Shown: piece after piece, positions 1-64,000 of the stretch
Numbering within the stretch: the stretch's first letter is position 1
How the letters are laid out: every line of letters starts with the position of its first letter
NCBI RefSeq assembly: GCF_009914765.1
Contig: NZ_WYDS01000011.1
Location: 1-64,000 of the forward strand
DNA: 64,000 nucleotides
From: Halodesulfovibrio sp. MK-HDV
Lineage (GTDB): Bacteria > Desulfobacterota > Desulfovibrionia > Desulfovibrionales > Desulfovibrionaceae
Reading direction: 5' to 3'
Position numbers and translations under genes: made by a program
The notes under the pieces: model-generated
What the model was told of the DNA's origin: nothing
The model's input: the letters and a program-made list of their open reading frames with translations, nothing else
Database searches by the model: none

Positions 1-553
1 GGGGGACAGGCTGCTTCTTAACCTCTAAGGAAGGAGGAGCTGGTTTTGACTCTGCCATATTTCTGGCAGGCTGCTGCGGTTTCTCGCCAAAAGAAGGCTT
101 TTCTGCATGTAATTTTTTATCGTGTTCAGCCTGATTAAGTTTTTCAGCCTGATTACTTTCATCAGACAGTTTTCGCTGTTCAGCTTCTTTATGCGCTTCA
201 GCATCTTCAGCCTTCAATAGCTGCTCAATCTCATCCTGCATCGCAGCAACCATTTCAGACTCTACGTAATCGTCATCAATGGTTGTTTCTACGTGCATAC
301 TGTCGCCGGCAGCCTTCTTCAAAGAAGCTTCATTCGTAACTTTAGGCTTTGCTGCTACGCCCAGCTCATCTTCAACATTTTGTGCAACAGGTCTTTCTTC
401 AACGCTTTCCACAATTACCTGATCTTCATCATGCAATATGCGAAATCTAAATTTAGTTTTACAACGTGGACATGTGGCAAGCTGTGCCTTGGACGGAATT
501 GAACTCGCGTTTATGTTTCGAGCAAACTGACATTCAGGACATGTTATAAGCAT
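1..553 (-). CDS. Zinc-ribbon (MJ0042-type) protein, partial at window edge
   Basis: The reading frame starts at the ATG complementary to 551-553 and stays open to the left edge, so at least 184 residues are visible and the C-terminus is missing. The first ~35 residues form a zinc ribbon with two pairs, CPEC and CPRC, followed by KFRFR. This closely resembles the N-terminus of the protein at 656-1651. After the ribbon comes a long acidic and Lys/Gln/Glu-rich low-complexity stretch with no recognisable domain. By analogy with other MJ0042-ribbon proteins, the missing part may be a membrane or other C-terminal domain. Its function is unknown. Confidence 0.8.
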   Translation of the reverse strand, partial: MLITCPECQFARNINASSIPSKAQLATCPRCKTKFRFRILHDEDQVIVESVEERPVAQNVEDELGVAAKPKVTNEASLKKAAGDSMHVETTIDDDYVESEMVAAMQDEIEQLLKAEDAEAHKEAEQRKLSDESNQAEKLNQAEHDKKLHAEKPSFGEKPQQPARNMAESKPAPPSLEVKKQPVP

Positions 554-585
554 GAACCAATCCTCTTAAAATCGGAAAATTCACA

Positions 586-600
586 CTCCAAAATTTGGAG
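586..600. promoter_or_regulatory. Perfect 15-bp palindrome upstream of the partial zinc-ribbon gene
   Basis: CTCCAAAATTTGGAG is a perfect inverted repeat with an odd centre, 33 bp upstream of the ATG at 553. Position and symmetry fit a repressor operator, but no regulator can be named and chance is not excluded. Confidence 0.25.
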
Positions 601-631
601 CGCGACTGATTCTAACCAATAGCCTTGGCTG

Positions 632-649
632 GTTGCAGAAAACTGCAAC
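632..649 (-). terminator. Hairpin just downstream of the Yip1-domain gene
   Basis: GTTGCAG and CTGCAAC pair across a 4-base loop, 7 bases beyond the stop codon of the gene ending at 656. There is no T-tract on the minus strand after it, so it is at best a weak terminator or an RNA-end stabiliser. Confidence 0.3.
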
Positions 650-655
650 ATAGTA

Positions 656-1651
656 CTAAATAATACCCTGTAATTGTAAACTATACACTACAAAAGACAC
701 AAGGACGAGTACCAGAATTATCACAGGTGGAAGAACACGGGTATATGTTGTTCCGTGTGCACTTTTTAATCCTTTCACGATAATTATCAGCTTCAGCACA
801 CCGCCTACCAACGGGCCGACTATCGGAATAATTGAAAGAAGGTCCGCAGTCGCAGCATAGCATAGCACTCGAAGCGTTACGCCCATCCTGCCATTTGCTG
901 CACCGGTTAGTTTAAGTGCCCCGTGGAGTACTGATCCTGTCACAAACAAATAAACTACAAGAATTAACGGGCTGACGAACATAATAGAAAACAGCTCATC
1001 AATAGAAAGTGATCCTGCAACTTCCGATGGAATAAGCGGGTTGCCGAAAACACTCTGCCAAACAGTTTCTACAAGCACTGACACAAGAGAGATAATGATA
1101 AAGTAACTGAACGGAATGGAGAATTTACCGTTCTTATTCATAATCTCAAAAAACAATGAGGGCTTAAGCAATACACCTTTTATGGTAGCTGAAATTGCGG
1201 GGAAAAAGCCCAATTCTTTTACTTCTGCCCATGGAACATCCTGCGGCATACCGTCCAGCGGCTGACCGTCGGTGTAGACCATGCGCAACGGGTCTTCTTG
1301 CTCTGAAGTAGACTGTGTTCCATCATTCTTCCAGAATTCGTCATCTGAAAATTCTTCCTGCTCAGGCGCATTGTCTCGGTGGACAGAAGGTGGATACAGA
1401 TCTTCAGGGCGAACAGGACGCTGTGCTTCGTCAGAAGGCTCGTCCATGCTTGAAGTCTGAATAGACGCAGACGGCTTTGTCTGAGACTTTTCTGTGTCCT
1501 GACCTAAAACAAAGTCAGGTTCTTTCTCTTCGACCAAACGGAAACGAAATTTAGAACTGCATTTCGGACAGGTAGCGACAGTCAGATCAGACGAAACTGA
1601 GTCCGGATTTACATTACGAGTGTACCCGCACTCTGGACAACGGATTTCCAT
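656..1651 (-). CDS. Zinc-ribbon plus Yip1-family membrane protein
   Basis: 331 residues. Residues 1-38 are an MJ0042-type zinc ribbon with CPEC and CPKC pairs and the KFRFR ending. Residues ~40-145 are an acidic, proline-containing linker. From ~150 onward there are about five hydrophobic segments typical of a Yip1-type bacterial membrane domain, with the end motif KSAHGTTYTRVLP. It is a paralogue in layout of its two minus-strand neighbours: it shares the ribbon with the gene at 1-553 and the membrane domain with the gene at 1763. Its role is unknown. A cytoplasmic ribbon tethered to the inner membrane is the visible architecture. Confidence 0.85.
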   Translation of the reverse strand: MEIRCPECGYTRNVNPDSVSSDLTVATCPKCSSKFRFRLVEEKEPDFVLGQDTEKSQTKPSASIQTSSMDEPSDEAQRPVRPEDLYPPSVHRDNAPEQEEFSDDEFWKNDGTQSTSEQEDPLRMVYTDGQPLDGMPQDVPWAEVKELGFFPAISATIKGVLLKPSLFFEIMNKNGKFSIPFSYFIIISLVSVLVETVWQSVFGNPLIPSEVAGSLSIDELFSIMFVSPLILVVYLFVTGSVLHGALKLTGAANGRMGVTLRVLCYAATADLLSIIPIVGPLVGGVLKLIIIVKGLKSAHGTTYTRVLPPVIILVLVLVSFVVYSLQLQGII

Positions 1652-1762
1652 ATTCTATCCTTATATAGTTACGCGACATCCGGCGGCAAAAATAAAAAAG
1701 CCGGAGTACTACAAAAATCAAAGGTGTGTGACCTGCATCAAAGCAATATACAAATTCTTACC

Positions 1763-2311
1763 TTAGGGAAAGAGTAGCCTGCATACGATAAAAAACACGG
1801 GGAAATTCACAGAAATAACAGGCAAAACTTTACTCCACTCCGTGCCATGTACAGCTTTTAAGCTGTACGCCAGAAAAATTGAGGCATACATTACAGCGGT
1901 AAACGTTCCCGTATACGGAAAAACACTTAAATACAGACACGGTGCAGCATAGCATACACACTGCATTGTTGCAGCATAAGATGCTTTTTTCCCACGCGCT
2001 ACCCAAAGTAGAGTATGCAAAAAAGCAGCTAGCAGCACCAGTCCGATTGCATAAAATGGCATGAGAACAACCTGCTTCTGCATAATTGCAAGCGGTGTTT
2101 CCCACAATGAAAATGCAACAATGACGCTATACGGTCTAAAATAATCTTCTCCGAACATACCGACAAGGTTCCCAAGCCCGATTCGGACAAGCGGAATACT
2201 CATCAAAGTAAGAACAGCAAAAAAAAGAGCACGCAATGGTAAACTTTTTCTTTGTTGTGTGGAAAAAAACTTTGTGGGTCTCACATACGGATCTAGAATT
2301 GTAACTAGCAT
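1763..2311 (-). CDS. Yip1-family membrane protein without zinc ribbon
   Basis: 182 residues from the ATG complementary to 2309-2311. A GTG at 2347 would add 12 residues, but the ATG start aligns best with the Yip1 domain of the neighbour (conserved pattern of a Pro, then FF). Neither start has a clear Shine-Dalgarno sequence. Four to five hydrophobic segments are visible. The C-terminal motif KAVHGTEWSKVLP matches KSAHGTTYTRVLP of the protein at 656-1651, showing homology. Function unknown. It is probably co-transcribed with the downstream zinc-ribbon gene. Confidence 0.7.
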   Translation of the reverse strand: MLVTILDPYVRPTKFFSTQQRKSLPLRALFFAVLTLMSIPLVRIGLGNLVGMFGEDYFRPYSVIVAFSLWETPLAIMQKQVVLMPFYAIGLVLLAAFLHTLLWVARGKKASYAATMQCVCYAAPCLYLSVFPYTGTFTAVMYASIFLAYSLKAVHGTEWSKVLPVISVNFPVFFIVCRLLFP

Positions 2312-2347
2312 ATATTTATGGAGTATTGTGTAAAAAAGACGTAGCAC

Positions 2348-2764
2348 GACATGTGCTGGTACATATTGAATTTATGCGGTATACAGATTTTATATCAGTA
2401 CTAATTACTACTAGCAAAGCTATTCCTTCAGTGGAAACACACGATTAAACAACTCTCTTCCGTACTTTCTTACTAATACCGTTATCTTTTGCTGAATGCA
2501 AAGACTGCCTTTCCTACTTTATTGGTTCCAAATTATACAAAAAAGTTTGATTGTATTTAAGACTTCGGAAATTCTTTGCCCTGTGCGAGGTAGTTTGGTA
2601 AGGAAAAGCTGCGTCGTTCGTTCGCTCTACGTTCACGCACCAGCAAAATTTTATACATGTTGTTAAAGAGGGGACCTTTCCCTTTTTTATTTTTTTATTG
2701 AGGTTCTTCGGATCTCTCATTGGGTCAGATGGCTTTACGCCTTCTCATATTATAAGGAGTCACA
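2348..2764. other. Divergent intergenic region before the heme genes
   Basis: About 420 bases between the minus-strand membrane gene and ahbC. I see AT-rich sequence suitable for promoters on both strands and the ribosome site AAGGAG just before ahbC. There is no RNA gene and no convincing coding frame. Confidence 0.5.
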
Positions 2765-3953
2765 ATGATAGGCATTTCAAAACTTTACTGTGGTCAGGTT
2801 GAACCTTCCGACGCGTTGCGTTACGGCAGGGACTCTGGCAAACTTCCTTCCCACCTGCTGCAGTTTTCAAAAGATAAAAAGCCTGTTGTCGTATGGAATA
2901 TGACCCAGCGCTGTAACCTTAAATGTGTTCACTGTTACGCACATGCTGTCGATCCTGAAAAGCATGAAGACCTCATCAGCACAGACAAAGGTAAAGAGAT
3001 CATTGACGATCTTGCTCAGTACGGCGCCCCTGTTATGCTGTTCTCCGGTGGCGAACCACTCGTTCGTAAGGACCTTGTAGAACTTGCAAAGCATGCAACC
3101 GACAAAGGTATGCGCGCTGTTATTTCTACCAACGGTACACTCATCACCAAAGAAAAAGCACGCGAACTTAAAGAAGTTGGTCTTTCCTACGTTGGTATCT
3201 CACTTGACGGTATGGAAGACGTACACAACAAGTTCCGCGGCGTTCCTAACGCTTTTAAAAAAAGCACTCGAAGGTATTGAGAACTGTAAAGCAGAAGGCC
3301 TCAAAGTAGGTTTGCGTCTCACTATCAACAAACAGAATGCTCCTGAAATTCCAAAAGTTTTCCAGCTTCTTAAAGATATGGAAATTCCACGTATCTGTCT
3401 GTACCACCTTGTGTACTCCGGTCGTGGTTCCGAAATCATTAAAGAAGACCTCGATCATCAGGCAACTCGTGACGTTGTTGACCTCATCATGGATGAGACC
3501 AGAAAACTTCATGAAGCAGGTCACCCTAAAGAAGTTCTTACCGTAGATAACCATGCTGACGGTCCATACGTATGGATGCGCATGATGCGTGAAGATCCTG
3601 CCCGTGCTAAAGAAGTCTTTGAACTGCTTCAGTTCAACGAAGGCAACAGCTCCGGTCGCGGTATCGGTTGCATCAGCTGGGACGGCAGTGTTCACCCTGA
3701 CCAGTTCTGGAGAGAAAAAGTATTCGGTAACGTTCTCGAACGTCCGTTCTCCGAGATCTGGGATGACATGGACATCGAACTTCTTTCCAAAATGAAAGAT
3801 AAAAAACAGCATGTTGGCGGACGCTGTGCTAAGTGTCGCTTCCTCAACATCTGTGGCGGTAACTTCCGTGCTCGTGCAGAAGCTGTTTACGGCGACGAGT
3901 GGGCACAGGATCCAGCGTGTTACCTCACCGACGACGAAATTCGTCCTGAGTAA
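2765..3953 (+). CDS. ahbC: 12,18-didecarboxysiroheme deacetylase AhbC, interrupted by a frameshift
   Basis: Radical SAM enzyme of the siroheme-dependent heme pathway. It removes the two acetate side chains of 12,18-didecarboxysiroheme to give iron-coproporphyrin III. The N-terminal part (2765-3280) has the radical SAM cluster motif with Cys50, Cys54 and Cys57, and SGGEPL. It breaks after PNAFKK at a run of seven A (3257-3263). Removing one A restores KKALEGIENCK and the frame running to 3953. That second part holds the C-terminal cysteine cluster (CAKCRFLNICGG) of the SPASM-like region. As written, the gene gives a 171-residue stub plus an untranslated remainder. A sequencing error or a recent mutation is most likely. 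AAGGAG precedes the ATG. Confidence 0.9.
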
Positions 3954-3984
3954 CAGCTCCCCCGCTAAACTATGATTCTACCGG

Positions 3985-4015
3985 CTCCCGCTGTTCCGCT
4001 CTGGAAGAGCGGGAG
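3985..4015 (+). terminator. Rho-independent terminator after ahbC
   Basis: CTCCCGCT pairs with AGCGGGAG and is followed by TCCTTTT. It lies 32 bases after the ahbC stop, so ahbC may be partly separated from hemB. Confidence 0.65.
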
Positions 4016-4030
4016 TCCTTTTATAACTAA

Positions 4031-4106
4031 GTTTCAGCAGCACAACCAGCCCTACCCTTGTAGCTCGCCGGTTCCATCAACTTCTTGTCACCTCTCCTGC
4101 TGAAAC
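4031..4106 (+). repeat. Inverted repeat in the hemB leader
   Basis: GTTTCAGCAG (4031-4040) is exactly complementary to CTGCTGAAAC (4097-4106), with 56 bases between them, just upstream of hemB. The RNA could close into a long-stem leader structure. No known riboswitch was recognised. Confidence 0.4.
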
Positions 4107-4142
4107 AGATACGAACCGATCCTTAACGATCAGGAGGATTCA

Positions 4143-5135
4143 ATGGCTGACTTCTTCAGAGGACGACGTCTTCGCAGCACAGCGGCACTGCGTGCGCTTG
4201 TGTGCGAAAATCGTGTTACAGCGCAAGACCTGATTATGCCATATTTCATCGTGGATACTGACGAGTCATCATTCCGCAAAGAAATTTCTTCCATGCCGGG
4301 ACAATTCCAACTTTCTTTGGACGAATTTGAAAAGCAACTTGCAGAAGCAGTTGCTGCCGGTCTTCGCTCCATCATTTTGTTTGGTATTCCTAAATGCAAA
4401 GATGCTACCGGTTCTGAAGGGTACGCAGATGACGGCATCGTACAGCGTGCTGTACGCCTTGCTAAATCCCGCCATCCAGAGCTTGTTGTCATCACTGACG
4501 TATGTCTTTGCGAATACACAGACCACGGCCATTGCGGCATTCTTCAGAAAAAGAACGATGACGTTACCGTTGCAAACGACTCCACACTAGAACTTCTTCA
4601 GCGTGTAGCTGTTTCTCATGCGAAAGCTGGTGCGGATATTGTTGCACCATCCGACATGATGGACGGACGCATTCAGGCACTGCGTGAAGCATTGGATGAT
4701 GAAGGTTTCATTAACCTTCCGATAATGTCCTACGCTGTGAAATACTCATCCGCATTCTACGGTCCTTTCCGTGACGCTGCTGAGTCTACCCCGCAAAGCG
4801 GTGACCGCAAAAGTTACCAGATGGACCCTGCAAACAGCCGCGAAGCACTTCGCGAAGCAACAGCAGATGTTCTGGAAGAAGCAGATTTTCTCATGGTAAA
4901 ACCGGCAGGCGCATATCTCGATATTATCCGTATGCTCCGTGACGGTTTTGATCTGCCGCTTGCCGCCTATCAGGTGAGTGGAGAATACTCCATGATCATG
5001 GCAGCAGCGCAGAATGACTGGATCGACCTTGACGCAGTTGGAATGGAATCACTTACTGCCATCAAACGCGCAGGCGCCGATCTCATCATCACCTATTTTG
5101 CCGAAGACTTTATTAAACGCGGACTGGTACAATAA
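4143..5135 (+). CDS. hemB: Porphobilinogen synthase (delta-aminolevulinate dehydratase)
   Basis: 330 residues, normal family length. It condenses two 5-aminolevulinate molecules to porphobilinogen in the cytoplasm, the common early step to siroheme, heme and cobalamin. The zinc-site region [14 protein letters not shown] is present with its cysteines. Both active-site lysine segments are visible: [14 protein letters not shown] near residue 200 and [12 protein letters not shown] near 252. AGGAGG precedes the ATG. ahbD starts 2 bases after the stop, so hemB, ahbD and the decarboxylase subunit form one transcription unit for heme synthesis. Confidence 0.97.
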
Positions 5136-5137
5136 AC

Positions 5138-6472
5138 ATGTCTGATAAAAAAGAATCTCTCTGCGGCTGTGCATCCAAAGATATTGGACGCATTGCCGAT
5201 AAAGCACCACTTGGTCATATGCACGCTCACAAAGAAGCAATTCTTGATACAGGATTGCCTCCAAAGAACCGCCCTGCAGAAACAGAAAAGCCTGCCGGGC
5301 ATCCAGAAATGCCAAAAGGCCATCCTGAGGGAATGCCTGCCGGACACCCGCACGGTAAAGCACCCGCTGTTCATCCTCATGGAAACGGTCTTACCGGCTC
5401 TATGGCGCGCACTCTTGAAGACGGCTCCCCTTCCTGCAAACTCATTGCATGGGAAGTAACCCGTTCTTGCAACCTTGCTTGCAAACACTGTCGTGCTGAA
5501 GCACATGAAGAACCATACCCGGGCGAACTTGATACCGATGAAGCAAAAGCACTGATCGACACCTTCCAGAGCGTTGGTAACCCGATCATCATCTTCACCG
5601 GTGGTGACCCTATGATGCGTTCCGATGTATATGAGCTTGTCGCGTATGCGACAGAAAAAGGTTTACGTTGTGTTATGTCTCCTAACGGCACTCTGATTAC
5701 ACCAGAAACTGCTCAAAAAATGAAAGAGTCCGGCGTGCAGCGCTGCTCTATCTCTATTGACGGTCCTGGTGCAGAATTCCATGACGATTTTCGTGGTGTC
5801 GAAGGCGCATTTGACATGTCTTTGCGCGGTATCGAATATCTGAAGGAAGCTGGAATTGAGTTTCAGATCAATACGACTGTAACCCGCCAGAACCTTCCAT
5901 ACTTCAAACAGATTTTTCAACTGTGCGAAGAGCTTGGTGCAGTTGCCTGGCACATCTTCCTGCTTGTTCCAACCGGACGCGCAGCGCAGATGGGTGCAGA
6001 AGTTATTACAGCAGAAGAGTACGAAGAAGTGCTCAACTGGTTCTACGACTTCCGCAAAACCACAAACATGCACCTCAAAGCAACCTGTGCTCCGCACTAC
6101 TACCGCATCATGCGCCAGCGCGCTAAAGAAGAAGGTCTTGCTGTTAATGCTGAAAACTTCGGCATGGATGCATTCACCCGCGGTTGTCTGGGCGGCACCG
6201 GTTTCTGTTTTATTTCCCACACAGGTCAAGTTCAGCCATGCGGCTATCTAGAACTTGACTGTGGACAGGTAAAAAACACCCCGTTCCCAGAAATCTGGCG
6301 CAAGTCCGAACATTTCCGTCAGTTCCGTACTAAAGAAGAATACGACGGAAAATGCGGTGTATGTGAATACCACAACGTTTGCGGCGGCTGCCGTGCACGC
6401 GGGTATTCAATGAAAGGTTCACACATGGCGGAAGAGCCATTGTGCAGCTACACACCTCGCCGCCAAAAATAA
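5138..6472 (+). CDS. ahbD: AhbD heme synthase (radical SAM iron-coproporphyrin III decarboxylase) with His-rich N-terminal extension
   Basis: 444 residues. It catalyses the last step of the siroheme route, oxidative decarboxylation of two propionates of iron-coproporphyrin III to the vinyl groups of heme b. The radical SAM motif is Cys111, Cys115, Cys118 (CNLACKHC), followed by TGGDP. The C-terminal auxiliary cluster cysteines are in the GKCGVCEYHNVCGGC region. Residues ~54-82 are an unusual Gly-His-Pro repeat stretch (AGHPEMPKGHP, AGHPHG, VHPHG) ahead of the catalytic domain, a possible metal- or heme-binding extension. It is translationally close to hemB (2-base gap). Confidence 0.93.
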   Translation: MSDKKESLCGCASKDIGRIADKAPLGHMHAHKEAILDTGLPPKNRPAETEKPAGHPEMPKGHPEGMPAGHPHGKAPAVHPHGNGLTGSMARTLEDGSPSCKLIAWEVTRSCNLACKHCRAEAHEEPYPGELDTDEAKALIDTFQSVGNPIIIFTGGDPMMRSDVYELVAYATEKGLRCVMSPNGTLITPETAQKMKESGVQRCSISIDGPGAEFHDDFRGVEGAFDMSLRGIEYLKEAGIEFQINTTVTRQNLPYFKQIFQLCEELGAVAWHIFLLVPTGRAAQMGAEVITAEEYEEVLNWFYDFRKTTNMHLKATCAPHYYRIMRQRAKEEGLAVNAENFGMDAFTRGCLGGTGFCFISHTGQVQPCGYLELDCGQVKNTPFPEIWRKSEHFRQFRTKEEYDGKCGVCEYHNVCGGCRARGYSMKGSHMAEEPLCSYTPRRQK

Positions 6473-6507
6473 CACAGCCTGTAAACGCCCATATCATCGA
6501 GGTCGAA

Positions 6508-6987
6508 ATGGATAAACAACTGGAATCTGCACTGAGCAGCACTGACCGAAAAGTTCTGACAATTATTCAATCCGGTTTTCCGATTGCTCCACGCCCGTAT
6601 GAAGTTATTGGCGAGCAGGTAGGTATTACTGAAGCAGAGGCTCTGGCGACTGTTCGCTCATTAAAAGAACGAAGAATTATCAGACGCCTCGGCGCAAACT
6701 TTAATTCCAAGGGACTCGGCTGGCGCTCTACTTTGTGTGCAGCAAAAGTCCCAGCAGAACAGATTGAATCTTTTGTTGCAGAAGTTAACTCTCACACAGG
6801 CGTAACTCATAACTACCTGCGTGATCATGACTTCAACATTTGGTTTACTTTTATCGGCCCAAATTGGGAAACGGTAGTAGAAACCCTTGCAGCAATCACA
6901 GAAAAAACCGGTATCGAAGTTTTAAATCTGCCTGCAACAGAACTCTATAAGATTAAAGTTGATTTCAATTTGACGGAAAACGATTAG
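6508..6987 (+). CDS. Siroheme decarboxylase subunit (AhbA/AhbB family, Lrp/AsnC-like)
   Basis: 159 residues. An N-terminal winged-helix-like segment (TDRKVLTIIQSGFPIAPRPY, then EVGIT-type residues) and a C-terminal AsnC-like domain match the AhbA/AhbB/NirD-type proteins. These form a heterodimer that decarboxylates siroheme to 12,18-didecarboxysiroheme. I chose the ATG at 6508 because GAGG lies just upstream. An upstream in-frame start at 6379 would overlap ahbD by nearly 100 bases. I cannot tell AhbA from AhbB by eye. Only one of the two is in the window, so the partner must be elsewhere. Confidence 0.85.
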   Translation: MDKQLESALSSTDRKVLTIIQSGFPIAPRPYEVIGEQVGITEAEALATVRSLKERRIIRRLGANFNSKGLGWRSTLCAAKVPAEQIESFVAEVNSHTGVTHNYLRDHDFNIWFTFIGPNWETVVETLAAITEKTGIEVLNLPATELYKIKVDFNLTEND

Positions 6988-7020
6988 TCGTCACACTGCA
7001 CCAACTTTTCTATATTACAA

Positions 7021-7057
7021 ATGGCGCAACTACTAACAAATTATGTAGTTGCGCCAT
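7021..7057 (+). terminator. Terminator of the hemB-ahbD operon
   Basis: A 13-bp perfect stem, ATGGCGCAACTAC with GTAGTTGCGCCAT, closes an 11-base loop and is followed by a T-rich stretch. It lies 33 bases after the decarboxylase stop. The stem contains an ATG in frame with the next gene, which is therefore unlikely to be a real start. Confidence 0.75.
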
Positions 7058-7095
7058 TTACTTATCTTTTCTCTGATAGTATAGAAGGCCATCCT

Positions 7096-8892
7096 ATGCC
7101 TCATATTTCAAATCCATACTTTTTCATACTCTTACTGCTACTGTACACAGGCGTAGTGCTCTTTCTTGTGTTCTATTTATTAGTGCATAAAAAGCCTGCA
7201 TGGATATACAAGTGGGCATGCAACAGAGTAGCAGCTTTCAAAGATTTTGGTAGATTCAGTCCACAGTTTCGGACGAAGCTCTATAGTTCCGGTGCGATCA
7301 TAGCCATTCGCTTCAATCTTGAGACAGGGAGAGTAAGTGCTATTAACCAGACAGGTGCAGACTTACTCGGAATTACAAAGACCAATAATGAAGTGCATGG
7401 CAGCTTTAAACATGGAGAATTTCTTTCACATGAGTCCAGAAAAGGATTAGTAAAAGAACTTAATCTCCATAAGAGAGTTGAAAACTACCCTGCTACATGC
7501 GTTGTTAACAACGCACTTGTTAAAATACTCATTACTGCAGAAAAATATGAGAATGGTGATGTTGAAGCAATGGTCATCGACATCACAAAGCACTTCAACA
7601 TCTATCAAAAAATCGAAGATCAATACCTTTTTCTACAAAATATACTTAACGCTTTGCCTGTTCCGGTATTTGTGCGCGACAAAAGCCATCAATACCCTTT
7701 CACCAACCAAGCATTTAACAATACGTTTGGTGATATAAACAGTGACTCCTCTAATAAGTATGCATTTCTGATTCCCCCCGACTTTGAAGAATCAGATGTT
7801 CCAACATCTGAGGACTCACAATATCAGGCATCGATTTCATCAAAGTTTCAGGCTGAATTTTCTACTGCCATGAGCACCGGAGTTCATCATTTTGAAGTCC
7901 GTAGACGCCCTTTGAAGAAAAAAAATGGACAAATATTCGGAGTAGTCGGAGTCGCAACAGACATCACACATCGCAAACGAATTGAACAAGATTTACGCGA
8001 TACGACCAAGCGATATAAAAATTTATTTTGGAATGCGGCTGAAGGTATTACAACTGTGCAGCATGACGGTCGCCTTACAGAAGTAAACCCTGCAATGGCT
8101 TCGATTTGTGGATACGATTCACCTGAACAACTATTGGAAGAAGTTCATTTCGTCGATAAATTTTGGCGCTACCCTGAGCAACGTGCTGAATACTTGAAAA
8201 TTGTTCTTGAAAACAAAACAGCAGTTGGTTTTGATTTTGAATTTGTTCGCAGAGATGGAACCATAGGCTGGATGACTATCAGCTCCAGTGGTAAATTTGA
8301 TGAGCATGGCAATCTTGAATACATTGAAAATATTATTTCTGACATTACCCTGAAGAAACAATCTGAGCTTGAACTTACGCGTTGCGCAACAATCGACAGT
8401 ACTACTGGGATCTGTAACAGAAATGCTTTAGAGGGACATTTAATAACCCTCCTCAACGCAAAACCTGCCACTCCATTTGCTGTAGTTTTTATTGATTTAA
8501 ACAATTTCAAACCAGTAAATGACAACTACGGTCACTACACGGGTGACAAAGTTCTAGAAATTATCGCTCAGCGCCTTGTTGCCAACTGTCGTGAAACAGA
8601 CTTTGCAGCCCGCCTCGGTGGCGATGAATTCATAGTTATTCTCAACGAAGTGAATAACAAAAAAACACTTAGTGGCATTACCGACACGCTGCTGGACATC
8701 ATTAAAGAACCAATTCTTCTTGGTGGCATCACCCATGTTGTTTCTGCCAGCGCCGGAGTCAGCCAGTATCCGGCAGATGGTGACACAACCGCAGACTTAC
8801 TTAAAGCTGCCGACGCATCCATGTACGACATGAAACGCTCAAGCAAAGCTAGCAAGATCAATAATCAGCTAGAACTCCTCGCTAACAGCTAG
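7096..8892 (+). CDS. Membrane-anchored PAS-PAS-PAS-GGDEF diguanylate cyclase
   Basis: 598 residues from the ATG at 7096, which has AGAAGG upstream. The in-frame ATG at 7021 lies inside a terminator stem and lacks a ribosome site. A single membrane helix near residues 7-30 precedes three PAS-type regions (about 60-165, 175-300 and 305-425) and a C-terminal GGDEF domain. The active-site motif GGDEF is intact. RETD five residues before it is the product-inhibition I-site (RxxD), so it is expected to make cyclic di-GMP under feedback control. No EAL domain follows. The signal sensed by the PAS domains is unknown. Confidence 0.9.
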   Translation: MPHISNPYFFILLLLLYTGVVLFLVFYLLVHKKPAWIYKWACNRVAAFKDFGRFSPQFRTKLYSSGAIIAIRFNLETGRVSAINQTGADLLGITKTNNEVHGSFKHGEFLSHESRKGLVKELNLHKRVENYPATCVVNNALVKILITAEKYENGDVEAMVIDITKHFNIYQKIEDQYLFLQNILNALPVPVFVRDKSHQYPFTNQAFNNTFGDINSDSSNKYAFLIPPDFEESDVPTSEDSQYQASISSKFQAEFSTAMSTGVHHFEVRRRPLKKKNGQIFGVVGVATDITHRKRIEQDLRDTTKRYKNLFWNAAEGITTVQHDGRLTEVNPAMASICGYDSPEQLLEEVHFVDKFWRYPEQRAEYLKIVLENKTAVGFDFEFVRRDGTIGWMTISSSGKFDEHGNLEYIENIISDITLKKQSELELTRCATIDSTTGICNRNALEGHLITLLNAKPATPFAVVFIDLNNFKPVNDNYGHYTGDKVLEIIAQRLVANCRETDFAARLGGDEFIVILNEVNNKKTLSGITDTLLDIIKEPILLGGITHVVSASAGVSQYPADGDTTADLLKAADASMYDMKRSSKASKINNQLELLANS

Positions 8893-9130
8893 CAAACGAC
8901 AGTTTGCATATCTGCCTCCAACGCACGATCCTCTGAGACAACCCCAGCATTCCGTTAAAGCGGTTTTCAGTGCTTGGTTGACTCCACCCTAGTCCTACAT
9001 AGCTGATTACAAGCACACTCGCCTTCCTTATCGCTCCTTCATTGAATTCACACGTGCACCTGTCACGAAAGTAGACACACGCCTTTCGTATAAATCGTTG
9101 CGGTCAAAAAAACGTAAGAAGAATACAAAA
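8893..9130. other. Convergent intergenic region, nothing recognised
   Basis: About 240 bases between the diguanylate cyclase and the qmo terminator. No coding frame, RNA gene or strong repeat was seen. Confidence 0.4.
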
Positions 9131-9158
9131 AAAGCCCAACTGCGAACAGTTGGGCTTT
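9131..9158 (-). terminator. Rho-independent terminator of the qmo operon
   Basis: AAAGCCCAACTG pairs perfectly with CAGTTGGGCTTT around a CGAA-type tetraloop. On the minus strand it is followed by TTTTTTT. It sits 30 bases beyond the qmoD stop. Confidence 0.9.
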
Positions 9159-9188
9159 CTTACTGGATGGATTTAAGCTGAGTTATGC

Positions 9189-9926
9189 TTAGAAACCAAA
9201 TCCGCTGTCATCGTTACCGGAAGCGCCGAAACCGAAGTCATCCGGTACGGAACTGCCAGCTTCTTCAGCAGGAGCTTCTTCAGCAGGTGCCTCAGCACCG
9301 TCTGCTGCAACTACAGCTGCGCCAACAGGAAGAGATGCAATAGCATCCTTCACTGCGCGTGAAACGATATCTTTTACAGAAGATTCAACTTCTGTTTCGT
9401 TGATTGCAACTTTGCCGTCGAAAGTTTTGAGTTCTTTCTTAGCTTTTGCGAGATCAGTCTGGGCAGCTTCAAGCTTACCGGAAAGATCTTCAACTTTTTT
9501 AGTCAGATCAGCAGTCTGAGCTTTAAACGGCTCAAACTCAGCTACATTAGCCTGAAGGCCTTCTATTGCAGTAGCTTGCTCTGCAACGGTAGCTTTAGCG
9601 TCTGCTAATTTATCGAGAACGATAGAAATGCTTGCCATATCTGCAGCTGGAATCGGCTCAACGGAAACGTTGCTACCCAGCTTGGATGCCTGTTTCTTAG
9701 TCCATGCATCAAATGGTTCGCCTTCTTCGTAGCAACACTGCATGAAACGTGGTTCCATGCTGTAAAGCCAGCCTTTGGACATTGGTGCTACTACACCTTC
9801 TTCGTCAGCGCAAAGTTCGCGCTGTGTGAGGTAGCAAAGTAAATCAGAAACATCGGTGCCGCCTTTACCAGCGATCAAACCGAGGATTGTTTCCATTTTG
9901 AAAACTCTACGAGCTTCATCAGACAT
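9189..9926 (-). CDS. qmoD: QmoD-type conserved protein downstream of qmoABC
   Basis: 245 residues, no membrane segment. Residues 1-85 are a compact globular part with several cysteines (LLCYLTQRELC, MQCCYEEGE). Residues ~95-175 form a predicted coiled coil (repeating ATDLTKKVEDLSGKLEAA-like heptads). An Ala/Glu/Pro-rich linker follows, and the end is DSGFGF. A gene in this position after qmoC was named qmoD in Desulfovibrio vulgaris; the identification here rests on position and general character. The biochemical role is not known to me, but co-transcription implies a link to the APS-reduction electron path. AGGAGG precedes the ATG. Confidence 0.75.
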   Translation of the reverse strand: MSDEARRVFKMETILGLIAGKGGTDVSDLLCYLTQRELCADEEGVVAPMSKGWLYSMEPRFMQCCYEEGEPFDAWTKKQASKLGSNVSVEPIPAADMASISIVLDKLADAKATVAEQATAIEGLQANVAEFEPFKAQTADLTKKVEDLSGKLEAAQTDLAKAKKELKTFDGKVAINETEVESSVKDIVSRAVKDAIASLPVGAAVVAADGAEAPAEEAPAEEAGSSVPDDFGFGASGNDDSGFGF

Positions 9927-10020
9927 TGGGGCCTCCTATTATCAAGGAAAGATTTTTTCTTGTAATGGTCTTTTCTTGTTTTAAGAAGTGTGCCTGCCTA
10001 GACAGGCACATAGTCGTTTC

Positions 10021-11172
10021 TTATTGGCGTCCCATGTGACGTACATAGGTAAGCGCGATGGTACGGTACACAATATGGCCAAGCTTAGACCAAGGCAGGT
10101 ACGCGAAGAGCATCCATACAGCTACCAGGTGGACGTAGTACACGGTGTACGCAATCTGGGGGATGGCGGCCAAGCGGAAGAGCTCGGATAACACGCCTGT
10201 CAGAGCGACTGCCCAGATGACATTCAACAAATACCAGTCGTAGTAATTAGACTTGGTTTTTTCCGGATCGTTACCGCGACGGTTATTGGTAAGGATAGCC
10301 ATACCAACGATCAGAGCAATAGCACCAAGGTTAGCCAGAAGCTTAACAGGGTTAAGCAGGTTAAGCGGTGTATGCAAAAGATCAATCATCGGGATAAGTT
10401 TGCCGCCCCAGTGGGATACAGCAATCAATCCGGTAACTACCATCAGTGCAAGGAATGAGTAGAATACAAGCAGGTGACCGGTTTTACGGTCGGACTTGTC
10501 GTCCCCACAATCTTTGAACTTTTTATGTGTTGCTACTTCTTCAATAAGGACATCAATAAAGCATCTGAACATGGATTTTTGTTTACCAAGTACGAGTACT
10601 TCGCCTTCCGGCTTAAATGTTGCCAAGAGATTCCTGGCACCTTTGAAGAAGATTGCCACCATTCCGAAGAAGGTGATCATGAAAATAGGGTCAATGGTGA
10701 AATCACCAGGGAAAAGCTTGCCGTAAACAATCTCACCTTCTGGGAAGAAGGAACCAATCTGCCCTGCACGAATGAACCAAATTACGGCCCAAAGGATTGC
10801 AGGAATGGCAATAAGGTTAATCAGGTATTTAGGGCTGGAAAGCCATGTACCGATTATAGGCATCGGATTGATGCGCTTGTATGCCATGTTACGCAGAGCT
10901 GCGAGAAGATCGCCCGGTTTTGCACCACGTGGACACATGTCTGAACATGTACCGCAGTTGTGACAAAGCCAGATATCAGGGTTATTCAGAAGCTTATCTT
11001 TAAGCCCCCACGAAGCCCATACCATCTCCTTACGTGGATAAGGATTGCTTGCTGGAGAGATGGGGCAGGCTACGCTGCATGTGGCGCACTGGTAGCACTT
11101 TTTCAGCGAGTCCCCACCAACAGCTTGCAACTCTTTTACAAACTGGAGATCAGGTTCGATTCTTTGAGCCAT
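10021..11172 (-). CDS. qmoC: Quinone-interacting membrane-bound oxidoreductase subunit QmoC
   Basis: 383 residues. The N-terminal HdrC-like ferredoxin part has two [4Fe-4S] motifs (Cys26/29/32/36 and Cys70/73/76/80). The rest is a membrane cytochrome-b-like part (HdrE-related) with about six hydrophobic segments. It accepts electrons from menaquinol and passes them through QmoBA toward AprBA. I chose the ATG at 11172 because AGGAGG lies just upstream. A longer frame to 11244 would overlap qmoB and adds only basic, non-conserved residues. The gap to qmoB is 13 bases. Confidence 0.95.
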   Translation of the reverse strand: MAQRIEPDLQFVKELQAVGGDSLKKCYQCATCSVACPISPASNPYPRKEMVWASWGLKDKLLNNPDIWLCHNCGTCSDMCPRGAKPGDLLAALRNMAYKRINPMPIIGTWLSSPKYLINLIAIPAILWAVIWFIRAGQIGSFFPEGEIVYGKLFPGDFTIDPIFMITFFGMVAIFFKGARNLLATFKPEGEVLVLGKQKSMFRCFIDVLIEEVATHKKFKDCGDDKSDRKTGHLLVFYSFLALMVVTGLIAVSHWGGKLIPMIDLLHTPLNLLNPVKLLANLGAIALIVGMAILTNNRRGNDPEKTKSNYYDWYLLNVIWAVALTGVLSELFRLAAIPQIAYTVYYVHLVAVWMLFAYLPWSKLGHIVYRTIALTYVRHMGRQ

Positions 11173-11185
11173 TTTCCATCTCCTC

Positions 11186-13426
11186 CTAGTAGCCCTTGAA
11201 TGGGTTAGGACCTTTCTCGAAGACCATGTCCATAAAGCCGTCAATCATGCCTGGTACTTTATCGTACTCGTCAATTGCAACTTCATACTGTTCTACGCGG
11301 TCAGGTTCAACACCAAGGCGTTCCAGAGTTTCAGCGATGTTTTCTTTACGGCGATTACAAATCTCAGAGCCTTTCACAAAGTGGCACTGGTAATCATCAC
11401 CGTATTTACAACCGAGCAGCATAACGCCGTCAATACCCTTAGACATTGCATCAGCAACCCAGATGGCGTTAACAGAACCAAGACAACGTACTGGAATAAT
11501 ACGTACGTATGGGCTCCATGACTTACCACGAATTGCAGCCATATCAAGTGCAGGGTATGCGTCGTTTTCACATGCAAGGATCAGAACACGAGGTCCGCCA
11601 ACTTCCATGTCATCCGGTACATCAATTTCACGGATCATAGAACCGATCTGATCGACACTGTAGTTATCAAAGGAGATAACACGTTCCGGACAAGCACCCA
11701 TACAGGTACCACAGCGGCGACAGCGGCTGAAGTTAGGAAGCGGAGTACCTTTTTCATCATCATCCAGAGCGCCGAACGGACACTCTTCGGTGCAACGCTT
11801 ACACTGTGTACAACGAACAAAGTTGAATACAGGGTAGCTAAGGTCACCAGAACGAGGATGAACAGACACACCATGGTTCGCTGCTTCAACACACTGAATA
11901 GCTTTCATGGTAGCGCCAATTGCGTCTTCTTCTACAGCGTCCATCATCATTGGCTGACGAACACAACCTGCAGCGTAAACGCCGGTACGACGAGTTTCAT
12001 ATGGGAAGCAGATGTAGTTAGAATCTGCAAAACCGTCGAAGAGATCAAGATCCGGGAATGCTGGACCCTGACGGTATTCAAAGTTCATTACTGGATCTTT
12101 TGCAGTAGCAGGAACAATACCGGTAGGAAGAACAACCATGTCTACTGGAATTTCTACGTCTTCACCCATAAGGGTGTTGCCAGCAGAAACTAAGAGAGAG
12201 CCGCCTTCTTCAGTAATGCCTTTGATATCAGCCTTGGACATCATGATGCCAAGACGATCCTGCGCTGCTTTGTAGTAACGCTCATGAATACCGGGAACTA
12301 CCATGGAATCGTACAAAACGTATGCACGTGCATCTTCATGCGCATCGCAAAGGTAGTTTGCATGCTTAAGAGCAATCATTGAGTTTACGTAGCTGGAGTA
12401 AGCAAGGTGACGTACAGATTCTAAATCATCATGCACGTACCCTTCTGGCTTCTCTTCATCAGAATCAGCTGTTTCTTCAGCTTCTTCTGGTGCTGCGTAA
12501 ATGTCGCCGCCTGTTACATTTTCGGTATTAACGATAAATGCAACACGCTTTGCGTCAAGTTTGCCGTCTCGAGCAAGCAGTTCATATTCAGCAGAAGTAA
12601 CAACATTCGGCATGCTACCGTAACCCAAAGGAGCGAGCAGTTCGTTATCCATTGGCTTCCAGCCAGCAGCAAGAACAACTGCACCAATACTGTATTCCTG
12701 ACCTGCAACCTGTGCAGTGTACTGACCAGGAGTACCAGCGAGTTTTTCGACAGTAGCGTTAAGTACTACCTTAACATTCTCGTGGGCTGTTACTTCTTCA
12801 ATTTTTGCTTCAAGACCAGTGTCGTGAGCTTCTTCATACGGGAATGTAAGTGGAACAGTTTTAAGCATGTTCAGCGCTTTACCGCCGAGTTGTGCATCTT
12901 TTTCCACAAGAATTACATTGTAACCGTAATCAGCAGCCTGTTTTGCTGCAGTAAGACCTGCCCAACCACCACCGAGAACGAGGATAGTTTTAACAGATTC
13001 AAACTCAGGTGGCGCTGGAACTGATGTTTTCTGAAGCTTAACTATACCCATGGTTACGTAATCTTTCGCCATGGCCATAAGAAGTTCAGGAGCAGTACCG
13101 CCAGCAGCAGGGATGGTTCCATCCGGGTTCTTATACGTCATTGCACATTGTTCGCGCAGGTTAATGCGCTCCACAAGAACGTTTTCAAACTCGTAGATGT
13201 CCCAGTCTACACGAGGGGAAGAACCACAAATTGCGATTCCGTCCAACTCATGCTCGACAATGTCTTTTTTAATTTCTTCACGTGCACTTGATGCAGCAAG
13301 TACAGGAAAAATTTTTACGACAGGGCAGGCATCGCCAAACTTTTTCGATACGCCAGTGCTCAGCTCTTCAGCATCAATGATGCCGAGTGCGGACTGGTCA
13401 AAATATACGCCAATTTTTTCGGCCAT
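11186..13426 (-). CDS. qmoB: QmoB, HdrA/MvhD-like flavin iron-sulfur subunit
   Basis: 746 residues. After an N-terminal region of ~140 residues comes an HdrA-like FAD-binding domain (ILVLGGGWAGLTAA, then EKDAQLGGKALN). Two [4Fe-4S] motifs follow near residue 560 (CTQCKRCTEECP and CRRCGTCMGACP). The C-terminal MvhD-like domain (VLILACENDAYP, LGCKYGDDYQCHF) resembles the hydrogenase delta subunit that links flavin systems. It is the central electron carrier between QmoC and QmoA. The qmoA stop is 5 bases upstream of its ATG, so the genes are translated together. Confidence 0.95.
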   Translation of the reverse strand: MAEKIGVYFDQSALGIIDAEELSTGVSKKFGDACPVVKIFPVLAASSAREEIKKDIVEHELDGIAICGSSPRVDWDIYEFENVLVERINLREQCAMTYKNPDGTIPAAGGTAPELLMAMAKDYVTMGIVKLQKTSVPAPPEFESVKTILVLGGGWAGLTAAKQAADYGYNVILVEKDAQLGGKALNMLKTVPLTFPYEEAHDTGLEAKIEEVTAHENVKVVLNATVEKLAGTPGQYTAQVAGQEYSIGAVVLAAGWKPMDNELLAPLGYGSMPNVVTSAEYELLARDGKLDAKRVAFIVNTENVTGGDIYAAPEEAEETADSDEEKPEGYVHDDLESVRHLAYSSYVNSMIALKHANYLCDAHEDARAYVLYDSMVVPGIHERYYKAAQDRLGIMMSKADIKGITEEGGSLLVSAGNTLMGEDVEIPVDMVVLPTGIVPATAKDPVMNFEYRQGPAFPDLDLFDGFADSNYICFPYETRRTGVYAAGCVRQPMMMDAVEEDAIGATMKAIQCVEAANHGVSVHPRSGDLSYPVFNFVRCTQCKRCTEECPFGALDDDEKGTPLPNFSRCRRCGTCMGACPERVISFDNYSVDQIGSMIREIDVPDDMEVGGPRVLILACENDAYPALDMAAIRGKSWSPYVRIIPVRCLGSVNAIWVADAMSKGIDGVMLLGCKYGDDYQCHFVKGSEICNRRKENIAETLERLGVEPDRVEQYEVAIDEYDKVPGMIDGFMDMVFEKGPNPFKGY

Positions 13427-13431
13427 TCTAC

Positions 13432-14670
13432 CTACCTCCCACGAACCGTCTGGATTGCTTTGAGCGCAGCGCTAGTACCAGACTGAGCAGTACGCATAAC
13501 ATCCAGAGGTTTTTGAGCACAACCAGCAGAGAAGATGCCTTTGGCTTCGCCATCAACAACAAAGCCTTCTTCGTCAAGTGTAACCCCAAACGGGTTAGCT
13601 TCGCCTGCAAGGCTAGGCTGCATACCGGTAGCAAGAACTACCATGTCATGACGGATTTTAGCTTTGTGGCCTTTTACAGCATCTTCAACTTCTACAATGA
13701 CATCACCTGTTGCAGCATCTTCTTCTACACCAGCAACTTTACCTTTAACGAGATGTAATTTCTCATCGGCAATAGCTTTGCGCATAAACTTGTCATAACG
13801 ACCAGGAGTACGCATATCGATGTAGTAGATAGTAACGTCAGCATCTGGGTACTGTTCACGAACATAGAGAGCCTGTTTAAGCGAAGCCATACAGCAGATG
13901 TACGAACAGAAGCCTAAGTGGTTCTGGTCACGGGAGCCTGCACACTGCACGAATGCGATCTTATCAGGTGCTTTACCGTCGGTAGGACGGAAAATAGAAC
14001 CGCTGGTAGGACCGTTAGGAGATGCAAGGCGTTCCATCTGCATGTTGGAAATACAGTTAGTAATCTGACCTGCGCCAAGGCTGGTAAGGTTGGTAACATC
14101 ATAAGGTTTCCAACCGGTAGCAAGAATGATGCTGCCAACAGAGAGTTCGATCTCTTTTGGAGCTTCATTAAGATCACACGATTCAGAAGCACCGACTTTA
14201 ATAGCGTCAGCACTGCTCAATTTTTTTGGTTCCAGAACAAAACGGTTCGGGAATGCAAAAGGTGTGTCCATGTAAAGTGGTTTTCGGGTTGCGAGCCCAA
14301 GGTTAAACTCATCAGCTACTTCACCTTCAAGAGACGAAGCGAGTTCACCAAGGTCAGCACTGCTCGGAGCAGTACAGCGAGGAGCGATAGAAACTTTAAC
14401 AGTAAAGTTTCCAGTTTCACCTTCAACAGAATCCACAGTTGCCATTGTTAAAAACTTAACATTTGGATTCTTTTTAATACGCTGGAACTGAATCTCCAAT
14501 CCACAGGATGGAGGGCAGAGCTTTGGAAAATATTTATTCAGCTGTGCCACTCTGCCGCCGAGAAATGGAGATTTCTCAACGATGTACACTTCGTAGCCGA
14601 GCTCAGCAGCTTCAAGAGCGGCAGTAAGGCCGCTGAATCCGCCTCCGACGACGAGTATGGAGTTCGACAT
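13432..14670 (-). CDS. qmoA: QmoA, HdrA-like flavoprotein subunit
   Basis: 412 residues. The N-terminal Rossmann FAD motif (ILVVGGGFSGLTAA, EKSPFLGGRVAQ) is followed by the HdrA-family CPPSCGLE and CAGSRD segments with conserved cysteines. Member of the QmoABC complex that delivers menaquinol-derived electrons to APS reductase at the cytoplasmic membrane face. First gene of the qmo unit. GGGAGG stands before the ATG. It follows aprA on the same strand but a strong terminator lies between, so it probably has its own promoter near 14700. Confidence 0.95.
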   Translation of the reverse strand: MSNSILVVGGGFSGLTAALEAAELGYEVYIVEKSPFLGGRVAQLNKYFPKLCPPSCGLEIQFQRIKKNPNVKFLTMATVDSVEGETGNFTVKVSIAPRCTAPSSADLGELASSLEGEVADEFNLGLATRKPLYMDTPFAFPNRFVLEPKKLSSADAIKVGASESCDLNEAPKEIELSVGSIILATGWKPYDVTNLTSLGAGQITNCISNMQMERLASPNGPTSGSIFRPTDGKAPDKIAFVQCAGSRDQNHLGFCSYICCMASLKQALYVREQYPDADVTIYYIDMRTPGRYDKFMRKAIADEKLHLVKGKVAGVEEDAATGDVIVEVEDAVKGHKAKIRHDMVVLATGMQPSLAGEANPFGVTLDEEGFVVDGEAKGIFSAGCAQKPLDVMRTAQSGTSAALKAIQTVRGR

Positions 14671-14716
14671 TTAGCAATCCTCCCTACAATTGTTTCAGGC
14701 CTATAGTCAAAACGGC

Positions 14717-14761
14717 CTAAGCTAAGACAACAAGTTGAGAGCACTTACTGTCTCAGCTTAG
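14717..14761 (-). promoter_or_regulatory. Inverted repeat in the qmoA upstream region
   Basis: CTAAGCTAAGACA (14717-14729) and TGTCTCAGCTTAG (14749-14761) are complementary at 12 of 13 positions with a 19-base spacer. The repeat lies between the apr terminator and the qmoA ribosome site. It could be an operator or an RNA leader hairpin of qmoABC. The function is inferred from position only. Confidence 0.4.
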
Positions 14762-14786
14762 ACCGAATTGATAAGGGAAGAAAAAA

Positions 14787-14816
14787 GGGGCGATTGCGGT
14801 GTCCCGCAACCGCCCC
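14787..14816 (-). terminator. Rho-independent terminator after aprA
   Basis: On the minus strand GGGGCGGTTGCGG and CCGCAATCGCCCC form a stem with one G-T pair, followed directly by TTTTTT. It separates the aprBA transcript from qmoABCD. Confidence 0.85.
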
Positions 14817-14842
14817 GGACGTTCAGTGAGAAGCTCTACAGA

Positions 14843-16840
14843 TTATGCAGTAGGAATGATCTGGTAGTAAGGCTTCTTGTAGATGGTGGTTTCACCAGTC
14901 TTAGGATCGTATTTGGAGTTACAGAAGCACTTCCATTTTTCGTCATCGAGGCCCATGAAGTCAGCACGGTAGTAGAAACCAGGGTAACGAGTTTCTGTAC
15001 GGAAAGAGATGTGCTGCATGTGCAGACGTACGGTCCAGAGACGATGGTAGTTTTCCCAGCAACGGAGAAGTTCGTGAAGGTCACGAGCAGCCAGTTTGAG
15101 GGAATCTTCTTCGAGCATATCAAGAAGGTGGAAACCAGTCTTGAGAGCTGCTTCAGAAGTGGTGTAGTATGTGCTACAACCGCCACCGTATTCGTCAGTT
15201 GCTTTAACCAGGCGCATCATGAAGTTCTTAGGAGAGATGTACTCTGGGTTAACAACAGGGTCTGTGGATACGTCTTTACCAGCCATGTAGTTGTCGAATG
15301 GACGATAGATCAGCTTAGCGAGATCTTTAGAGTCTTCAGCAACTGCAGGTTTGTAATCTTTGTGATCGATGCACCAGCGTACCATCTGTTTACCACAAAT
15401 ACGGCCTTCAGCGTAAGAACCAGAGGAGAACTTGTGACCAGATGCACCAACACCGTCAGCACAAGTCCAGAGGCCCATAACGGAAGTCATACGGTTGTAT
15501 ACTTTGCCGTTAGCTGCGCGAATTTTGTAGTCTTCAGGAACCCATTCTTCATCTGGACCGGAAGCCCAGATACCACAGCAACCGGAGTGGGAGCCGAGGA
15601 GGTAAGGTTCGGTAGGCATGATTTCAGAACCAGTTTCTTCAGGCTGAATATTCATTGAAGCCCAAAGGTTAGCCTGGCCAACACACATATCGAGGAAATC
15701 TTCCCATGCTTCAGACTCAAGATGCTTCTGTTCTGCAGGGCTAAGAGTTTCGAATGTGGTCTGAAGTGCAGTCTTGGTATCCATGTAAATTGGACCACGA
15801 CCTTCACGCATTTCACGGAGCATCATGTGGTTACGCAGACATGTTGGGATAACATGGCCTTTAGCGTAGCCGCGATCTTCGTAAGGCTTCAGCATAGCAC
15901 GGTTAGTTTCACAGTAATCTTCGCCGCGGAAGTTAGTTGCTTTCGCTTTAAAGAGAAGGAACCATGCGCCAACCGGACCGTAGCCGTCTTTAAAACGAGC
16001 TGGTACGAAGCGGTTTTCCATCATGGTCATTTCTGCGCCAACCTGAGCACACATGGTGTATGTGGAACCTGCGTTCCATACAGGGTACCATGCACGACCC
16101 ATGCCTTCACCAGTTGAACGAGGTTTGTATACGTTAACTGCGCCACCACATGCTACAACCATAGCATTGGAACGGTAAACGTGTACTTCGTTCTCACGAA
16201 GGTTGAAGCCAACTGCGCCAGCAATGCGGTTTTCTTCGGTAGCATCAAGAAGAAGCTTAACGATGAAAATACGTTCCTGGATGCGTTCTTCACCAAGTGC
16301 GTTTTTAGCAGCTTCAGCAACGATGCATTTGTATGCTTCACCGTTAATCATCATCTGCCAGCGACCGGAGCGAACTGGGGAATCACCGTTACGGAGAGAC
16401 TTGCCAGCAGCTTTAGCAGCAGCACCATCAAGGTTCTTTTCGTTCTCGTCTTTAATCCAGCAAGGCAAGCCCCACTCTTCAAAGAGGTGAACAGAGTCAT
16501 CAACGTGACGACCAAGGTCAAAGATAAGGTCTTCACGTACGAGACCCATGAGGTCAGTACGAACCATTCGAACGTAGTCGTCTGCTGAGTTATCACCAAG
16601 GTAGGTGTTAATTGCAGAAAGACCCTGTGCTACAGCACCGGAACGTTCGAGAGCAGCTTTATCAATGAGCAGAATTTTCAGCTCAGGTGCGTATTTTTCA
16701 GCCCAACGTACGGCTTCAAATGCTGCACCACAGTTACCCATACCACCGCCAACCATGAGGATATCTAAGTCATGTTCTACGATTGCAGGTTCTGCGATCG
16801 CAACGCCTCGTGGTTGTTCCTTTGTGGGAATCATCGGCAT
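14843..16840 (-). CDS. aprA: Adenylylsulfate reductase subunit alpha
   Basis: 665 residues, the usual length for Desulfovibrio AprA. FAD-containing catalytic subunit that reduces adenosine 5'-phosphosulfate to AMP and sulfite in the cytoplasm. The N-terminal dinucleotide-binding motif ILMVGGGMGNCGAA starts near residue 28. The fumarate-reductase-type FAD domain and C-terminal helical part follow. It is 34 bases downstream of aprB on the same strand, with AAGGAG before the ATG. Together with the qmo genes it forms the APS-reducing branch of sulfate respiration. Confidence 0.98.
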   Translation of the reverse strand: MPMIPTKEQPRGVAIAEPAIVEHDLDILMVGGGMGNCGAAFEAVRWAEKYAPELKILLIDKAALERSGAVAQGLSAINTYLGDNSADDYVRMVRTDLMGLVREDLIFDLGRHVDDSVHLFEEWGLPCWIKDENEKNLDGAAAKAAGKSLRNGDSPVRSGRWQMMINGEAYKCIVAEAAKNALGEERIQERIFIVKLLLDATEENRIAGAVGFNLRENEVHVYRSNAMVVACGGAVNVYKPRSTGEGMGRAWYPVWNAGSTYTMCAQVGAEMTMMENRFVPARFKDGYGPVGAWFLLFKAKATNFRGEDYCETNRAMLKPYEDRGYAKGHVIPTCLRNHMMLREMREGRGPIYMDTKTALQTTFETLSPAEQKHLESEAWEDFLDMCVGQANLWASMNIQPEETGSEIMPTEPYLLGSHSGCCGIWASGPDEEWVPEDYKIRAANGKVYNRMTSVMGLWTCADGVGASGHKFSSGSYAEGRICGKQMVRWCIDHKDYKPAVAEDSKDLAKLIYRPFDNYMAGKDVSTDPVVNPEYISPKNFMMRLVKATDEYGGGCSTYYTTSEAALKTGFHLLDMLEEDSLKLAARDLHELLRCWENYHRLWTVRLHMQHISFRTETRYPGFYYRADFMGLDDEKWKCFCNSKYDPKTGETTIYKKPYYQIIPTA

Positions 16841-16874
16841 GATAATATCTCCTTAGGAATAAATTCCGTAAAAA

Positions 16875-17363
16875 TTAAACCGCAGAGGCCTTTTTGACCA
16901 TTGTGATGCCAGCTTCTGCAACTTCAAACTTCTGACCCATAGCTTCGATTGGAGCAACGAGATCTGCTTCAGTAAAGAGCAATTCGTTATCGAGATCAGT
17001 TGGCTCCGGCTTACCTTCGAAAGGCTTAATAGAGCCTTCAGGAGTAGTACGGATTGGGAATTTGAAGCGTTTTACATTACCGTTACGGAACTTAACGGTC
17101 CACATGATAGAATCAGCGGAACGCATTGGGATACAAGTGCCACCTAGAGGTGCAAAGTCAGCATATGGACGTGCTGTAATTGCGCCCTGAGGACAAATTT
17201 TAACACAGGAGTAGCATTCCCAGCATGCTTCAGGCTCCTGGTTGAAGGCCTTCATTTCATCTGCATCGAGAATCATGAGGTCGTTGGGGCAGATGTACAT
17301 GCAAGCGGTTTTCTCGCCACCTTTGCAGCCATCACATTTGGACGGGTCTACATATGTCGGCAT
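16875..17363 (-). CDS. aprB: Adenylylsulfate reductase subunit beta
   Basis: 162 residues. Electron-transfer subunit with two [4Fe-4S] clusters: Cys10, Cys13, Cys21, Cys25 for one and Cys47, Cys50, Cys53, Cys57 for the other, the spacing typical of AprB. The C-terminal tail wraps AprA in known structures. GGAGG lies before the ATG. First gene of the apr operon, preceded by a roughly 165-base leader and a promoter with Rex-like sites. Confidence 0.98.
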   Translation of the reverse strand: MPTYVDPSKCDGCKGGEKTACMYICPNDLMILDADEMKAFNQEPEACWECYSCVKICPQGAITARPYADFAPLGGTCIPMRSADSIMWTVKFRNGNVKRFKFPIRTTPEGSIKPFEGKPEPTDLDNELLFTEADLVAPIEAMGQKFEVAEAGITMVKKASAV

Positions 17364-17450
17364 ACCTAATCCTCCAACACAACGATTGAGAGTTTACCTA
17401 AAAAGCTTTTTTCCCACGATGGGGTCCACCACTCGATGGAGTCGATAAAG

Positions 17451-17466
17451 CAGGAAATCGTTCCTG
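17451..17466 (-). promoter_or_regulatory. Palindrome in the apr leader
   Basis: CAGGAAATCGTTCCTG is a 6-bp perfect stem with a 4-base centre, in the transcribed leader between the predicted apr start site and aprB. It could be an mRNA hairpin or a protein site. Confidence 0.35.
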
Positions 17467-17525
17467 CCTCATTCAGGCTCCACCGAATCAGGGGGAGACA
17501 GCGACGCGGGCGCTTTCCGTGTCGC

Positions 17526-17543
17526 TTGTGAAAGTTCTAACAA
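17526..17543 (-). promoter_or_regulatory. Rex-like site overlapping the apr -10 region
   Basis: Minus strand TTGTTAGAACTTTCACAA. One half is a perfect Rex half-site (TTCACAA) and the other matches TTGTGAA at 5 of 7, with the correct 4-base spacer. Rex is the NADH-responsive repressor known to control sulfate-reduction genes in Desulfovibrionales. Binding here would block RNA polymerase. Confidence 0.5.
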
Positions 17544-17563
17544 AGCTTTGGAGAGAAGGTCAA
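17535..17563 (-). promoter_or_regulatory. Predicted aprBA promoter
   Basis: On the minus strand TTGACC (17558-17563) and TTAGAA (17535-17540) are separated by exactly 17 bases. The -35 is good and the -10 is only moderate. The implied start is near 17527, giving a leader of about 165 bases. Confidence 0.5.
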
Positions 17564-17568
17564 GCATC

Positions 17569-17587
17569 TTGTGCACTTTTTTCACAA
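17569..17587 (-). promoter_or_regulatory. Second Rex-like site upstream of the apr -35
   Basis: Minus strand TTGTGAAAAAAGTGCACAA. It has a perfect TTGTGAA half-site and 5 of 7 in the second half, but the spacer is 5 rather than 4 bases. A possible auxiliary site 6 bases beyond the -35. Confidence 0.35.
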
Positions 17588-18121
17588 AGACTTTGTCTTT
17601 TCTCTTAAATAACTGTTTTCACTATCACTTTTTCAAGAACAACAATTCTTGCCCTGTTGAGCTTTTCCTATTGGACGCCTAACATTTACAATTATTGGCA
17701 GGATGTTGCAAGCAATTCAGGCAGAACTTTATACTTTTTTTCACTTACTCATTTTCAGAGCCTATACAAACTACAAGATTGTGTTGCAATTCTAACTGTT
17801 TAATTAGATTCAATTACATATTTGTCACCTTTACTGCTTGTTCGCTCATTCACAATGCCCGCTCAGTTTTGGCATTATAATGCCTTTGTGAAAATATGCA
17901 CATTAGATTTGCCCCCTCTGACCATCAGCCCTCCTAACTATATATAAAGGAGCTAACTACATTCCACCAGCTTCCATTTTGTTTTATAAAACGCACCGTC
18001 TCTATTCTTATGATACATTCCTTCAAACAAGAATTTTTGCAAGAAAGCCCGATTTCCACTTGCGACTCTAGCAGTTTCAGGCTAGGGGAACGCCACACCC
18101 ACAAAGTAAGGCTACATTCTA
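17588..18121. other. Divergent intergenic region upstream of the EPSP-like gene
   Basis: AT-rich, no supported coding frame. It should hold the promoter of the gene at 18122. A TATATATAAAGGAG string near 17940 looks like a ribosome site but no start codon follows it. Confidence 0.4.
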
Positions 18122-20026
18122 ATGAAAAAAAATATGACCCTTGTTGAAGAAATTTCTGAACTTGATCTTGAGCTTTTGAAACTGCTGGCTCGTCGATCAA
18201 AGCTTATTAGTAAAACTCGCCGTCGCAAAAAAGAAGGCGCGGGTACTGATTCTATTTCAAACGAAAAGCGAATTCGTCTGGCATGGGAAGAGTCTGCTTG
18301 CAAATTCAGCAAAGACCCTCGCCTCGCACACCAGATGTTTACTTTGCTTCAGGATATTGAATTTATCTCCCGTGACGATGCGGATGACCAGAACACTTTC
18401 GGTCTTGCACCTAACACACAGCCTGTGAAGATTGACATTCCTGGCCCGGCTGCACTGAACGCTACCCAGATCTGGATTGCACTTGCCGCTGCTAACGGCG
18501 TTGAATGCAACCTTACTGGTATTTCTACTGCTCATCCTATTTCTGACATCGTTAAAGGATTCAACCAGGCTGGCGCACGTCTCAGCTGGAAAGGTAACGA
18601 TCTTTTCTGTAAAGAGTCTAAAGGACTCGACTTCGCAGATAAGGTTATCTTTGCTGGCAACAGTGAATTTAACGTTTACCTTCTTACACTTCAGGCTGTT
18701 GCCAAGCACGGCACACTCAAGCTGACAGGCGGCTCTACCCTTAAAGATGCTGATCTTTCTGCGTTCCGCAACTTCCTGACTCAGCTTGGCGCACGCATCG
18801 CACACGTTGTACCTCGTTCAAACGGCTTACCAGTTCGTCTCGAGTGCTCCGGTGTTCTCCCTGAAACTGTTGTTATCCCGGAAAACCTTCCTGAAGAAGC
18901 AATAGTTGCTACATTAGTAGCTGCAGCCACATGGGGTGCAAAAATTTCTCTCGATCTTTCACAGAACGAAGCTGCAGCAAACGCTCTTGCGATTGTTACT
19001 CCTATCTTCGAATCTGCTGGCATCGCATACGAAGTTGAAGGTACCAACTGTGTAGTTCTTCCTGAAGAACCAGATTTCCCTGTATACCCAGCAATCACCA
19101 TGGATCCAAAAATCTGTGCAAGCATTCTCGCTTACCCTGCATTTGTAGGCGGCAAAGTTGCATTGCACGGCACATGGCCTACCGACACTGCTGAAGGTGA
19201 CGCTGTTGTTGCATTGCTTAAATCCGTAGGATTGACTGTTGCAATTAAGCCGGACAGCATCGTAACAGTCAAACCGGAACGTGGTCACACCACTGACCCG
19301 ATTGACATGCAGAACCTTCCTGCAGGCTACTTCCCGCTCGCTTTAGCACTTACCTGCATTAAAGCAGTTGTAGCGAAAAGCCCTGTACAGATTCCTGCAG
19401 CTCCTGCTGGCACTTCCGTTGAAGTTATCGAAAGCTTTGTGGCACAAGCCAACATGCTTCTTGAAGATAATAAAGTACATCCAAATGCAGACGTTCCTCA
19501 CGCTAAAGTGTGGACCAGCCCTGATGCTTTCTGGACTATGGCACTCGGACAGCTTGCGTTCATGAATCGCCCGCTCCATCTTGCCAACCCAGGCAGCATT
19601 ACAGACCTGATGCCTACATTCTGGATGTTCTACAACACACTTCCAGAACCAACTATGGTTCGTAAGCCTAGGGAGGAAATGGATGGGGACAAACCAAGAA
19701 GACGCAGAGTCTTTACAGACGGCGACCCGAAAAACGAAGAACGCCAGCCAAGAGAGCGAGACAATAACTCCAGAGATGGCGGCTTCTCAAGAGATAGAGA
19801 CCGTGGCTCCAGAGACGGTGGCTTCTCTCGAGACAGAGACAACAACTCAAGAGACCGGGGCTACTCCCGTGACAGAGACGGCGGTTCCAGAGATGGTGGC
19901 TACTCAAGAGATAGAAACAACAGCTCCAGAGATGGCGGCGGCTTCTCAAGAGATAGAGACAACAACTCCAGAGACCGAGATCGCAACTCCAGAGATGGTC
20001 AGTCTAGAGATAGAAAAAGATATTAA
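18122..20026 (+). CDS. Chorismate-mutase-like / inactive EPSP-synthase-like fusion with SRD-repeat tail
   Basis: 634 residues. Residues ~5-85 follow the type II chorismate mutase pattern (LLKLLARRSKL, RRRKKEG, then a helix with basic residues). Residues ~100-510 have the internal repeats of an EPSP synthase fold, but the key motifs are gone. The LPGSKS substrate loop reads IPGPAA, GNAGTxMR reads GNSEFNV, and the KERP loop reads LKDADL. From ~545 the protein is a low-complexity chain of SRDRD, SRDGG and NNSRD units, strongly charged and perhaps RNA-binding. It is therefore probably not a working shikimate enzyme. It may be a structural or regulatory protein. The aminotransferase lies downstream past a terminator. 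Confidence 0.7.
   Translation: MKKNMTLVEEISELDLELLKLLARRSKLISKTRRRKKEGAGTDSISNEKRIRLAWEESACKFSKDPRLAHQMFTLLQDIEFISRDDADDQNTFGLAPNTQPVKIDIPGPAALNATQIWIALAAANGVECNLTGISTAHPISDIVKGFNQAGARLSWKGNDLFCKESKGLDFADKVIFAGNSEFNVYLLTLQAVAKHGTLKLTGGSTLKDADLSAFRNFLTQLGARIAHVVPRSNGLPVRLECSGVLPETVVIPENLPEEAIVATLVAAATWGAKISLDLSQNEAAANALAIVTPIFESAGIAYEVEGTNCVVLPEEPDFPVYPAITMDPKICASILAYPAFVGGKVALHGTWPTDTAEGDAVVALLKSVGLTVAIKPDSIVTVKPERGHTTDPIDMQNLPAGYFPLALALTCIKAVVAKSPVQIPAAPAGTSVEVIESFVAQANMLLEDNKVHPNADVPHAKVWTSPDAFWTMALGQLAFMNRPLHLANPGSITDLMPTFWMFYNTLPEPTMVRKPREEMDGDKPRRRRVFTDGDPKNEERQPRERDNNSRDGGFSRDRDRGSRDGGFSRDRDNNSRDRGYSRDRDGGSRDGGYSRDRNNSSRDGGGFSRDRDNNSRDRDRNSRDGQSRDRKRY
19751..20012 (+). repeat. Degenerate tandem repeat coding for SRDRD/SRDGG units
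   Basis: About 260 bases built from variants of CCAGAGATGGC, TCAAGAGATAGAGAC and similar units. It encodes the Arg-Asp-Ser-Gly tail of the preceding protein. A second frame (+1) is also open through the whole repeat and reads Glu/Thr-rich units. Confidence 0.75.
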
Positions 20027-20219
20027 GCAATTCGATAACGAGCTAAAAGCTATCGAAGACGCTTTTCGCGAATTAATCGCAACAGAAGATCCTGCAAAAG
20101 GCATCTTCCACGCCAGCGAGATTCATGAAAACCGTCAGCAAAAAAGCATTGCAGAAGTCAACCGACAGTTTGCAGTGAACAAAAGGAACAGAATCCGGTT
20201 GGAAGCTGAGCCATTTTAA
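19995..20219 (+). CDS. Possible small hypothetical protein overlapping the repeat tail
   Basis: 74 residues if it begins at the ATG at 19995, in the +1 frame relative to the SRD protein. After the overlap the sequence reads like a normal soluble helical protein (KQFDNELKAIEDAFRELI, then HASEIHENRQQKSIAEVNRQ) with codon use like its neighbours, up to a stop 10 bases before a terminator. No good ribosome site is visible. It is either a separate small gene or an alternative C-terminus reached by frameshifting in the repeat. Confidence 0.4.
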   Translation: MVSLEIEKDIKQFDNELKAIEDAFRELIATEDPAKGIFHASEIHENRQQKSIAEVNRQFAVNKRNRIRLEAEPF

Positions 20220-20229
20220 GAATAAAAAA

Positions 20230-20251
20230 CGCCGCACTAATTAGTGCGGCG
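20230..20251 (+). terminator. Rho-independent terminator
   Basis: CGCCGCACTAA and TTAGTGCGGCG form an 11-bp perfect stem followed by TTTTTTT. An A-tract precedes it. It ends the EPSP-like unit. Confidence 0.9.
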
Positions 20252-20351
20252 TTTTTTTGTCTTCCAAAACTGGACACTTGTCTCAAGATTGCCTATCAAT
20301 TTGCTGATTAACAATTTAGTAATTATTGACGCATTTCATACGAGGTATCTC

Positions 20352-21542
20352 ATGCAAATTCTTTCTTCTCAAATTACAGGGTTCATGGAAAACTCTTCAT
20401 GGATCAGAAAAATGTTTGAATCCGGCATTGCCCTTAAAAAGCAATACGGTACAGATGCAGTATGCGACTTCAGTCTTGGCAATCCAGATGTTCCGGCTCC
20501 GGCAATGATCGGTGACATTCTTAACGATCTCGCTAAAGAAACCTCCACTCCGTTTACCTTTGGCTATATGCCAAACGGCGGCTTCCCATGGGCGCGTCAG
20601 ATTATTGCTGATCTGGTCAAGAAAGAACAAGATGTTGAAATAACTGCTGACGACGCAATACTCACTTGCGGTGCAGCCGGTGCTATGAACGCATTCTTCC
20701 GCGCCGTTATGGAACCGGGTGATGAAGTTCTTGCTGTTGCGCCTTTCTTTGTTGAGTACGGTTTCTACACTTCAAACCATCAGGCAACGTTCCGCACAGT
20801 CATGTCCAAACCGGACACTTTTGAACTGGACGTTGACGCCATCGATGCCGCGATCACTCCTAACACTCGCGCTATCATTATAAACTCGCCGAACAACCCT
20901 ACCGGCGCGGTATATACAAAAGAAGAACTCGAAGCTCTTGCCGCAGTGCTGGAAAAGCACAACAAAGCAACCAGTCGTCCAATCTTTCTTATTTCTGACG
21001 AGCCATACCGATTTCTCGCTTTTGACGGCGTAGATGTTCCAAGCATCCTGCCGTTGTATGACTACGCGGTAGTTATGTCTTCCTTCTCTAAAAACCTCTC
21101 CATGGCAGGCGAACGGGTCGGCTACATTGCTGTCACCCCACGCATGGAAGCAAGACAGGAACTCATCAACGGCCTCATGCTTACAAACCGCATCCTTGGC
21201 TTTGTAAACCCGCCTGTTGTTGGCCAGCACATGCTCAAGGCTGCACTCGAAGCTCAGGTTGATCCTGCAATCTACGAGAAGCGTCGTGACGCGATGGCTA
21301 AAGTCCTCAAAGAAGCAGGATACGACTTCCATCTTCCAAAAGGTGCATTTTACTTCTTCCCTAAAGCACCTGGTGGTGACGACGTGGCATTCTGCAGCCG
21401 CCTTATGGAAGAAAAAATCCTTGCCGTTCCGGGTACCGGATTCGGTGGCCCTGGCTACTTCCGACTTACTTTCTGTGTAGAAGAAGAAGTTATCAACCGA
21501 TCCGCAGACGGTTTTAAACGCGCTATCGACAGCATGGCGTAA
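20352..21542 (+). CDS. Pyridoxal-phosphate aminotransferase, class I/II (AspC-like)
   Basis: 396 residues from the ATG at 20352, which has GAGG upstream. A longer in-frame start at 20244 would begin inside the preceding terminator region. The fold-type I hallmarks are visible: NSPNNPTGAVY, SDEPYRFLAF and the PLP-lysine segment SSFSKNLSMAGERVGY near residue 246. It transfers amino groups between amino acids and 2-oxo acids. The substrate cannot be read from sequence (aspartate, aromatic or alanine are all possible). Terminators on both sides make it a single-gene unit. Confidence 0.9.
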   Translation: MQILSSQITGFMENSSWIRKMFESGIALKKQYGTDAVCDFSLGNPDVPAPAMIGDILNDLAKETSTPFTFGYMPNGGFPWARQIIADLVKKEQDVEITADDAILTCGAAGAMNAFFRAVMEPGDEVLAVAPFFVEYGFYTSNHQATFRTVMSKPDTFELDVDAIDAAITPNTRAIIINSPNNPTGAVYTKEELEALAAVLEKHNKATSRPIFLISDEPYRFLAFDGVDVPSILPLYDYAVVMSSFSKNLSMAGERVGYIAVTPRMEARQELINGLMLTNRILGFVNPPVVGQHMLKAALEAQVDPAIYEKRRDAMAKVLKEAGYDFHLPKGAFYFFPKAPGGDDVAFCSRLMEEKILAVPGTGFGGPGYFRLTFCVEEEVINRSADGFKRAIDSMA

Positions 21543-21560
21543 CACGCTGAAACGCAATAA

Positions 21561-21586
21561 GGGTGTGGAACTTTAGTTCCACACCC
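21561..21586 (+). terminator. Rho-independent terminator after the aminotransferase
   Basis: GGGTGTGGAA and TTCCACACCC form a 10-bp stem with a 6-base loop, followed by TTTTTTT. Confidence 0.92.
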
Positions 21587-21717
21587 TTTTTTTATTCTCA
21601 ACAATTCATCGACAAAAAGCATTAAATAACTGAATTTTAAAAATAATAAGCATATGTTTTTTCAAACATCCAGACTGGCAAAGCCGTCATCAAACGAATT
21701 CAGGGGAGTGATGCACC

Positions 21718-22791
21718 ATGCAGATTGATATGCATTATTACGGAACATACACCTTGGCACGAGTCGCAGGACTTGATCAGGAAACTGCTGAACTCATAGC
21801 GACCGCTTCCCAATTTGTTGATGACAACACTTCCGTCTCCACTATTCGCTTTTCAGATGGTGGACAGATGACCACAGCCGCTACCGGACACCATTTTGAA
21901 CATACCGAAAATATATCTTCCAACGCGCAACGAAATATCTGGATTCCATTTCACTTCCTGCCAGGAGCGTACGGAGATACTTTTAGCGAACGAATTATCT
22001 GTAAAAAGAACAGTGCGACAGCAGCGGAAATGACAGAAAACCATCTCCGCCTCTCACACAAGCCTTTTTCTCCATTGCTTATAGGGATTGCAGCTCACGT
22101 CATTGCGGACACATTCTCTCATTTCAACTTTTCCGGTGCGAGTTCACGTAGAAACAGTATCGACCAAGCATCCATAACAGTACTGGAACCTCAAAATGAA
22201 GATACCGCCCTTGCCGAAGAGCGGATGCGATTCTTCGAACGCTTTAAATACGTCCGCCCTAATATCCGAACGATTCCAGAAGAAGAGTTGATGGGTACAC
22301 TGGGACACGGGGCAGCCGCATCGTATCCTGACCTCCCCTATCTTGCATGGTCATACAACACAGAAGAAGCCCCTGCCCAAACCATACGTCGTCATAATCA
22401 AGATGACTTTATGGAAGCCGCAGAAATGCTCTATTCCCTGTTTGTACGGTTTGCTGACCAAAGACCGGATCTAGCAGAATCACCGCCAGTACCGTTCGAT
22501 TCGATACAGGATTCACTTGCTATCATTTTCGCAAGCCCCGGCAACAAGCACCAACGTTCCGGTTTCTGGCAATTTGCTATGGCTCAAGGAGTATTCTTAG
22601 AAGGTCGGCAGGAAGAAATCCCACCTTACAAAGGACAGATGTGGAAGAACAGCTGTGAAGAGCTTGCCAGCTGCCCGGACTGCGCCCTCATTACAGAGAT
22701 GGATATTTTTAAATTCTATCAAGCTGCATCTATACATAGAACTTATGTATTGCAGGAGTTACTGCCAGCACATGATATCAGCGTGCATTAG
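21718..22791 (+). CDS. DUF6765-type protein
   Basis: 357 residues. The start MQIDMHYYGTYTLARVAGL and the segments TASQFVDDNT and AAHVIADTFSHFNFSG match, from memory, the DUF6765 family. The conserved His and Asp residues (HYY, VDD, HVIADTFSHF) suggest a metal-binding, zinc-phospholipase-C-like helical fold. No signal peptide or membrane segment. GGGGAG precedes the ATG at a good distance. It is monocistronic as far as can be seen and faces the next gene tail to tail. Its biological role is unknown. Confidence 0.7.
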   Translation: MQIDMHYYGTYTLARVAGLDQETAELIATASQFVDDNTSVSTIRFSDGGQMTTAATGHHFEHTENISSNAQRNIWIPFHFLPGAYGDTFSERIICKKNSATAAEMTENHLRLSHKPFSPLLIGIAAHVIADTFSHFNFSGASSRRNSIDQASITVLEPQNEDTALAEERMRFFERFKYVRPNIRTIPEEELMGTLGHGAAASYPDLPYLAWSYNTEEAPAQTIRRHNQDDFMEAAEMLYSLFVRFADQRPDLAESPPVPFDSIQDSLAIIFASPGNKHQRSGFWQFAMAQGVFLEGRQEEIPPYKGQMWKNSCEELASCPDCALITEMDIFKFYQAASIHRTYVLQELLPAHDISVH

Positions 22792-22801
22792 CTGAGCAGC
22801 T

Positions 22802-24019
22802 CTAAATCACAGTTATGTCCCTCACAGCTGAGGACAAAAAATCCATATACGCATCAAGCGACATACCTAAAAAGGATATGGTGTAGTCCGTGTGGCTATC
22901 GGCACCAATCGAAAAGCACAGTGAATGCTCTCCGCCTGCCCCCACGCTTTCTATTGGATGATTGTCCAATAGAGTCTCCATTGTTTCCGTTTCTAACACC
23001 GACTCTATTCGAAGAGAGTCGGCTCCAAGTTCGAACTTCTCGACGACTACAAAACTCCCTGCCCAGGATTTATCTGCATGAAGGGTGAGATCAACATCTC
23101 CCCAACTGCAATCAAGCAAATCCATTGTAATGTCATCATCTGGCAAAGAGGTTTGAAGCGAATCACGTTGGTCATCCGGCTCCTCCCCTGATCTATTCCT
23201 GGTACCTGGGGCTCCATTCTCAAGAACTCTCCCTGATGACTTATCCATTGGCTCAAGAACAACCGGAACACCTATTTCTATAGGCTCCCCATCATAATAA
23301 TTAATCAGATCATCATCACCAGTGTCCAACCTCTCGCCGCCAAGAATTCCCTCCACCGTTCTAAAATCATACGTAAATGAATCATCTTTTATCTGAGTAG
23401 CACCTGTGTCGTTTTGCACTTCAGCAAAATAATGATTTTCTGTTGAGGAAGAGATTTCAGAGAACTGACAGCCATCATTAAAGGAAGGTTGATCCACATA
23501 CTGGTGATAATGATTAAAATCAGAAAGAGGACTTGGTTGAAATTCAGTGACCACGTCCGTGTCTATTTCTGAACCTATACCTGCTCCCCGCAAGGAACCA
23601 GTGCTCAAGGTGCTAAGAACTTGCTCCACAAAGCAATCAAAAGGATCGTCTGGAGTCAATTCGTGGAAAAGATCAGAAAAAAAAGTCGCACTTTGTTCTC
23701 CAAAGTGCGTCAGGCTATCAAAAAAAAGGGAAGATGGTTCATCAACCCCTAAGATGTCTTCTCTATGTACGAAGCTGAGTGGCATGAGACGCGAGAGATC
23801 ATCACCCATCATATCTTCAGTAAAGCATGTTGAAACGCAACCATCCTTTTCTATTGCTGGCTGCGCGCCCTGCTCATGTATGGCAGGTTCTGCTTCCTGC
23901 TCAGAATTCTTTACCTCTATATTTTCACCGTCAGAAATGATTTCATTTTTTGTTTCTCTACTCTCTAACCGTTGCATCAGCACTCGACGAATAACTGAGG
24001 GGGTACGAAGTAAATACAT
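22802..24019 (-). CDS. Acidic orphan protein of unknown function
   Basis: 405 residues, very rich in Asp, Glu and Ser. The first ~15 residues are basic (VIRRVLMQRLESRE). Long acidic stretches without hydrophobic core patterns follow. The last ~120 residues look more ordered: VVEKFELGADSLRIESVL and SFLGMSLDAYMDFLSS. The FxLGxDxLxIxxVL pattern recalls the end of type I secreted adhesin target domains, but no glycine-rich calcium repeats are present. A start at residue 15 (MQRLES) is possible. I do not recognise the family. Confidence 0.65.
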   Translation of the reverse strand: MYLLRTPSVIRRVLMQRLESRETKNEIISDGENIEVKNSEQEAEPAIHEQGAQPAIEKDGCVSTCFTEDMMGDDLSRLMPLSFVHREDILGVDEPSSLFFDSLTHFGEQSATFFSDLFHELTPDDPFDCFVEQVLSTLSTGSLRGAGIGSEIDTDVVTEFQPSPLSDFNHYHQYVDQPSFNDGCQFSEISSSTENHYFAEVQNDTGATQIKDDSFTYDFRTVEGILGGERLDTGDDDLINYYDGEPIEIGVPVVLEPMDKSSGRVLENGAPGTRNRSGEEPDDQRDSLQTSLPDDDITMDLLDCSWGDVDLTLHADKSWAGSFVVVEKFELGADSLRIESVLETETMETLLDNHPIESVGAGGEHSLCFSIGADSHTDYTISFLGMSLDAYMDFLSSAVRDITVI

Positions 24020-24390
24020 ATTTCGACATTAATCCTTTCGATCGACAATAAAGAGACCTACGAGCCTAGGGCTATATTTATTCTGCATCACCCAAGGTTC
24101 ATATTATAACCTGTCGAATCTGACTAAAAGACTCAACAAAGCTATCTGCAAAACATTTTGAATGCGGGAAGCTATCGGCAAAGCGGTTACAACTATCCAA
24201 AACTAAACACTATTTATCTATAATTGTTGGCAAATTGCATGCACTGCAAAATGCTTACTTTCCTTTCATAGTGAAATAAAGTACACCTCGCTTGCCGGTT
24301 AAGGCGCTTGGGCCTCTGCCTTTCTAAACTTGACTTATTTCGTAATCTCACTTAACGAACCATCTCTTATGTCTATCTTGCGGAGCGCTG
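24020..24390. other. Intergenic region upstream of ffh
   Basis: About 370 bases, AT-rich, between divergent genes. It should contain promoters for ffh and for the acidic protein. No RNA gene or strong palindrome was identified. Confidence 0.4.
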
Positions 24391-25956
24391 ATGTTTGAGA
24401 CCTTATCTGACAGATTAAACGGTGTATTTGAAAAGTTCAGTGGTCAAAAGACCTTGAACGAAGAAAACGTACAGGCTGGCCTGAGAGAAGTGCGCCTTGC
24501 ACTGCTCGAAGCAGACGTTAACTTTAAAGTTGTTAAAGAATTTGTTGCCCGTGTTGGTGATAAATGTCTTGGTCTCGATGTACTAAAAGGTCTCGACCCT
24601 GCTCAGCAGGTAATCAAGATTGTACATGACGAGCTGGTTGAGCTGCTTGGTGGCGACACCACAGACTTAGACCTTACAGGCTCAAAACCGGCAGTCATTA
24701 TGATGGTCGGTTTGCAGGGTTCCGGTAAAACTACCTCCTCTGCAAAGCTTGCAAACGTGTTGCGCAAGCAGAACAAAAAGCCGTTCCTTGTTCCGGCTGA
24801 CGTTTACCGTCCGGCTGCTATTGACCAGTTGCAAACACTGGGAAAACAGCTCGGTATTCCTGTGTTCAACTCATCTCCGGATATGAATCCGGTAGATATC
24901 GCATCTGCTGCTCTTGCTGAAGCTAAAGAGCAAGATTACGATGTTGTACTCATCGATACCGCTGGTCGTCTGCATATCGACGAACAATTGATGGAAGAAC
25001 TTGCGACTATTAAGCGTAATGTTTCTCCACAAGAAATTTTGTTCGTAGCTGATGCTATGACCGGTCAGGACGCTGTAACTGTTGCAACCTCGTTCAACGA
25101 GCAGCTTGAAATTTCCGGTGTAGTGCTCACCAAAATGGACGGTGACGCGCGCGGTGGTGCCGCACTTTCCATTAAATCCGTTACTGGCAAATCCGTTAAA
25201 TTTGTCGGTATGGGTGAAAAACTTTCTGAGATGGAAACTTTCCATCCAGACCGTATTGCAGGTCGCATTCTTGGAATGGGCGATGTGCTTACGCTCGTTG
25301 AAAAGGCGCAAGCTGAAGTAAGCGAAAAAGAAGCCGAAGAAATGGCTCGCAAGATGCAGAAAGCGGAATTCGACTTCGAAGATTTCCGCACTCAGATGCG
25401 CCGGATGAAAAAAATCGGCTCACTGGACAGCATCTTAAAAATGATTCCGGGCATGGGCGCGCTCAAGAACAAACTTGGTGACCTTAATGTTCCGGAAAGC
25501 GAACTGAATCGTGTTGAGGCAATTATCAACTCAATGACGAATCAGGAGCGCCGCAGTCCGCAGCTCATCAATCAGAGCCGCAAAGAGCGTATTGCTAAAG
25601 GTTGTGGTCTTAAACTCAAAGACGTTAACGACCTTATCAAAAACTTTACGCAAATGCGTCAAATGATGAAACAAATGATGGGTGGCGGTAAGGGCAAGAA
25701 AGGCAAATTCCCTAAACTCCCAGGAATGGGCGGTTTAGGTGGCGGCGAAATGCCTGATATGAATGCCCTTGGCGGTATGGGCGGTATGCCTGGCATGGGT
25801 GGTTTACCTGGTATGGGTGGCCTCCCAGGCATGGACGGTTTTCCGGGAATGGGAGCGGATGATTCCTCCACCCCTTCCAAAAAGGAACTCCAGAAAAAGC
25901 GTGACGCCCGCAAAAAAGAAAAGAAAAAGAAAAAACAGGGTCGTAAGAAGAAATAA
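24391..25956 (+). CDS. ffh: Signal recognition particle protein Ffh (SRP54)
   Basis: 521 residues, longer than the common ~450. The N-domain is followed by the GTPase G-domain with GLQGSGKTT near residue 107, then DTAGRLH and TKMDGDARGG, and by the methionine-rich M-domain with MIPGMG. It binds signal peptides and 4.5S RNA for co-translational membrane targeting. The extra C-terminus is a Met/Gly/Pro run (GMGGMPGMGGLPGMGG) followed by a lysine-rich end. It heads a long housekeeping operon running to smpB. A weak GGAG site precedes the ATG. Confidence 0.97.
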   Translation: MFETLSDRLNGVFEKFSGQKTLNEENVQAGLREVRLALLEADVNFKVVKEFVARVGDKCLGLDVLKGLDPAQQVIKIVHDELVELLGGDTTDLDLTGSKPAVIMMVGLQGSGKTTSSAKLANVLRKQNKKPFLVPADVYRPAAIDQLQTLGKQLGIPVFNSSPDMNPVDIASAALAEAKEQDYDVVLIDTAGRLHIDEQLMEELATIKRNVSPQEILFVADAMTGQDAVTVATSFNEQLEISGVVLTKMDGDARGGAALSIKSVTGKSVKFVGMGEKLSEMETFHPDRIAGRILGMGDVLTLVEKAQAEVSEKEAEEMARKMQKAEFDFEDFRTQMRRMKKIGSLDSILKMIPGMGALKNKLGDLNVPESELNRVEAIINSMTNQERRSPQLINQSRKERIAKGCGLKLKDVNDLIKNFTQMRQMMKQMMGGGKGKKGKFPKLPGMGGLGGGEMPDMNALGGMGGMPGMGGLPGMGGLPGMDGFPGMGADDSSTPSKKELQKKRDARKKEKKKKKQGRKKK

Positions 25957-25978
25957 TTACGCTCCTAATTAAAGAAAT

Positions 25979-26002
25979 ATACTGACTCAATAACGTCAGT
26001 AT
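25979..26002 (+). terminator. Hairpin between ffh and rpsP
   Basis: ATACTGAC and GTCAGTAT pair around 8 bases. There is no T-run directly after, so it is more likely an mRNA processing or attenuating hairpin than a full terminator. Confidence 0.4.
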
Positions 26003-26056
26003 TGCATTCTTAAAAAAAAACCATATGATTACAAAATATAATGGGAGAACAACAAT

Positions 26057-26293
26057 ATGGCCGTTAAGTTGAGACTGACCCGTATGGGCAACAAGAAGCG
26101 TGCATTTTACCGCGTGGTGGCTGCTAACAACCTGAGCCGTCGCGACGGACGTCCTCTTGAGTACCTCGGTTACTATAACCCAATGGTAGAACCAGCTGAA
26201 ATCAAGCTCGACATGGAAAAGATCGAAAAATGGCTTGCGGAAGGTGCAGAACCTACTCCAACCGTTCGTGGTCTTATCAAGAAAGCTAAGTAG
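26057..26293 (+). CDS. rpsP: 30S ribosomal protein S16
   Basis: 78 residues. The start [20 protein letters not shown] and the LGYYNP motif are diagnostic of S16, which stabilises the 5' domain of 16S rRNA during small-subunit assembly. The order rpsP-khpA-rimM-trmD-rplS is the classic bacterial arrangement. Confidence 0.98.
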
Positions 26294-26375
26294 CTTTTTC
26301 TGTTGACAGCTTTCTCTCAGCAGGTCATCGATAGTTAATATTGATATCATGCTGAACAACGAGTGGAGGTGAGTC

Positions 26376-26609
26376 GTGTTGAAAGATCTAGTTGAGTATA
26401 TCGCTAAGTCACTGGTGGACAACCCTGACGATGTTATCGTTACTGAAGTTGAAGGTGAACAGACATCTGTACTTGAGCTCAAAGTTGCGAAAGAAGACCT
26501 AGGCAAGGTAATCGGCAAACAGGGTCGCACTGCTCGCGCAATGCGCACCATCCTCGGCGCCGCCTCCACAAAAGCCAAGAAACGTTCTGTTTTGGAAATT
26601 CTTGAATAG
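26376..26609 (+). CDS. khpA: KH-domain RNA-binding protein KhpA
   Basis: 77 residues, a single KH domain with the [17 protein letters not shown] loop that contacts RNA. GGAGGTGA stands 6 bases before a GTG at 26376. The following TTG could also be used. It sits between rpsP and rimM, as its homologues (YlqC/KhpA) usually do, and probably acts in RNA handling with a Jag/KhpB partner encoded elsewhere. Confidence 0.93.
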
Positions 26610-26625
26610 AACGTCCTAAGGGCAC

Positions 26626-27156
26626 ATGACTGAAACTCATTTCATTGAAATTGGATTGATAGTCAAGCCACACGGATTGCGGGGGGAAGTCTGCGTAAAT
26701 TACTTCGCGGACTCCCCTTTTCTCTTGAAAAACACAGTCTGGCTTCAAAAAGGCAAAAGCGCCCCTGTTGAACACAAGGTCGTTTCATCCCGCCCCCACA
26801 AAGGGCAGGCTTTGCTTACGCTTGAAATTTGCCATGACAGAAACTGTGCTGAAGAGCTTCGCAATGTGAAGGTTTTGGTTCCCGATGCCGAACTACCGGA
26901 TCTTACTGAAGAAGAAGTGTACCTTCACGAACTAGATGGTATGAAAGTTGTACTCGAAAACGGCTCCTTAGTTGGCCGTATTACAGAATTTCAATTCAAC
27001 CTCGGTTCAGAAGTCTGGGTTATTACAACCGATGACAAGAAAGAAGTACTCTTCCCTGCTACAGAAGAATTCGTCGTCGACATCGACATTGAAAAAGAAA
27101 CTGTTACCATAGCGCCGCCTCCCGGCTTACTCGAACTCTACCTAAGCGAGAAGTAG
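26626..27156 (+). CDS. rimM: Ribosome maturation factor RimM
   Basis: 176 residues. The N-terminal RimM barrel carries GLIVKPHGLRGEV. The C-terminal PRC-type barrel contains LDGMKVV and LFPATEEFVVDIDIE. It assists 16S 3'-domain maturation around S19. It lies 16 bases after khpA and 6 bases before trmD, consistent with one operon. Confidence 0.96.
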   Translation: MTETHFIEIGLIVKPHGLRGEVCVNYFADSPFLLKNTVWLQKGKSAPVEHKVVSSRPHKGQALLTLEICHDRNCAEELRNVKVLVPDAELPDLTEEEVYLHELDGMKVVLENGSLVGRITEFQFNLGSEVWVITTDDKKEVLFPATEEFVVDIDIEKETVTIAPPPGLLELYLSEK

Positions 27157-27162
27157 CGCAAA

Positions 27163-28440
27163 ATGCAGTTTAACATTGTTAGCCTCTTTCCAGAGTTTTT
27201 TGACTCTGCGCTTACATGCGGGCTTATGAAAAAAGCGTCGGACTCCGGTCTGGTCGCTTTTGATTTTCACAACCCGCGCACGTTTGCATCCGACAAGCAT
27301 CAAACCGTTGACGCCCGCCCCTATGGCGGCGGCCCCGGCATGGTTATGATGCTTGATCCGCTTGCTCAAACATTGCGTAGCATTAAAAAACCCGGGCGTA
27401 TTCTTATGATGGCGCCTAAAGGAAAGCCTTTTACCCAGTCCATGGCTAAAGAGCTTTCCAAGGAAGATAATCTTACGATCATTTGTGGTCGGTATGAAGG
27501 GTTTGATGCCCGTTTAGAAGAGCTTTTCGACATTGAGCCAGTCTCCATTGGTGACTACGTTCTCAACGGTGGCGAAACAGCTGCTCTATCGATAATTGAA
27601 TCCACAGCCCGTCTTGTTCCTGGTTACATGGGACATGAAGATTCCGGCGAAGAGGAAAGCTTTTCCTCTGGACTGCTCGAGTACCCGCACTACACTCGCC
27701 CTGTCGAGTATGAGGGCTTGACTGTTCCGGATGTTCTACGTTCTGGTGATCACAAGCGCATTGCAGAGTGGCGTAAAGAACAAGCGTTGAAAATTACTCT
27801 GCACGAGAGACCCGACATTCTTCATAGTGCCCCACTCGACGCTAATGATATGGAAACTTTGAAGAATGAGGACAGAGAACGTATTGGAAGAAATCTTTAT
27901 TGCGCGCTGGTACACTATCCTGTGGTCAATAAAGAAAATAAATCTGTTGCTGTTTCTTTGACAAACCTCGATATTCACGATATAGCCCGCTGTTCATGCA
28001 CCTATGGTCTAGGTGGGTACTATATTTCAACGCCTATTGAAGACCAACAACAAATGCTTGCAGATATTCTCAAGCATTGGGTTACAGGCGCGGGAACAAC
28101 CGCTAACCCCGACAGAGGGGAAGCCCTGCAAATTATCAAGGGCGTCCGCTATGTTGAAGAAGCGATTGAAGATATTATAGAGCGTACAGGCCAACGCCCT
28201 CTACTGGTTGCGACGAGTGCCAGAGGGGCTGGAGACATACATTACGAACAATTTCGTGACGTAATGGTGGACCGACCTATACTGCTCCTGTTTGGTACAG
28301 CTCACGGCCTTGCACCGCAAATTCTGGATATGTGTGACAGAATGCTGCGTCCGGTTAGATACCTTGATGGGTACAACCACTTATCTGTAAGAACTGCTGC
28401 TGCTATCATCATTGACCGGATATTAGGTGATGCCCTATAG
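27163..28440 (+). CDS. trmD: tRNA (guanine-N1)-methyltransferase TrmD fused to a second SPOUT-type RNA methyltransferase domain
   Basis: 425 residues against ~240-250 for ordinary TrmD. Residues 1-240 are TrmD (FPEFFDSALTCG, GGGPGMVM, GRYEGFDARLEE, GDYVLNGGETAA) and make m1G37 in tRNA. Residues ~248-425 (YCALVHYPVVNK, ARSCTYGLGGYY-like, LLLFGTAHGLAP, VRTAAAIIIDRIL) form a separate domain resembling the SAM-dependent RNA methyltransferase family PF09936, another SPOUT-type knot. The fusion is known, as I recall, in Desulfovibrio. The target of the second domain is unknown to me. Confidence 0.93.
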   Translation: MQFNIVSLFPEFFDSALTCGLMKKASDSGLVAFDFHNPRTFASDKHQTVDARPYGGGPGMVMMLDPLAQTLRSIKKPGRILMMAPKGKPFTQSMAKELSKEDNLTIICGRYEGFDARLEELFDIEPVSIGDYVLNGGETAALSIIESTARLVPGYMGHEDSGEEESFSSGLLEYPHYTRPVEYEGLTVPDVLRSGDHKRIAEWRKEQALKITLHERPDILHSAPLDANDMETLKNEDRERIGRNLYCALVHYPVVNKENKSVAVSLTNLDIHDIARCSCTYGLGGYYISTPIEDQQQMLADILKHWVTGAGTTANPDRGEALQIIKGVRYVEEAIEDIIERTGQRPLLVATSARGAGDIHYEQFRDVMVDRPILLLFGTAHGLAPQILDMCDRMLRPVRYLDGYNHLSVRTAAAIIIDRILGDAL

Positions 28441-28498
28441 GGCTAAGCCGTAACGTAATTTTATAACGCAGACTCGTGCTGCGAAGAAAGGCATTAAT

Positions 28499-28846
28499 AT
28501 GAATATTATTGAAAAAATTGAACGCGAACAGCTTCGCATGGATATCCCTAAGTTTAAAGCTGGTGACACTGTTAAAGTTCACATGCGTATTATCGAAGGC
28601 GAAAAAGAACGTATCCAGGTTTTCCAGGGTGCAGTAATTCGTGCAACCAAAGGCACAACCGACTCAACTTTCACCGTACGTAAAATTTCTGACGGTGTTG
28701 GCGTAGAACGTGTATTCCCTACACATTCCCCATCCATTGAGCGCATCGAAGTTATTCAGGAAGGCCGCGTACGTCGTAGCCGTCTTTACTACCTCCGTGA
28801 CCTCAAAGGTAAAGCTGCTCGTATCAAGCCGAAAAACCGCTGGTAG
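28499..28846 (+). CDS. rplS: 50S ribosomal protein L19
   Basis: 115 residues. The L19 motifs [25 protein letters not shown] and [17 protein letters not shown] are clear. It sits at the subunit interface. A strong terminator lies 28 bases after its stop, so the classic rpsP-rplS block likely ends here. Confidence 0.98.
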
Positions 28847-28874
28847 TCTTAGGACTTCAACGATTTGGTCTTCA

Positions 28875-28901
28875 AAGGGAGTTGGCAATGCCAGCTCCCT
28901 T
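28875..28901 (+). terminator. Rho-independent terminator after rplS
   Basis: AAGGGAGTTGGC and GCCAGCTCCCTT form a 12-bp stem (one G-T pair) with a 3-base loop, running directly into TTTT. Confidence 0.88.
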
Positions 28902-28975
28902 TTTTACGGTCAACAATCTCTATATTCTCTGCCCAACACATGCTACGCTGCACCCTGTAATGTAACGACACGCTT

Positions 28976-29629
28976 ATGAATCAAAATACACTCACTATTT
29001 TTACCGCTTCACCCGAAGAAGCAGACTGGCCAACGCCATTTGCCGGTATCGATGAAGCTGGTCGCGGTTGTCTTGCAGGCCCTGTAGTAGCTGGAGCCTG
29101 TATTCTTGATCCGTCCAATCCTATTGAAGGGCTTACGGACTCTAAGAAGCTTACAGAAAAACGCAGGCAAGCCTTGTACCCGCAGATCAAAGAGAAATCT
29201 CTTGCATGGGGTATTGGCGTTATCTGGCCGGAAGAGATTGATCGTATTAATATTCTGCAATCCACCTTTCGTGCAATGTTCAAAGCAGTAAATTGCTTAA
29301 AAGTAGACCCTGTTCTGCTGGCTATTGATGGCAATGCCACCATTCCTAAAGAAATTGCAGGGTCCATTGATCAGCAATGCATTATTAAAGGTGATTTGAA
29401 AATTCAGGCTATTTCTGCTGCATCCATTCTTGCAAAAACTTTCCGCGATGACCTTATGGTCAAACTAGACAAACGTTACAGCGGATATGGTTTTGCAGGC
29501 CACAAAGGATACGGCACAAAAGAGCATATTGCCGCTATTGCAGCAAACGGCCCGTGCAGGATGCACAGACTCACATTTGCCAAAGTAAAGCCTGAACCAC
29601 CAAAGCAGGAACAAAATTCCCTATGGTAG
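28976..29629 (+). CDS. rnhB: Ribonuclease HII
   Basis: 217 residues. It removes RNA from RNA-DNA hybrids and misincorporated ribonucleotides. The catalytic acidic residues are visible in [18 protein letters not shown], in AIDGN and in the [19 protein letters not shown] segment. Its stop overlaps the yraN start by 7 bases, so rnhB and yraN are translationally coupled. Confidence 0.97.
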
Positions 29630-30027
29630 CACGTCACCTTGAAACAGGCACAGCCGGAGAAGATGCTGCAACCGCCCACCTTGTTGCCCAAGGCTATTCT
29701 ATAGTAGTCCGCAACTGGCGCGCAAAACAGCTCGAACTGGATATCGTCTGCACCAAAGGTGACTATGTTATTTTTGCTGAAGTAAAAACACGTTCCTGCT
29801 CAGGTATGAGTCCGGCTATTAACGCCCTGTCCATGCCTAAAATGAAAAAGCTATGCAAAGCTGCACAGCTCTATATTTCTCAAAACAATCTTTGGGATAC
29901 CCCCTGTCGTTTTGACCTGCTTGCAGTAACCAGAACCGACACTGAGTATCAGGTGGAGCACATTCAAGATGCCTTCGAACTCTCCCAGCTTATGGGTGGT
30001 GGCAACACCGCTTGGCAACCATGGTGA
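29623..30027 (+). CDS. yraN: YraN-family (UPF0102) nuclease-fold protein
   Basis: 134 residues. The pattern [22 protein letters not shown], then [21 protein letters not shown], is the UPF0102 endonuclease-like fold with the E-x-D and E-V-K motif. The cellular role is not settled. It overlaps rnhB at its start and rsmI by 59 bases at its end. Confidence 0.93.
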
Positions 30028-30798
30028 TCTTTCCCCAAGGGCACAAGAAGTGCTCGCTACAGTCGATATGGTTCTTTCAGAAGATACCCGCCGTACCGGT
30101 CTGCTTTTTAAATCTACAGGGGTCACCGCAAAAAAACTTGTAAGCTTTCACGATCATAACGAAGAAGCGAAAGCTCCCGGTATTATTGCTGCAATGGAAG
30201 AGGGTCAGGTCTTTGCGATTGTTTCCGATGCTGGCATGCCGCTATTTTCTGATCCAGCTACCGCCTTGTGAAACTTGCCCGTGAAAAAGGCATAAAGGTT
30301 TCCGTCGTTCCCGGTCCAAGTGCACCGCTTACTGCATTAGCTGCAAGTGGCATTGCTCCGCAGCCATTTACCTTTGTTGGTTTTCCTCCGAGAAAAACCA
30401 ACGATCAAAAAAAACTTTTTGAAGAATTTTCCATGCTGCGCACTACTATTGTGTTCTTTGAACGCAAAAACCGTTTAGCAGCAACGCTTAAAGCCGCTTT
30501 TGAAGTTCTTGGCCCACGAGAACTATGTGTGGCTCGAGAATTGACCAAGCTCCATGAGGAGTTTATCTTAGGTCGACTGGAAAAACATGATGAAATACCA
30601 GAAGATCTGTTAGGTGAGATAACTGTTGTTATCGGCCCTCCAGAATCTAACGGTAAAACAAGCGAAGCTGAACTGCTTGCTCTTATTACTGAAGAGACTG
30701 AAATTGGCGGCAAGCCGAAAGAGATTGCCCGCCGAGTTAAAGAAGAAGCTTCTGGCTGGACAGTAAAAGCCGTTTATCAGTTCATGCAGGACAATTAA
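29969..30798 (+). CDS. rsmI: 16S rRNA (cytidine1402-2'-O)-methyltransferase RsmI, interrupted by a frameshift
   Basis: The first part (29969-30271) has [25 protein letters not shown] and SDAGMPLFSDPA. The frame then fails: GATCCAGCTACCGCC should read GATCCAGCTTACCGCC to give SDPAYRLVKLAREKG. So one T is missing near 30259. The second part continues in the next frame from about 30262 to 30798 with VPGPSAPLTALAASG and PRELCVARELTKLHEE. With the T restored it is a full-length protein of ~276 residues. It methylates the ribose of C1402 in 16S rRNA. Sequencing error or recent mutation are both possible. Confidence 0.88.
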
Positions 30799-30828
30799 TC
30801 CCAAAACGTTATACGCTCAGGATTACTA

Positions 30829-31587
30829 ATGCTTACTGCCCGCACTCTCATAACCTGTTTCCTCCGTACATACCTTGTAGGTACGGGATTCAACACTCGC
30901 GGCCTGCAGAACACAGGCTTAGTGTTTACTATGGAACCGGGACTGCGGGAACTGTACAAAGACCCTGATGCGCTACGTGAGGCCAGAGGCCGTTATTTAG
31001 AGCTATACAATACCCATCCTTTTTGGACGCCTCTTCTTGTAGGCGTGTTCCTTTCCATTGAGTCGCATATTGCAAGAGGCAATTTGCCTGCAAAAATGCT
31101 CGGCTCAGTTAAAGAAACTACTACCTACACCCTCTCTGCAATTGGTGACTCCTTTTTTGGAGGAAGCTTGCTGTCCATGTGGGCGCTGTCCACAGTTTGC
31201 ATGCTTGTCTCAGGATTTGATTCTATTGCTTTAGCATGGACGCTGCTACTCTTTGCAGCCTTGCAGGTATTCAAGTTCTTCACCTTTGTATCCGGAGTCC
31301 GGAACGGCCTACAGATGATTACAAGTCTCAGGAACTGGGATCTTATTAACTGGGGAGAAAAGATTAAAATCGTTAACTCCTTCATCCTGGTTCTTATGTT
31401 GTATCTTTTCTGGCCGGGTACCCACAGCATTCCAGAGTGGCTGCTCATTGCAGGCACTCTACTAAGCGCAAGTTTTGTTGTGGGAAGACTACATTTATCA
31501 CGCGTATTGCTGGTCTATCTTTTACTCTTTCTTATGTTTTTTATACTACCGTGGATTAGCAAGGTTATTCCACTTTCCCCAATTTAG
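30829..31587 (+). CDS. PTS mannose-family IID component
   Basis: 252 residues. N-terminal GTGFNTRGLQNTGLVFTMEPGL and ESHIARGNLPAKML are typical of EIID proteins of the mannose/fructose/sorbose class. Three to four C-terminal hydrophobic segments follow. IID normally acts with a IIC partner as the membrane pore. No IIA, IIB or IIC gene is seen next to it. It is directly followed by ptsH and ptsI, which suggests either partners elsewhere or a regulatory role. Confidence 0.85.
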   Translation: MLTARTLITCFLRTYLVGTGFNTRGLQNTGLVFTMEPGLRELYKDPDALREARGRYLELYNTHPFWTPLLVGVFLSIESHIARGNLPAKMLGSVKETTTYTLSAIGDSFFGGSLLSMWALSTVCMLVSGFDSIALAWTLLLFAALQVFKFFTFVSGVRNGLQMITSLRNWDLINWGEKIKIVNSFILVLMLYLFWPGTHSIPEWLLIAGTLLSASFVVGRLHLSRVLLVYLLLFLMFFILPWISKVIPLSPI

Positions 31588-31602
31588 AGGAATTGACAAC
31601 CA

Positions 31603-31896
31603 ATGGAACCTACAGGTGAAAATAACAGCTTAGAAGCAGTTGTTTGCGTAGAGAACGAGCTAGGACTGCACGCACGTCCGGCAGGCAAAGTTGCTCAACT
31701 TGCGCAATCATTTCAGGCTGACATTGCTTTTTGGGTGGCAGACCAACAAGCAGACGCAAAGTCCATTCTGGACATTCTCTCCCTTGCAGCACCGCAAGGC
31801 ACAGAGATTTGCATTAAAGCTTCCGGCTCGGACGCCAGTGAAGCCCTTGAACAAATCAGTCAACTTTTTCATGACAAGTTCGAAGGGGATAGATAG
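31603..31896 (+). CDS. ptsH: Phosphocarrier protein HPr
   Basis: 97 residues. The phosphorylation site is His23 in ELGLHARPAG. The region corresponding to the regulatory serine is present (DAKSILDILSL, Ser54 here). It transfers phosphate from enzyme I to EIIA domains. The stop codon overlaps the ptsI start by one base. Confidence 0.96.
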   Translation: MEPTGENNSLEAVVCVENELGLHARPAGKVAQLAQSFQADIAFWVADQQADAKSILDILSLAAPQGTEICIKASGSDASEALEQISQLFHDKFEGDR

Positions 31897-33683
31897 TGGC
31901 TCGTAAAATTCTTCGCGGCATACCTGTCTCAGCAGGTATCTCTATCGGTAAGGCTTATTTTGTTAACCGCCAGAAAGAACGCCGCATACCGCGCGAAACC
32001 ATCCCCCATCATCTGGTGGGTATTGAAACCGAACGACTTCACAACGCTGTTGAAGAAGTCCGTCAGGGATTCATGGATGCCCGTGCGCGTATTCCAGAAG
32101 AATTAAAAGAACACGGCGCCATCATCGATTCCCACTTGATGATTTGTCAGGACCCAAAACTTATTGCGTCAGCAGCAAAGAATATTGCTGACCGAGCTAT
32201 CACCGCAGAATGGGCGCTTGAGCGTTCCATCAACGCTATTGGCAAAGCTTTCAGCGCCATTGATGATCCATACATTCGAGAGCGAATGCAGGATGTACGC
32301 GTTGTTGGTGATAAAATTATGCAGGCATTGATTGGCACTCCGAAACCGGTAGAGTTACCGACTGGTCGTCGCGTTCTTATGGCGCATGACCTTACACCGG
32401 CTGATGCCATTGAGATTGAACTCAGCAGAATTATGTCTTTTGCTACGGCAGAAGGCGGCAAAACCTCTCATACAGGTATTCTTGCACGTTCTCTGCAAAT
32501 CCCTGCCATCGTAGGCGTTGAAGACCTTGAAGACTCCATCAGAGATGGAGATCTGGTCATTGTCGACGCTTTAAAAGGACTTATCTTCATTGACCCGAGC
32601 GAAGAAGAGCTTGCCCACTACGGTGACAGAAAATACCAATTTGAAGACTATCAGAAAGCCATTGTAAAACAGTGCCACCTTCCGGCCGAAACCGTAGACG
32701 GCTACCGCCTTGAGGTTTGTGCTAACATTGAGCTGGCAGAAGAGCTGGTTCAAGTAAAAGACAATGGCGGTCAGGGTGTCGGGCTCTATCGTACTGAATA
32801 TGCATTCTTCAACAAAAAGAAGATGCCGGACGAAGAGATGTTGTATGAAGAATACACCACTCTGGCAGAGCAGCTTTCACCGGGTAAAGTAATTTTACGT
32901 ACGCTGGACGTAGGTGCAGACAAGTTATTAGATGAGCAGGCCATGTTAGAAGAAGCTAACCCTGCATTGGGGTTACGCGGTATCCGCTTCTGCCTGCGCT
33001 ATCAAAGTCTCTTCCGTATGCAGCTGCGCGCCATGCTCCGATCATCTGTCCATGGCAATGTTTCCATCATGTTCCCGATGATCTCCGGCTTAAAAGAGTT
33101 GCGTCAGGCACGTTTTGTACTTAACTCTGTTAAGAGCGAACTTGATGCCGAAGGCGTTGCCTACAATCCGGATATTCCAGTGGGTATTATGATCGAACTG
33201 CCAAGCGCAGTCATGATCGCAGATACCCTTGCCCGGGAAGTAGATTTCTTCTCCATCGGAACAAATGATCTTATTCAATATTCACTGGGTATTGATAGAA
33301 CAAACAAACATGTTTCTTATCTTTACCAGCCGCTACATCCAGCCATTGTACGTTCGATTAAGTACGTTATCGATGCCGCGCACAAAGAAGGCATTGAAGC
33401 GTCCGTATGTGGCGAAGTAGCATCAGACCCGTATTGTGTACCGATTTTAATGGGCATGAGGGTTGACGGAATTTCCATTGCGCCGCAAGCTATTCCGGGA
33501 ATTAAACGCATAATCCGCCAGATTGATATGGAAGAGTGCATTGAACTGTTGGGCGACGTGCTTACACACGCCACCGTATCCAGAATCAACACTAAAGTTC
33601 GTAAGCGTATTTTTAAACGCTTCCCTGAGGAACTTTCATTCTTCGCATCACTCATTGAGCAGGATGATATAACGGAACCGTAA
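31896..33683 (+). CDS. ptsI: Phosphoenolpyruvate-protein phosphotransferase (enzyme I)
   Basis: 595 residues, normal length. It autophosphorylates from phosphoenolpyruvate and passes phosphate to HPr. The active-site histidine lies in [13 protein letters not shown] near residue 191. The PEP-binding barrel carries [33 protein letters not shown] and [12 protein letters not shown]. It begins with GTG at 31896, overlapping ptsH, and its stop overlaps the smpB start. Confidence 0.97.
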
Positions 33684-34156
33684 TGAGCAAAAAGAAAAAA
33701 AAGAAAAGTGGCGGCAGCTTTATTGCCGTTAATAAAAAAGCACGTCGTTACTACGAAGTGCTAGATACCCTTGAAGCAGGCATGTCACTCCTTGGCACTG
33801 AAGTAAAATCAATGCGCGCAGGGCAAGTGGCCTTTACCGACAGTTACATCAGTTACAAAGACGGTGAAGCATGGATCGTAGGGCTGCACATTGCTCCTTA
33901 CGAAAATGCCGGACACTCACAGCACGAGCCAGAACGCGAACGTAGACTTCTTCTTCACCGTCGTGAAATTGAAATGTGGATGACTAAAGTAGAACAGCGC
34001 GGCCTTACTGTTGTGCCGCTTAAACTGTACTTTAAGAACTCCCGCATCAAGCTGGAAATCGGTCTGTGCCGTGGTAAAAAACTGCATGACCAACGTGAAA
34101 CTATCAAGCAGCGTGATGCCGCTCGTGATGTTGCACGCCAAATGCTGGATCGCTAA
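33683..34156 (+). CDS. smpB: SsrA-binding protein SmpB
   Basis: 157 residues. The core [31 protein letters not shown] and the basic end [20 protein letters not shown] are diagnostic. It delivers tmRNA to stalled ribosomes. It overlaps ptsI by one base. The tmRNA gene itself was not found in the window. Confidence 0.97.
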
Positions 34157-34168
34157 CCATATCTTACC

Positions 34169-34208
34169 TATGCCGGAAATAACGTATTATTACGTTCTTT
34201 CCGGCATA
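34169..34208 (+). terminator. Long hairpin after smpB
   Basis: TATGCCGGAAA pairs with TTTCCGGCATA, and inside them AACGTA pairs with TACGTT. This makes a stem of about 17 pairs that probably ends the ffh-smpB run. The following T-tract is short. Confidence 0.65.
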
Positions 34209-34248
34209 TTCTGTTGTATGGTAAAAGATAGTTTGCTGCGAGCAACAC

Positions 34249-34276
34249 TTGTTCGCTGAAGGTCTTTAGCGAACAA
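34249..34276 (+). repeat. Hairpin in the leader of the GlcD-like gene
   Basis: TTGTTCGCT and AGCGAACAA pair exactly across 10 bases. First of two consecutive hairpins between smpB and the GlcD-like gene. Confidence 0.45.
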
Positions 34277-34320
34277 ACTGTTTGTTATCTCCGGTAGCCA
34301 AAGAACCTGACACTGTCGCT

Positions 34321-34351
34321 AGCCGTCCTCTCTTATTCTTCGAGAACGGCT
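34321..34351 (+). repeat. Second hairpin in the leader of the GlcD-like gene
   Basis: AGCCGTCCTC and GAGAACGGCT pair at 9 of 10 positions across 11 bases, followed by a short T-tract (CTTTT). It could be an attenuator or an upstream terminator. Confidence 0.4.
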
Positions 34352-34463
34352 GCCGCTTTTACAAAAAGGCTTCTTTGAACTTTCTAATAACTTACTAGTG
34401 AGTAATTTTTGATTGGCAAATACGCCCAGCGTTTTATTCGCCAATCACTTTCAGGATAGATGT

Positions 34464-35843
34464 ATGCCGCTACTTTCTCTTCCACAGCGTCGTTTTTTAC
34501 AAGATCTTTTCTCCGATGCAGATTGCCTGCTGACACCCGAAGAAATGGTTGTTTACGAAGCCGATGCGAGCCGACTTGAAGGCACCCCCCTTGCTGTTGT
34601 TCGTCCAGAAACAGATGAGCAAATTATTGAGCTCATGCGTTGGGCGCATAATGAATGCATTCCGTTGTATCCAAGAGCCCGTGCAACAAACGTAGTAGGA
34701 CTTTGTGTTCCGCAACAGCCGGGTATTGTCGTTTCAACGTTGAAAATGGACTCTATTCTAGAAGTCGATTCTGACGACTTTATTGCTAGAGTTCAACCGG
34801 GTGTCATCACTGGCGACCTGCAAAAGCGTGTTGAACAAGACAAGCTATTCTACCCGCCAGACCCAGCAAGTTTAGGAATTTCCACAATCGGCGGTAACGT
34901 AGCCACCTGTGCCGGTGGTATGCGCGCGTTGAAATACGGTGTTACCCGTGAATGGGTATTAGGCTGTAAGGCTGTTTTACCCGGTGGCAAAACCATCACC
35001 TGCGGTGGCCGTAACCACAAGAATGTTGTGGGGCTTGATCTGCTTCGACTGCTCACAGGCAGCGAAGGGACACTTGCGTTCATGACAGAAATTACGCTCA
35101 AGCTTATTCCAAAACCAGAATCCACAGCATCAATTCTCGCAGGGTTTGCAAACCTTGAAGAGGCACTGCACGCTGTTAAGGTTATGTTTAAAGCAGGTAT
35201 GCTTCCCGCTGCTCTCGAATTCATGGGACCAGAAGTTCTAACAGCATTAAAAGATGCCGGAACAGTTCCATGGCCTCCTACAGTCACAGCTTCACTGCTG
35301 CTACGTTTCGATGGCTCACATCAAGCTTTGAAAGCAGACCTGGACAAAGCTGAGGCCATCTTTAAAGCATGTAACGTGCTTTGGTCTACCACTGGTCTCG
35401 GCAAAGAAGAGGAAGAGCCACTTTGGGATGTTCGACGTTCCATCAACCCTGCTTCCTTTAAAGTAGCGCCAAACAAATTTTCCGATGATGTTACCGTTCC
35501 ACGCGGCAGACTTTTAGAAGCTGTCACTGGCATCCGTAAAATCGCAGACACGTACAGCCTGCCGATTCTTACGTTCGGGCATGTGGGTGACGGCAACATT
35601 CACGTCAACATCATGCACGATGCTACAGACGCAGACGAACTGGCTCGTGCCAAAACGGCTAAGAAAGAAATTTCAGAATTTGTTCTCTCTTTACGAGGAA
35701 CTCTTTCCGGTGAGCACGGTGTTGGATTGATTAAAGCGCCGTACGTTCATTTACAGCTTAGTGAAACCGAACGCTCACTCATGAAGCAGATCAAAGAGGT
35801 ATTTGATCCGCACTCCATTATGAACCCGGGCAAAGCGTTTTAA
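34464..35843 (+). CDS. FAD-linked 2-hydroxyacid oxidase, GlcD type (glycolate or D-lactate)
   Basis: 459 residues from the ATG at 34464 with AGGAT upstream. A TTG at 34413 would add 17 residues inside a GATTGGC/GCCAATC hairpin and is less likely. The PCMH-type FAD-binding domain is visible (YPRARATNVVG, IGGNVATCAGGMRALKYG, GSEGTLAFMTEITLKL). So is the C-terminal FAD-oxidase domain with FGHVGDGNIHVNIMHD and SGEHGVG. It oxidises a 2-hydroxy acid and passes electrons to the iron-sulfur protein 13 bases downstream. Glycolate and D-lactate cannot be told apart from sequence. Lactate is a main substrate of such bacteria. Confidence 0.9.
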   Translation: MPLLSLPQRRFLQDLFSDADCLLTPEEMVVYEADASRLEGTPLAVVRPETDEQIIELMRWAHNECIPLYPRARATNVVGLCVPQQPGIVVSTLKMDSILEVDSDDFIARVQPGVITGDLQKRVEQDKLFYPPDPASLGISTIGGNVATCAGGMRALKYGVTREWVLGCKAVLPGGKTITCGGRNHKNVVGLDLLRLLTGSEGTLAFMTEITLKLIPKPESTASILAGFANLEEALHAVKVMFKAGMLPAALEFMGPEVLTALKDAGTVPWPPTVTASLLLRFDGSHQALKADLDKAEAIFKACNVLWSTTGLGKEEEEPLWDVRRSINPASFKVAPNKFSDDVTVPRGRLLEAVTGIRKIADTYSLPILTFGHVGDGNIHVNIMHDATDADELARAKTAKKEISEFVLSLRGTLSGEHGVGLIKAPYVHLQLSETERSLMKQIKEVFDPHSIMNPGKAF

Positions 35844-35855
35844 GGGGATAGAAGA

Positions 35856-37190
35856 ATGACACAAGACAACTCACATAAAACTACCCCTGAAGCCAAAGGT
35901 CCTACAAAAAAAGAGCGCGAAGCAGCCTGCATTCTTTGCGGCAAATGTGTTTCTGTTTGCCCCGTATTTCTTGCCACCAAACAGGAAGAACTTACACCAA
36001 AGGCAAAACAGCGTACTATTGCTTCCCTCAAAGAAAATACGCAAAAGCTTAATGTTACAGACTGTAACAAGCTAGCAGAGATGTGCATATCCTGCGGTAA
36101 ATGCGCTCAAACTTGTCCTCAGGGACTTAATTTTCCAAAGCAGCTTGCTAACATGCGCGCCGCCCACTCCGGCTGGCGTCAATGGGTCTGGAACCGCTGG
36201 GTTAATCAGGGCACTGTGCTCTGGCCTATGCTTTCCACCTTAAGCAAAGCCGCACCGGACTCTAAAGGGAAAAACGAAACAACCCGCTTCGTGCAGTCTA
36301 TTCAGGCGATGCAATCCCCGACAGATATTCCACCGTACATTGCCATCGCCAAATACGACCAAGAGTTGGCAAAAGGACAACGAGTACTCCTTTTTGCAGG
36401 ATGTACCGCCAACCGCGTGCAAAAAAGCTGGAAAAAGAAAAGCGAATCCATTCTTAAAAACCTTGGGTACCAGCTGCTTCCTGCCAAAAACTTAACGTGC
36501 TGCGGGCTCACACTGGAGCATGCAGGCGTGCCTGATGCTGCACACAAAAGCCGGATGCAAAACTTACGCGCATGGCGAACAGCAGAACGTCCGCTTCTCG
36601 TGACATTCTGTGCAACCTGTTATCTCGGATTAGCCGAATATGCCCATGATGAGTCTTTAGACTGGGCAGAAGGCGAACAGAAAGCGTGGACAAACGCATT
36701 GCGCCCTCTTTCTTCATTATGGGGCAATTCACTTTTCACAGTCGACACCCCAAGCCATCTTCTTATCCGTTACCATCAGCCGTGCCATTGGCATGGTAAA
36801 GATGCAGATTATGCATGGCTGAAGGAAGTTCTCTACGAAGAAATAAGCGCACCGGACTCCGCATCATGCTGCGGCATGGGCGGTATCGCGCAACTTGGCA
36901 ACCGCAACCTTACCCGAACCGTTGCAAGTCGCTGTTGGGATAATTTGCTCCAAAAGCCACTAAAAAAAGACGACAGTATTCCATGTTACAGCAAGCCGCA
37001 GGGAAACTGTCTTTGTGACCTCTATGACGAAGAAGATGAAGAAACACTGGAACTCTGCGATGAAGTAGAATCCACATATCTTGTTATTACCGGTTGCAGC
37101 GGATGCACACTTCAGCTTCGTGGGACAGCGCCAACGCACAACGGCGAAAAAATAAAGGTGGGACACTGGCTCGATATTCTCGCGCCATAA
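35856..37190 (+). CDS. Iron-sulfur subunit of 2-hydroxyacid oxidase, GlcF-like
   Basis: 444 residues. Two [4Fe-4S] motifs lie at Cys25/28/31/35 and Cys77/80/83/87. Two cysteine-rich CCG domains follow: GCTANRVQKSW with LTCCGLTLEHAG, and YHQPCHWHG with SCCGMGG. A final TGCSGCTLQLRG closes the second. It accepts electrons from the GlcD-like flavoprotein and passes them to the membrane quinone pool. Thirteen bases separate the genes, and AGGGG precedes its ATG. Confidence 0.9.
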   Translation: MTQDNSHKTTPEAKGPTKKEREAACILCGKCVSVCPVFLATKQEELTPKAKQRTIASLKENTQKLNVTDCNKLAEMCISCGKCAQTCPQGLNFPKQLANMRAAHSGWRQWVWNRWVNQGTVLWPMLSTLSKAAPDSKGKNETTRFVQSIQAMQSPTDIPPYIAIAKYDQELAKGQRVLLFAGCTANRVQKSWKKKSESILKNLGYQLLPAKNLTCCGLTLEHAGVPDAAHKSRMQNLRAWRTAERPLLVTFCATCYLGLAEYAHDESLDWAEGEQKAWTNALRPLSSLWGNSLFTVDTPSHLLIRYHQPCHWHGKDADYAWLKEVLYEEISAPDSASCCGMGGIAQLGNRNLTRTVASRCWDNLLQKPLKKDDSIPCYSKPQGNCLCDLYDEEDEETLELCDEVESTYLVITGCSGCTLQLRGTAPTHNGEKIKVGHWLDILAP

Positions 37191-37379
37191 TCGTTCCTAG
37201 GTGCCCATAACGGGCAAAAAGTGGCTGTGCCTCTTGCCAATCCTCATTGCGTTATTAACTGTAATCCAGTACAAATTGTTGGATTGTCCTGTGTCTCAGT
37301 GACAACGATCACAGCCCGATTATTACAAATTTTCCTCTCCATGTTCATTTGGAGTTATATACTGTTTTCAGGAGAAAGA

Positions 37380-39893
37380 ATGATCAATTTCGTTATCAAA
37401 AAAGTATTCGGCTCTCAGAACGAGCGCTACTTAAAAACCCTGCGTCCGTTGATTGCAGAGATCAACGCACTTGAACCTAACGTTCAGAAAATGCAGGATG
37501 AAGACCTCCCAGCACGTATCGCCGAACTCAAAGCTGAAGTTGCCAACGGAACAGAGCTTAAAGAAATTCTCCCTGAAGTTTTTGCAATTGTTCGTGAAGC
37601 CAGTGTGCGCATACTTGGTATGCGTCACTACGATGTACAGCTGATTGGTGGCTGTGCACTGCATGACGGTAAAATTGCTGAAATGAAAACTGGTGAAGGT
37701 AAAACACTTGTTGCTACTTTGCCAGTTGTCTTGAACGCGCTCACAGGTAAAGGCGTGCACGTAATTACCGTGAACGACTACCTCGCAAGCCGCGATGCCG
37801 AATGGATGGGCAAACTTTACAGCTTCCTCGGTCTTACCACAGGTATCATCGTTCATGGTCTGAACGATGAAGAACGCAAAGCTGCTTACGGTTCCGACAT
37901 TACATACGGCACCAACAACGAATTCGGTTTTGACTACCTGCGTGACAACATGAAGTTCTACAAAGAACAGCTTGTACAGCGCCCGCACAACTATGCAATC
38001 GTCGATGAAGTTGACTCCATTCTCATTGACGAAGCCCGTACTCCTCTTATCATCTCCGGTGCCTCTGAAGATTCCACCGCCCTGTACGGACAGATTGATA
38101 CAATCGTTCCTTTTCTTACAAATGATGTTCACTATACAATGGATGAAAAAGCCCGTTCTGCATCTCTTACAGACGAAGGCGTTGTCCGTGTAGAAGAGCT
38201 TTTAAAAGTCGACAACCTGTACGATCCAACCAACATCACCCTGCAGCATCATGTATTGCAGGCACTGAAAGCACACAAAATCTTCAAACGTGATGTAGAC
38301 TACATCGTCAAAGATGATCAGGTTGTTATTGTTGATGAATTTACCGGTCGTCTTATGCCGGGTAGACGCTTCTCAGACGGCCTGCATCAGGCACTGGAAG
38401 CAAAAGAAGGCGTTAAAGTTGAAGCAGAGAACCAGACACTCGCTTCCATCACCTTCCAGAACTACTTCCGCATGTACGAAAAACTGAGCGGTATGACTGG
38501 TACTGCAGACACAGAAGCTGTTGAATTTCAGCAGATTTACAACTTGTCTGTGTGTTCCATCCCGTCAAACCGTCCACTGACCCGTAAAGATTTTCCGGAT
38601 GTTATCTACCGCACCAACCGAGAAAAATTCAATGCTATTGCAGATTCCATTGCCGAACTGCATAAGGCTGACCAGCCAGTTCTCGTTGGCACAATCTCCA
38701 TTGAAACATCCGAGCTTATTTCTCAGCTTCTCAAACAGCGCCGCACCCCGCATAGCGTATTGAACGCGAAGCACCACGAGCAGGAAGCGGAAATTATCGC
38801 TGAAGCAGGTCAAAAAGGCCGCGTTACCATTGCTACCAACATGGCTGGTCGTGGTACTGACATCGTGCTCGGTGAAGGCGTAACAGAAGCTGGCGGCTTA
38901 CACATTCTTGGTACAGAACGCCACGAATCACGCCGTATTGATAACCAGCTGCGTGGTCGTTCCGGTCGTCAGGGTGATCCGGGTTCCTCCCGATTCTACC
39001 TGTCTCTGGAAGATGATCTCATGCGCTTGTTCGCATCCGAACGTATGTCCGGAATGATGCAGAAACTTGGCATGGACGAAGGCGAACCTATCGAAAACAG
39101 CATGGTTTCAAAAGCAATCGAAAACGCACAGAAACGCGTTGAGGGTCGCAACTTTGAAATCCGTAAAACTCTTCTGGACTACGATGACGTTATGAACCAG
39201 CAGCGTGAGGTTATCTACACCCTTCGCCGCGACATCATGATGAACGAAAGTCAGGAAGAGCTTATTCAGGAATTCCTCGGCGATCTCATGGATGCTCTCT
39301 ACGAACAGTGGAATGCAACCAAACCAGAAGATCGCAAAGAACTTGCTGAATCTCTGCCAGCACAGCTGGATGAAGTTTTCAACCTCTCCGCATCTATCAA
39401 TCTCAAGCCTGTTCCATCAGAAGAAGAAACACACAAAGCGGTTCAGGATCGCCTTGCTGTGCTCAAAGATGACGCAAAAGAAGTATACGAAGATGTACTG
39501 CGTTACTTCCTGCTTGAAGAACTTGATCGCTGCTGGAAAGAACACCTTCTCACAATGGACCATCTCCGCGAAGGTATCGGTCTGCGTGGCTACGGTCAGC
39601 GCGATCCTAAGCAAGAATACAAGCGTGAAGGCTTCGAACTTTTCCAGGATATGCTTTTCCGTATCCGCGAAAACGTGTTCAAAGCGCTTACCCGTCTGCG
39701 CATCCAGCGTCCTGAAGAGGAAGAGCAGGAAATTCTTCGCGACGAATTCCGTCACAAAGAAGAAACAGACGTTACCTACTCCGGTAGTGAAGATGAGCAC
39801 AAGCCGTCCAAACGCACCGAACCAAAAATCGGTCGTAACGCTCCTTGCCCTTGCGGCAGCGGCAAGAAATACAAAAAATGCTGCGGCGCTTAG
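37380..39893 (+). CDS. secA: Preprotein translocase ATPase SecA
   Basis: 837 residues from the ATG at 37380 with AGGAGA upstream. An in-frame start at 37221 would prepend a non-conserved stretch. The motor motifs are MKTGEGKTL (Walker A), [20 protein letters not shown] (Walker B) and [10 protein letters not shown]. The C-terminal zinc element [14 protein letters not shown] binds SecB or the ribosome. It drives Sec-dependent export at the inner membrane. Monocistronic, with a terminator at 40074. Confidence 0.98.
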
Positions 39894-39948
39894 AGCAGGA
39901 ATAAAGCGAATTGCCTGCGGCGCGTTATATTTTCTTTTTGTTTTTTAG

Positions 39949-40019
39949 CCTTCGGCGTGTCGCCGACGGGGAAGGGCTCCGCCCCTCCACCCCGCAAGGG
40001 GGAATCCCCCTTGACCCGA
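39949..40019. repeat. GC-rich intergenic repeat-like sequence
   Basis: A strongly GC-rich block in AT-rich surroundings, with nested inverted pieces (GGGCTCCGCCC, CCCCGCAAGGGGG, GGGGGAATCCCCC). It looks like a dispersed intergenic element. Only one copy is in the window. Confidence 0.4.
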
Positions 40020-40073
40020 TTAACGACAACCGCACGTCTCTAAAAACAATTACGACTTAATTACGCTTTATTA

Positions 40074-40100
40074 AAGGGTGGAGTTTTTAACTCCACCCTT
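40074..40100 (+). terminator. Rho-independent terminator after secA
   Basis: AAGGGTGGAGTT and AACTCCACCCTT form a 12-bp stem with a 3-base loop, followed by a T-run and TTCTTTT. Confidence 0.88.
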
Positions 40101-40247
40101 TTTCTTTTTACGCTAGACTATACTCCTAAAAAAACTTCTCTCCTGAGAGCTAGAAATCTTTTTATTAAGCATCTACCATAAAAAATGGTTCTACACGAAC
40201 AGCATACCCCCTACCTTCTTCCCCAAAATCACAAAGTCAGTGGGGTA

Positions 40248-40416
40248 TAAGCCGCGTGAGAACATAAGCAACAACATGTCTCGCATAATAAAAAGTTTGA
40301 AGGGGGGTCTGGGGGGGAAACTTGCAAGCTTTAGCCGTTCTCGAGGCACGAGGGATTACGGATAAAGACAGTGAAACAGTTTCCAGCCCAGCCGCCGGAG
40401 GCAACCGTCGGAGACA
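40248..40416 (+). repeat. Dispersed intergenic repeat, copy A (degenerate)
   Basis: It starts TAAGCCGCGTGAGAAC, continues with CTCGCATAATAAAAAGTTT, GGGGTCTGGGGG and ends CCCAGCCGCCGGAGGCA. The same landmarks occur in order at 57533-57645. The middle is diverged or interrupted here. A short minus-strand reading frame across it is not a gene. Confidence 0.6.
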
Positions 40417-40550
40417 ATTATCAAAAGTTAACCGACTACAAGTTACCATTGAACTTATTGGTAGCCATTGACATTCTAAGAAGTCTCGCAAATTATGACG
40501 TGTTGATTAATGGAACTACGTTTTAACCAGTAACAAAGACGAGAGATGCC

Positions 40551-41729
40551 GTGGATACTCCTAAAGGATACAAATACGCTGCCATTGAAGGGAATTTAAA
40601 GTATTCTGGCAGACTCGACCTTGCGCTTATCGTAAGTGAAACACCTTGCGTTGCAGCGGGTACGTTTACGACAAATAAATTTCAGGCTGCTCCTATATTG
40701 GTCGCCAAAGAGCTTGTAGAAAATTCTTCACGAGTTCAGGCTGTAATGATCAACGCTGGCAGCGCCAACGCATGCACTGGGGAAGAAGGACTTGCAAATT
40801 GTAGGCGATCACTGGAGCTTGTTGCTTCTGGTCTTGGGCTTACATCTGATGCAATTCTTCCTGCTTCAACCGGTGTTATCGGCTTACAATTCGACATGGA
40901 AAAATGGGAAGCTGCGGCACCTGTTCTTGTTAATGCTGTTGGCAACCACACGGGTGATGATTTTGCAGATGCAATCATGACCACGGATACCTTCCCTAAA
41001 AAAGCAAGCCGATCCATTGTTGTTGATGGTAAGACTGTTACCATTGCAGGCATGGCAAAAGGCGCAGGCATGATTTGCCCTAACATGGCAACCATGCTGG
41101 GCACTGTAATTACAGATGCTAAGATTGACGCTGCTATGTGGAAACGCATTGTGAAGGTCGCTGTTGACGGCTCATTCAACTGTGTTTCTGTAGACGGTGA
41201 CACTTCTACAAACGACTGCGTTCTTGCTTTAGCGAACGGTGCGAGTGACGCGTGTATTACAGATGCTACTGAAGCAGAATTTCAACACGCTGTAACTGCA
41301 ATTATGCGTGAGTTATCCTACCAGTTGGTGCAGGATGGCGAAGGTGCTACCAAAGTAATGCAGATTATGGTTTCCGGCGCTAAGAACGACGCTGAAGCCG
41401 ATCAGGTAGCACGTACTGTTGGACATTCTCCGTTAGTAAAGACTGCCATCTACGGCAAAGATGCTAACTGGGGTCGTATTGTCGCAGCAATTGGACGAAG
41501 TGGTGCAGAGTTTGAAGCAAACGATGTACAGCTTACCATGTGCGGAATTGAATTATTCAAGAATGGTCAGCCTACTGATGCAGACTTTGACACCCTTCTG
41601 AAGCCGTATTTAGAAAAACGTGATATTCTCATCGACATTGTTCTTGGAAATGGTGAAGGTAAAGCAGAATTATTTGCATCTGATCTTACTCATGAGTATA
41701 TTAACATCAATGCAGATTACCGCAGTTAG
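40551..41729 (+). CDS. argJ: Glutamate N-acetyltransferase / amino-acid N-acetyltransferase ArgJ
   Basis: 392 residues, GTG start at 40551 with GAGAGA upstream. It transfers acetyl from N-acetylornithine to glutamate in arginine synthesis. The autocleavage site is MATMLGT (cleavage before the threonine), which splits the precursor into two chains. Family motifs MAKGAGMICPNM, SFNCVSVDGDTSTND and YGKDANWGRIVAAIGRSG are present. Whether it also accepts acetyl-CoA cannot be read. No other arginine genes are adjacent. Confidence 0.96.
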   Translation: MDTPKGYKYAAIEGNLKYSGRLDLALIVSETPCVAAGTFTTNKFQAAPILVAKELVENSSRVQAVMINAGSANACTGEEGLANCRRSLELVASGLGLTSDAILPASTGVIGLQFDMEKWEAAAPVLVNAVGNHTGDDFADAIMTTDTFPKKASRSIVVDGKTVTIAGMAKGAGMICPNMATMLGTVITDAKIDAAMWKRIVKVAVDGSFNCVSVDGDTSTNDCVLALANGASDACITDATEAEFQHAVTAIMRELSYQLVQDGEGATKVMQIMVSGAKNDAEADQVARTVGHSPLVKTAIYGKDANWGRIVAAIGRSGAEFEANDVQLTMCGIELFKNGQPTDADFDTLLKPYLEKRDILIDIVLGNGEGKAELFASDLTHEYININADYRS

Positions 41730-41793
41730 CAGCGCTTTTCGCGCAACCCTACAGAAAACGCCGCATATTTTAAATTTATTTTTAAAATTGCGC

Positions 41794-41821
41794 TTGACAG
41801 TTACCCCTCGTTTTCTGTAAA
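41794..41821 (+). promoter_or_regulatory. Predicted tRNA-Ser promoter
   Basis: TTGACA (41794-41799) and TGTAAA (41816-41821) are separated by 16 bases, about 50 bases upstream of the tRNA. The -35 is perfect, the -10 matches at four of six. Confidence 0.6.
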
Positions 41822-41870
41822 CACTCTTTCGTCGCAACGAAGCAATGTCTTCGTGAAGACCACAAAACAC

Positions 41871-41964
41871 GGTGAGGTGTCCGAGTTGGCCGAAGGAGCT
41901 CGCCTGCTAAGTGAGTATACGCCTTAAAAGCGTATCGAGAGTTCGAATCTCTCCCTCATCGCCA
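41871..41964 (+). tRNA. tRNA-Ser (anticodon GCT)
   Basis: Complete cloverleaf including encoded CCA. Acceptor GGTGAGG pairs with CCTCATC. The anticodon loop CTGCTAA has anticodon GCT at 41906-41908. A long class II variable arm (TACGC with GCGTA) is typical of serine tRNA. The T loop is TTCGAAT. It reads AGC/AGT codons. Confidence 0.97.
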
Positions 41965-41974
41965 GTGTTTATTT

Positions 41975-41998
41975 GGGTTGTATCGCAAGATACAACCC
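41975..41998 (+). terminator. Rho-independent terminator after tRNA-Ser
   Basis: GGGTTGTATC and GATACAACCC form a 10-bp stem with a GCAA tetraloop and eight T residues follow. Confidence 0.93.
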
Positions 41999-42006
41999 TT
42001 TTTTTG

Positions 42007-42541
42007 TGCCTGTTGTTCAGTAGGCACATCATCACCTTCCCCATCTTCAAAGCTTTTTTTAAAGCGAATCAAGCAATCTCTATCTTTCCATGCCAGTAGG
42101 TTTCGTGCTCATCGTTTAACCGTGTGAGTGTTCGTATGCACGTCTTTCTATGAGTGTACTGGTGGTGTCCTTGTGACTGTCTTATGAACATCCACACGTG
42201 CACTTTGTTTAGACATGTTTTTGGCTACAACCCACTCCGTTTACATTCATCTGATCACACGATACCTCAGCAATACTTATCCTCAGCTCTTCCTAAAGAA
42301 AAATCTATTTTTGTCTGTAAAAAGCTTCTGAGAATTGATGTACAATATTTGATCATCACTTCATTATAAAATTTTCTAATTCATATTCTTTGGAATGAAG
42401 AGACATTTTCTCTGTGTTCTATATGTACTTTTATTATCTTTCTTCCAGTCTATAATGTTGGATAACGTAAAAAACACGCAATACATTCGTATTGTTGTTT
42501 TTTATTGATATGTATTCCAACTTTTCTGGAAGGGATGATTA
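42007..42541. other. Intergenic region upstream of the nuclease gene
   Basis: About 530 AT-rich bases. A 71-codon frame at 42154 has a Cys/His/Trp-rich composition unlike real proteins here and is not supported. No RNA gene or strong repeat was seen. The nuclease promoter should lie in the last ~100 bases. Confidence 0.4.
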
Positions 42542-43294
42542 ATGAAAAAGCTTCTCCTGATTATATCTATTGCTTTGTTTGCAACCTATCCATCCACTTT
42601 ATCCGCAGAGATATACAAAAATCTTATTCCTCAAGAGAACATTTCTGAATATATAGTTCACCACGACTTCTATTCTCTTGGGTATGATGAAGAGACTGAA
42701 CAGGCAGCTTGGGTCATGTACGAGTACACTAAGGAAGAAGCCAACACTCCGAGGGTGCAACGAAAAGACAGGTTCCGCCCCGACCCTGCGATTCCCACTC
42801 GCTCTGCAAATTTGCGTGATTACAAAAAGTCCGGATTCGACAGAGGACATCTTGCCCCCGCAGCAGACATGGCCTTTTGCACACAAGCAATGCGCGACTC
42901 CTTTTTCATGTCAAACATGAGCCCGCAGCAACCTAAATTTAATCGTGGTGTCTGGAAAAAACTCGAAGCAACTGTCCGTCGCTGGGCAGAGCATGACACT
43001 GTTATCATAATCACTGCAGGCGTCCTTCATGGTGACCAATTTATCGGGCGCAATAAAGTTCTCGTTCCCGATGCCTACTATAAAATTGTCTACATCCCCT
43101 CCCAAAACAAGGCTATTGGATTTCTTCTCCCGAATGAAGGCTCAAAGAAAAAGTTACATTCTTTCGCCGTGTCGATTGATGCCATCGAAGCGACTACAGG
43201 TATCGATTTCTTTTCTGCGCTGGAAGATTCTCAGGAAAATGCACTCGAAAGCCAATGCGACATACAGAGCTGGGAATGGGGTCGTTCAAGGTAG
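42542..43294 (+). CDS. Secreted DNA/RNA non-specific endonuclease (NUC1 type)
   Basis: 250 residues. Residues 1-22 are a Sec signal peptide (KKLLLIISIALFATYPSTLSA). The catalytic motif is DRGHLAPAADM near residue 98-108, with His as general base. The metal-binding Asn is in the QPKFNRGVWKKLE segment. It belongs to the Serratia-type beta-beta-alpha-metal nucleases and degrades DNA and RNA outside the cytoplasm. Uses may be nucleic acid scavenging or biofilm DNA turnover. GGAAGGG precedes the ATG. It stands alone. Confidence 0.92.
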   Translation: MKKLLLIISIALFATYPSTLSAEIYKNLIPQENISEYIVHHDFYSLGYDEETEQAAWVMYEYTKEEANTPRVQRKDRFRPDPAIPTRSANLRDYKKSGFDRGHLAPAADMAFCTQAMRDSFFMSNMSPQQPKFNRGVWKKLEATVRRWAEHDTVIIITAGVLHGDQFIGRNKVLVPDAYYKIVYIPSQNKAIGFLLPNEGSKKKLHSFAVSIDAIEATTGIDFFSALEDSQENALESQCDIQSWEWGRSR

Positions 43295-43520
43295 TCCTGA
43301 CTGCACAAAATATCTGCTAGATAACGCTCGCGATAACATTACTTTCATGTTTAACTGCACCTAACGTTAATCTTGTATATGTCATCAGCATCTAAAGAAT
43401 TTTAAAAGCTTTCTCTTACTCCATTGCTGCTCTGGGAAAGCTGCTGCAACCATCAGATTAAATTCTAGAAGCGCACACTGATGCATATTTCATCAACAGC
43501 CACCACGTTGCGGAGACCCT

Positions 43521-44909
43521 ATGAACGAGCAATATCGCATTGAGCGTGACTCTCTTGGCGAATTTCAAGTTCCTATAGATGCGTATTACGGGGTACACAC
43601 AGCCCGTGCCGTACTGAACTTCACCATCACCGGCATCCCCTTGCATCACTTTCCAGAGTTGGTCATATCACTTGCACGCGTGAAGAAAGCGTGTGCTCTT
43701 ACAAACTTTGAAAGTAAACTTCTCACAGACATTCAAGCCAATGCCATCATTGAAGCATGTGACGACATTATTGAAGGTGATCACCACGATCAATTCATTG
43801 TCGATATGATGCAAGGCGGCGCAGGCACCTCCACAAACATGAACGCCAACGAGGTTATTGCAAACCTCGCTCTGGAAAAAATGGGTTATGAGAAAGGTGA
43901 CTACATCCACCTGCACCCGAACGATCATGTTAACTGTTCACAATCCACAAATGATGTGTATCCAACCAGTGCCCGCATTGCAGTTTTGAGCAAATGCAAA
44001 GCGTTGACAGATCAGCAGCTGGAACTCAGTGAAGCTTTTAAGGAACGGGCAGAAAAATTCAGCACAATTCTAAAAGTTGGTCGAACACAGTTGCAGGACG
44101 CTGTGCCCATCACACTGGGCTCTGAATTCGCAGCATATTCAGTAACCATCGAAGAAGATGTTGAACGCGTTAATCAGCTGTCTCAATTGCTTAAAGAGAT
44201 AAATCTTGGCGGCACAGCTATAGGCACCTGTATTAACACCCCCCCGCATTTTTCCTACAAGGCAGTCCGTCACCTTAGCAAACTTGTTGGATACGAACTT
44301 ACTCCCGCTGCCAATCTTATTGAAGCGTCATCAGATATGGGTGCCTTTGTTACCTTCTCTGGAACACTTCGCCGTATAAGTGTAAAGCTTTCCAAAATTT
44401 GTAACGATCTCAGATTACTCAGCAGTGGCCCTTGCGCAGGTTTTGGTGAAATATCACTACCTCCGGTACAAGCTGGGTCATCCATCATGCCGGGTAAAGT
44501 AAATCCGGTTATTCCCGAAGTCGTGAATCAGGTTGCATATCAGGTCATAGGGCACGATGTAACAGTAACCATGGCTGCGGAAGCTGGACAGCTCCAGCTT
44601 AATGTTATGGAACCTGTCATTATTTTAAACGTGTTGCAGTCAGTTCATATGCTTATTAATGCAATGCACGCCCTTGCAACCAAATGCGTTAACGGCATCA
44701 CTGCTAACGAAGAACGTTGCGAAGAGCTTCTGCATAACAGCTCTGTCATGGCAACTGTCTTGGTACCAATTATCGGCTACGAAAAAGCTGCAGACATCGC
44801 AAAACTTTCTCTTAAAAAACGTATTCCGGTTGCTGAGGCAGCAGCTAAACTTGGAATTCTGACAGAGGAAGAAGTCTACGACGCCTTTACCACATGCCAT
44901 CTGGCATAG
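43521..44909 (+). CDS. aspA: Aspartate ammonia-lyase
   Basis: 462 residues. Fumarase/aspartase superfamily signature GSSIMPGKVNP near residue 318. MMQGGAGTSTNMNANEVIANLA and NCSQSTNDVYPTS are the aspartase-type forms of the conserved regions. It converts aspartate to fumarate and ammonia. The class II fumarases share the fold but not these exact segments, so aspartase is preferred. GGAGA lies before the ATG. Confidence 0.93.
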   Translation: MNEQYRIERDSLGEFQVPIDAYYGVHTARAVLNFTITGIPLHHFPELVISLARVKKACALTNFESKLLTDIQANAIIEACDDIIEGDHHDQFIVDMMQGGAGTSTNMNANEVIANLALEKMGYEKGDYIHLHPNDHVNCSQSTNDVYPTSARIAVLSKCKALTDQQLELSEAFKERAEKFSTILKVGRTQLQDAVPITLGSEFAAYSVTIEEDVERVNQLSQLLKEINLGGTAIGTCINTPPHFSYKAVRHLSKLVGYELTPAANLIEASSDMGAFVTFSGTLRRISVKLSKICNDLRLLSSGPCAGFGEISLPPVQAGSSIMPGKVNPVIPEVVNQVAYQVIGHDVTVTMAAEAGQLQLNVMEPVIILNVLQSVHMLINAMHALATKCVNGITANEERCEELLHNSSVMATVLVPIIGYEKAADIAKLSLKKRIPVAEAAAKLGILTEEEVYDAFTTCHLA

Positions 44910-44946
44910 CCCTATTCATTTTTCTGTAATCCAGTACATAGCAAAA

Positions 44947-44981
44947 AACGCCCCTGACAGAGTTACTCTGTCAGGGGCGTT
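44947..44981. terminator. Bidirectional terminator between aspA and the efflux operon
   Basis: AACGCCCCTGACAGAGT and ACTCTGTCAGGGGCGTT form a 17-bp stem with almost no loop. An A-tract lies on the left and a T-rich run on the right, so it can end both converging transcripts. Confidence 0.9.
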
Positions 44982-45007
44982 CATTTTATCAGGATAACAG
45001 GTAGCGG

Positions 45008-48000
45008 CTAAGCGGCATCACCCGGTGCAGAATCTGCACCCTTTCGTTTTTCGCTTTCTTCTATGGATTCTTTCAAGACTGCCTCAGTATCGTTCTGTTC
45101 TTGTGCTTTTTTATTGGTCAATTTTTCCCAGCGCGCTTTTGCGCCTTCTTTAAGGGAACAAAGCACAGGTACAACAAGCAAGGTAAGCATTGTTGCGACA
45201 AACAGACCGAAGATAACTGCAACAGCCATCGGGCTCCACCATTCAGTTGAGTCTGACTTCGTAATGAACGAGAACGTAAAGAAGTCAAAACTAATGCCCA
45301 CTGCCATTGGCAGCAAACCTAGAATGGTTGTAATCGCGGTAAGCAATACAGGGCGGAAACGGGTAAGGCCAGCCTTAACAAGCGCCTCACGTGTTTTCAT
45401 CCCTTTAGCTCGCAACTGTTCAAAGTAGTCAATAAGTACAATTGCGTTGTTAACAACAACCCCCGCCAATGAAATTACACCAACACCTGTCATAACGACA
45501 CCGAACGGCATTCCACAAATAAGAAGCCCTCCGAACACGCCGATAAGAGACAACAATACGGATGTAAGAATAATAAACGGCGTTGCCATTGAGTTGAACT
45601 GCGCCACCAGCACAAGGAAGATAAGGAAGATCGTCGCAACAAATGCTTCAGTGAGAAACTCCGAAGCCTTACGCTGCTCTTCCTGCTCACCCGAGAAGGT
45701 GTATGAGTAGCCGCGAGGCCAGCTCATTTCTTTTAGGCGCACATCAAGCTCACGAATAACATCGTTTGCAAGACGTCCTTCGACGTTTGCAGAAACCGTA
45801 ACAACTCGTTTCTGGTCTTTATGGTTAATAGCACCAAGACCGGAGGCAAGTTTAACAGAGGCTACAGATGTAAGCGGAATAGGTTCGCCATCTGCGCCGG
45901 ATACGGTAATACGACGTAACGCTTTAATAGACTGGCGTTCACTTTCCGGAAGCTTTGTCAGAATATCGTATTCGTCTTTTCCCTCACGGAATACGCCAAC
46001 TTTTACGCCGTTAATCGCTGCCTTGATGGTGTATGCAATTGTATACGTATCAAGACCGAGCAATGCAGCACGTTCTTTATCTACACGAATCTGAATTTCC
46101 GGTTTACCGGAAACAAAGTCGTCTTTTATATCAACTGGTCCCGGGATATCACGCATGACAGCACGAATGTTATCAACAATCACACCAAGCTCTCGCATAT
46201 CCTTACCGTACACTTCCAAGTTGACTGGAGCGCCGGTTGGAGGACCACCTTTTTCTTCTTCAACACGAACTTCCGCACCGGTGATCATAGCGGTAAGGCG
46301 GTCACGCACCTCGTTGATAATATCAGAGGATTGTATTTCGCGATCTGCGATTGGTTTAAAGTCCAGAGTTACAGCACCAAGATGTGTACCTGTGCCACCG
46401 CCGCCGAATGTTCCTCCGGAGCCGGAACCTGTGTTGGCAATAACAAAACGAACATCTTTATACTCTTCCCCGACACGTTCAATCACACGCATAAATCGGT
46501 CTGTAGCATCAAGGTTTGTTCCCACAGGAGCCTTGATGTTTACGTTTGCGCGTTTAGGTTCTGCTTTCGGGAAAAACTCAACACCTTTGCCGTAAGTTCC
46601 GAAGGCAAAAATAGATGCGAAGAACATAACTACAGAAATACCAAGAATTATAAGCCGGTGATCCAAAGACCAATTCAACATCCCAAGATAGATGCGTCGT
46701 GCGCCCGTAATTTTTTCTTCACCGTTATCCATAAACTTAGCCGGAGCCGCAGTTTGGAATCGTGATGAAAAGACAGGGTTAATAACCAACGCAACGAACA
46801 GGGAGCCAAAAAGTGCAAGGATTACTGTACGAGGCAGATAGGACATAAATTCGCCCATAATGCCCGGCCAGAAGATCATCGGGAAAAAAGCACCAACAGT
46901 TGTTAATGTAGAGGTAATAACAGGCCATGCAACCTCGTTAGTACCATCCATTGCGGCCTGAAATCTGCTTTTTCCTTCCTGCATATGCCTGTAGATATTT
47001 TCAACAATAACAATACCGTTATCCACCAGCATCCCGAGTGCAAGAATAAGCGAGAACAGCACAACCATGTTGAGCGTGATGTCCAGCAATCGTAGCAGCA
47101 CAAAGGTAATGAGCATGGAAAGCGGGATTGCTATGGAAACAAAGAAGGCAGATCGTCCACCGATAAATAAGAATACAACCGCAAGTACAAGCACAAGACC
47201 AGTGAGAATGTTGTTCTCAAGGTCAGACACCATCATGCGGACGTCTTCTGCTCTATCGCCGACAACATCAAGAATCAATGTTGGCGGGAGGAATTTTTTC
47301 GCCTCTTCAAGAGCAACAGTAACGCCTTTGTTTACCTCAATAATATTTTCACCGCTTCGCTTAATGATCTGAAGCGTAACGGCGTTTTGTCCGTTCATAC
47401 GGCTCCGCGTTACAGGATCTTTGTAATGATCCTGAATTTCGGCAATATCTCGAAGGTAAACAGGCTTTCCATCGCGCACAAATGCAACAATGTTATTGAT
47501 CTCTGAAGGAGTTTGGAAATCCTCAGGAACACGAACTTGATAGCGGGCGTCACCAATATTCATTGAGCCGCCCGGCATGTTCACGTTGCCCTTCTGAACA
47601 GAGTTCACCAAGGCGCTAAACGGAACATTGTATGCACCGATACGATCAAGGTCGAACTCAACATGAATCTCGCGTTCGAGGCCACCCATGAGGCGAGCAT
47701 CAAGAACACCTTGAACAGACTCAAGCTTATCTTCTAAATCTTCAGCAAAAACCTTCAGCCGTTTCAAGCTAAAGGGACCGGACAATACAATCTGCATTGT
47801 CGGCATATCAGAAAAGTTTGCTTCCGAGACAAGCGGGTCATCTTCTAAATCGCCCGGAAGGTCGCCTGATGCCTGATCAACTTTATCACGCACTTTTTGC
47901 AGTGCATCATCAATAACTACGCTTGGTAAAAACTTAATCGCAATGGCGGATTCACCATCTTTCGATGTCGATCTAAGCTCTTCAACATCTGCAAGTCCCT

Positions 48001-48214
48001 TGAGCTTTCTCTCAAGAGGAATAGTTACCAGCTTTTCAATATCTTCAGGGGCAACACCTTCGTAAGTTGTATTTACGAAAATATAGGGAATCGTAATATC
48101 TGGCTCAGCTTCACGCGGCAGTGAAAAATAGCTACTTAAACCAGCTAAAATTATAAGCCACAGTAGAACAAATACTACGGACTGCCTCTTCAACGCTACT
48201 TGGTTAAGTATCAT
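45008..48214 (-). CDS. RND-family efflux permease
   Basis: 1068 residues. Inner-membrane proton-driven drug or metabolite exporter with 12 membrane segments and two large periplasmic loops. The start MILNQVALKRQSVVFVLLW and the internal-repeat motifs (LPREAEPDI, GMLVDNGIVIVENIYRH, GVVVNNAIVLIDY) are typical of the AcrB/MexB-like superfamily. Metal-pump motifs are not obvious. The start overlaps the adaptor stop by 4 bases (ATGA). The substrate is unknown. No outer-membrane TolC-type gene is present here. Confidence 0.95.
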   Translation of the reverse strand: MILNQVALKRQSVVFVLLWLIILAGLSSYFSLPREAEPDITIPYIFVNTTYEGVAPEDIEKLVTIPLERKLKGLADVEELRSTSKDGESAIAIKFLPSVVIDDALQKVRDKVDQASGDLPGDLEDDPLVSEANFSDMPTMQIVLSGPFSLKRLKVFAEDLEDKLESVQGVLDARLMGGLEREIHVEFDLDRIGAYNVPFSALVNSVQKGNVNMPGGSMNIGDARYQVRVPEDFQTPSEINNIVAFVRDGKPVYLRDIAEIQDHYKDPVTRSRMNGQNAVTLQIIKRSGENIIEVNKGVTVALEEAKKFLPPTLILDVVGDRAEDVRMMVSDLENNILTGLVLVLAVVFLFIGGRSAFFVSIAIPLSMLITFVLLRLLDITLNMVVLFSLILALGMLVDNGIVIVENIYRHMQEGKSRFQAAMDGTNEVAWPVITSTLTTVGAFFPMIFWPGIMGEFMSYLPRTVILALFGSLFVALVINPVFSSRFQTAAPAKFMDNGEEKITGARRIYLGMLNWSLDHRLIILGISVVMFFASIFAFGTYGKGVEFFPKAEPKRANVNIKAPVGTNLDATDRFMRVIERVGEEYKDVRFVIANTGSGSGGTFGGGGTGTHLGAVTLDFKPIADREIQSSDIINEVRDRLTAMITGAEVRVEEEKGGPPTGAPVNLEVYGKDMRELGVIVDNIRAVMRDIPGPVDIKDDFVSGKPEIQIRVDKERAALLGLDTYTIAYTIKAAINGVKVGVFREGKDEYDILTKLPESERQSIKALRRITVSGADGEPIPLTSVASVKLASGLGAINHKDQKRVVTVSANVEGRLANDVIRELDVRLKEMSWPRGYSYTFSGEQEEQRKASEFLTEAFVATIFLIFLVLVAQFNSMATPFIILTSVLLSLIGVFGGLLICGMPFGVVMTGVGVISLAGVVVNNAIVLIDYFEQLRAKGMKTREALVKAGLTRFRPVLLTAITTILGLLPMAVGISFDFFTFSFITKSDSTEWWSPMAVAVIFGLFVATMLTLLVVPVLCSLKEGAKARWEKLTNKKAQEQNDTEAVLKESIEESEKRKGADSAPGDAA

Positions 48215-49269
48215 CGAACATCCACCTTCACGCCGTCTTCAACTTCTCGCTGTCCTGCTACAATCAGTTTTTCACCGACATTCAAACCGGCAATAATCTG
48301 CACTCTGTCGCCATCAATAACGCCAAGAGTAACTGTACGGGCTTCTGCTACGCCATCTTTTTCAATAAATGCGATACGTTCTCCGCCTTTATCGATAACA
48401 GAAAATAGTGGAACAGATACGATATCGCTCAACGCACGACGTACAAAACTTGCACGCGCAATCATACCCGGACGAATACGACCGTCTGCATTTTTAACAA
48501 TAATTCTAACCGGGAAAGTACGGGTTGCTGGATCTGCTTTCCATGCAACGAAATCAACCACGCCGCTCCATTTCTCGTTCGGGTAGGCATCAAACACAAC
48601 TGGTGCGATCTGCCCTTTAGAAAGAAAGCGTACGTCCATTTCCGGCACACTGAACGTAATTTTAATCTGATCAACGTTCACAATGTTTGCTATAGGATTG
48701 CCTTTAGAAACATATTCACCCGGATCAACATTAACTTTGTTCACAACACCGGAAACAGGAGAAACAACAATACCGTGCTCGTATTTAACTTCTGCTTCTC
48801 GCAGATTTGTTTCAGCGACAGTAAATTCTGTTTCAGCCTGCTCCAACTCTTCGCGTGAAAGAACGTTACTTTTGTAAAGCTTTCTACGGCGGTTAAGTTG
48901 GTGCTTTTTCATTGTAAGGTTTGCATCAGCACGATCTTTTGCAGCTTTCAATGCTTCAAGATCAATACGAACAATATGCCCGTTTGCCGCAACAGAATCC
49001 CCTTCTGTTACACCAACCCACTCAATGAGTCCGTCTTGTTCTGCGGCCAGTGCTACATCGTACATCGCCTCTGTTTCACCCGGCAGCATAATTTTATCTG
49101 TAATTGCAGCTGGAATCAGAGTTTCAACCTTAACATTTACAACATATTCTTTTGCAGTCTGCACATTCTCTGTCGTGTCGCTTGCTTCACCATTGCTACA
49201 TGCCGTCAGACTTACGAGCACGCTTGCAACAATCAGCATCGCACAAATTTGGGAAATCAATTTCTGCAT
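48211..49269 (-). CDS. RND efflux periplasmic adaptor lipoprotein
   Basis: 352 residues. Signal peptide with lipobox SLTAC (cleavage before Cys24) anchors it to the membrane. The lipoyl-like halves (LAAEQDGLIEWVGVTEGD and VVSPVSGVVNKVNVDPGEYV) flank a helical hairpin of ~60 residues. Beta-barrel and membrane-proximal domains follow. It bridges the permease and an outer-membrane channel. The gene begins inside the end of the regulator gene (74-base overlap). Confidence 0.95.
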   Translation of the reverse strand: MQKLISQICAMLIVASVLVSLTACSNGEASDTTENVQTAKEYVVNVKVETLIPAAITDKIMLPGETEAMYDVALAAEQDGLIEWVGVTEGDSVAANGHIVRIDLEALKAAKDRADANLTMKKHQLNRRRKLYKSNVLSREELEQAETEFTVAETNLREAEVKYEHGIVVSPVSGVVNKVNVDPGEYVSKGNPIANIVNVDQIKITFSVPEMDVRFLSKGQIAPVVFDAYPNEKWSGVVDFVAWKADPATRTFPVRIIVKNADGRIRPGMIARASFVRRALSDIVSVPLFSVIDKGGERIAFIEKDGVAEARTVTLGVIDGDRVQIIAGLNVGEKLIVAGQREVEDGVKVDVR

Positions 49270-50002
49270 CCATCAACTCCGAATAGTTCTTAATGCCTCC
49301 AATAGAGAAGGCAGTAATATGTTGTGCAATACCGAAGACTTCATCATCAGTGAAAACTGTCTGATTTCGAGCTAACAATAAGTCATCAATATGCATTGCG
49401 TAGAAAAAAAGCTGTGAAAAATAGCCGCTTGTCAATGAATCAAGTTGTTTTGGACCCCATACATTCCCTGTCATTGTGTCGATAATCGGGATAACTCCCC
49501 CGCGTAATTCGAGCCAATCTTTCTCAGAGACATGCAAGAATTCTTCAAAATCATTAATGAAGGCATCAAGCAGCAGCTTGTTAAGTTCCCAATACTCATC
49601 ACCATGCGAGATAAGCATTCCACTCACACAAGCCAATGTAAAACCAAACAATCGTTCTTCCGGTTCAGCAGAATCTGTTAATCCACCATGCAACGGGTAT
49701 ATCCCCCGAACCTCATGCAAGAACTCTTCTAAAACAGCAGCCAACAACTTATTTTTATTACCAAAATGATAATTTACAGCAGACACATTAGCATTTGCAG
49801 CAGTACAAATCTCACGCACTGTTGCGTTGTGTCCCTTTTGAGAAAAAATGATGCGGGCCGTATTAAAAATACGGCTACGGGTATCCAACGCACTTTGCGC
49901 TTGATTACGCCGCTCTCTCCATGCGTGTAACGCCTGTTCCCGCGATTTATAATAATTACGCGCAATTTCTTTAAACTGTGCGGGAATTATTTTTCTATCC
50001 AT
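49196..50002 (-). CDS. TetR-family regulator of the efflux operon
   Basis: 268 residues. The TetR DNA-binding domain sits at about residues 42-95 (IFNTARIIFSQKGHNATVRE, then ANVSAVNYHFGNKNKL). An unusual N-terminal basic extension of ~40 residues precedes it. GAGGTGAGG supports this start. The C-terminal ligand domain carries CETEROxx-type features only loosely and no ligand can be named. It overlaps the adaptor gene. Two palindromic operators directly upstream imply autoregulation. Confidence 0.93.
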   Translation of the reverse strand: MDRKIIPAQFKEIARNYYKSREQALHAWRERRNQAQSALDTRSRIFNTARIIFSQKGHNATVREICTAANANVSAVNYHFGNKNKLLAAVLEEFLHEVRGIYPLHGGLTDSAEPEERLFGFTLACVSGMLISHGDEYWELNKLLLDAFINDFEEFLHVSEKDWLELRGGVIPIIDTMTGNVWGPKQLDSLTSGYFSQLFFYAMHIDDLLLARNQTVFTDDEVFGIAQHITAFSIGGIKNYSELMDAEIDFPNLCDADCCKRARKSDGM

Positions 50003-50023
50003 TCGAACCTCACCTCAAGCAAA

Positions 50024-50040
50024 TTCAAACACCGTTTGAA
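50024..50040 (-). promoter_or_regulatory. Efflux operator 1
   Basis: TTCAAACACCGTTTGAA, a perfect 7-bp inverted repeat with a 3-base centre, 22 bases upstream of the regulator ATG. Expected to be bound by the TetR-type regulator. Confidence 0.75.
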
Positions 50041-50043
50041 ACC

Positions 50044-50072
50044 TTATTTCAAACACTGTTTGAATCTGTCAA
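50044..50072 (-). promoter_or_regulatory. Predicted promoter of the efflux operon
   Basis: On the minus strand TTGACA (50067-50072) is followed after 17 bases by AAATAA (50044-50049). The -10 is weak. The spacer contains operator 2, a repressible layout. Confidence 0.4.
50048..50064 (-). promoter_or_regulatory. Efflux operator 2
   Basis: TTCAAACACTGTTTGAA, the same palindrome with one base changed in the centre, 24 bases centre to centre from operator 1. It fits inside the spacer of the predicted promoter. Confidence 0.75.
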
Positions 50073-50507
50073 GTGGTTTCTATTTATCGCGCGAAATGAA
50101 CATGTTGAGAAAGGATTCTTACCCCCACTCTGACACTACTTTTTTTCCTTTTACATCAACAATCACCATAAAACATGTAATTCTGCTTATTTTACTCAAT
50201 ACAAACAAACACTTACTCTATCAATAATTCTAAACCCTATATCGGCTCTGGTTAAAGTTTTTTCTAAAATTTCCGATAGATAACTATACTGAATTACAAG
50301 ATTCATTCTTCATTATGAAATTTTTATGTGCAAACAAAATTTGATTATAGAACTACAAATAACAACTGCCAGCTCACTACTTACTTCAAAAAAAGAACTC
50401 AACCAGCAGTACATTGTGCACGCTGGATAAATGGCTTGCTAGATTGGTACATCATGACCACCCATTGACGTATCAAAAAACAATCACAACTATCGGGGGC
50501 TAGAAGA
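50073..50507. other. Intergenic region upstream of the chemoreceptor
   Basis: About 430 AT-rich bases without a supported gene. No sigma-54 or sigma-28 promoter was recognised by eye. Confidence 0.4.
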
Positions 50508-52931
50508 ATGGAGCTAAACTTTAATCGTAAATTGATCGGCTCTGTATTGCTTGTAATTGTCACACTGTTAGGTGTTCTTAGTTGGAACAACTACTCAGTT
50601 TCACATAGTGCACTGGTAAAACTTGGTGACCAGTTTATCAGCACAATGGTTGTGGGACTAAAAGACAGTGTGGAAATGCAGCACCAAATTACACTTGAAA
50701 AACTCGAAACCGATGTAAGTGTTTTTGATGATGAAATCGAAAACCACGGGGGGTTACGTGTAAATTCACAAAAAACTGTAACAACTACTATCACCAATCA
50801 AATCAGCAAAAAGTCTGAATCCGTAACAATTCCAGTCCTTCAGCTTGGAGCAGAGGATTCCGCTACGGTGCTGAATGCCAGCAACAAACTTGTTGATAAA
50901 GTCCAGGAAATGGTCGGTGGTACTGCAACAATTTTTCAGGCACTTCCGGGAAAACTTCTACGTGTTTCCACCAACGTAAAGAAACTCGACGGTAACCGTG
51001 CAACTGGCACATACATTCCTGCCAGCAGCGCAGTGTACAAGACAGTTATGAACGGTCAAACCTTCCGCGGCAGAGCCTATGTAGTAAACGCATGGTACGT
51101 AACAATATACAAGCCACTCAAAGATTCCAGCGGCAACGTAATTGCAGTTGTGTACTGTGGTAGACCAATGATGACCCCGCCTCTGCTCGAAATGATTAAA
51201 AAGATCACCTACGATGGGCATGGGTATCCGTTTATTGTGCGCTCTGACGGTAGTTTCGTATATCATCCGGACGCAGCGCTCATGGCCGACGGAAATTTGA
51301 ATGACACAGAAGCCGGTAAGATTATGATGAAGAACAAAAACGGCTTCACTCAATACGAATACAACGGCACAAAACGTCTCTCATTTTCTCAGACTATTGA
51401 ATCCAGAGACTGGCTGATTTATTTCACAATACCGGAAAAGTACTTGAGCCTTGGTGCCGATGAAACCTTGCAAAAGTTAAGCATTGCAAGCATTTCCGGC
51501 GGCATTCTCATCTCAAGCCTTGTTCTTATATTCCTGCTGCGTAGTTTGCTCCGACCTCTCGAAGAGTTGGGGAACACCACAAAGAAAATTGCAGCGGGCG
51601 ACCTGAATGCACGAACTGATTATCATCTTAATGACGCTATCGGAAGTACTGTTACTTCAGTTAATACAATGGTTGCAGAACTTAAGGCCAAACTTGGGTT
51701 CTCTGAAGGTGTTCTAAAGGGCATTCCGACTCCGTGTTCCATCATCGGACCGGACTTCACAGTCTCTTGGTCTAATCAGCATCTTTGTGATTTAATCGGA
51801 AAAACTGGAACTCCCGAAAGTTATGTAGGAGTTAGCTCCGGTAAGTTCTTCTATAACGATAACAGCTATGAAACCCTGTCTGACAAGGCCATCCGTACTG
51901 AACAGTCATTACAGAATGACATTGAGTACAAACATCCTGACGGGAATATTCTCTACATTGCTGTCAGCACCACTCCGTTCTATGACATGGATGGTAAGCT
52001 GCTTGGTTCAGTAGCATTCTGGCATGATATGACAGAGATTCATGAAAACGAGTCTGTCATTATTCGTCAGAATGAGCGTATTGCCGACACTGCTGCACAG
52101 GCACATTCCATTGCGGATCAAGTGTCCTCTGCTGCTGAAGAATTGTCTGCACAGGTAGAACAATGTAGAGTCGGCGCCTCCACTCAGGCTGCGCGCGTTG
52201 GTGAATCTGCCATCGCTATCGAAGAAATGAACTCTACTACCCTTGAAGTAGCTAGAAACGCATCTGATGCCGCAGAAAATGCTGATAATGCTCGGAAAAT
52301 AGCCGAAGAAGGTGCAACTGTTGTATCTCAGGTTACGACATCAACAGAAGAAGTGCATTCCCACGCCAGCTTAATGCAAAAGACGCTTACGGAGTTAGGA
52401 GCACAGGCTGACGGGGTTGGTAATATTATCAGTGTTATTAATGACATTGCAGACCAGACAAACTTGCTCGCACTAAACGCTGCAATTGAAGCTGCACGAG
52501 CAGGAGAGGCTGGACGAGGCTTTGCAGTTGTTGCAGATGAAGTCCGCAAGCTTGCTGAAAAAACAATGAATGCAACTAAAGAAGTTGAGTCTGTCGTGCA
52601 GGGCATCCAAAAAAGCACCCACGGCACTCTCGACCATATGAGTGACGTTGCTGAACTTGTAGAAAGCACCACTGCCCAGACACATAATGCGGGCAAGGCG
52701 TTAGGACAAATTGTAGATACGGTTATGGAAACTTCAGACAGGGTGCGATCCATCGCTACGGCTGCCGAAGAACAATCCGCAGCAGCAGAACAAATTGCCG
52801 GAGCAGCAGGTGAGGTCAACCGCCTTGCGGATGAATCCGCATTGGCTCTTACTGAGTCTTCGCACGCAGTTGTTGAGCTTTCCAGACTAGCTCAGAGTTT
52901 GAAAACGCTTATTGATGATCTCCAACAGTAA
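50508..52931 (+). CDS. Methyl-accepting chemotaxis protein with periplasmic Cache, HAMP and PAS domains
   Basis: 807 residues. The first membrane helix is near residues 10-27. The periplasmic Cache-type sensor covers about 40-320. The second helix is near 325-343 and HAMP at 345-394. A cytoplasmic PAS domain lies at about 398-514. The signalling domain has the hairpin tip [20 protein letters not shown] near 648-670. It signals to CheA/CheW. The PAS domain adds a second, internal sensing point. There is no CheR-docking pentapeptide at the C-terminus (ends DDLQQ). The ligand is unknown. Confidence 0.95.
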
Positions 52932-52940
52932 TAAAAAAAA

Positions 52941-52968
52941 AAGAGCTCGTGTCTTAGGCACGGGCTCT
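52941..52968 (+). terminator. Rho-independent terminator after the chemoreceptor
   Basis: AAGAGCTCGTG and CACGGGCTCTT pair (one mismatch-like G-T) with a short loop. An A-run lies before and TTTTTT after. Confidence 0.88.
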
Positions 52969-53192
52969 TTTTTTATGGTCTCAATATAATTCCTGTCATC
53001 CAGATCACATCAGCAAACACAGCCGCACTTGAAAATGCTACCAATGCTCCTTCATAATTTCAGTCTTCACTCTCTGCCCTATGGGTGATATGGCGTTCTT
53101 GTCGGTATAAAATTCCATGCAAGTACGTATTGCTGCCACCATCCCTTGCTATATCTTCAACTAAACTTTGGCAGACTGTACAGGAGAAGACT

Positions 53193-54044
53193 GTGTTTAC
53201 AGAAAAAGCTAACGAATGCATTACGCATGCGCATCGTGGAGCACGAGCTTACGCTCCGGAAAATACCATGCCCGCGTTTCATATAGCCCATGAACTTGGT
53301 GCTGAAGCGATTGAGCTTGATGTAAACCTGACTAAGGATGGGTACGCGGTCATTTTCCATGACTACGTGCTCACCCGCACCACCAACATTGCAGAACTTC
53401 CCCATCTGCAAAAGCATGGCGAAAAAACAGGAATCCATCACCTGACACTCGAAGAAGTGCGAACGCTTGATGCAGGCAAGTGGTACGCAGAAAGCGACCC
53501 ACACGCGCAGATTAAAAACGGCACGATTTCCGCTGAAACTGCGTCAACATTTACCGGCACGACCATTCCTACATTGGACGAACTGCTCATTTTTATTAAA
53601 CAGTCTGGTATGCTGCTCAATCTTGAGATCAAAGATCAGACTACAATTGATGATCACAGCCATACCATCGTGCATATAGTCCTCGAAAAAATTCTCAAAC
53701 ACGACGTAAAAGAACAGACAATGATCTCTTCTTTTAACCACGACTATTTACAAACTATTCATACAGAAATGCCGGACATGCCTTTAGGGGTTTTGACTGA
53801 AAAGCGCATTGAACAGCCTGTTGAATACTGTAAAAAGCTTAACGCTTCCGCATACCATCCATGCCGCACTTTTACGACAGCCGATGACATCAAAGCCCTG
53901 CGCGAAGCCGGACTCATGGTTAATATCTGGACAATTAATTGCGAACATGAATTATACGCCTTTGCCAACTGGGGAACCAGCGGCCTTATCTCCGACTTCC
54001 CAGACCGTGCCATTGCCGCCATACAAAAAGTAATCTCAAGCTAG
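53193..54044 (+). CDS. Glycerophosphodiester phosphodiesterase
   Basis: 283 residues from the GTG at 53193, which has AGGAGA upstream. An in-frame ATG at 53085 gives a non-conserved extension. GDPD motifs: [17 protein letters not shown] (catalytic His, then E-N-T) and [17 protein letters not shown] (metal-binding E-x-D and H-D). It has no signal peptide, so it is cytoplasmic. It cleaves glycerophosphodiesters to glycerol-3-phosphate and an alcohol. The gene lies 25 bases before dsdA. Confidence 0.92.
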
Positions 54045-54069
54045 CAAATACAATCAACAGGAGTTCTCC

Positions 54070-55419
54070 GTGCCGACATACTCAGAAAAGACTCTTCAAG
54101 AATGGAAAACAGATCCACTTATTCGTGATGCAATAGCGCTGGATGAAACCACATGGTTCAATCCAGACACTCTCCCGTTTGCTGATGCAATGAAGCACAT
54201 TGCACTCTCAAAAGCAGATGTTGAAGATGCAGCAGCACGGCTCGAACGGTTCCGTCCATACATCGAAAAAGTTTTTCCTGAGACACAAAGGGCTCAAGGG
54301 CTTATTGAATCCCCGCTTCGCCGCATCCCGAATATGCAAAATGCGATGGCAAGCTATTTCAATATGACGCTATCTGGAGAACTTCTGCTCAAATGTGACA
54401 GCCATCTGCCTATCTCCGGCTCAATCAAAGCTCGCGGTGGTATCTACGAAGTTCTCAATCATGCAGAAAGTCTTGCGTGCGGAACCGGACTCCTTTCCCT
54501 CTCCGACGATTATTCAAAATTGGACAGCGCAACATTCCGCCAATTTTTCAGCAACTACACCATTGCGGTAGGTTCAACAGGTAACCTTGGACTCTCCATC
54601 GGCATAATGAGTGCTCAGCTCGGATTCTCCGTCAGTGTCCATATGTCAGCAGATGCAAGGCAGTGGAAAAAAGATATGCTGCGCTCAAAAGGGGTAAACG
54701 TCATCGAGTACGATTCCGACTACTCCCTCGCTGTTGCAGAAGGTAGAAAGCAGGCAAAAGGCGATCCAAGTTGCCATTTTATCGATGATGAAAACTCCAT
54801 CACACTCTTTATGGGATACGCTGTAGCAGCGGATCGGCTCAAAAAACAGCTCACAGAAGCAAACATCACAGTAGATGCAGAGCACCCGCTTTTTGTGTAC
54901 CTTCCATGCGGAGTAGGCGGTGGCCCCGGCGGTGTTGCTTTCGGTCTTAAGCTTGCCTTTGGTGACAATGTTCATTGCTTTTTTGCAGAACCAACCCACT
55001 CTCCAGCCATGCTCATCGGCCTGCATACAGGCTTACACGATGCTGTTTCTGTTCAGGATGTTGGAATAGACAACCGCACAGTTGCAGACGGCCTTGCCGT
55101 CGGTCGACCTTCAGGCTTTGTAGGCAAGACATTACAACATCTGATAGATGGTGCTTTTACCGTCAGTGATGAGACTATGTTCGAGCTCTTAGCACTGCTT
55201 GCAGATACAGAAGATATTTGGATGGAACCTTCAGCACTTGCGGGAATGTCAGGCATTGCACGCGTTCAACACAACGAAGAGTACCTGCATCTGCACGGGT
55301 TGCAAGATTATATGACAACAGCAACGCACATTGCGTGGGGAACAGGCGGGAGCATGGTGCCGCGTGAAGAAATGCAAAAATATTACGAAGCCGGATGCAA
55401 GTTGCGCGACATATCCTAG
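54070..55419 (+). CDS. dsdA: D-serine ammonia-lyase (D-serine dehydratase)
   Basis: 449 residues. PLP enzyme of fold type II converting D-serine to pyruvate and ammonia. The PLP-lysine segment is [14 protein letters not shown] (Lys near residue 120). The glycine-rich phosphate loop [13 protein letters not shown] and the [11 protein letters not shown] segment are present. GTG start with AGGAG upstream. No DsdC regulator or DsdX transporter is adjacent. Confidence 0.95.
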
Positions 55420-55576
55420 TTAATCACTCCGTTAAGCGAACACAATGCAAGTATCATCAGCACGTTATCAAAAGATACAATGAGAGACGCCTTCTCCTTT
55501 CATCCAAACGTGTTACGTGATATTTGCTCCATACTTAATACAAATTTTATGCTCCAATCATATATAAGGATAGATC

Positions 55577-57310
55577 ATGACTGAACGCGAAGCTCTTGCA
55601 CGCCGCATTGACATGGCGGCTGGACGAACTCCAGTAGATACTCTCATCACTAACTGTAAAGTGGTTGATGTTTTCTCTCAGACAATCTTCGAAAGCCCTG
55701 TTGCCATCGGTGACGGTAAAGTTGTCGGTTTCGGCGAATACGAAGCGGCTAAAACTATCGATGCTGCTGGTGGATACCTTATGCCGGGTCTCATCGACGG
55801 GCACGTTCATATTGAATCTTCTGTTGTTTCTCCTGCACAGTTTGCAAAGTGTGTTCTGCCATACGGCACAACCACAATCGTAGCAGACCCGCATGAAATT
55901 GCGAACGTATGCGGCCTGGAAGGCATTCGCTACATGCTGGATGCATCCAAAGACCTACCGCTTAATGTACGCATCATGCTTCCTTCTTGCGTACCGGCAA
56001 CACCGTTCGAAAACTCCGGTGCTATCCTTGAAGCAAAAGAACTTTCCGAGCTGATCGACCACGAAGGGGTGCACGGTCTTGCAGAAGTTATGAACTTCCC
56101 TGCTGTTATCAACAGCGATCCAGCAATGCTGGACAAAATTTACATGGCATCCTCACGCAATCGCATTGCCGACGGTCACACTCCGGGGTTATCCGGTCGT
56201 GATCTCATCGCTTATGCGGCAGCCGGAATCAAAACTGATCACGAATGTTGCACCATAGAAGAAATGCACGAGCGTATCCGTCTCGGCATGTACGTGCTCA
56301 TTCGTGAAGGTTCAGCAACCAAAGATCTTCGCACACTCGCAAAAGGTCTTACAGATGCAAACTACCGTCGCTGCGTATTCTGTACAGATGACCGTGAACC
56401 AGCAGATATTCTTGCAAATGGCCATATAAATACGAACCTTAAAATTGCTGTTGAAGAAGGCGTTGACGCACTTAAAGCAATTACCATAGGTACCCTTAAC
56501 GCAGCAGAGTGCTATGGTCTTAAAGGCAAAGGTGCAATTGCACCAGGCTACGATGCTGACATTATGATTGTGCGGGATCTTACCAATTTTGAAGTAAGCC
56601 ACGTGTTCACAGATGGTAACCAGATTGCCGAAAACGGCGTTCTGCTTGTTGAACCAAAAGAGATCGTACGTGACTCCGTTCGTGACACTGTGAACCTTGC
56701 TGATATCACTCTCGACGATCTTAAGCTCAAGCTTTCCAGCAACAACGTACGCACCATCAGCGTTATCCCAGACACAGTGCTCACCGAGTGTGTTATCAAA
56801 GAAGTTGTTCTGGATGAAAATGGCTGCTTCAACGCGAAACAAAACGAAGGGCTCACCAAAATTGCTGTGGTAGAGCGACACAATGCGACAGGCAACATCG
56901 GCCTCGGCATCTTCGAAAACTACCACATAAAAAATGGTGCAATCGCCACCACAATCGCACACGATTCACACAACATCGTAGTCGCAGGCGATAACGACGA
57001 AGACATGCTCGTTGCCATCAACGATCTCAAAGAAATTGGTGGCGGCATCACCCTCGTTCGCGATGGTAAAGTGCTCGGGCATCTCTCACTGCCAATTGCA
57101 GGGCTTATGTCCGACCAGCCTGCGCAGCAAGTTGCTACAAAAATGGAAGAGCTGCTGAATCTTTCCAAAGAATTTAGTATCAACCCGAAACTACAGCCAT
57201 TCATGACCCTCAGCTTCATGAGTCTGCCAGTAATCCCAGCGCTCAAACTTACAGACGGCGGTCTCTTCGATGTGACTACCTTCTCCTTTGTTCCTGTTGA
57301 AGCTGACTAA
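55577..57310 (+). CDS. ade: Adenine deaminase
   Basis: 577 residues, usual length for the bacterial Ade family. It deaminates adenine to hypoxanthine in purine salvage. Amidohydrolase metal-binding motif GHVHIESS and the PYGTTTIVADPHEIANV segment are clear. The C-terminal Ade domain has the DSHNIVVAGDND motif. AAGGAT precedes the ATG. With the nucleoside hydrolase at 61458 it points to purine salvage capacity. Confidence 0.96.
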   Translation: MTEREALARRIDMAAGRTPVDTLITNCKVVDVFSQTIFESPVAIGDGKVVGFGEYEAAKTIDAAGGYLMPGLIDGHVHIESSVVSPAQFAKCVLPYGTTTIVADPHEIANVCGLEGIRYMLDASKDLPLNVRIMLPSCVPATPFENSGAILEAKELSELIDHEGVHGLAEVMNFPAVINSDPAMLDKIYMASSRNRIADGHTPGLSGRDLIAYAAAGIKTDHECCTIEEMHERIRLGMYVLIREGSATKDLRTLAKGLTDANYRRCVFCTDDREPADILANGHINTNLKIAVEEGVDALKAITIGTLNAAECYGLKGKGAIAPGYDADIMIVRDLTNFEVSHVFTDGNQIAENGVLLVEPKEIVRDSVRDTVNLADITLDDLKLKLSSNNVRTISVIPDTVLTECVIKEVVLDENGCFNAKQNEGLTKIAVVERHNATGNIGLGIFENYHIKNGAIATTIAHDSHNIVVAGDNDEDMLVAINDLKEIGGGITLVRDGKVLGHLSLPIAGLMSDQPAQQVATKMEELLNLSKEFSINPKLQPFMTLSFMSLPVIPALKLTDGGLFDVTTFSFVPVEAD

Positions 57311-57323
57311 TAGTAAGTAGATT

Positions 57324-57452
57324 GGCCTCCGGCGGGTCTTCGACGAGCCTCGCCGGCAGCTGGGGAAAACCTTTCTGTAGAAAGGTTCTTAGGAATCTCC
57401 AAAGACTTTTACCTGCGAGTTTAGCCCGTTGCTTATTTTGCCTCGCGGCTTA
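57324..57452 (-). repeat. Dispersed intergenic repeat, inverted copy C
   Basis: Read on the minus strand it begins TAAGCCGCGAGG, has ATAAGCAAC, CTCGCA and TAAAAGT, an internal hairpin (AACCTTTCT with AGAAAGGTT), then CCCCAGCTGCCGG, ending CCGCCGGAGGCC. These landmarks match copies A and B in the same order. Confidence 0.65.
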
Positions 57453-57477
57453 CGCTCCACTACCTTTCATACAATAA

Positions 57478-57511
57478 AAAAGGCTGTCCTTCATATGAAG
57501 GACAGCCTTTT
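57478..57511. terminator. Bidirectional terminator after ade
   Basis: A 34-base perfect palindrome (AAAAGGCTGTCCTTC with its complement) with flanking A and T tracts. It lies between the inverted repeats C and B. Confidence 0.85.
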
Positions 57512-57532
57512 GTTATTTCAAGTTAGTACGTT

Positions 57533-57645
57533 TAAGCCGCGTGAAAACTCTATTGACGGGCGTAATTCGCATACTAAAAGTTTTAGGAAAGGGGTCTGGG
57601 GGAGAACCCTTTTCCAAAAGGGTTTCCCCCAGCCGTCGGAGACAT
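57533..57645 (+). repeat. Dispersed intergenic repeat, copy B
   Basis: It begins TAAGCCGCGTGAAAAC, then TTCGCATACTAAAAGTTTT, GGGGTCTGGGGG, hairpin AACCCTTTT/AAAAGGGTT (57605-57624), then CCCCCAGCCGTCGGAGACA. Same landmarks as copy A, opposite orientation to copy C 80 bases away. Confidence 0.7.
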
Positions 57646-57678
57646 AAAAAAAAGCGTCGCAGACAAAAACCTAGCTAG

Positions 57679-58854
57679 CTACGGCTTAGTATTACCATAC
57701 AACATGTAGCGAAGCTCTGGCAGACTACGGCCAGTTTTTTTGGAAAATTTGACAAGCTCTTCATACTCAGGCTTAGAAATTGTCATCCCGTCGACGCTGT
57801 AGCTTTTGCCATCCATCTCACCGAAGGGAGTTTCTGTGCGCTCTTCTTTACGTGGCAGGAGCACGCGTTCTGTTTTCTGCCTACGGATACCGAGAGTATG
57901 CGTGTGCGCAAAGAAAAGTTGCTCTATTTTTGCTAACTCACTTGGCTTGCAGAGAACTTTAAGACTTCCCGCGGGTCGATTTTTTTTCATTACCCCTGCG
58001 GTGAAGAATACATCCAACGCTCCGGCATCCATGAATATGTCGAAACAACGTCCTAACTCTTCGCCGGTCAGATGATCGATATGGCTTTCGAGAACGTAAA
58101 TTTCATCCGTAATTGTGTCGGGATTTGAGGAAGTTGTTTGTGCTTGGATTTCCGACTCAAGAAGACTTATGCGAAGGCCGCCACCGGATTCTCTTTGACC
58201 GTAGCCGAGACCTGTTTGCAACAGAACTCCATCAGCACCGGACTTAAAATCAGTTACGAGTTGATCGATGAGTAATGCACCGGTGGGAGTTATGAGCTCT
58301 TGTTCACATTCGGTGGCGAATACCGGTTTTCCTTTGAGTAATTCAAGAACAGCTGGCGCGGGAAGTGGTAGCGTGCCATGTTCGCACTCAACAGTTCCGG
58401 AAAACCACGGCAGTTTGGAAGCTGTAATGCTTGTGATACCAAGTTGCTCTACAGCCCAGAAAGCACCGATCACATCGACGAGTGTGTCTATTGCACCCAC
58501 TTCATGAAAATGTATGTCCTGTACGGCTTTACCGTGGACGGCAGCTTCGATTTCTGCCAGTCGCTCGAATGCGTTTATAGAACGTGTCTGCACGTCATTG
58601 GAGACTGAAAGCTTTTCGATGATCGAAACAATCTCTGGTAAATGTCGAAGCGGCTGGGCATCTGGCCATTCTATGGAAAGAGACGCGCCTACAATTGATT
58701 GTCTCATTGTACTTACAGGTGCGATTGATACGTAAATTCCTGCTTCGATAAAAATGCGCTGTAATAGCGACAAATCCACACCCAGATCATGCATAGCAGC
58801 CAAAAACATATCGCCGCCAAGTCCGAATCGACAATCAAGATACAACGCTTTCAT
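57679..58854 (-). CDS. larC: Nickel-pincer cofactor nickel insertion protein LarC
   Basis: 391 residues, single continuous frame (some bacteria split it by a frameshift). LarC inserts nickel into the pyridinium-bisthiocarboxylate mononucleotide cofactor of lactate racemase-type enzymes. The segments LDCRFGLGGDMFLAA and HFHEVGAIDTLVDVIG are characteristic, as is the FATECEQELITPTGALL region. No larA, larB or larE is adjacent, so the partners must be elsewhere. CTP or nickel binding residues were not mapped. Confidence 0.92.
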   Translation of the reverse strand: MKALYLDCRFGLGGDMFLAAMHDLGVDLSLLQRIFIEAGIYVSIAPVSTMRQSIVGASLSIEWPDAQPLRHLPEIVSIIEKLSVSNDVQTRSINAFERLAEIEAAVHGKAVQDIHFHEVGAIDTLVDVIGAFWAVEQLGITSITASKLPWFSGTVECEHGTLPLPAPAVLELLKGKPVFATECEQELITPTGALLIDQLVTDFKSGADGVLLQTGLGYGQRESGGGLRISLLESEIQAQTTSSNPDTITDEIYVLESHIDHLTGEELGRCFDIFMDAGALDVFFTAGVMKKNRPAGSLKVLCKPSELAKIEQLFFAHTHTLGIRRQKTERVLLPRKEERTETPFGEMDGKSYSVDGMTISKPEYEELVKFSKKTGRSLPELRYMLYGNTKP

Positions 58855-59077
58855 TCTCTATTTCCTTTCATCACAGGTACATTAAGGCTACCGGCCCATG
58901 CACGACACATTATAAAACACTAATCTGATCTAATATCTACTAAGCCAACAATAGTGCAAAGTACAGTCGCTTTGATATAGCAATTTTCGCTTGTTCACCT
59001 ACAAAATAAATGCTTATATATAAAACAAGTATACTATCAATGATCAAACGTATGTGTGTATTTCAGGAGGAAAAATC

Positions 59078-59752
59078 ATGCTGATTCGTGACTGGATGGC
59101 AAAAGATGTAATTACTGTCTCGCCCGATACATCAATGATGAAGGCCTCCAAGGCTTTAAAAGCACACGACATTAGCCGTATCCCTGTTGTGGATCACAGC
59201 GGTCGTGTCGTCGGGATAGTCTCAGATAGAGATATAAAAGAAGCCTCTCCTTCCAAAGCTACGACACTAGATGTGCACGAGCTTTACTACCTGCTCTCAG
59301 AAATCAAAGTTAAAGACATCATGACGGTTGATCCGCATGTTACAAGCCCGACCAACACTGTTGAAAATGCTGCCATGATGATGATTGAGAAAGACTTTGG
59401 TGGTCTTCCTGTGGTTGATGAAGACGGTAAATTGGTGGGTATCATTACCGTAAGTGACATTTTTAATGTTCTTATCACCATCACGGGTGCCCGTCAGGGT
59501 GGTGTTCAGTTCGGTATTCGTTTACCAAACGAAGCTGGCACACTGCGCCCTATCCTGAACCTTATGCGTCAGCATAAAGCGCGTATTGTTTCTATTCTTT
59601 CCGCTATGGAAGAAGAGGAAGGAAAAGGCAAACGCGACGTGAACATTCGCATTATGCCGATGGAACGCACCAAGGAAAACCAGATTATCGAGGATCTTAA
59701 AGAACAATTTGATGTTATATTCTGGGCACGTGACAACGTTCACCCTCAGTAA
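59078..59752 (+). CDS. CBS-pair plus ACT domain protein (AcuB-like)
   Basis: 224 residues from the ATG at 59078 with AGGAGG upstream. An ATG at 59054 is in frame but lies before the ribosome site. Two CBS motifs are at about residues 5-60 (RDWMAKDVITVSPD, RIPVVDHSGRVVGIVSDRD) and 75-135 (VKDIMTVDPHV, GLPVVDEDGKLVGIITVSD). A C-terminal ACT-like domain follows from ~150. It is probably an adenine-nucleotide sensor. The name AcuB is a family label, not a proven acetoin role. Confidence 0.9.
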   Translation: MLIRDWMAKDVITVSPDTSMMKASKALKAHDISRIPVVDHSGRVVGIVSDRDIKEASPSKATTLDVHELYYLLSEIKVKDIMTVDPHVTSPTNTVENAAMMMIEKDFGGLPVVDEDGKLVGIITVSDIFNVLITITGARQGGVQFGIRLPNEAGTLRPILNLMRQHKARIVSILSAMEEEEGKGKRDVNIRIMPMERTKENQIIEDLKEQFDVIFWARDNVHPQ

Positions 59753-59777
59753 AATATCACTCGTCTTGTAGATTTTT

Positions 59778-59800
59778 AAGCGGCTCTTTTGGAGTCGCTT
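59778..59800 (+). terminator. Rho-independent terminator after the CBS-ACT gene
   Basis: AAGCGGCTC and GAGTCGCTT pair with one mismatch around a 5-base loop, followed by TCTTTTT. Confidence 0.7.
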
Positions 59801-59991
59801 TCTTTTTGACACTCACACAACAAACGTACCCACTCGCAGCCCTTGTCAAATCGTTGCTCACGCCGAGATGTATCCATTTTGCAACATGCACAGTTGCAAC
59901 AATGCAACCGGTTTTATAATTCACACCTCTGTCACATTAGATTAGCTCTTCATAGGGTTATCTTTTTTTCATCAGACAGAGGTAGCCCACT

Positions 59992-60138
59992 ATGATCCTT
60001 GACAATATCAGCATGTTTGGAAGCTTGTGTTTTTCGGAACACTGTGGCATCTTAGCGCCGTTGATATCACTTGTTTTTTCCTTTTTTTTGTTCCGTAAGG
60101 CGACAAGAAAAATCGAATTTTATGGGCTTGCCCATTGA
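59992..60138 (+). CDS. Possible 48-residue membrane peptide upstream of dsrC
   Basis: An open frame ATG to TGA. A hydrophobic segment (GILAPLISLVFSFFLF) is followed by a basic stretch (RKATRKIE), the arrangement of a one-pass small membrane protein. AGAGG is 10 bases upstream. Length and conservation cannot be judged by eye, so it may be chance. The stop lies in the predicted dsrC promoter. Confidence 0.3.
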   Translation: MILDNISMFGSLCFSEHCGILAPLISLVFSFFLFRKATRKIEFYGLAH

Positions 60139-60163
60139 CAAAATGACTATCACGGCTTTAACA
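60135..60163 (+). promoter_or_regulatory. Predicted dsrC promoter
   Basis: TTGACA (60135-60140) is followed after 17 bases by TTAACA (60158-60163). The -35 is perfect, the -10 weak. The 14-base palindrome ATGGGCTTGCCCAT (60122-60135) abuts the -35. Confidence 0.45.
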
Positions 60164-60171
60164 AGTCAGTG

Positions 60172-60189
60172 TTTGCTCTATAGAGCAAA
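60172..60189 (+). promoter_or_regulatory. Perfect palindrome near the dsrC start site
   Basis: TTTGCTCTATAGAGCAAA is an 18-base perfect palindrome at about the +1 position of the predicted promoter and ~118 bases before dsrC. Likely operator. The regulator is unknown and the sequence is not a Rex or CRP/FNR site. Confidence 0.5.
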
Positions 60190-60306
60190 TCTGTATGGAG
60201 ACAAGCAGTGGATCACTGCTTTACATCAGGTTGTCAGCTGTTGCTGCAACCCGGCATATGTCTGAGCTAAATATCACGCTTATAGACCATGTCCAAGGAG
60301 GACAAA

Positions 60307-60624
60307 ATGGCTGAAATTACTTTTGAAGGTAAATCTTTCGAGGTTGATGAAGACGGCTTCCTGCTTAAATTCGAAGAATGGTGCCCTGAATGGGTAGATT
60401 ACGTTAAAGAATCTGAAGGCATCTCTGAGATCTCCGAAGATCACCAGAAAATCCTTGATTTCCTTCAGGATTACTACAGAAAGAACGGTATCGCTCCTAT
60501 GGTGCGTATCCTTTCTAAAAACACTGGCTTCAAATTGAAGCAGGTATACGAACTCTTCCCTTCCGGCCCAGGTAAGGGAGCATGTAAGATGGCTGGTCTT
60601 CCTAAGCCTACCGGCTGCGTATAG
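60307..60624 (+). CDS. dsrC: Dissimilatory sulfite reductase sulfur carrier DsrC
   Basis: 105 residues. The C-terminal arm carries both conserved cysteines, Cys93 (GACKMAG) and Cys104 (TGCV), spaced 11 apart as in true DsrC proteins that form a trisulfide with DsrAB-bound sulfite. TusE-type relatives have only the last one. AAGGAGG precedes the ATG at 60307. An ATG at 60289 overlaps that ribosome site and is rejected. It receives sulfur from DsrAB and returns it reduced through DsrMKJOP. Single-gene unit with its own terminator. Confidence 0.97.
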   Translation: MAEITFEGKSFEVDEDGFLLKFEEWCPEWVDYVKESEGISEISEDHQKILDFLQDYYRKNGIAPMVRILSKNTGFKLKQVYELFPSGPGKGACKMAGLPKPTGCV

Positions 60625-60651
60625 TCAGCTGATCTTACAGTTTGAGCATAT

Positions 60652-60677
60652 AAAGCGGGAGATTTTTCTCCCGCTTT
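60652..60677. terminator. Rho-independent terminator after dsrC
   Basis: AAAGCGGGAGA and TCTCCCGCTTT form an 11-bp stem with a 4-base loop and TATTTT after. The symmetric ends may also serve the converging small gene. Confidence 0.85.
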
Positions 60678-60815
60678 TATTTTGTCCAAAAAAAACCAGC
60701 AAGCGCAATGCGCTGCTGATTCTCACCCTTTACACACACACGTCCCCTCAATGCCTTCGCATCAAGGGGACACATGCCACAACTAAATCGCCTAACAGTC
60801 TGATATGAGAATAGC

Positions 60816-61091
60816 TTAATGCTCTGTTGTCATATCTGCGTTATCAAGCAAATCAATCCATTTTCTTTCTTCTTGCAACAACTCGCTTTCGAGAGCTAAC
60901 TGCACGGACTCTTGTGTTTCACGCATAGTTCCAAACAGGCTTTCAACGTGTCCCACTATATTACGCATAATCTCGGGAGTGACGACAAAATCTCCGCCGT
61001 CATTTTTCTTCACGGAACGCACAGTTCCAGAAAATTCAGAAAATTCTTTCCCAAGTTTTGAAATCATATCATCCATTGCATTTTTGATCAC
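60816..61091 (-). CDS. Small hypothetical helical protein
   Basis: 91 residues from the GTG at 61091 with GGAGGG 5 bases upstream. A longer start at 61145 lies before that ribosome site. Mostly charged and predicted helical (MDDMISKLGKEFSEFSG, NIVGHVESLFGTMRETQES, LLQEERKWIDLLDN). No cysteines, no membrane segment and no family I recognise. Confidence 0.65.
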   Translation of the reverse strand: MIKNAMDDMISKLGKEFSEFSGTVRSVKKNDGGDFVVTPEIMRNIVGHVESLFGTMRETQESVQLALESELLQEERKWIDLLDNADMTTEH

Positions 61092-61145
61092 GATGACCCT
61101 CCAGCGTATATATTTCATTTCCCGATTCAGCCCGTACTCTTTCAA

Positions 61146-61457
61146 TCAATCGAAAAAGTTAAGCTTTCAAGACGTCGCCTAAAACATCCGCAGGAAACAT
61201 GAGCTATTAACCTAAAATTACTGAACTTTTAGTTCAGAAACTTATTTTTTCTCTTTCTTGAAATGCACACTAGAACGCAGGTACTTTTGCAACAAGTATA
61301 TTTTTTTCCACAAGCAGTGCAAAGTTACGAACAAATTCAAGTATACTGGTGCTACAGGGAGTTTTTTTATCTCTAAAAAAGGGTCAACAATAAACAAGCT
61401 CACTTGGCTAATTACAATAACAGTAGCAACTAACCTCGCTAAAAACCAATTATTTCT
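61146..61457. other. Intergenic region, nothing recognised
   Basis: About 310 AT-rich bases between two minus-strand genes. The short plus-strand frame at 61258 has no support. No clear terminator for the nucleoside hydrolase was found here. Confidence 0.35.
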
Positions 61458-62531
61458 TCAACTGTTAGATTCTAACGAAACAGCTCGGCTCAGCAAATCA
61501 CATAATACTTGCTCAGCCCTTGCAGTGTCTACGTTAACAGCAACCTCGACCTTCAACTTGGTTGCATAATCAGCAGTTTTGCACAAAGAATCTACATCCT
61601 GTGGAAAAAGTTCGTATCCTTCTAGAAACCTTACTATGTCTGCATTCATATATCTGTATGTACATACTGACGTGTCCAGTAGAGCGAGTATGGTTAGGGG
61701 GTCATGCATGTGTGCACCAACCAATTTCCGCTCAAAAATACTCCACTCAAGCCACGGTTCAATGTTACGTATTAGAGTTTTTCCTAAAGTCCCATGTGCA
61801 GCTAATTTAATTTTTTGCATATGCACATTTCGTAAATAAAAATGGCTTGTGACATTGGCTGTAATAAAACGAACCGGAATATCAGCCTTCAACACTTCAA
61901 CGGTCGCCTGTTTATCGTACCAGGTATTAAACCTAAGCGTTGTTTCCCATATTTCCGGTGGAATATCCGCAGTATCCCATTCGAATGCCAACTCGCCTTC
62001 CTGTGGCTCAAACGAGCCACCCATATGAATGACTTCGTTAATAAGCGGAGCAATATCCGGATCTTTTTGTAATGCTAACGCAAGGTTAGTAAAGCTGCCT
62101 AATGCTACCACCACTATCTTGTTTGGATTAGCCCGCACAGCATCAATCAGTACATCAACTCCTGACGGGAGTGTGGAAACATCTACAGCCGGAACCTGTG
62201 GCGCATTATCCCAGTAAGCCGTCCATGCGCTGTACGCTTTTGCTTCCAAGAATTGGTGATGCGCCTCTCTATCACCGGAAAGGGGCGTTTCCGCCCCCAA
62301 CCCTACAGGAATATCAGTAATTCCGAATTGCTTAAGAAGATACAGAGTGTTTTGCGCCGCCTCATATGCCCTGCAATTACAGGCCGAAGCAACAATGGCC
62401 TTCACGTCTACCTTTTCTGACACAAGGCTTACAATAAGCGCTATGCCATCATCCAGATCACGCACAGGCATTCCAAAAGCATTGTCTGTATCAATAACAA
62501 GCGGAATTGCGTCACTATTTTTTAAGAACAT
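61458..62531 (-). CDS. Inosine-uridine-type nucleoside hydrolase
   Basis: 357 residues. The calcium-binding start is DTDNAFGMPVRDLDDGIAL, a longer variant of the usual DTDPGxDD. The IUNH pattern IVVVALGSFTNLALAL and the late HDPLTILALLD with its Asp ligand are present. It splits nucleosides into base and ribose. The specificity is unclear. Its start overlaps the substrate-binding protein stop by 17 bases, so the pair is co-translated and may share a substrate. It has no signal peptide. Confidence 0.88.
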   Translation of the reverse strand: MFLKNSDAIPLVIDTDNAFGMPVRDLDDGIALIVSLVSEKVDVKAIVASACNCRAYEAAQNTLYLLKQFGITDIPVGLGAETPLSGDREAHHQFLEAKAYSAWTAYWDNAPQVPAVDVSTLPSGVDVLIDAVRANPNKIVVVALGSFTNLALALQKDPDIAPLINEVIHMGGSFEPQEGELAFEWDTADIPPEIWETTLRFNTWYDKQATVEVLKADIPVRFITANVTSHFYLRNVHMQKIKLAAHGTLGKTLIRNIEPWLEWSIFERKLVGAHMHDPLTILALLDTSVCTYRYMNADIVRFLEGYELFPQDVDSLCKTADYATKLKVEVAVNVDTARAEQVLCDLLSRAVSLESNS

Positions 62532-63744
62532 GCTCTTCCCAGCCTTGTTCCAATGCTTCCAGCCACTCAGAAGGGATCTCTGGAACTGCTACAGCACTCA
62601 GTTCAGCAGGCTTCAGCGTTGCTTGGCCAAGGTCAACCTCAGCAAACTGCGCTACAACCTCTGGGGATAATTTGTTCATATCCAATACAGGAAAATCACC
62701 CCAGATATTCGGAGAAAACTTCGAAAGTTGTGCCTCAGGGGAAAGTAAATAGTTCATAACAATAAGTGCTCCGGATTTGTTTGAAGCATTCTTCGGAATA
62801 GCCGTAAAATGGGTGTTGTAAATAGAGCCTTCTTCCATGACGAAAGTGCGGACACTTTCAGGATATGTTCCGTCTATGACACGGTTCTGTGCATGAGTCG
62901 GATGGTACGCCATCATCACATCAATTTCCCCGCGAGAGAACAATGTAGCCTGAAATGCTGGATCTTTCGGATATGCTCTTCCTTCCTGCCACAGGTACGG
63001 TGCAATATCGTTAAGGTATGCCCAAAGCTTTGGTGCATTAGCGTCAAACAACGCCTGATCAAATCCATTTGCATACTGCTCATGCCCGCCAGTTACTGCA
63101 TAAAAAACCTGACGGATGAATGCGGAACCTGTGAAGTCCGGCGGAGACGGGTATGTAAATTTACCAGGATTCTTCTTCACCCATTCTTGTAATTCAGCAA
63201 ATGACTTTGGAGGATTCGGCGTGCGCGCACTGTCGTACTCAAAAACAAATTGTGCACGACCATACGGTGCCTCATACCCATCCACCGGGTATCCAAAATC
63301 TGTCGCAGCTTCGTCAGGATTCACATATGCCAAATAGTTTGGAAGAAGCGGCGTGACAGGCCCTTCTATCAGATCGGCCTTACGGGCATTCTTGAAATTT
63401 TCACCATTTATCCACAGCAGATCAATGCTGCCTGTGGATTTTCCAGCACTCTTCTCAGCCAGCATTTTATTCATAAATACTGGAGCACTCATAGGCACTC
63501 TTTCAACCGTTACCCCGTACTGCTCTTTCACAGCAGGAGCGATGACATTGTCTATCCAGTCGTTGACGTTATTCATGCCACCATACATGTAAAAACGTAC
63601 GGTCGTGTCTTTTGCACGAGCCACATGTTCATCCCAACTGATATCCGTTGTTGCCTGCTGCTTCTCTTCTGCACCGCAGCCCGCTGCCAACAAAAGCAGC
63701 AAGCATACCGCTCCCGTTGCAAAAAAACGAATAAATTGTTTCAC
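62515..63744 (-). CDS. ABC-transporter substrate-binding lipoprotein, YnjB-like
   Basis: 409 residues. Signal peptide with lipobox LAAGC (lipid on Cys23). The middle is a two-lobe binding protein of the extracellular solute-binding type (FYMYGGMNNVNDWIDNVIAP, VPMSAPVFMNKMLAE, SIDLLWINGENF), resembling the YnjB group. The permease and ATPase (YnjC/YnjD-like) are not in the window and may lie to the right or elsewhere. Solute unknown. Being coupled to a nucleoside hydrolase suggests a nucleoside-like ligand. A GAGGTGAT site precedes the ATG. Confidence 0.88.
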   Translation of the reverse strand: MKQFIRFFATGAVCLLLLLAAGCGAEEKQQATTDISWDEHVARAKDTTVRFYMYGGMNNVNDWIDNVIAPAVKEQYGVTVERVPMSAPVFMNKMLAEKSAGKSTGSIDLLWINGENFKNARKADLIEGPVTPLLPNYLAYVNPDEAATDFGYPVDGYEAPYGRAQFVFEYDSARTPNPPKSFAELQEWVKKNPGKFTYPSPPDFTGSAFIRQVFYAVTGGHEQYANGFDQALFDANAPKLWAYLNDIAPYLWQEGRAYPKDPAFQATLFSRGEIDVMMAYHPTHAQNRVIDGTYPESVRTFVMEEGSIYNTHFTAIPKNASNKSGALIVMNYLLSPEAQLSKFSPNIWGDFPVLDMNKLSPEVVAQFAEVDLGQATLKPAELSAVAVPEIPSEWLEALEQGWEEHVLKK

Positions 63745-64000
63745 AAATCACCTCGGTTTGTTGAACGCCAGATATGCCAGAGGCAACTGACTAAAGTCAT
63801 TTCTTCAGATTAAGACCATGCGCCCAATGCACCGCTTCAATCTTACACGCACAAGAAGAACTAAGGTAAGAAGTAGTTACGACTCGGCATTACCATTGCA
63901 AAACGAGTTTTCTCATGCAATCTGAATCTTAGTTTCAGTATTATTGATATTGCTGATAAATAACAACCACCGACTTGCATTTTTCCTTATCATTACACAT
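63745..64000. other. Right-edge intergenic region
   Basis: 256 bases upstream of the binding-protein gene. A GCCAGA/TCTGGC-like pair near 63763-63780 was checked as a possible riboswitch stem, but no TPP-type core was found. Promoter expected here. Confidence 0.35.

Follow-up and report, generated by a model that had tools for sequence, protein, structure and literature searches.

The locus described here lies within a window (the whole stretch of DNA that was analysed) of 64,000 nucleotides from the 4.17-Mb genome of Halodesulfovibrio sp. MK-HDV. It comprises a gene for a protein that joins a chorismate mutase (CM)-like domain to an EPSP synthase (EPSPS)-like domain, a small gene that overlaps its 3′ end, and the divergent aprBA genes (Table 1). 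An Rfam scan of the window gave nothing above the gathering score, and a promoter scan returned 3 candidates against 3.1 expected.

Table 1. Features at the fusion locus (positions within the window)
Feature	Position	Strand	Basis or remark
aprA	14843..16840	-	divergent neighbour, context
aprB (adenylylsulfate reductase beta; name by reading)	16875..17363	-	divergent neighbour, context
CM-EPSPS-like fusion gene, 634 aa	18122..20026	+	ORF call, domain matches; homologues in 90/99 genomes, own included
AroQ-type chorismate mutase helical domain, residues 7-89	18140..18388	+	profile and PDB matches
EPSP-synthase-fold domain, residues 91-510, active site degenerate	18392..19651	+	HHalign, predicted model, active-site columns
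Small gene, putative coiled coil; 178 aa from ATG 19683 (start site of congeners) or 74 aa from ATG 19995	19683..20219	+	overlaps fusion gene
Basic C-terminal RRRR, residues 526-529	19697..19708	+	R528 in 55/60, R529 in 58/60 rows
Species-specific SRD/RDR low-complexity tail, residues 535-634	19724..20023	+	comparison with congeners
Tandem-repeat array: 39-bp unit 19749-19974; periods 117, 42 and 21 reach 19995-19996	19749..19996	+	encodes most of tail
Terminator-like palindrome and T run, 3′ of small gene	20224..20258	+	read by eye; not in scan output

A preliminary description of this DNA proposed a CM-like helical region followed by a full-length EPSPS-type double-repeat fold, and both proposals were borne out. 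In Pfam, the fusion protein matched EPSP_synthase (PF00275) at an E value of 2.5e-10 (residues 103 to 414) and CM_2 (PF01817) at 0.003 (residues 9 to 73), and among 36 members of the fusion family PF00275 was matched by 24 (E<=1; best, 7.3e-22) and CM_2 by 30 (E<=1; best, 1.3e-11). Against the PDB, the family profile found EPSP synthases at 1.6e-30, and the CM part found E. coli chorismate mutase (1ecm) at 6.8e-7. AroA-fold similarity was also evident when the family was compared by HHalign with the AroA of the same genome, which aligned residues 104 to 508 (99.7%; E value, 2.4e-25). The profile alignment and the predicted model together show the two-domain EPSPS fold over its full length, and the N-terminal domain has the AroQ helical fold. 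Judged from these matches, both domains are firm at the level of the family, though the CM_2 match of the MK-HDV protein by itself falls below the cut-off of that model.

The replaced EPSPS loops quoted in the preliminary description are indeed present (IPGPAA at residues 106 to 111, GNSEFNV at 179 to 185 and LKDADL at 207 to 212). We scored the AroA active-site set (K22, S23, R27, R124, S169, S170, Q171, D313, K340, E341, R344, D384, H385, R386, K411 and neighbours), labelled with what we take to be the E. coli numbering and residue roles, in 60 fusion-family rows and 15 AroA reference rows (13 distinct). Via the organism's own AroA, 18 positions could be mapped onto the fusion protein, two more (K340 among them) falling in gaps. 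The two proteins differ at 16 of the 18, agreeing only at S181 (AroA S84) and D468 (AroA D396, the D384 equivalent). Invariant throughout the AroA rows, the mapped positions are scattered in the fusion family, where the commonest letters are C/L for K22, R/A for S23, M/A for R27, L/A for R124, P for S169, P/A for S170, E/D for Q171, P/A for H385, V/W for R386 and A/G for K411. The entropy of these 18 columns is 2.23 bits in the family (zero in AroA), against a mean of 2.02 for the EPSPS domain, and 83% of random column sets were conserved at least as well. The fusion protein thus lacks most of the active-site residues of AroA. Because these columns are replaced and are no better conserved in the family than the average, EPSP synthase activity seems very unlikely. 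Some features may nevertheless count against full decay of the site, namely S181, D468, the partial retention of an acidic residue at D313 (15 of 60 rows have D and 18 have E) and an Arg one column off R27 (49 of 60 rows). D is found in the D384 column of 28 rows, and E in the E341 column of 10.

For the CM domain, we take the E. coli catalytic set to be R11, R28, K39, D48, R51, E52, S84 and Q88, with R28 and E52 contacting the substrate. The fusion protein does not hold this set, having V8, S44 and N47 at the positions of R11, D48 and R51, respectively. Over the 60 family rows, the R28 and E52 equivalents (R25 and E48) never vary; 48 rows have a basic residue at the position of K39 and 46 retain the D48 equivalent, but only 3 have Arg at the position of R51. 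Chorismate mutase activity appears unlikely, though it is excluded less firmly than EPSPS activity, and the CM part could still bind a ligand, as R25 and E48 are invariant. One alternative, then, is that the protein catalyses a new reaction, its EPSPS or CM pocket having been rebuilt for another substrate. The fully kept folds, the invariant R25 and E48 and the frequently basic K39 position speak for this possibility. However, the former EPSPS active-site columns are conserved no better than the family average, and the columns of the EPSPS part conserved at 90% or more are mostly Gly, Pro, Ala or hydrophobic (several of them common to AroA), the polar exceptions being K145, Q149, K200, D211, R225, R239, E241, N489 and N505. 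We therefore consider a new enzymatic activity unlikely.

The fusion protein also stands apart from known systems. Most active-site residues of AroA (TIGR01356, PF00275; PDB 1g6s and 2bjb) are replaced in it; it shares 12 to 18% identity with the EPSP synthases compared, has an extra N-terminal domain, falls in a separate clade, and scores 52.4 against an NCBIfam cut-off of 287.25. Unlike the AroQ chorismate mutases (CM_2; 1ecm), from which it differs in the substitutions given above, its CM domain is joined to an EPSPS fold. MurA (UDP-GlcNAc enolpyruvyl transferase) matches it less well than AroA does and likewise forms a separate clade. The TyrA-AroA (NF011381) and AroA-Cmk (NF008816) models resemble it in that an EPSPS domain is fused to another protein; these models are named as bifunctional enzymes, however, and the fusion protein scores only 10 to 12 bits against cut-offs above 900.

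A PF00275 search of the MK-HDV genome recovered, besides the fusion gene, MurA on contig C7 and AroA on contig C2. The search for a separate true aroA suggested in the preliminary description was thus successful, and the fusion gene is not the only aroA-like gene in the genome. The true gene (C2, 24017-25339) is flanked by pheA (with a CM domain) on one side and tyrA, trpE and trpG on the other (names read from translations), and the fusion gene lies away from this aro/trp cluster. The organism's chorismate synthase (C8, 10155-11161) is split into two overlapping frames (model residues 1 to 259 and 258 to 327), a frameshift due either to error or to decay. A tree of 52 proteins groups the 19 fusion-family rows together (SH-aLRT, 100); their clade joins on the side of AroA by a long stem of 3.35 changes per column, in agreement with the suggested placement outside catalytic AroA. 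The tree was built by a quick method and rooted on MurA, and its exact root is uncertain, as long branches lead to both MurA and the fusion family. The fusion gene is under purifying selection (dN/dS of 0.100 and 0.107 against two congeners). As to its origin, our guess is a duplication of the pheA-aroA neighbourhood.

The overlapping small gene (ca. 75 to 100 codons) starts inside the 3′ end of the fusion gene in congeners. From a reading of its sequence, its product is probably a coiled coil; three small-protein sequences searched against Pfam and NCBIfam gave no match above a cut-off. Profile searches placed the small gene downstream of the fusion gene at 83 of 130 loci (a set in which some genomes are represented more than once) and found it in 84 of 99 genomes overall. 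In all 77 genomes with both genes, it lies directly downstream on the same strand, and the two matches overlap in 65 (the ends of matches only approximate those of genes). The two genes are tightly linked. They are not an obligate pair, since 7 genomes have only the small gene and 13 only the fusion gene.

The fusion gene is retained across the order, mostly in single copy: at E <= 1e-5, a homologue was found in 90 of 99 genomes (MK-HDV and 98 relatives). One genome (G085; estimated contamination, 5%) has two copies, on contigs C54 and C76, each with its own small-gene match. Of 297 genomes sampled from the phylum, 45 matched the fusion protein. Nine of these (MK-HDV included) belong to the same family, and their alignments start somewhere within residues 1 to 7, whereas the other 36 (of the remaining 286 genomes) align only from residue 91 or beyond, i.e., without the CM part; 16 of the 36 were placed in the tree, none inside the fusion-family clade. 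A scan of 84,980 species, limited by the patterns on which it was based, returned 71 loci titled Desulfovibrionales or unresolved Deltaproteobacteria/Proteobacteria, the closest named being Halodesulfovibrio (84 to 86% identity). Our search of one literature library found no description of the family. When the genomes at first without the gene (9 of the 99, plus G372) were searched with a profile, 6 of 10 gave matches, the six best being AroA by similarity to the MK-HDV AroA and two further ones being weak; G030, G038, G049 and G073 gave none. The small gene is present in seven of the nine (G014, G018, G030, G033, G039, G049 and G058). At the small-gene loci read in six of the genomes, the fusion gene is absent, because no frame there matched the family profile at an E value of 10. 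At three of these six loci (L195 to L200), the orphan small gene follows what reads as sat, and at two what reads as an aldehyde dehydrogenase gene; the preceding gene at the sixth is ambiguous. The remaining three genomes without a match (G030, G038 and G073) are 64 to 84% complete.

The fusion protein might instead regulate or scaffold the aromatic pathway, e.g., by binding chorismate-pathway enzymes. Both of its domains derive from that pathway, and chorismate synthase was found in 94 of the 99 genomes. All five genomes in which it was not found have the fusion gene; three of them still have AroA, so that an assembly gap is likely there. The other two (G055, 99% complete, locus L191; G020, 98%, L192) keep the fusion gene with no match to AroA or chorismate synthase, their sole PF00275 match at E <= 0.001 being a protein that groups with MurA, although at this threshold PF00275 also missed the fusion gene in G055, G020, G015 and G096, and an equally divergent AroA could escape too. 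In G055, a genome without apr, the neighbours of the fusion gene read as psd, pssA, nth, cutA, a PfkB kinase, thiD and gyrA and suggest no theme. Given these two genomes, and the distance between the fusion gene and the aro/trp cluster in MK-HDV, we regard a role in the aromatic pathway as distinctly improbable.

A role in sulfate respiration, suggested by the position beside aprBA, seems very improbable to us. Where both aprA and the fusion gene occur (71 genomes), they lie within 10 kb of each other in 52, always on opposite strands (52/52), and in the remainder are on different contigs (17) or far apart (2). However, the fusion gene is not found only with apr genes: all 19 of the 99 genomes that lack aprA above the cut-off keep it (three of them, G023, G068 and G077, have aprA fragments, and ten of the other 16 are at least 95% complete), and all 9 genomes without a fusion-gene match have aprA (Fisher P, 0.2; no link shown either way). 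The proximity of the two genes looks like an ancestral arrangement rather than a functional one.

Dde_1106 of the laboratory strain Oleidesulfovibrio alaskensis G20, named an EPSP synthase in a fitness study (PMC5193443), is a probable orthologue of the fusion gene, an assignment made by its name and its position three tags from aprB (Dde_1109; PMC10133479), not by sequence. In the fitness study its mutation carries a cost, with values of -0.75 to -2.41 over seven conditions, against -4.60 to -6.22 for histidinal dehydrogenase (Dde_1008). In that work, start cultures were grown without yeast extract and starved samples were regrown with it, so the fitness of Dde_1106 is only an indirect sign against auxotrophy. 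The study also places Dde_1106 in its cluster V, which is large and mixed and includes RNase E (Dde_0537) and an RNA-binding protein (Dde_1175). The name would suit an ordinary but divergent second AroA or chorismate mutase, a reading with next to no likelihood given that 16 of the 18 mapped positions differ, the clade is separate and a true AroA is present.

The long SRD-repeat tail noted in the preliminary description is real, but it is private to the MK-HDV species: it is absent from 9 of 9 congeners, and the five closest (83 to 85% identity) have fusion open frames of 546 codons. It is best read as a recent repeat expansion, and a search with it of the rest of the genome (E<=1) gave no other match. 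The RNA-binding job suggested in the preliminary description was not upheld for this tail, and the tail as a family-wide RNA-binding module is rejected. A weaker hint of RNA binding may come from the conserved C-terminal RRR motif and from Arg-rich stretches that extend the N terminus in some members. One composition rule, for which 48 of 69 homologues had a long enough segment, picked out such extensions in 19 of the 69, true starts being uncertain. Strongly Arg/Asp-rich N-terminal repeats (RDARD, ERAERPERSDR, RRDDSRND) precede the CM domain at L117, L086, L124, L134 and others. Taken with the C-terminal tail here, such extensions amount to basic low-complexity arms at either end. The 39-bp array fills the gene overlap, giving the SRD tail in the fusion frame and a SQEIETTTPEMAA-like repeat in the frame of the small gene (excluded if the small protein starts at ATG 19995). 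A single array in the overlap of two frames could lengthen two different proteins. We rejected openness of the second frame as evidence of dual coding, since that frame is also open in 2,000 of 2,000 codon-order shuffles; differences between repeat copies are spread about evenly over the three codon positions.

The reading we favour, and think probable, is that of an order-wide double pseudoenzyme: an old CM-EPSPS fusion with decayed active sites, acting together with the coiled-coil protein in noncatalytic binding or as a scaffold, outside chorismate synthesis and sulfate respiration. The CM helices would mediate dimerization or contact with a partner and the EPSPS fold would provide a rigid platform, while the C-terminal RRR motif (with the Arg-rich disordered extensions, where present) would contact an acidic partner, such as RNA or an acidic protein; the coiled-coil protein would be a cotranslated partner. 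RNA binding may be one version of this scaffold role. More tentatively, and as a possibility that we would not press, the dead shikimate-enzyme fusion, the overlapping coiled-coil protein and the Arg-rich disordered arms might form a complex that associates with RNA or the ribosome, or is regulatory in some other way, and that has outlasted the chorismate pathway. The inactive, exapted paralogue of the preliminary description is sustained by the degenerate active-site positions, the separate AroA, the separate clade and its persistence in two genomes in which neither AroA nor chorismate synthase was detected, though not as to its specific job; on these grounds, exaptation appears well supported, and a structural or regulatory job is plausible.

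To our knowledge, pseudoenzymes of central metabolism have seldom been traced over a whole order. Here, a protein that has apparently lost both active sites adjoins known sulfate-reduction genes and is kept in two pathway-less genomes. The label of EPSP synthase, borne by its probable orthologue, can name a protein that is probably no EPSP synthase, and which has probably taken on a new job, being kept even where aromatic synthesis by the chorismate pathway seems to have been lost.
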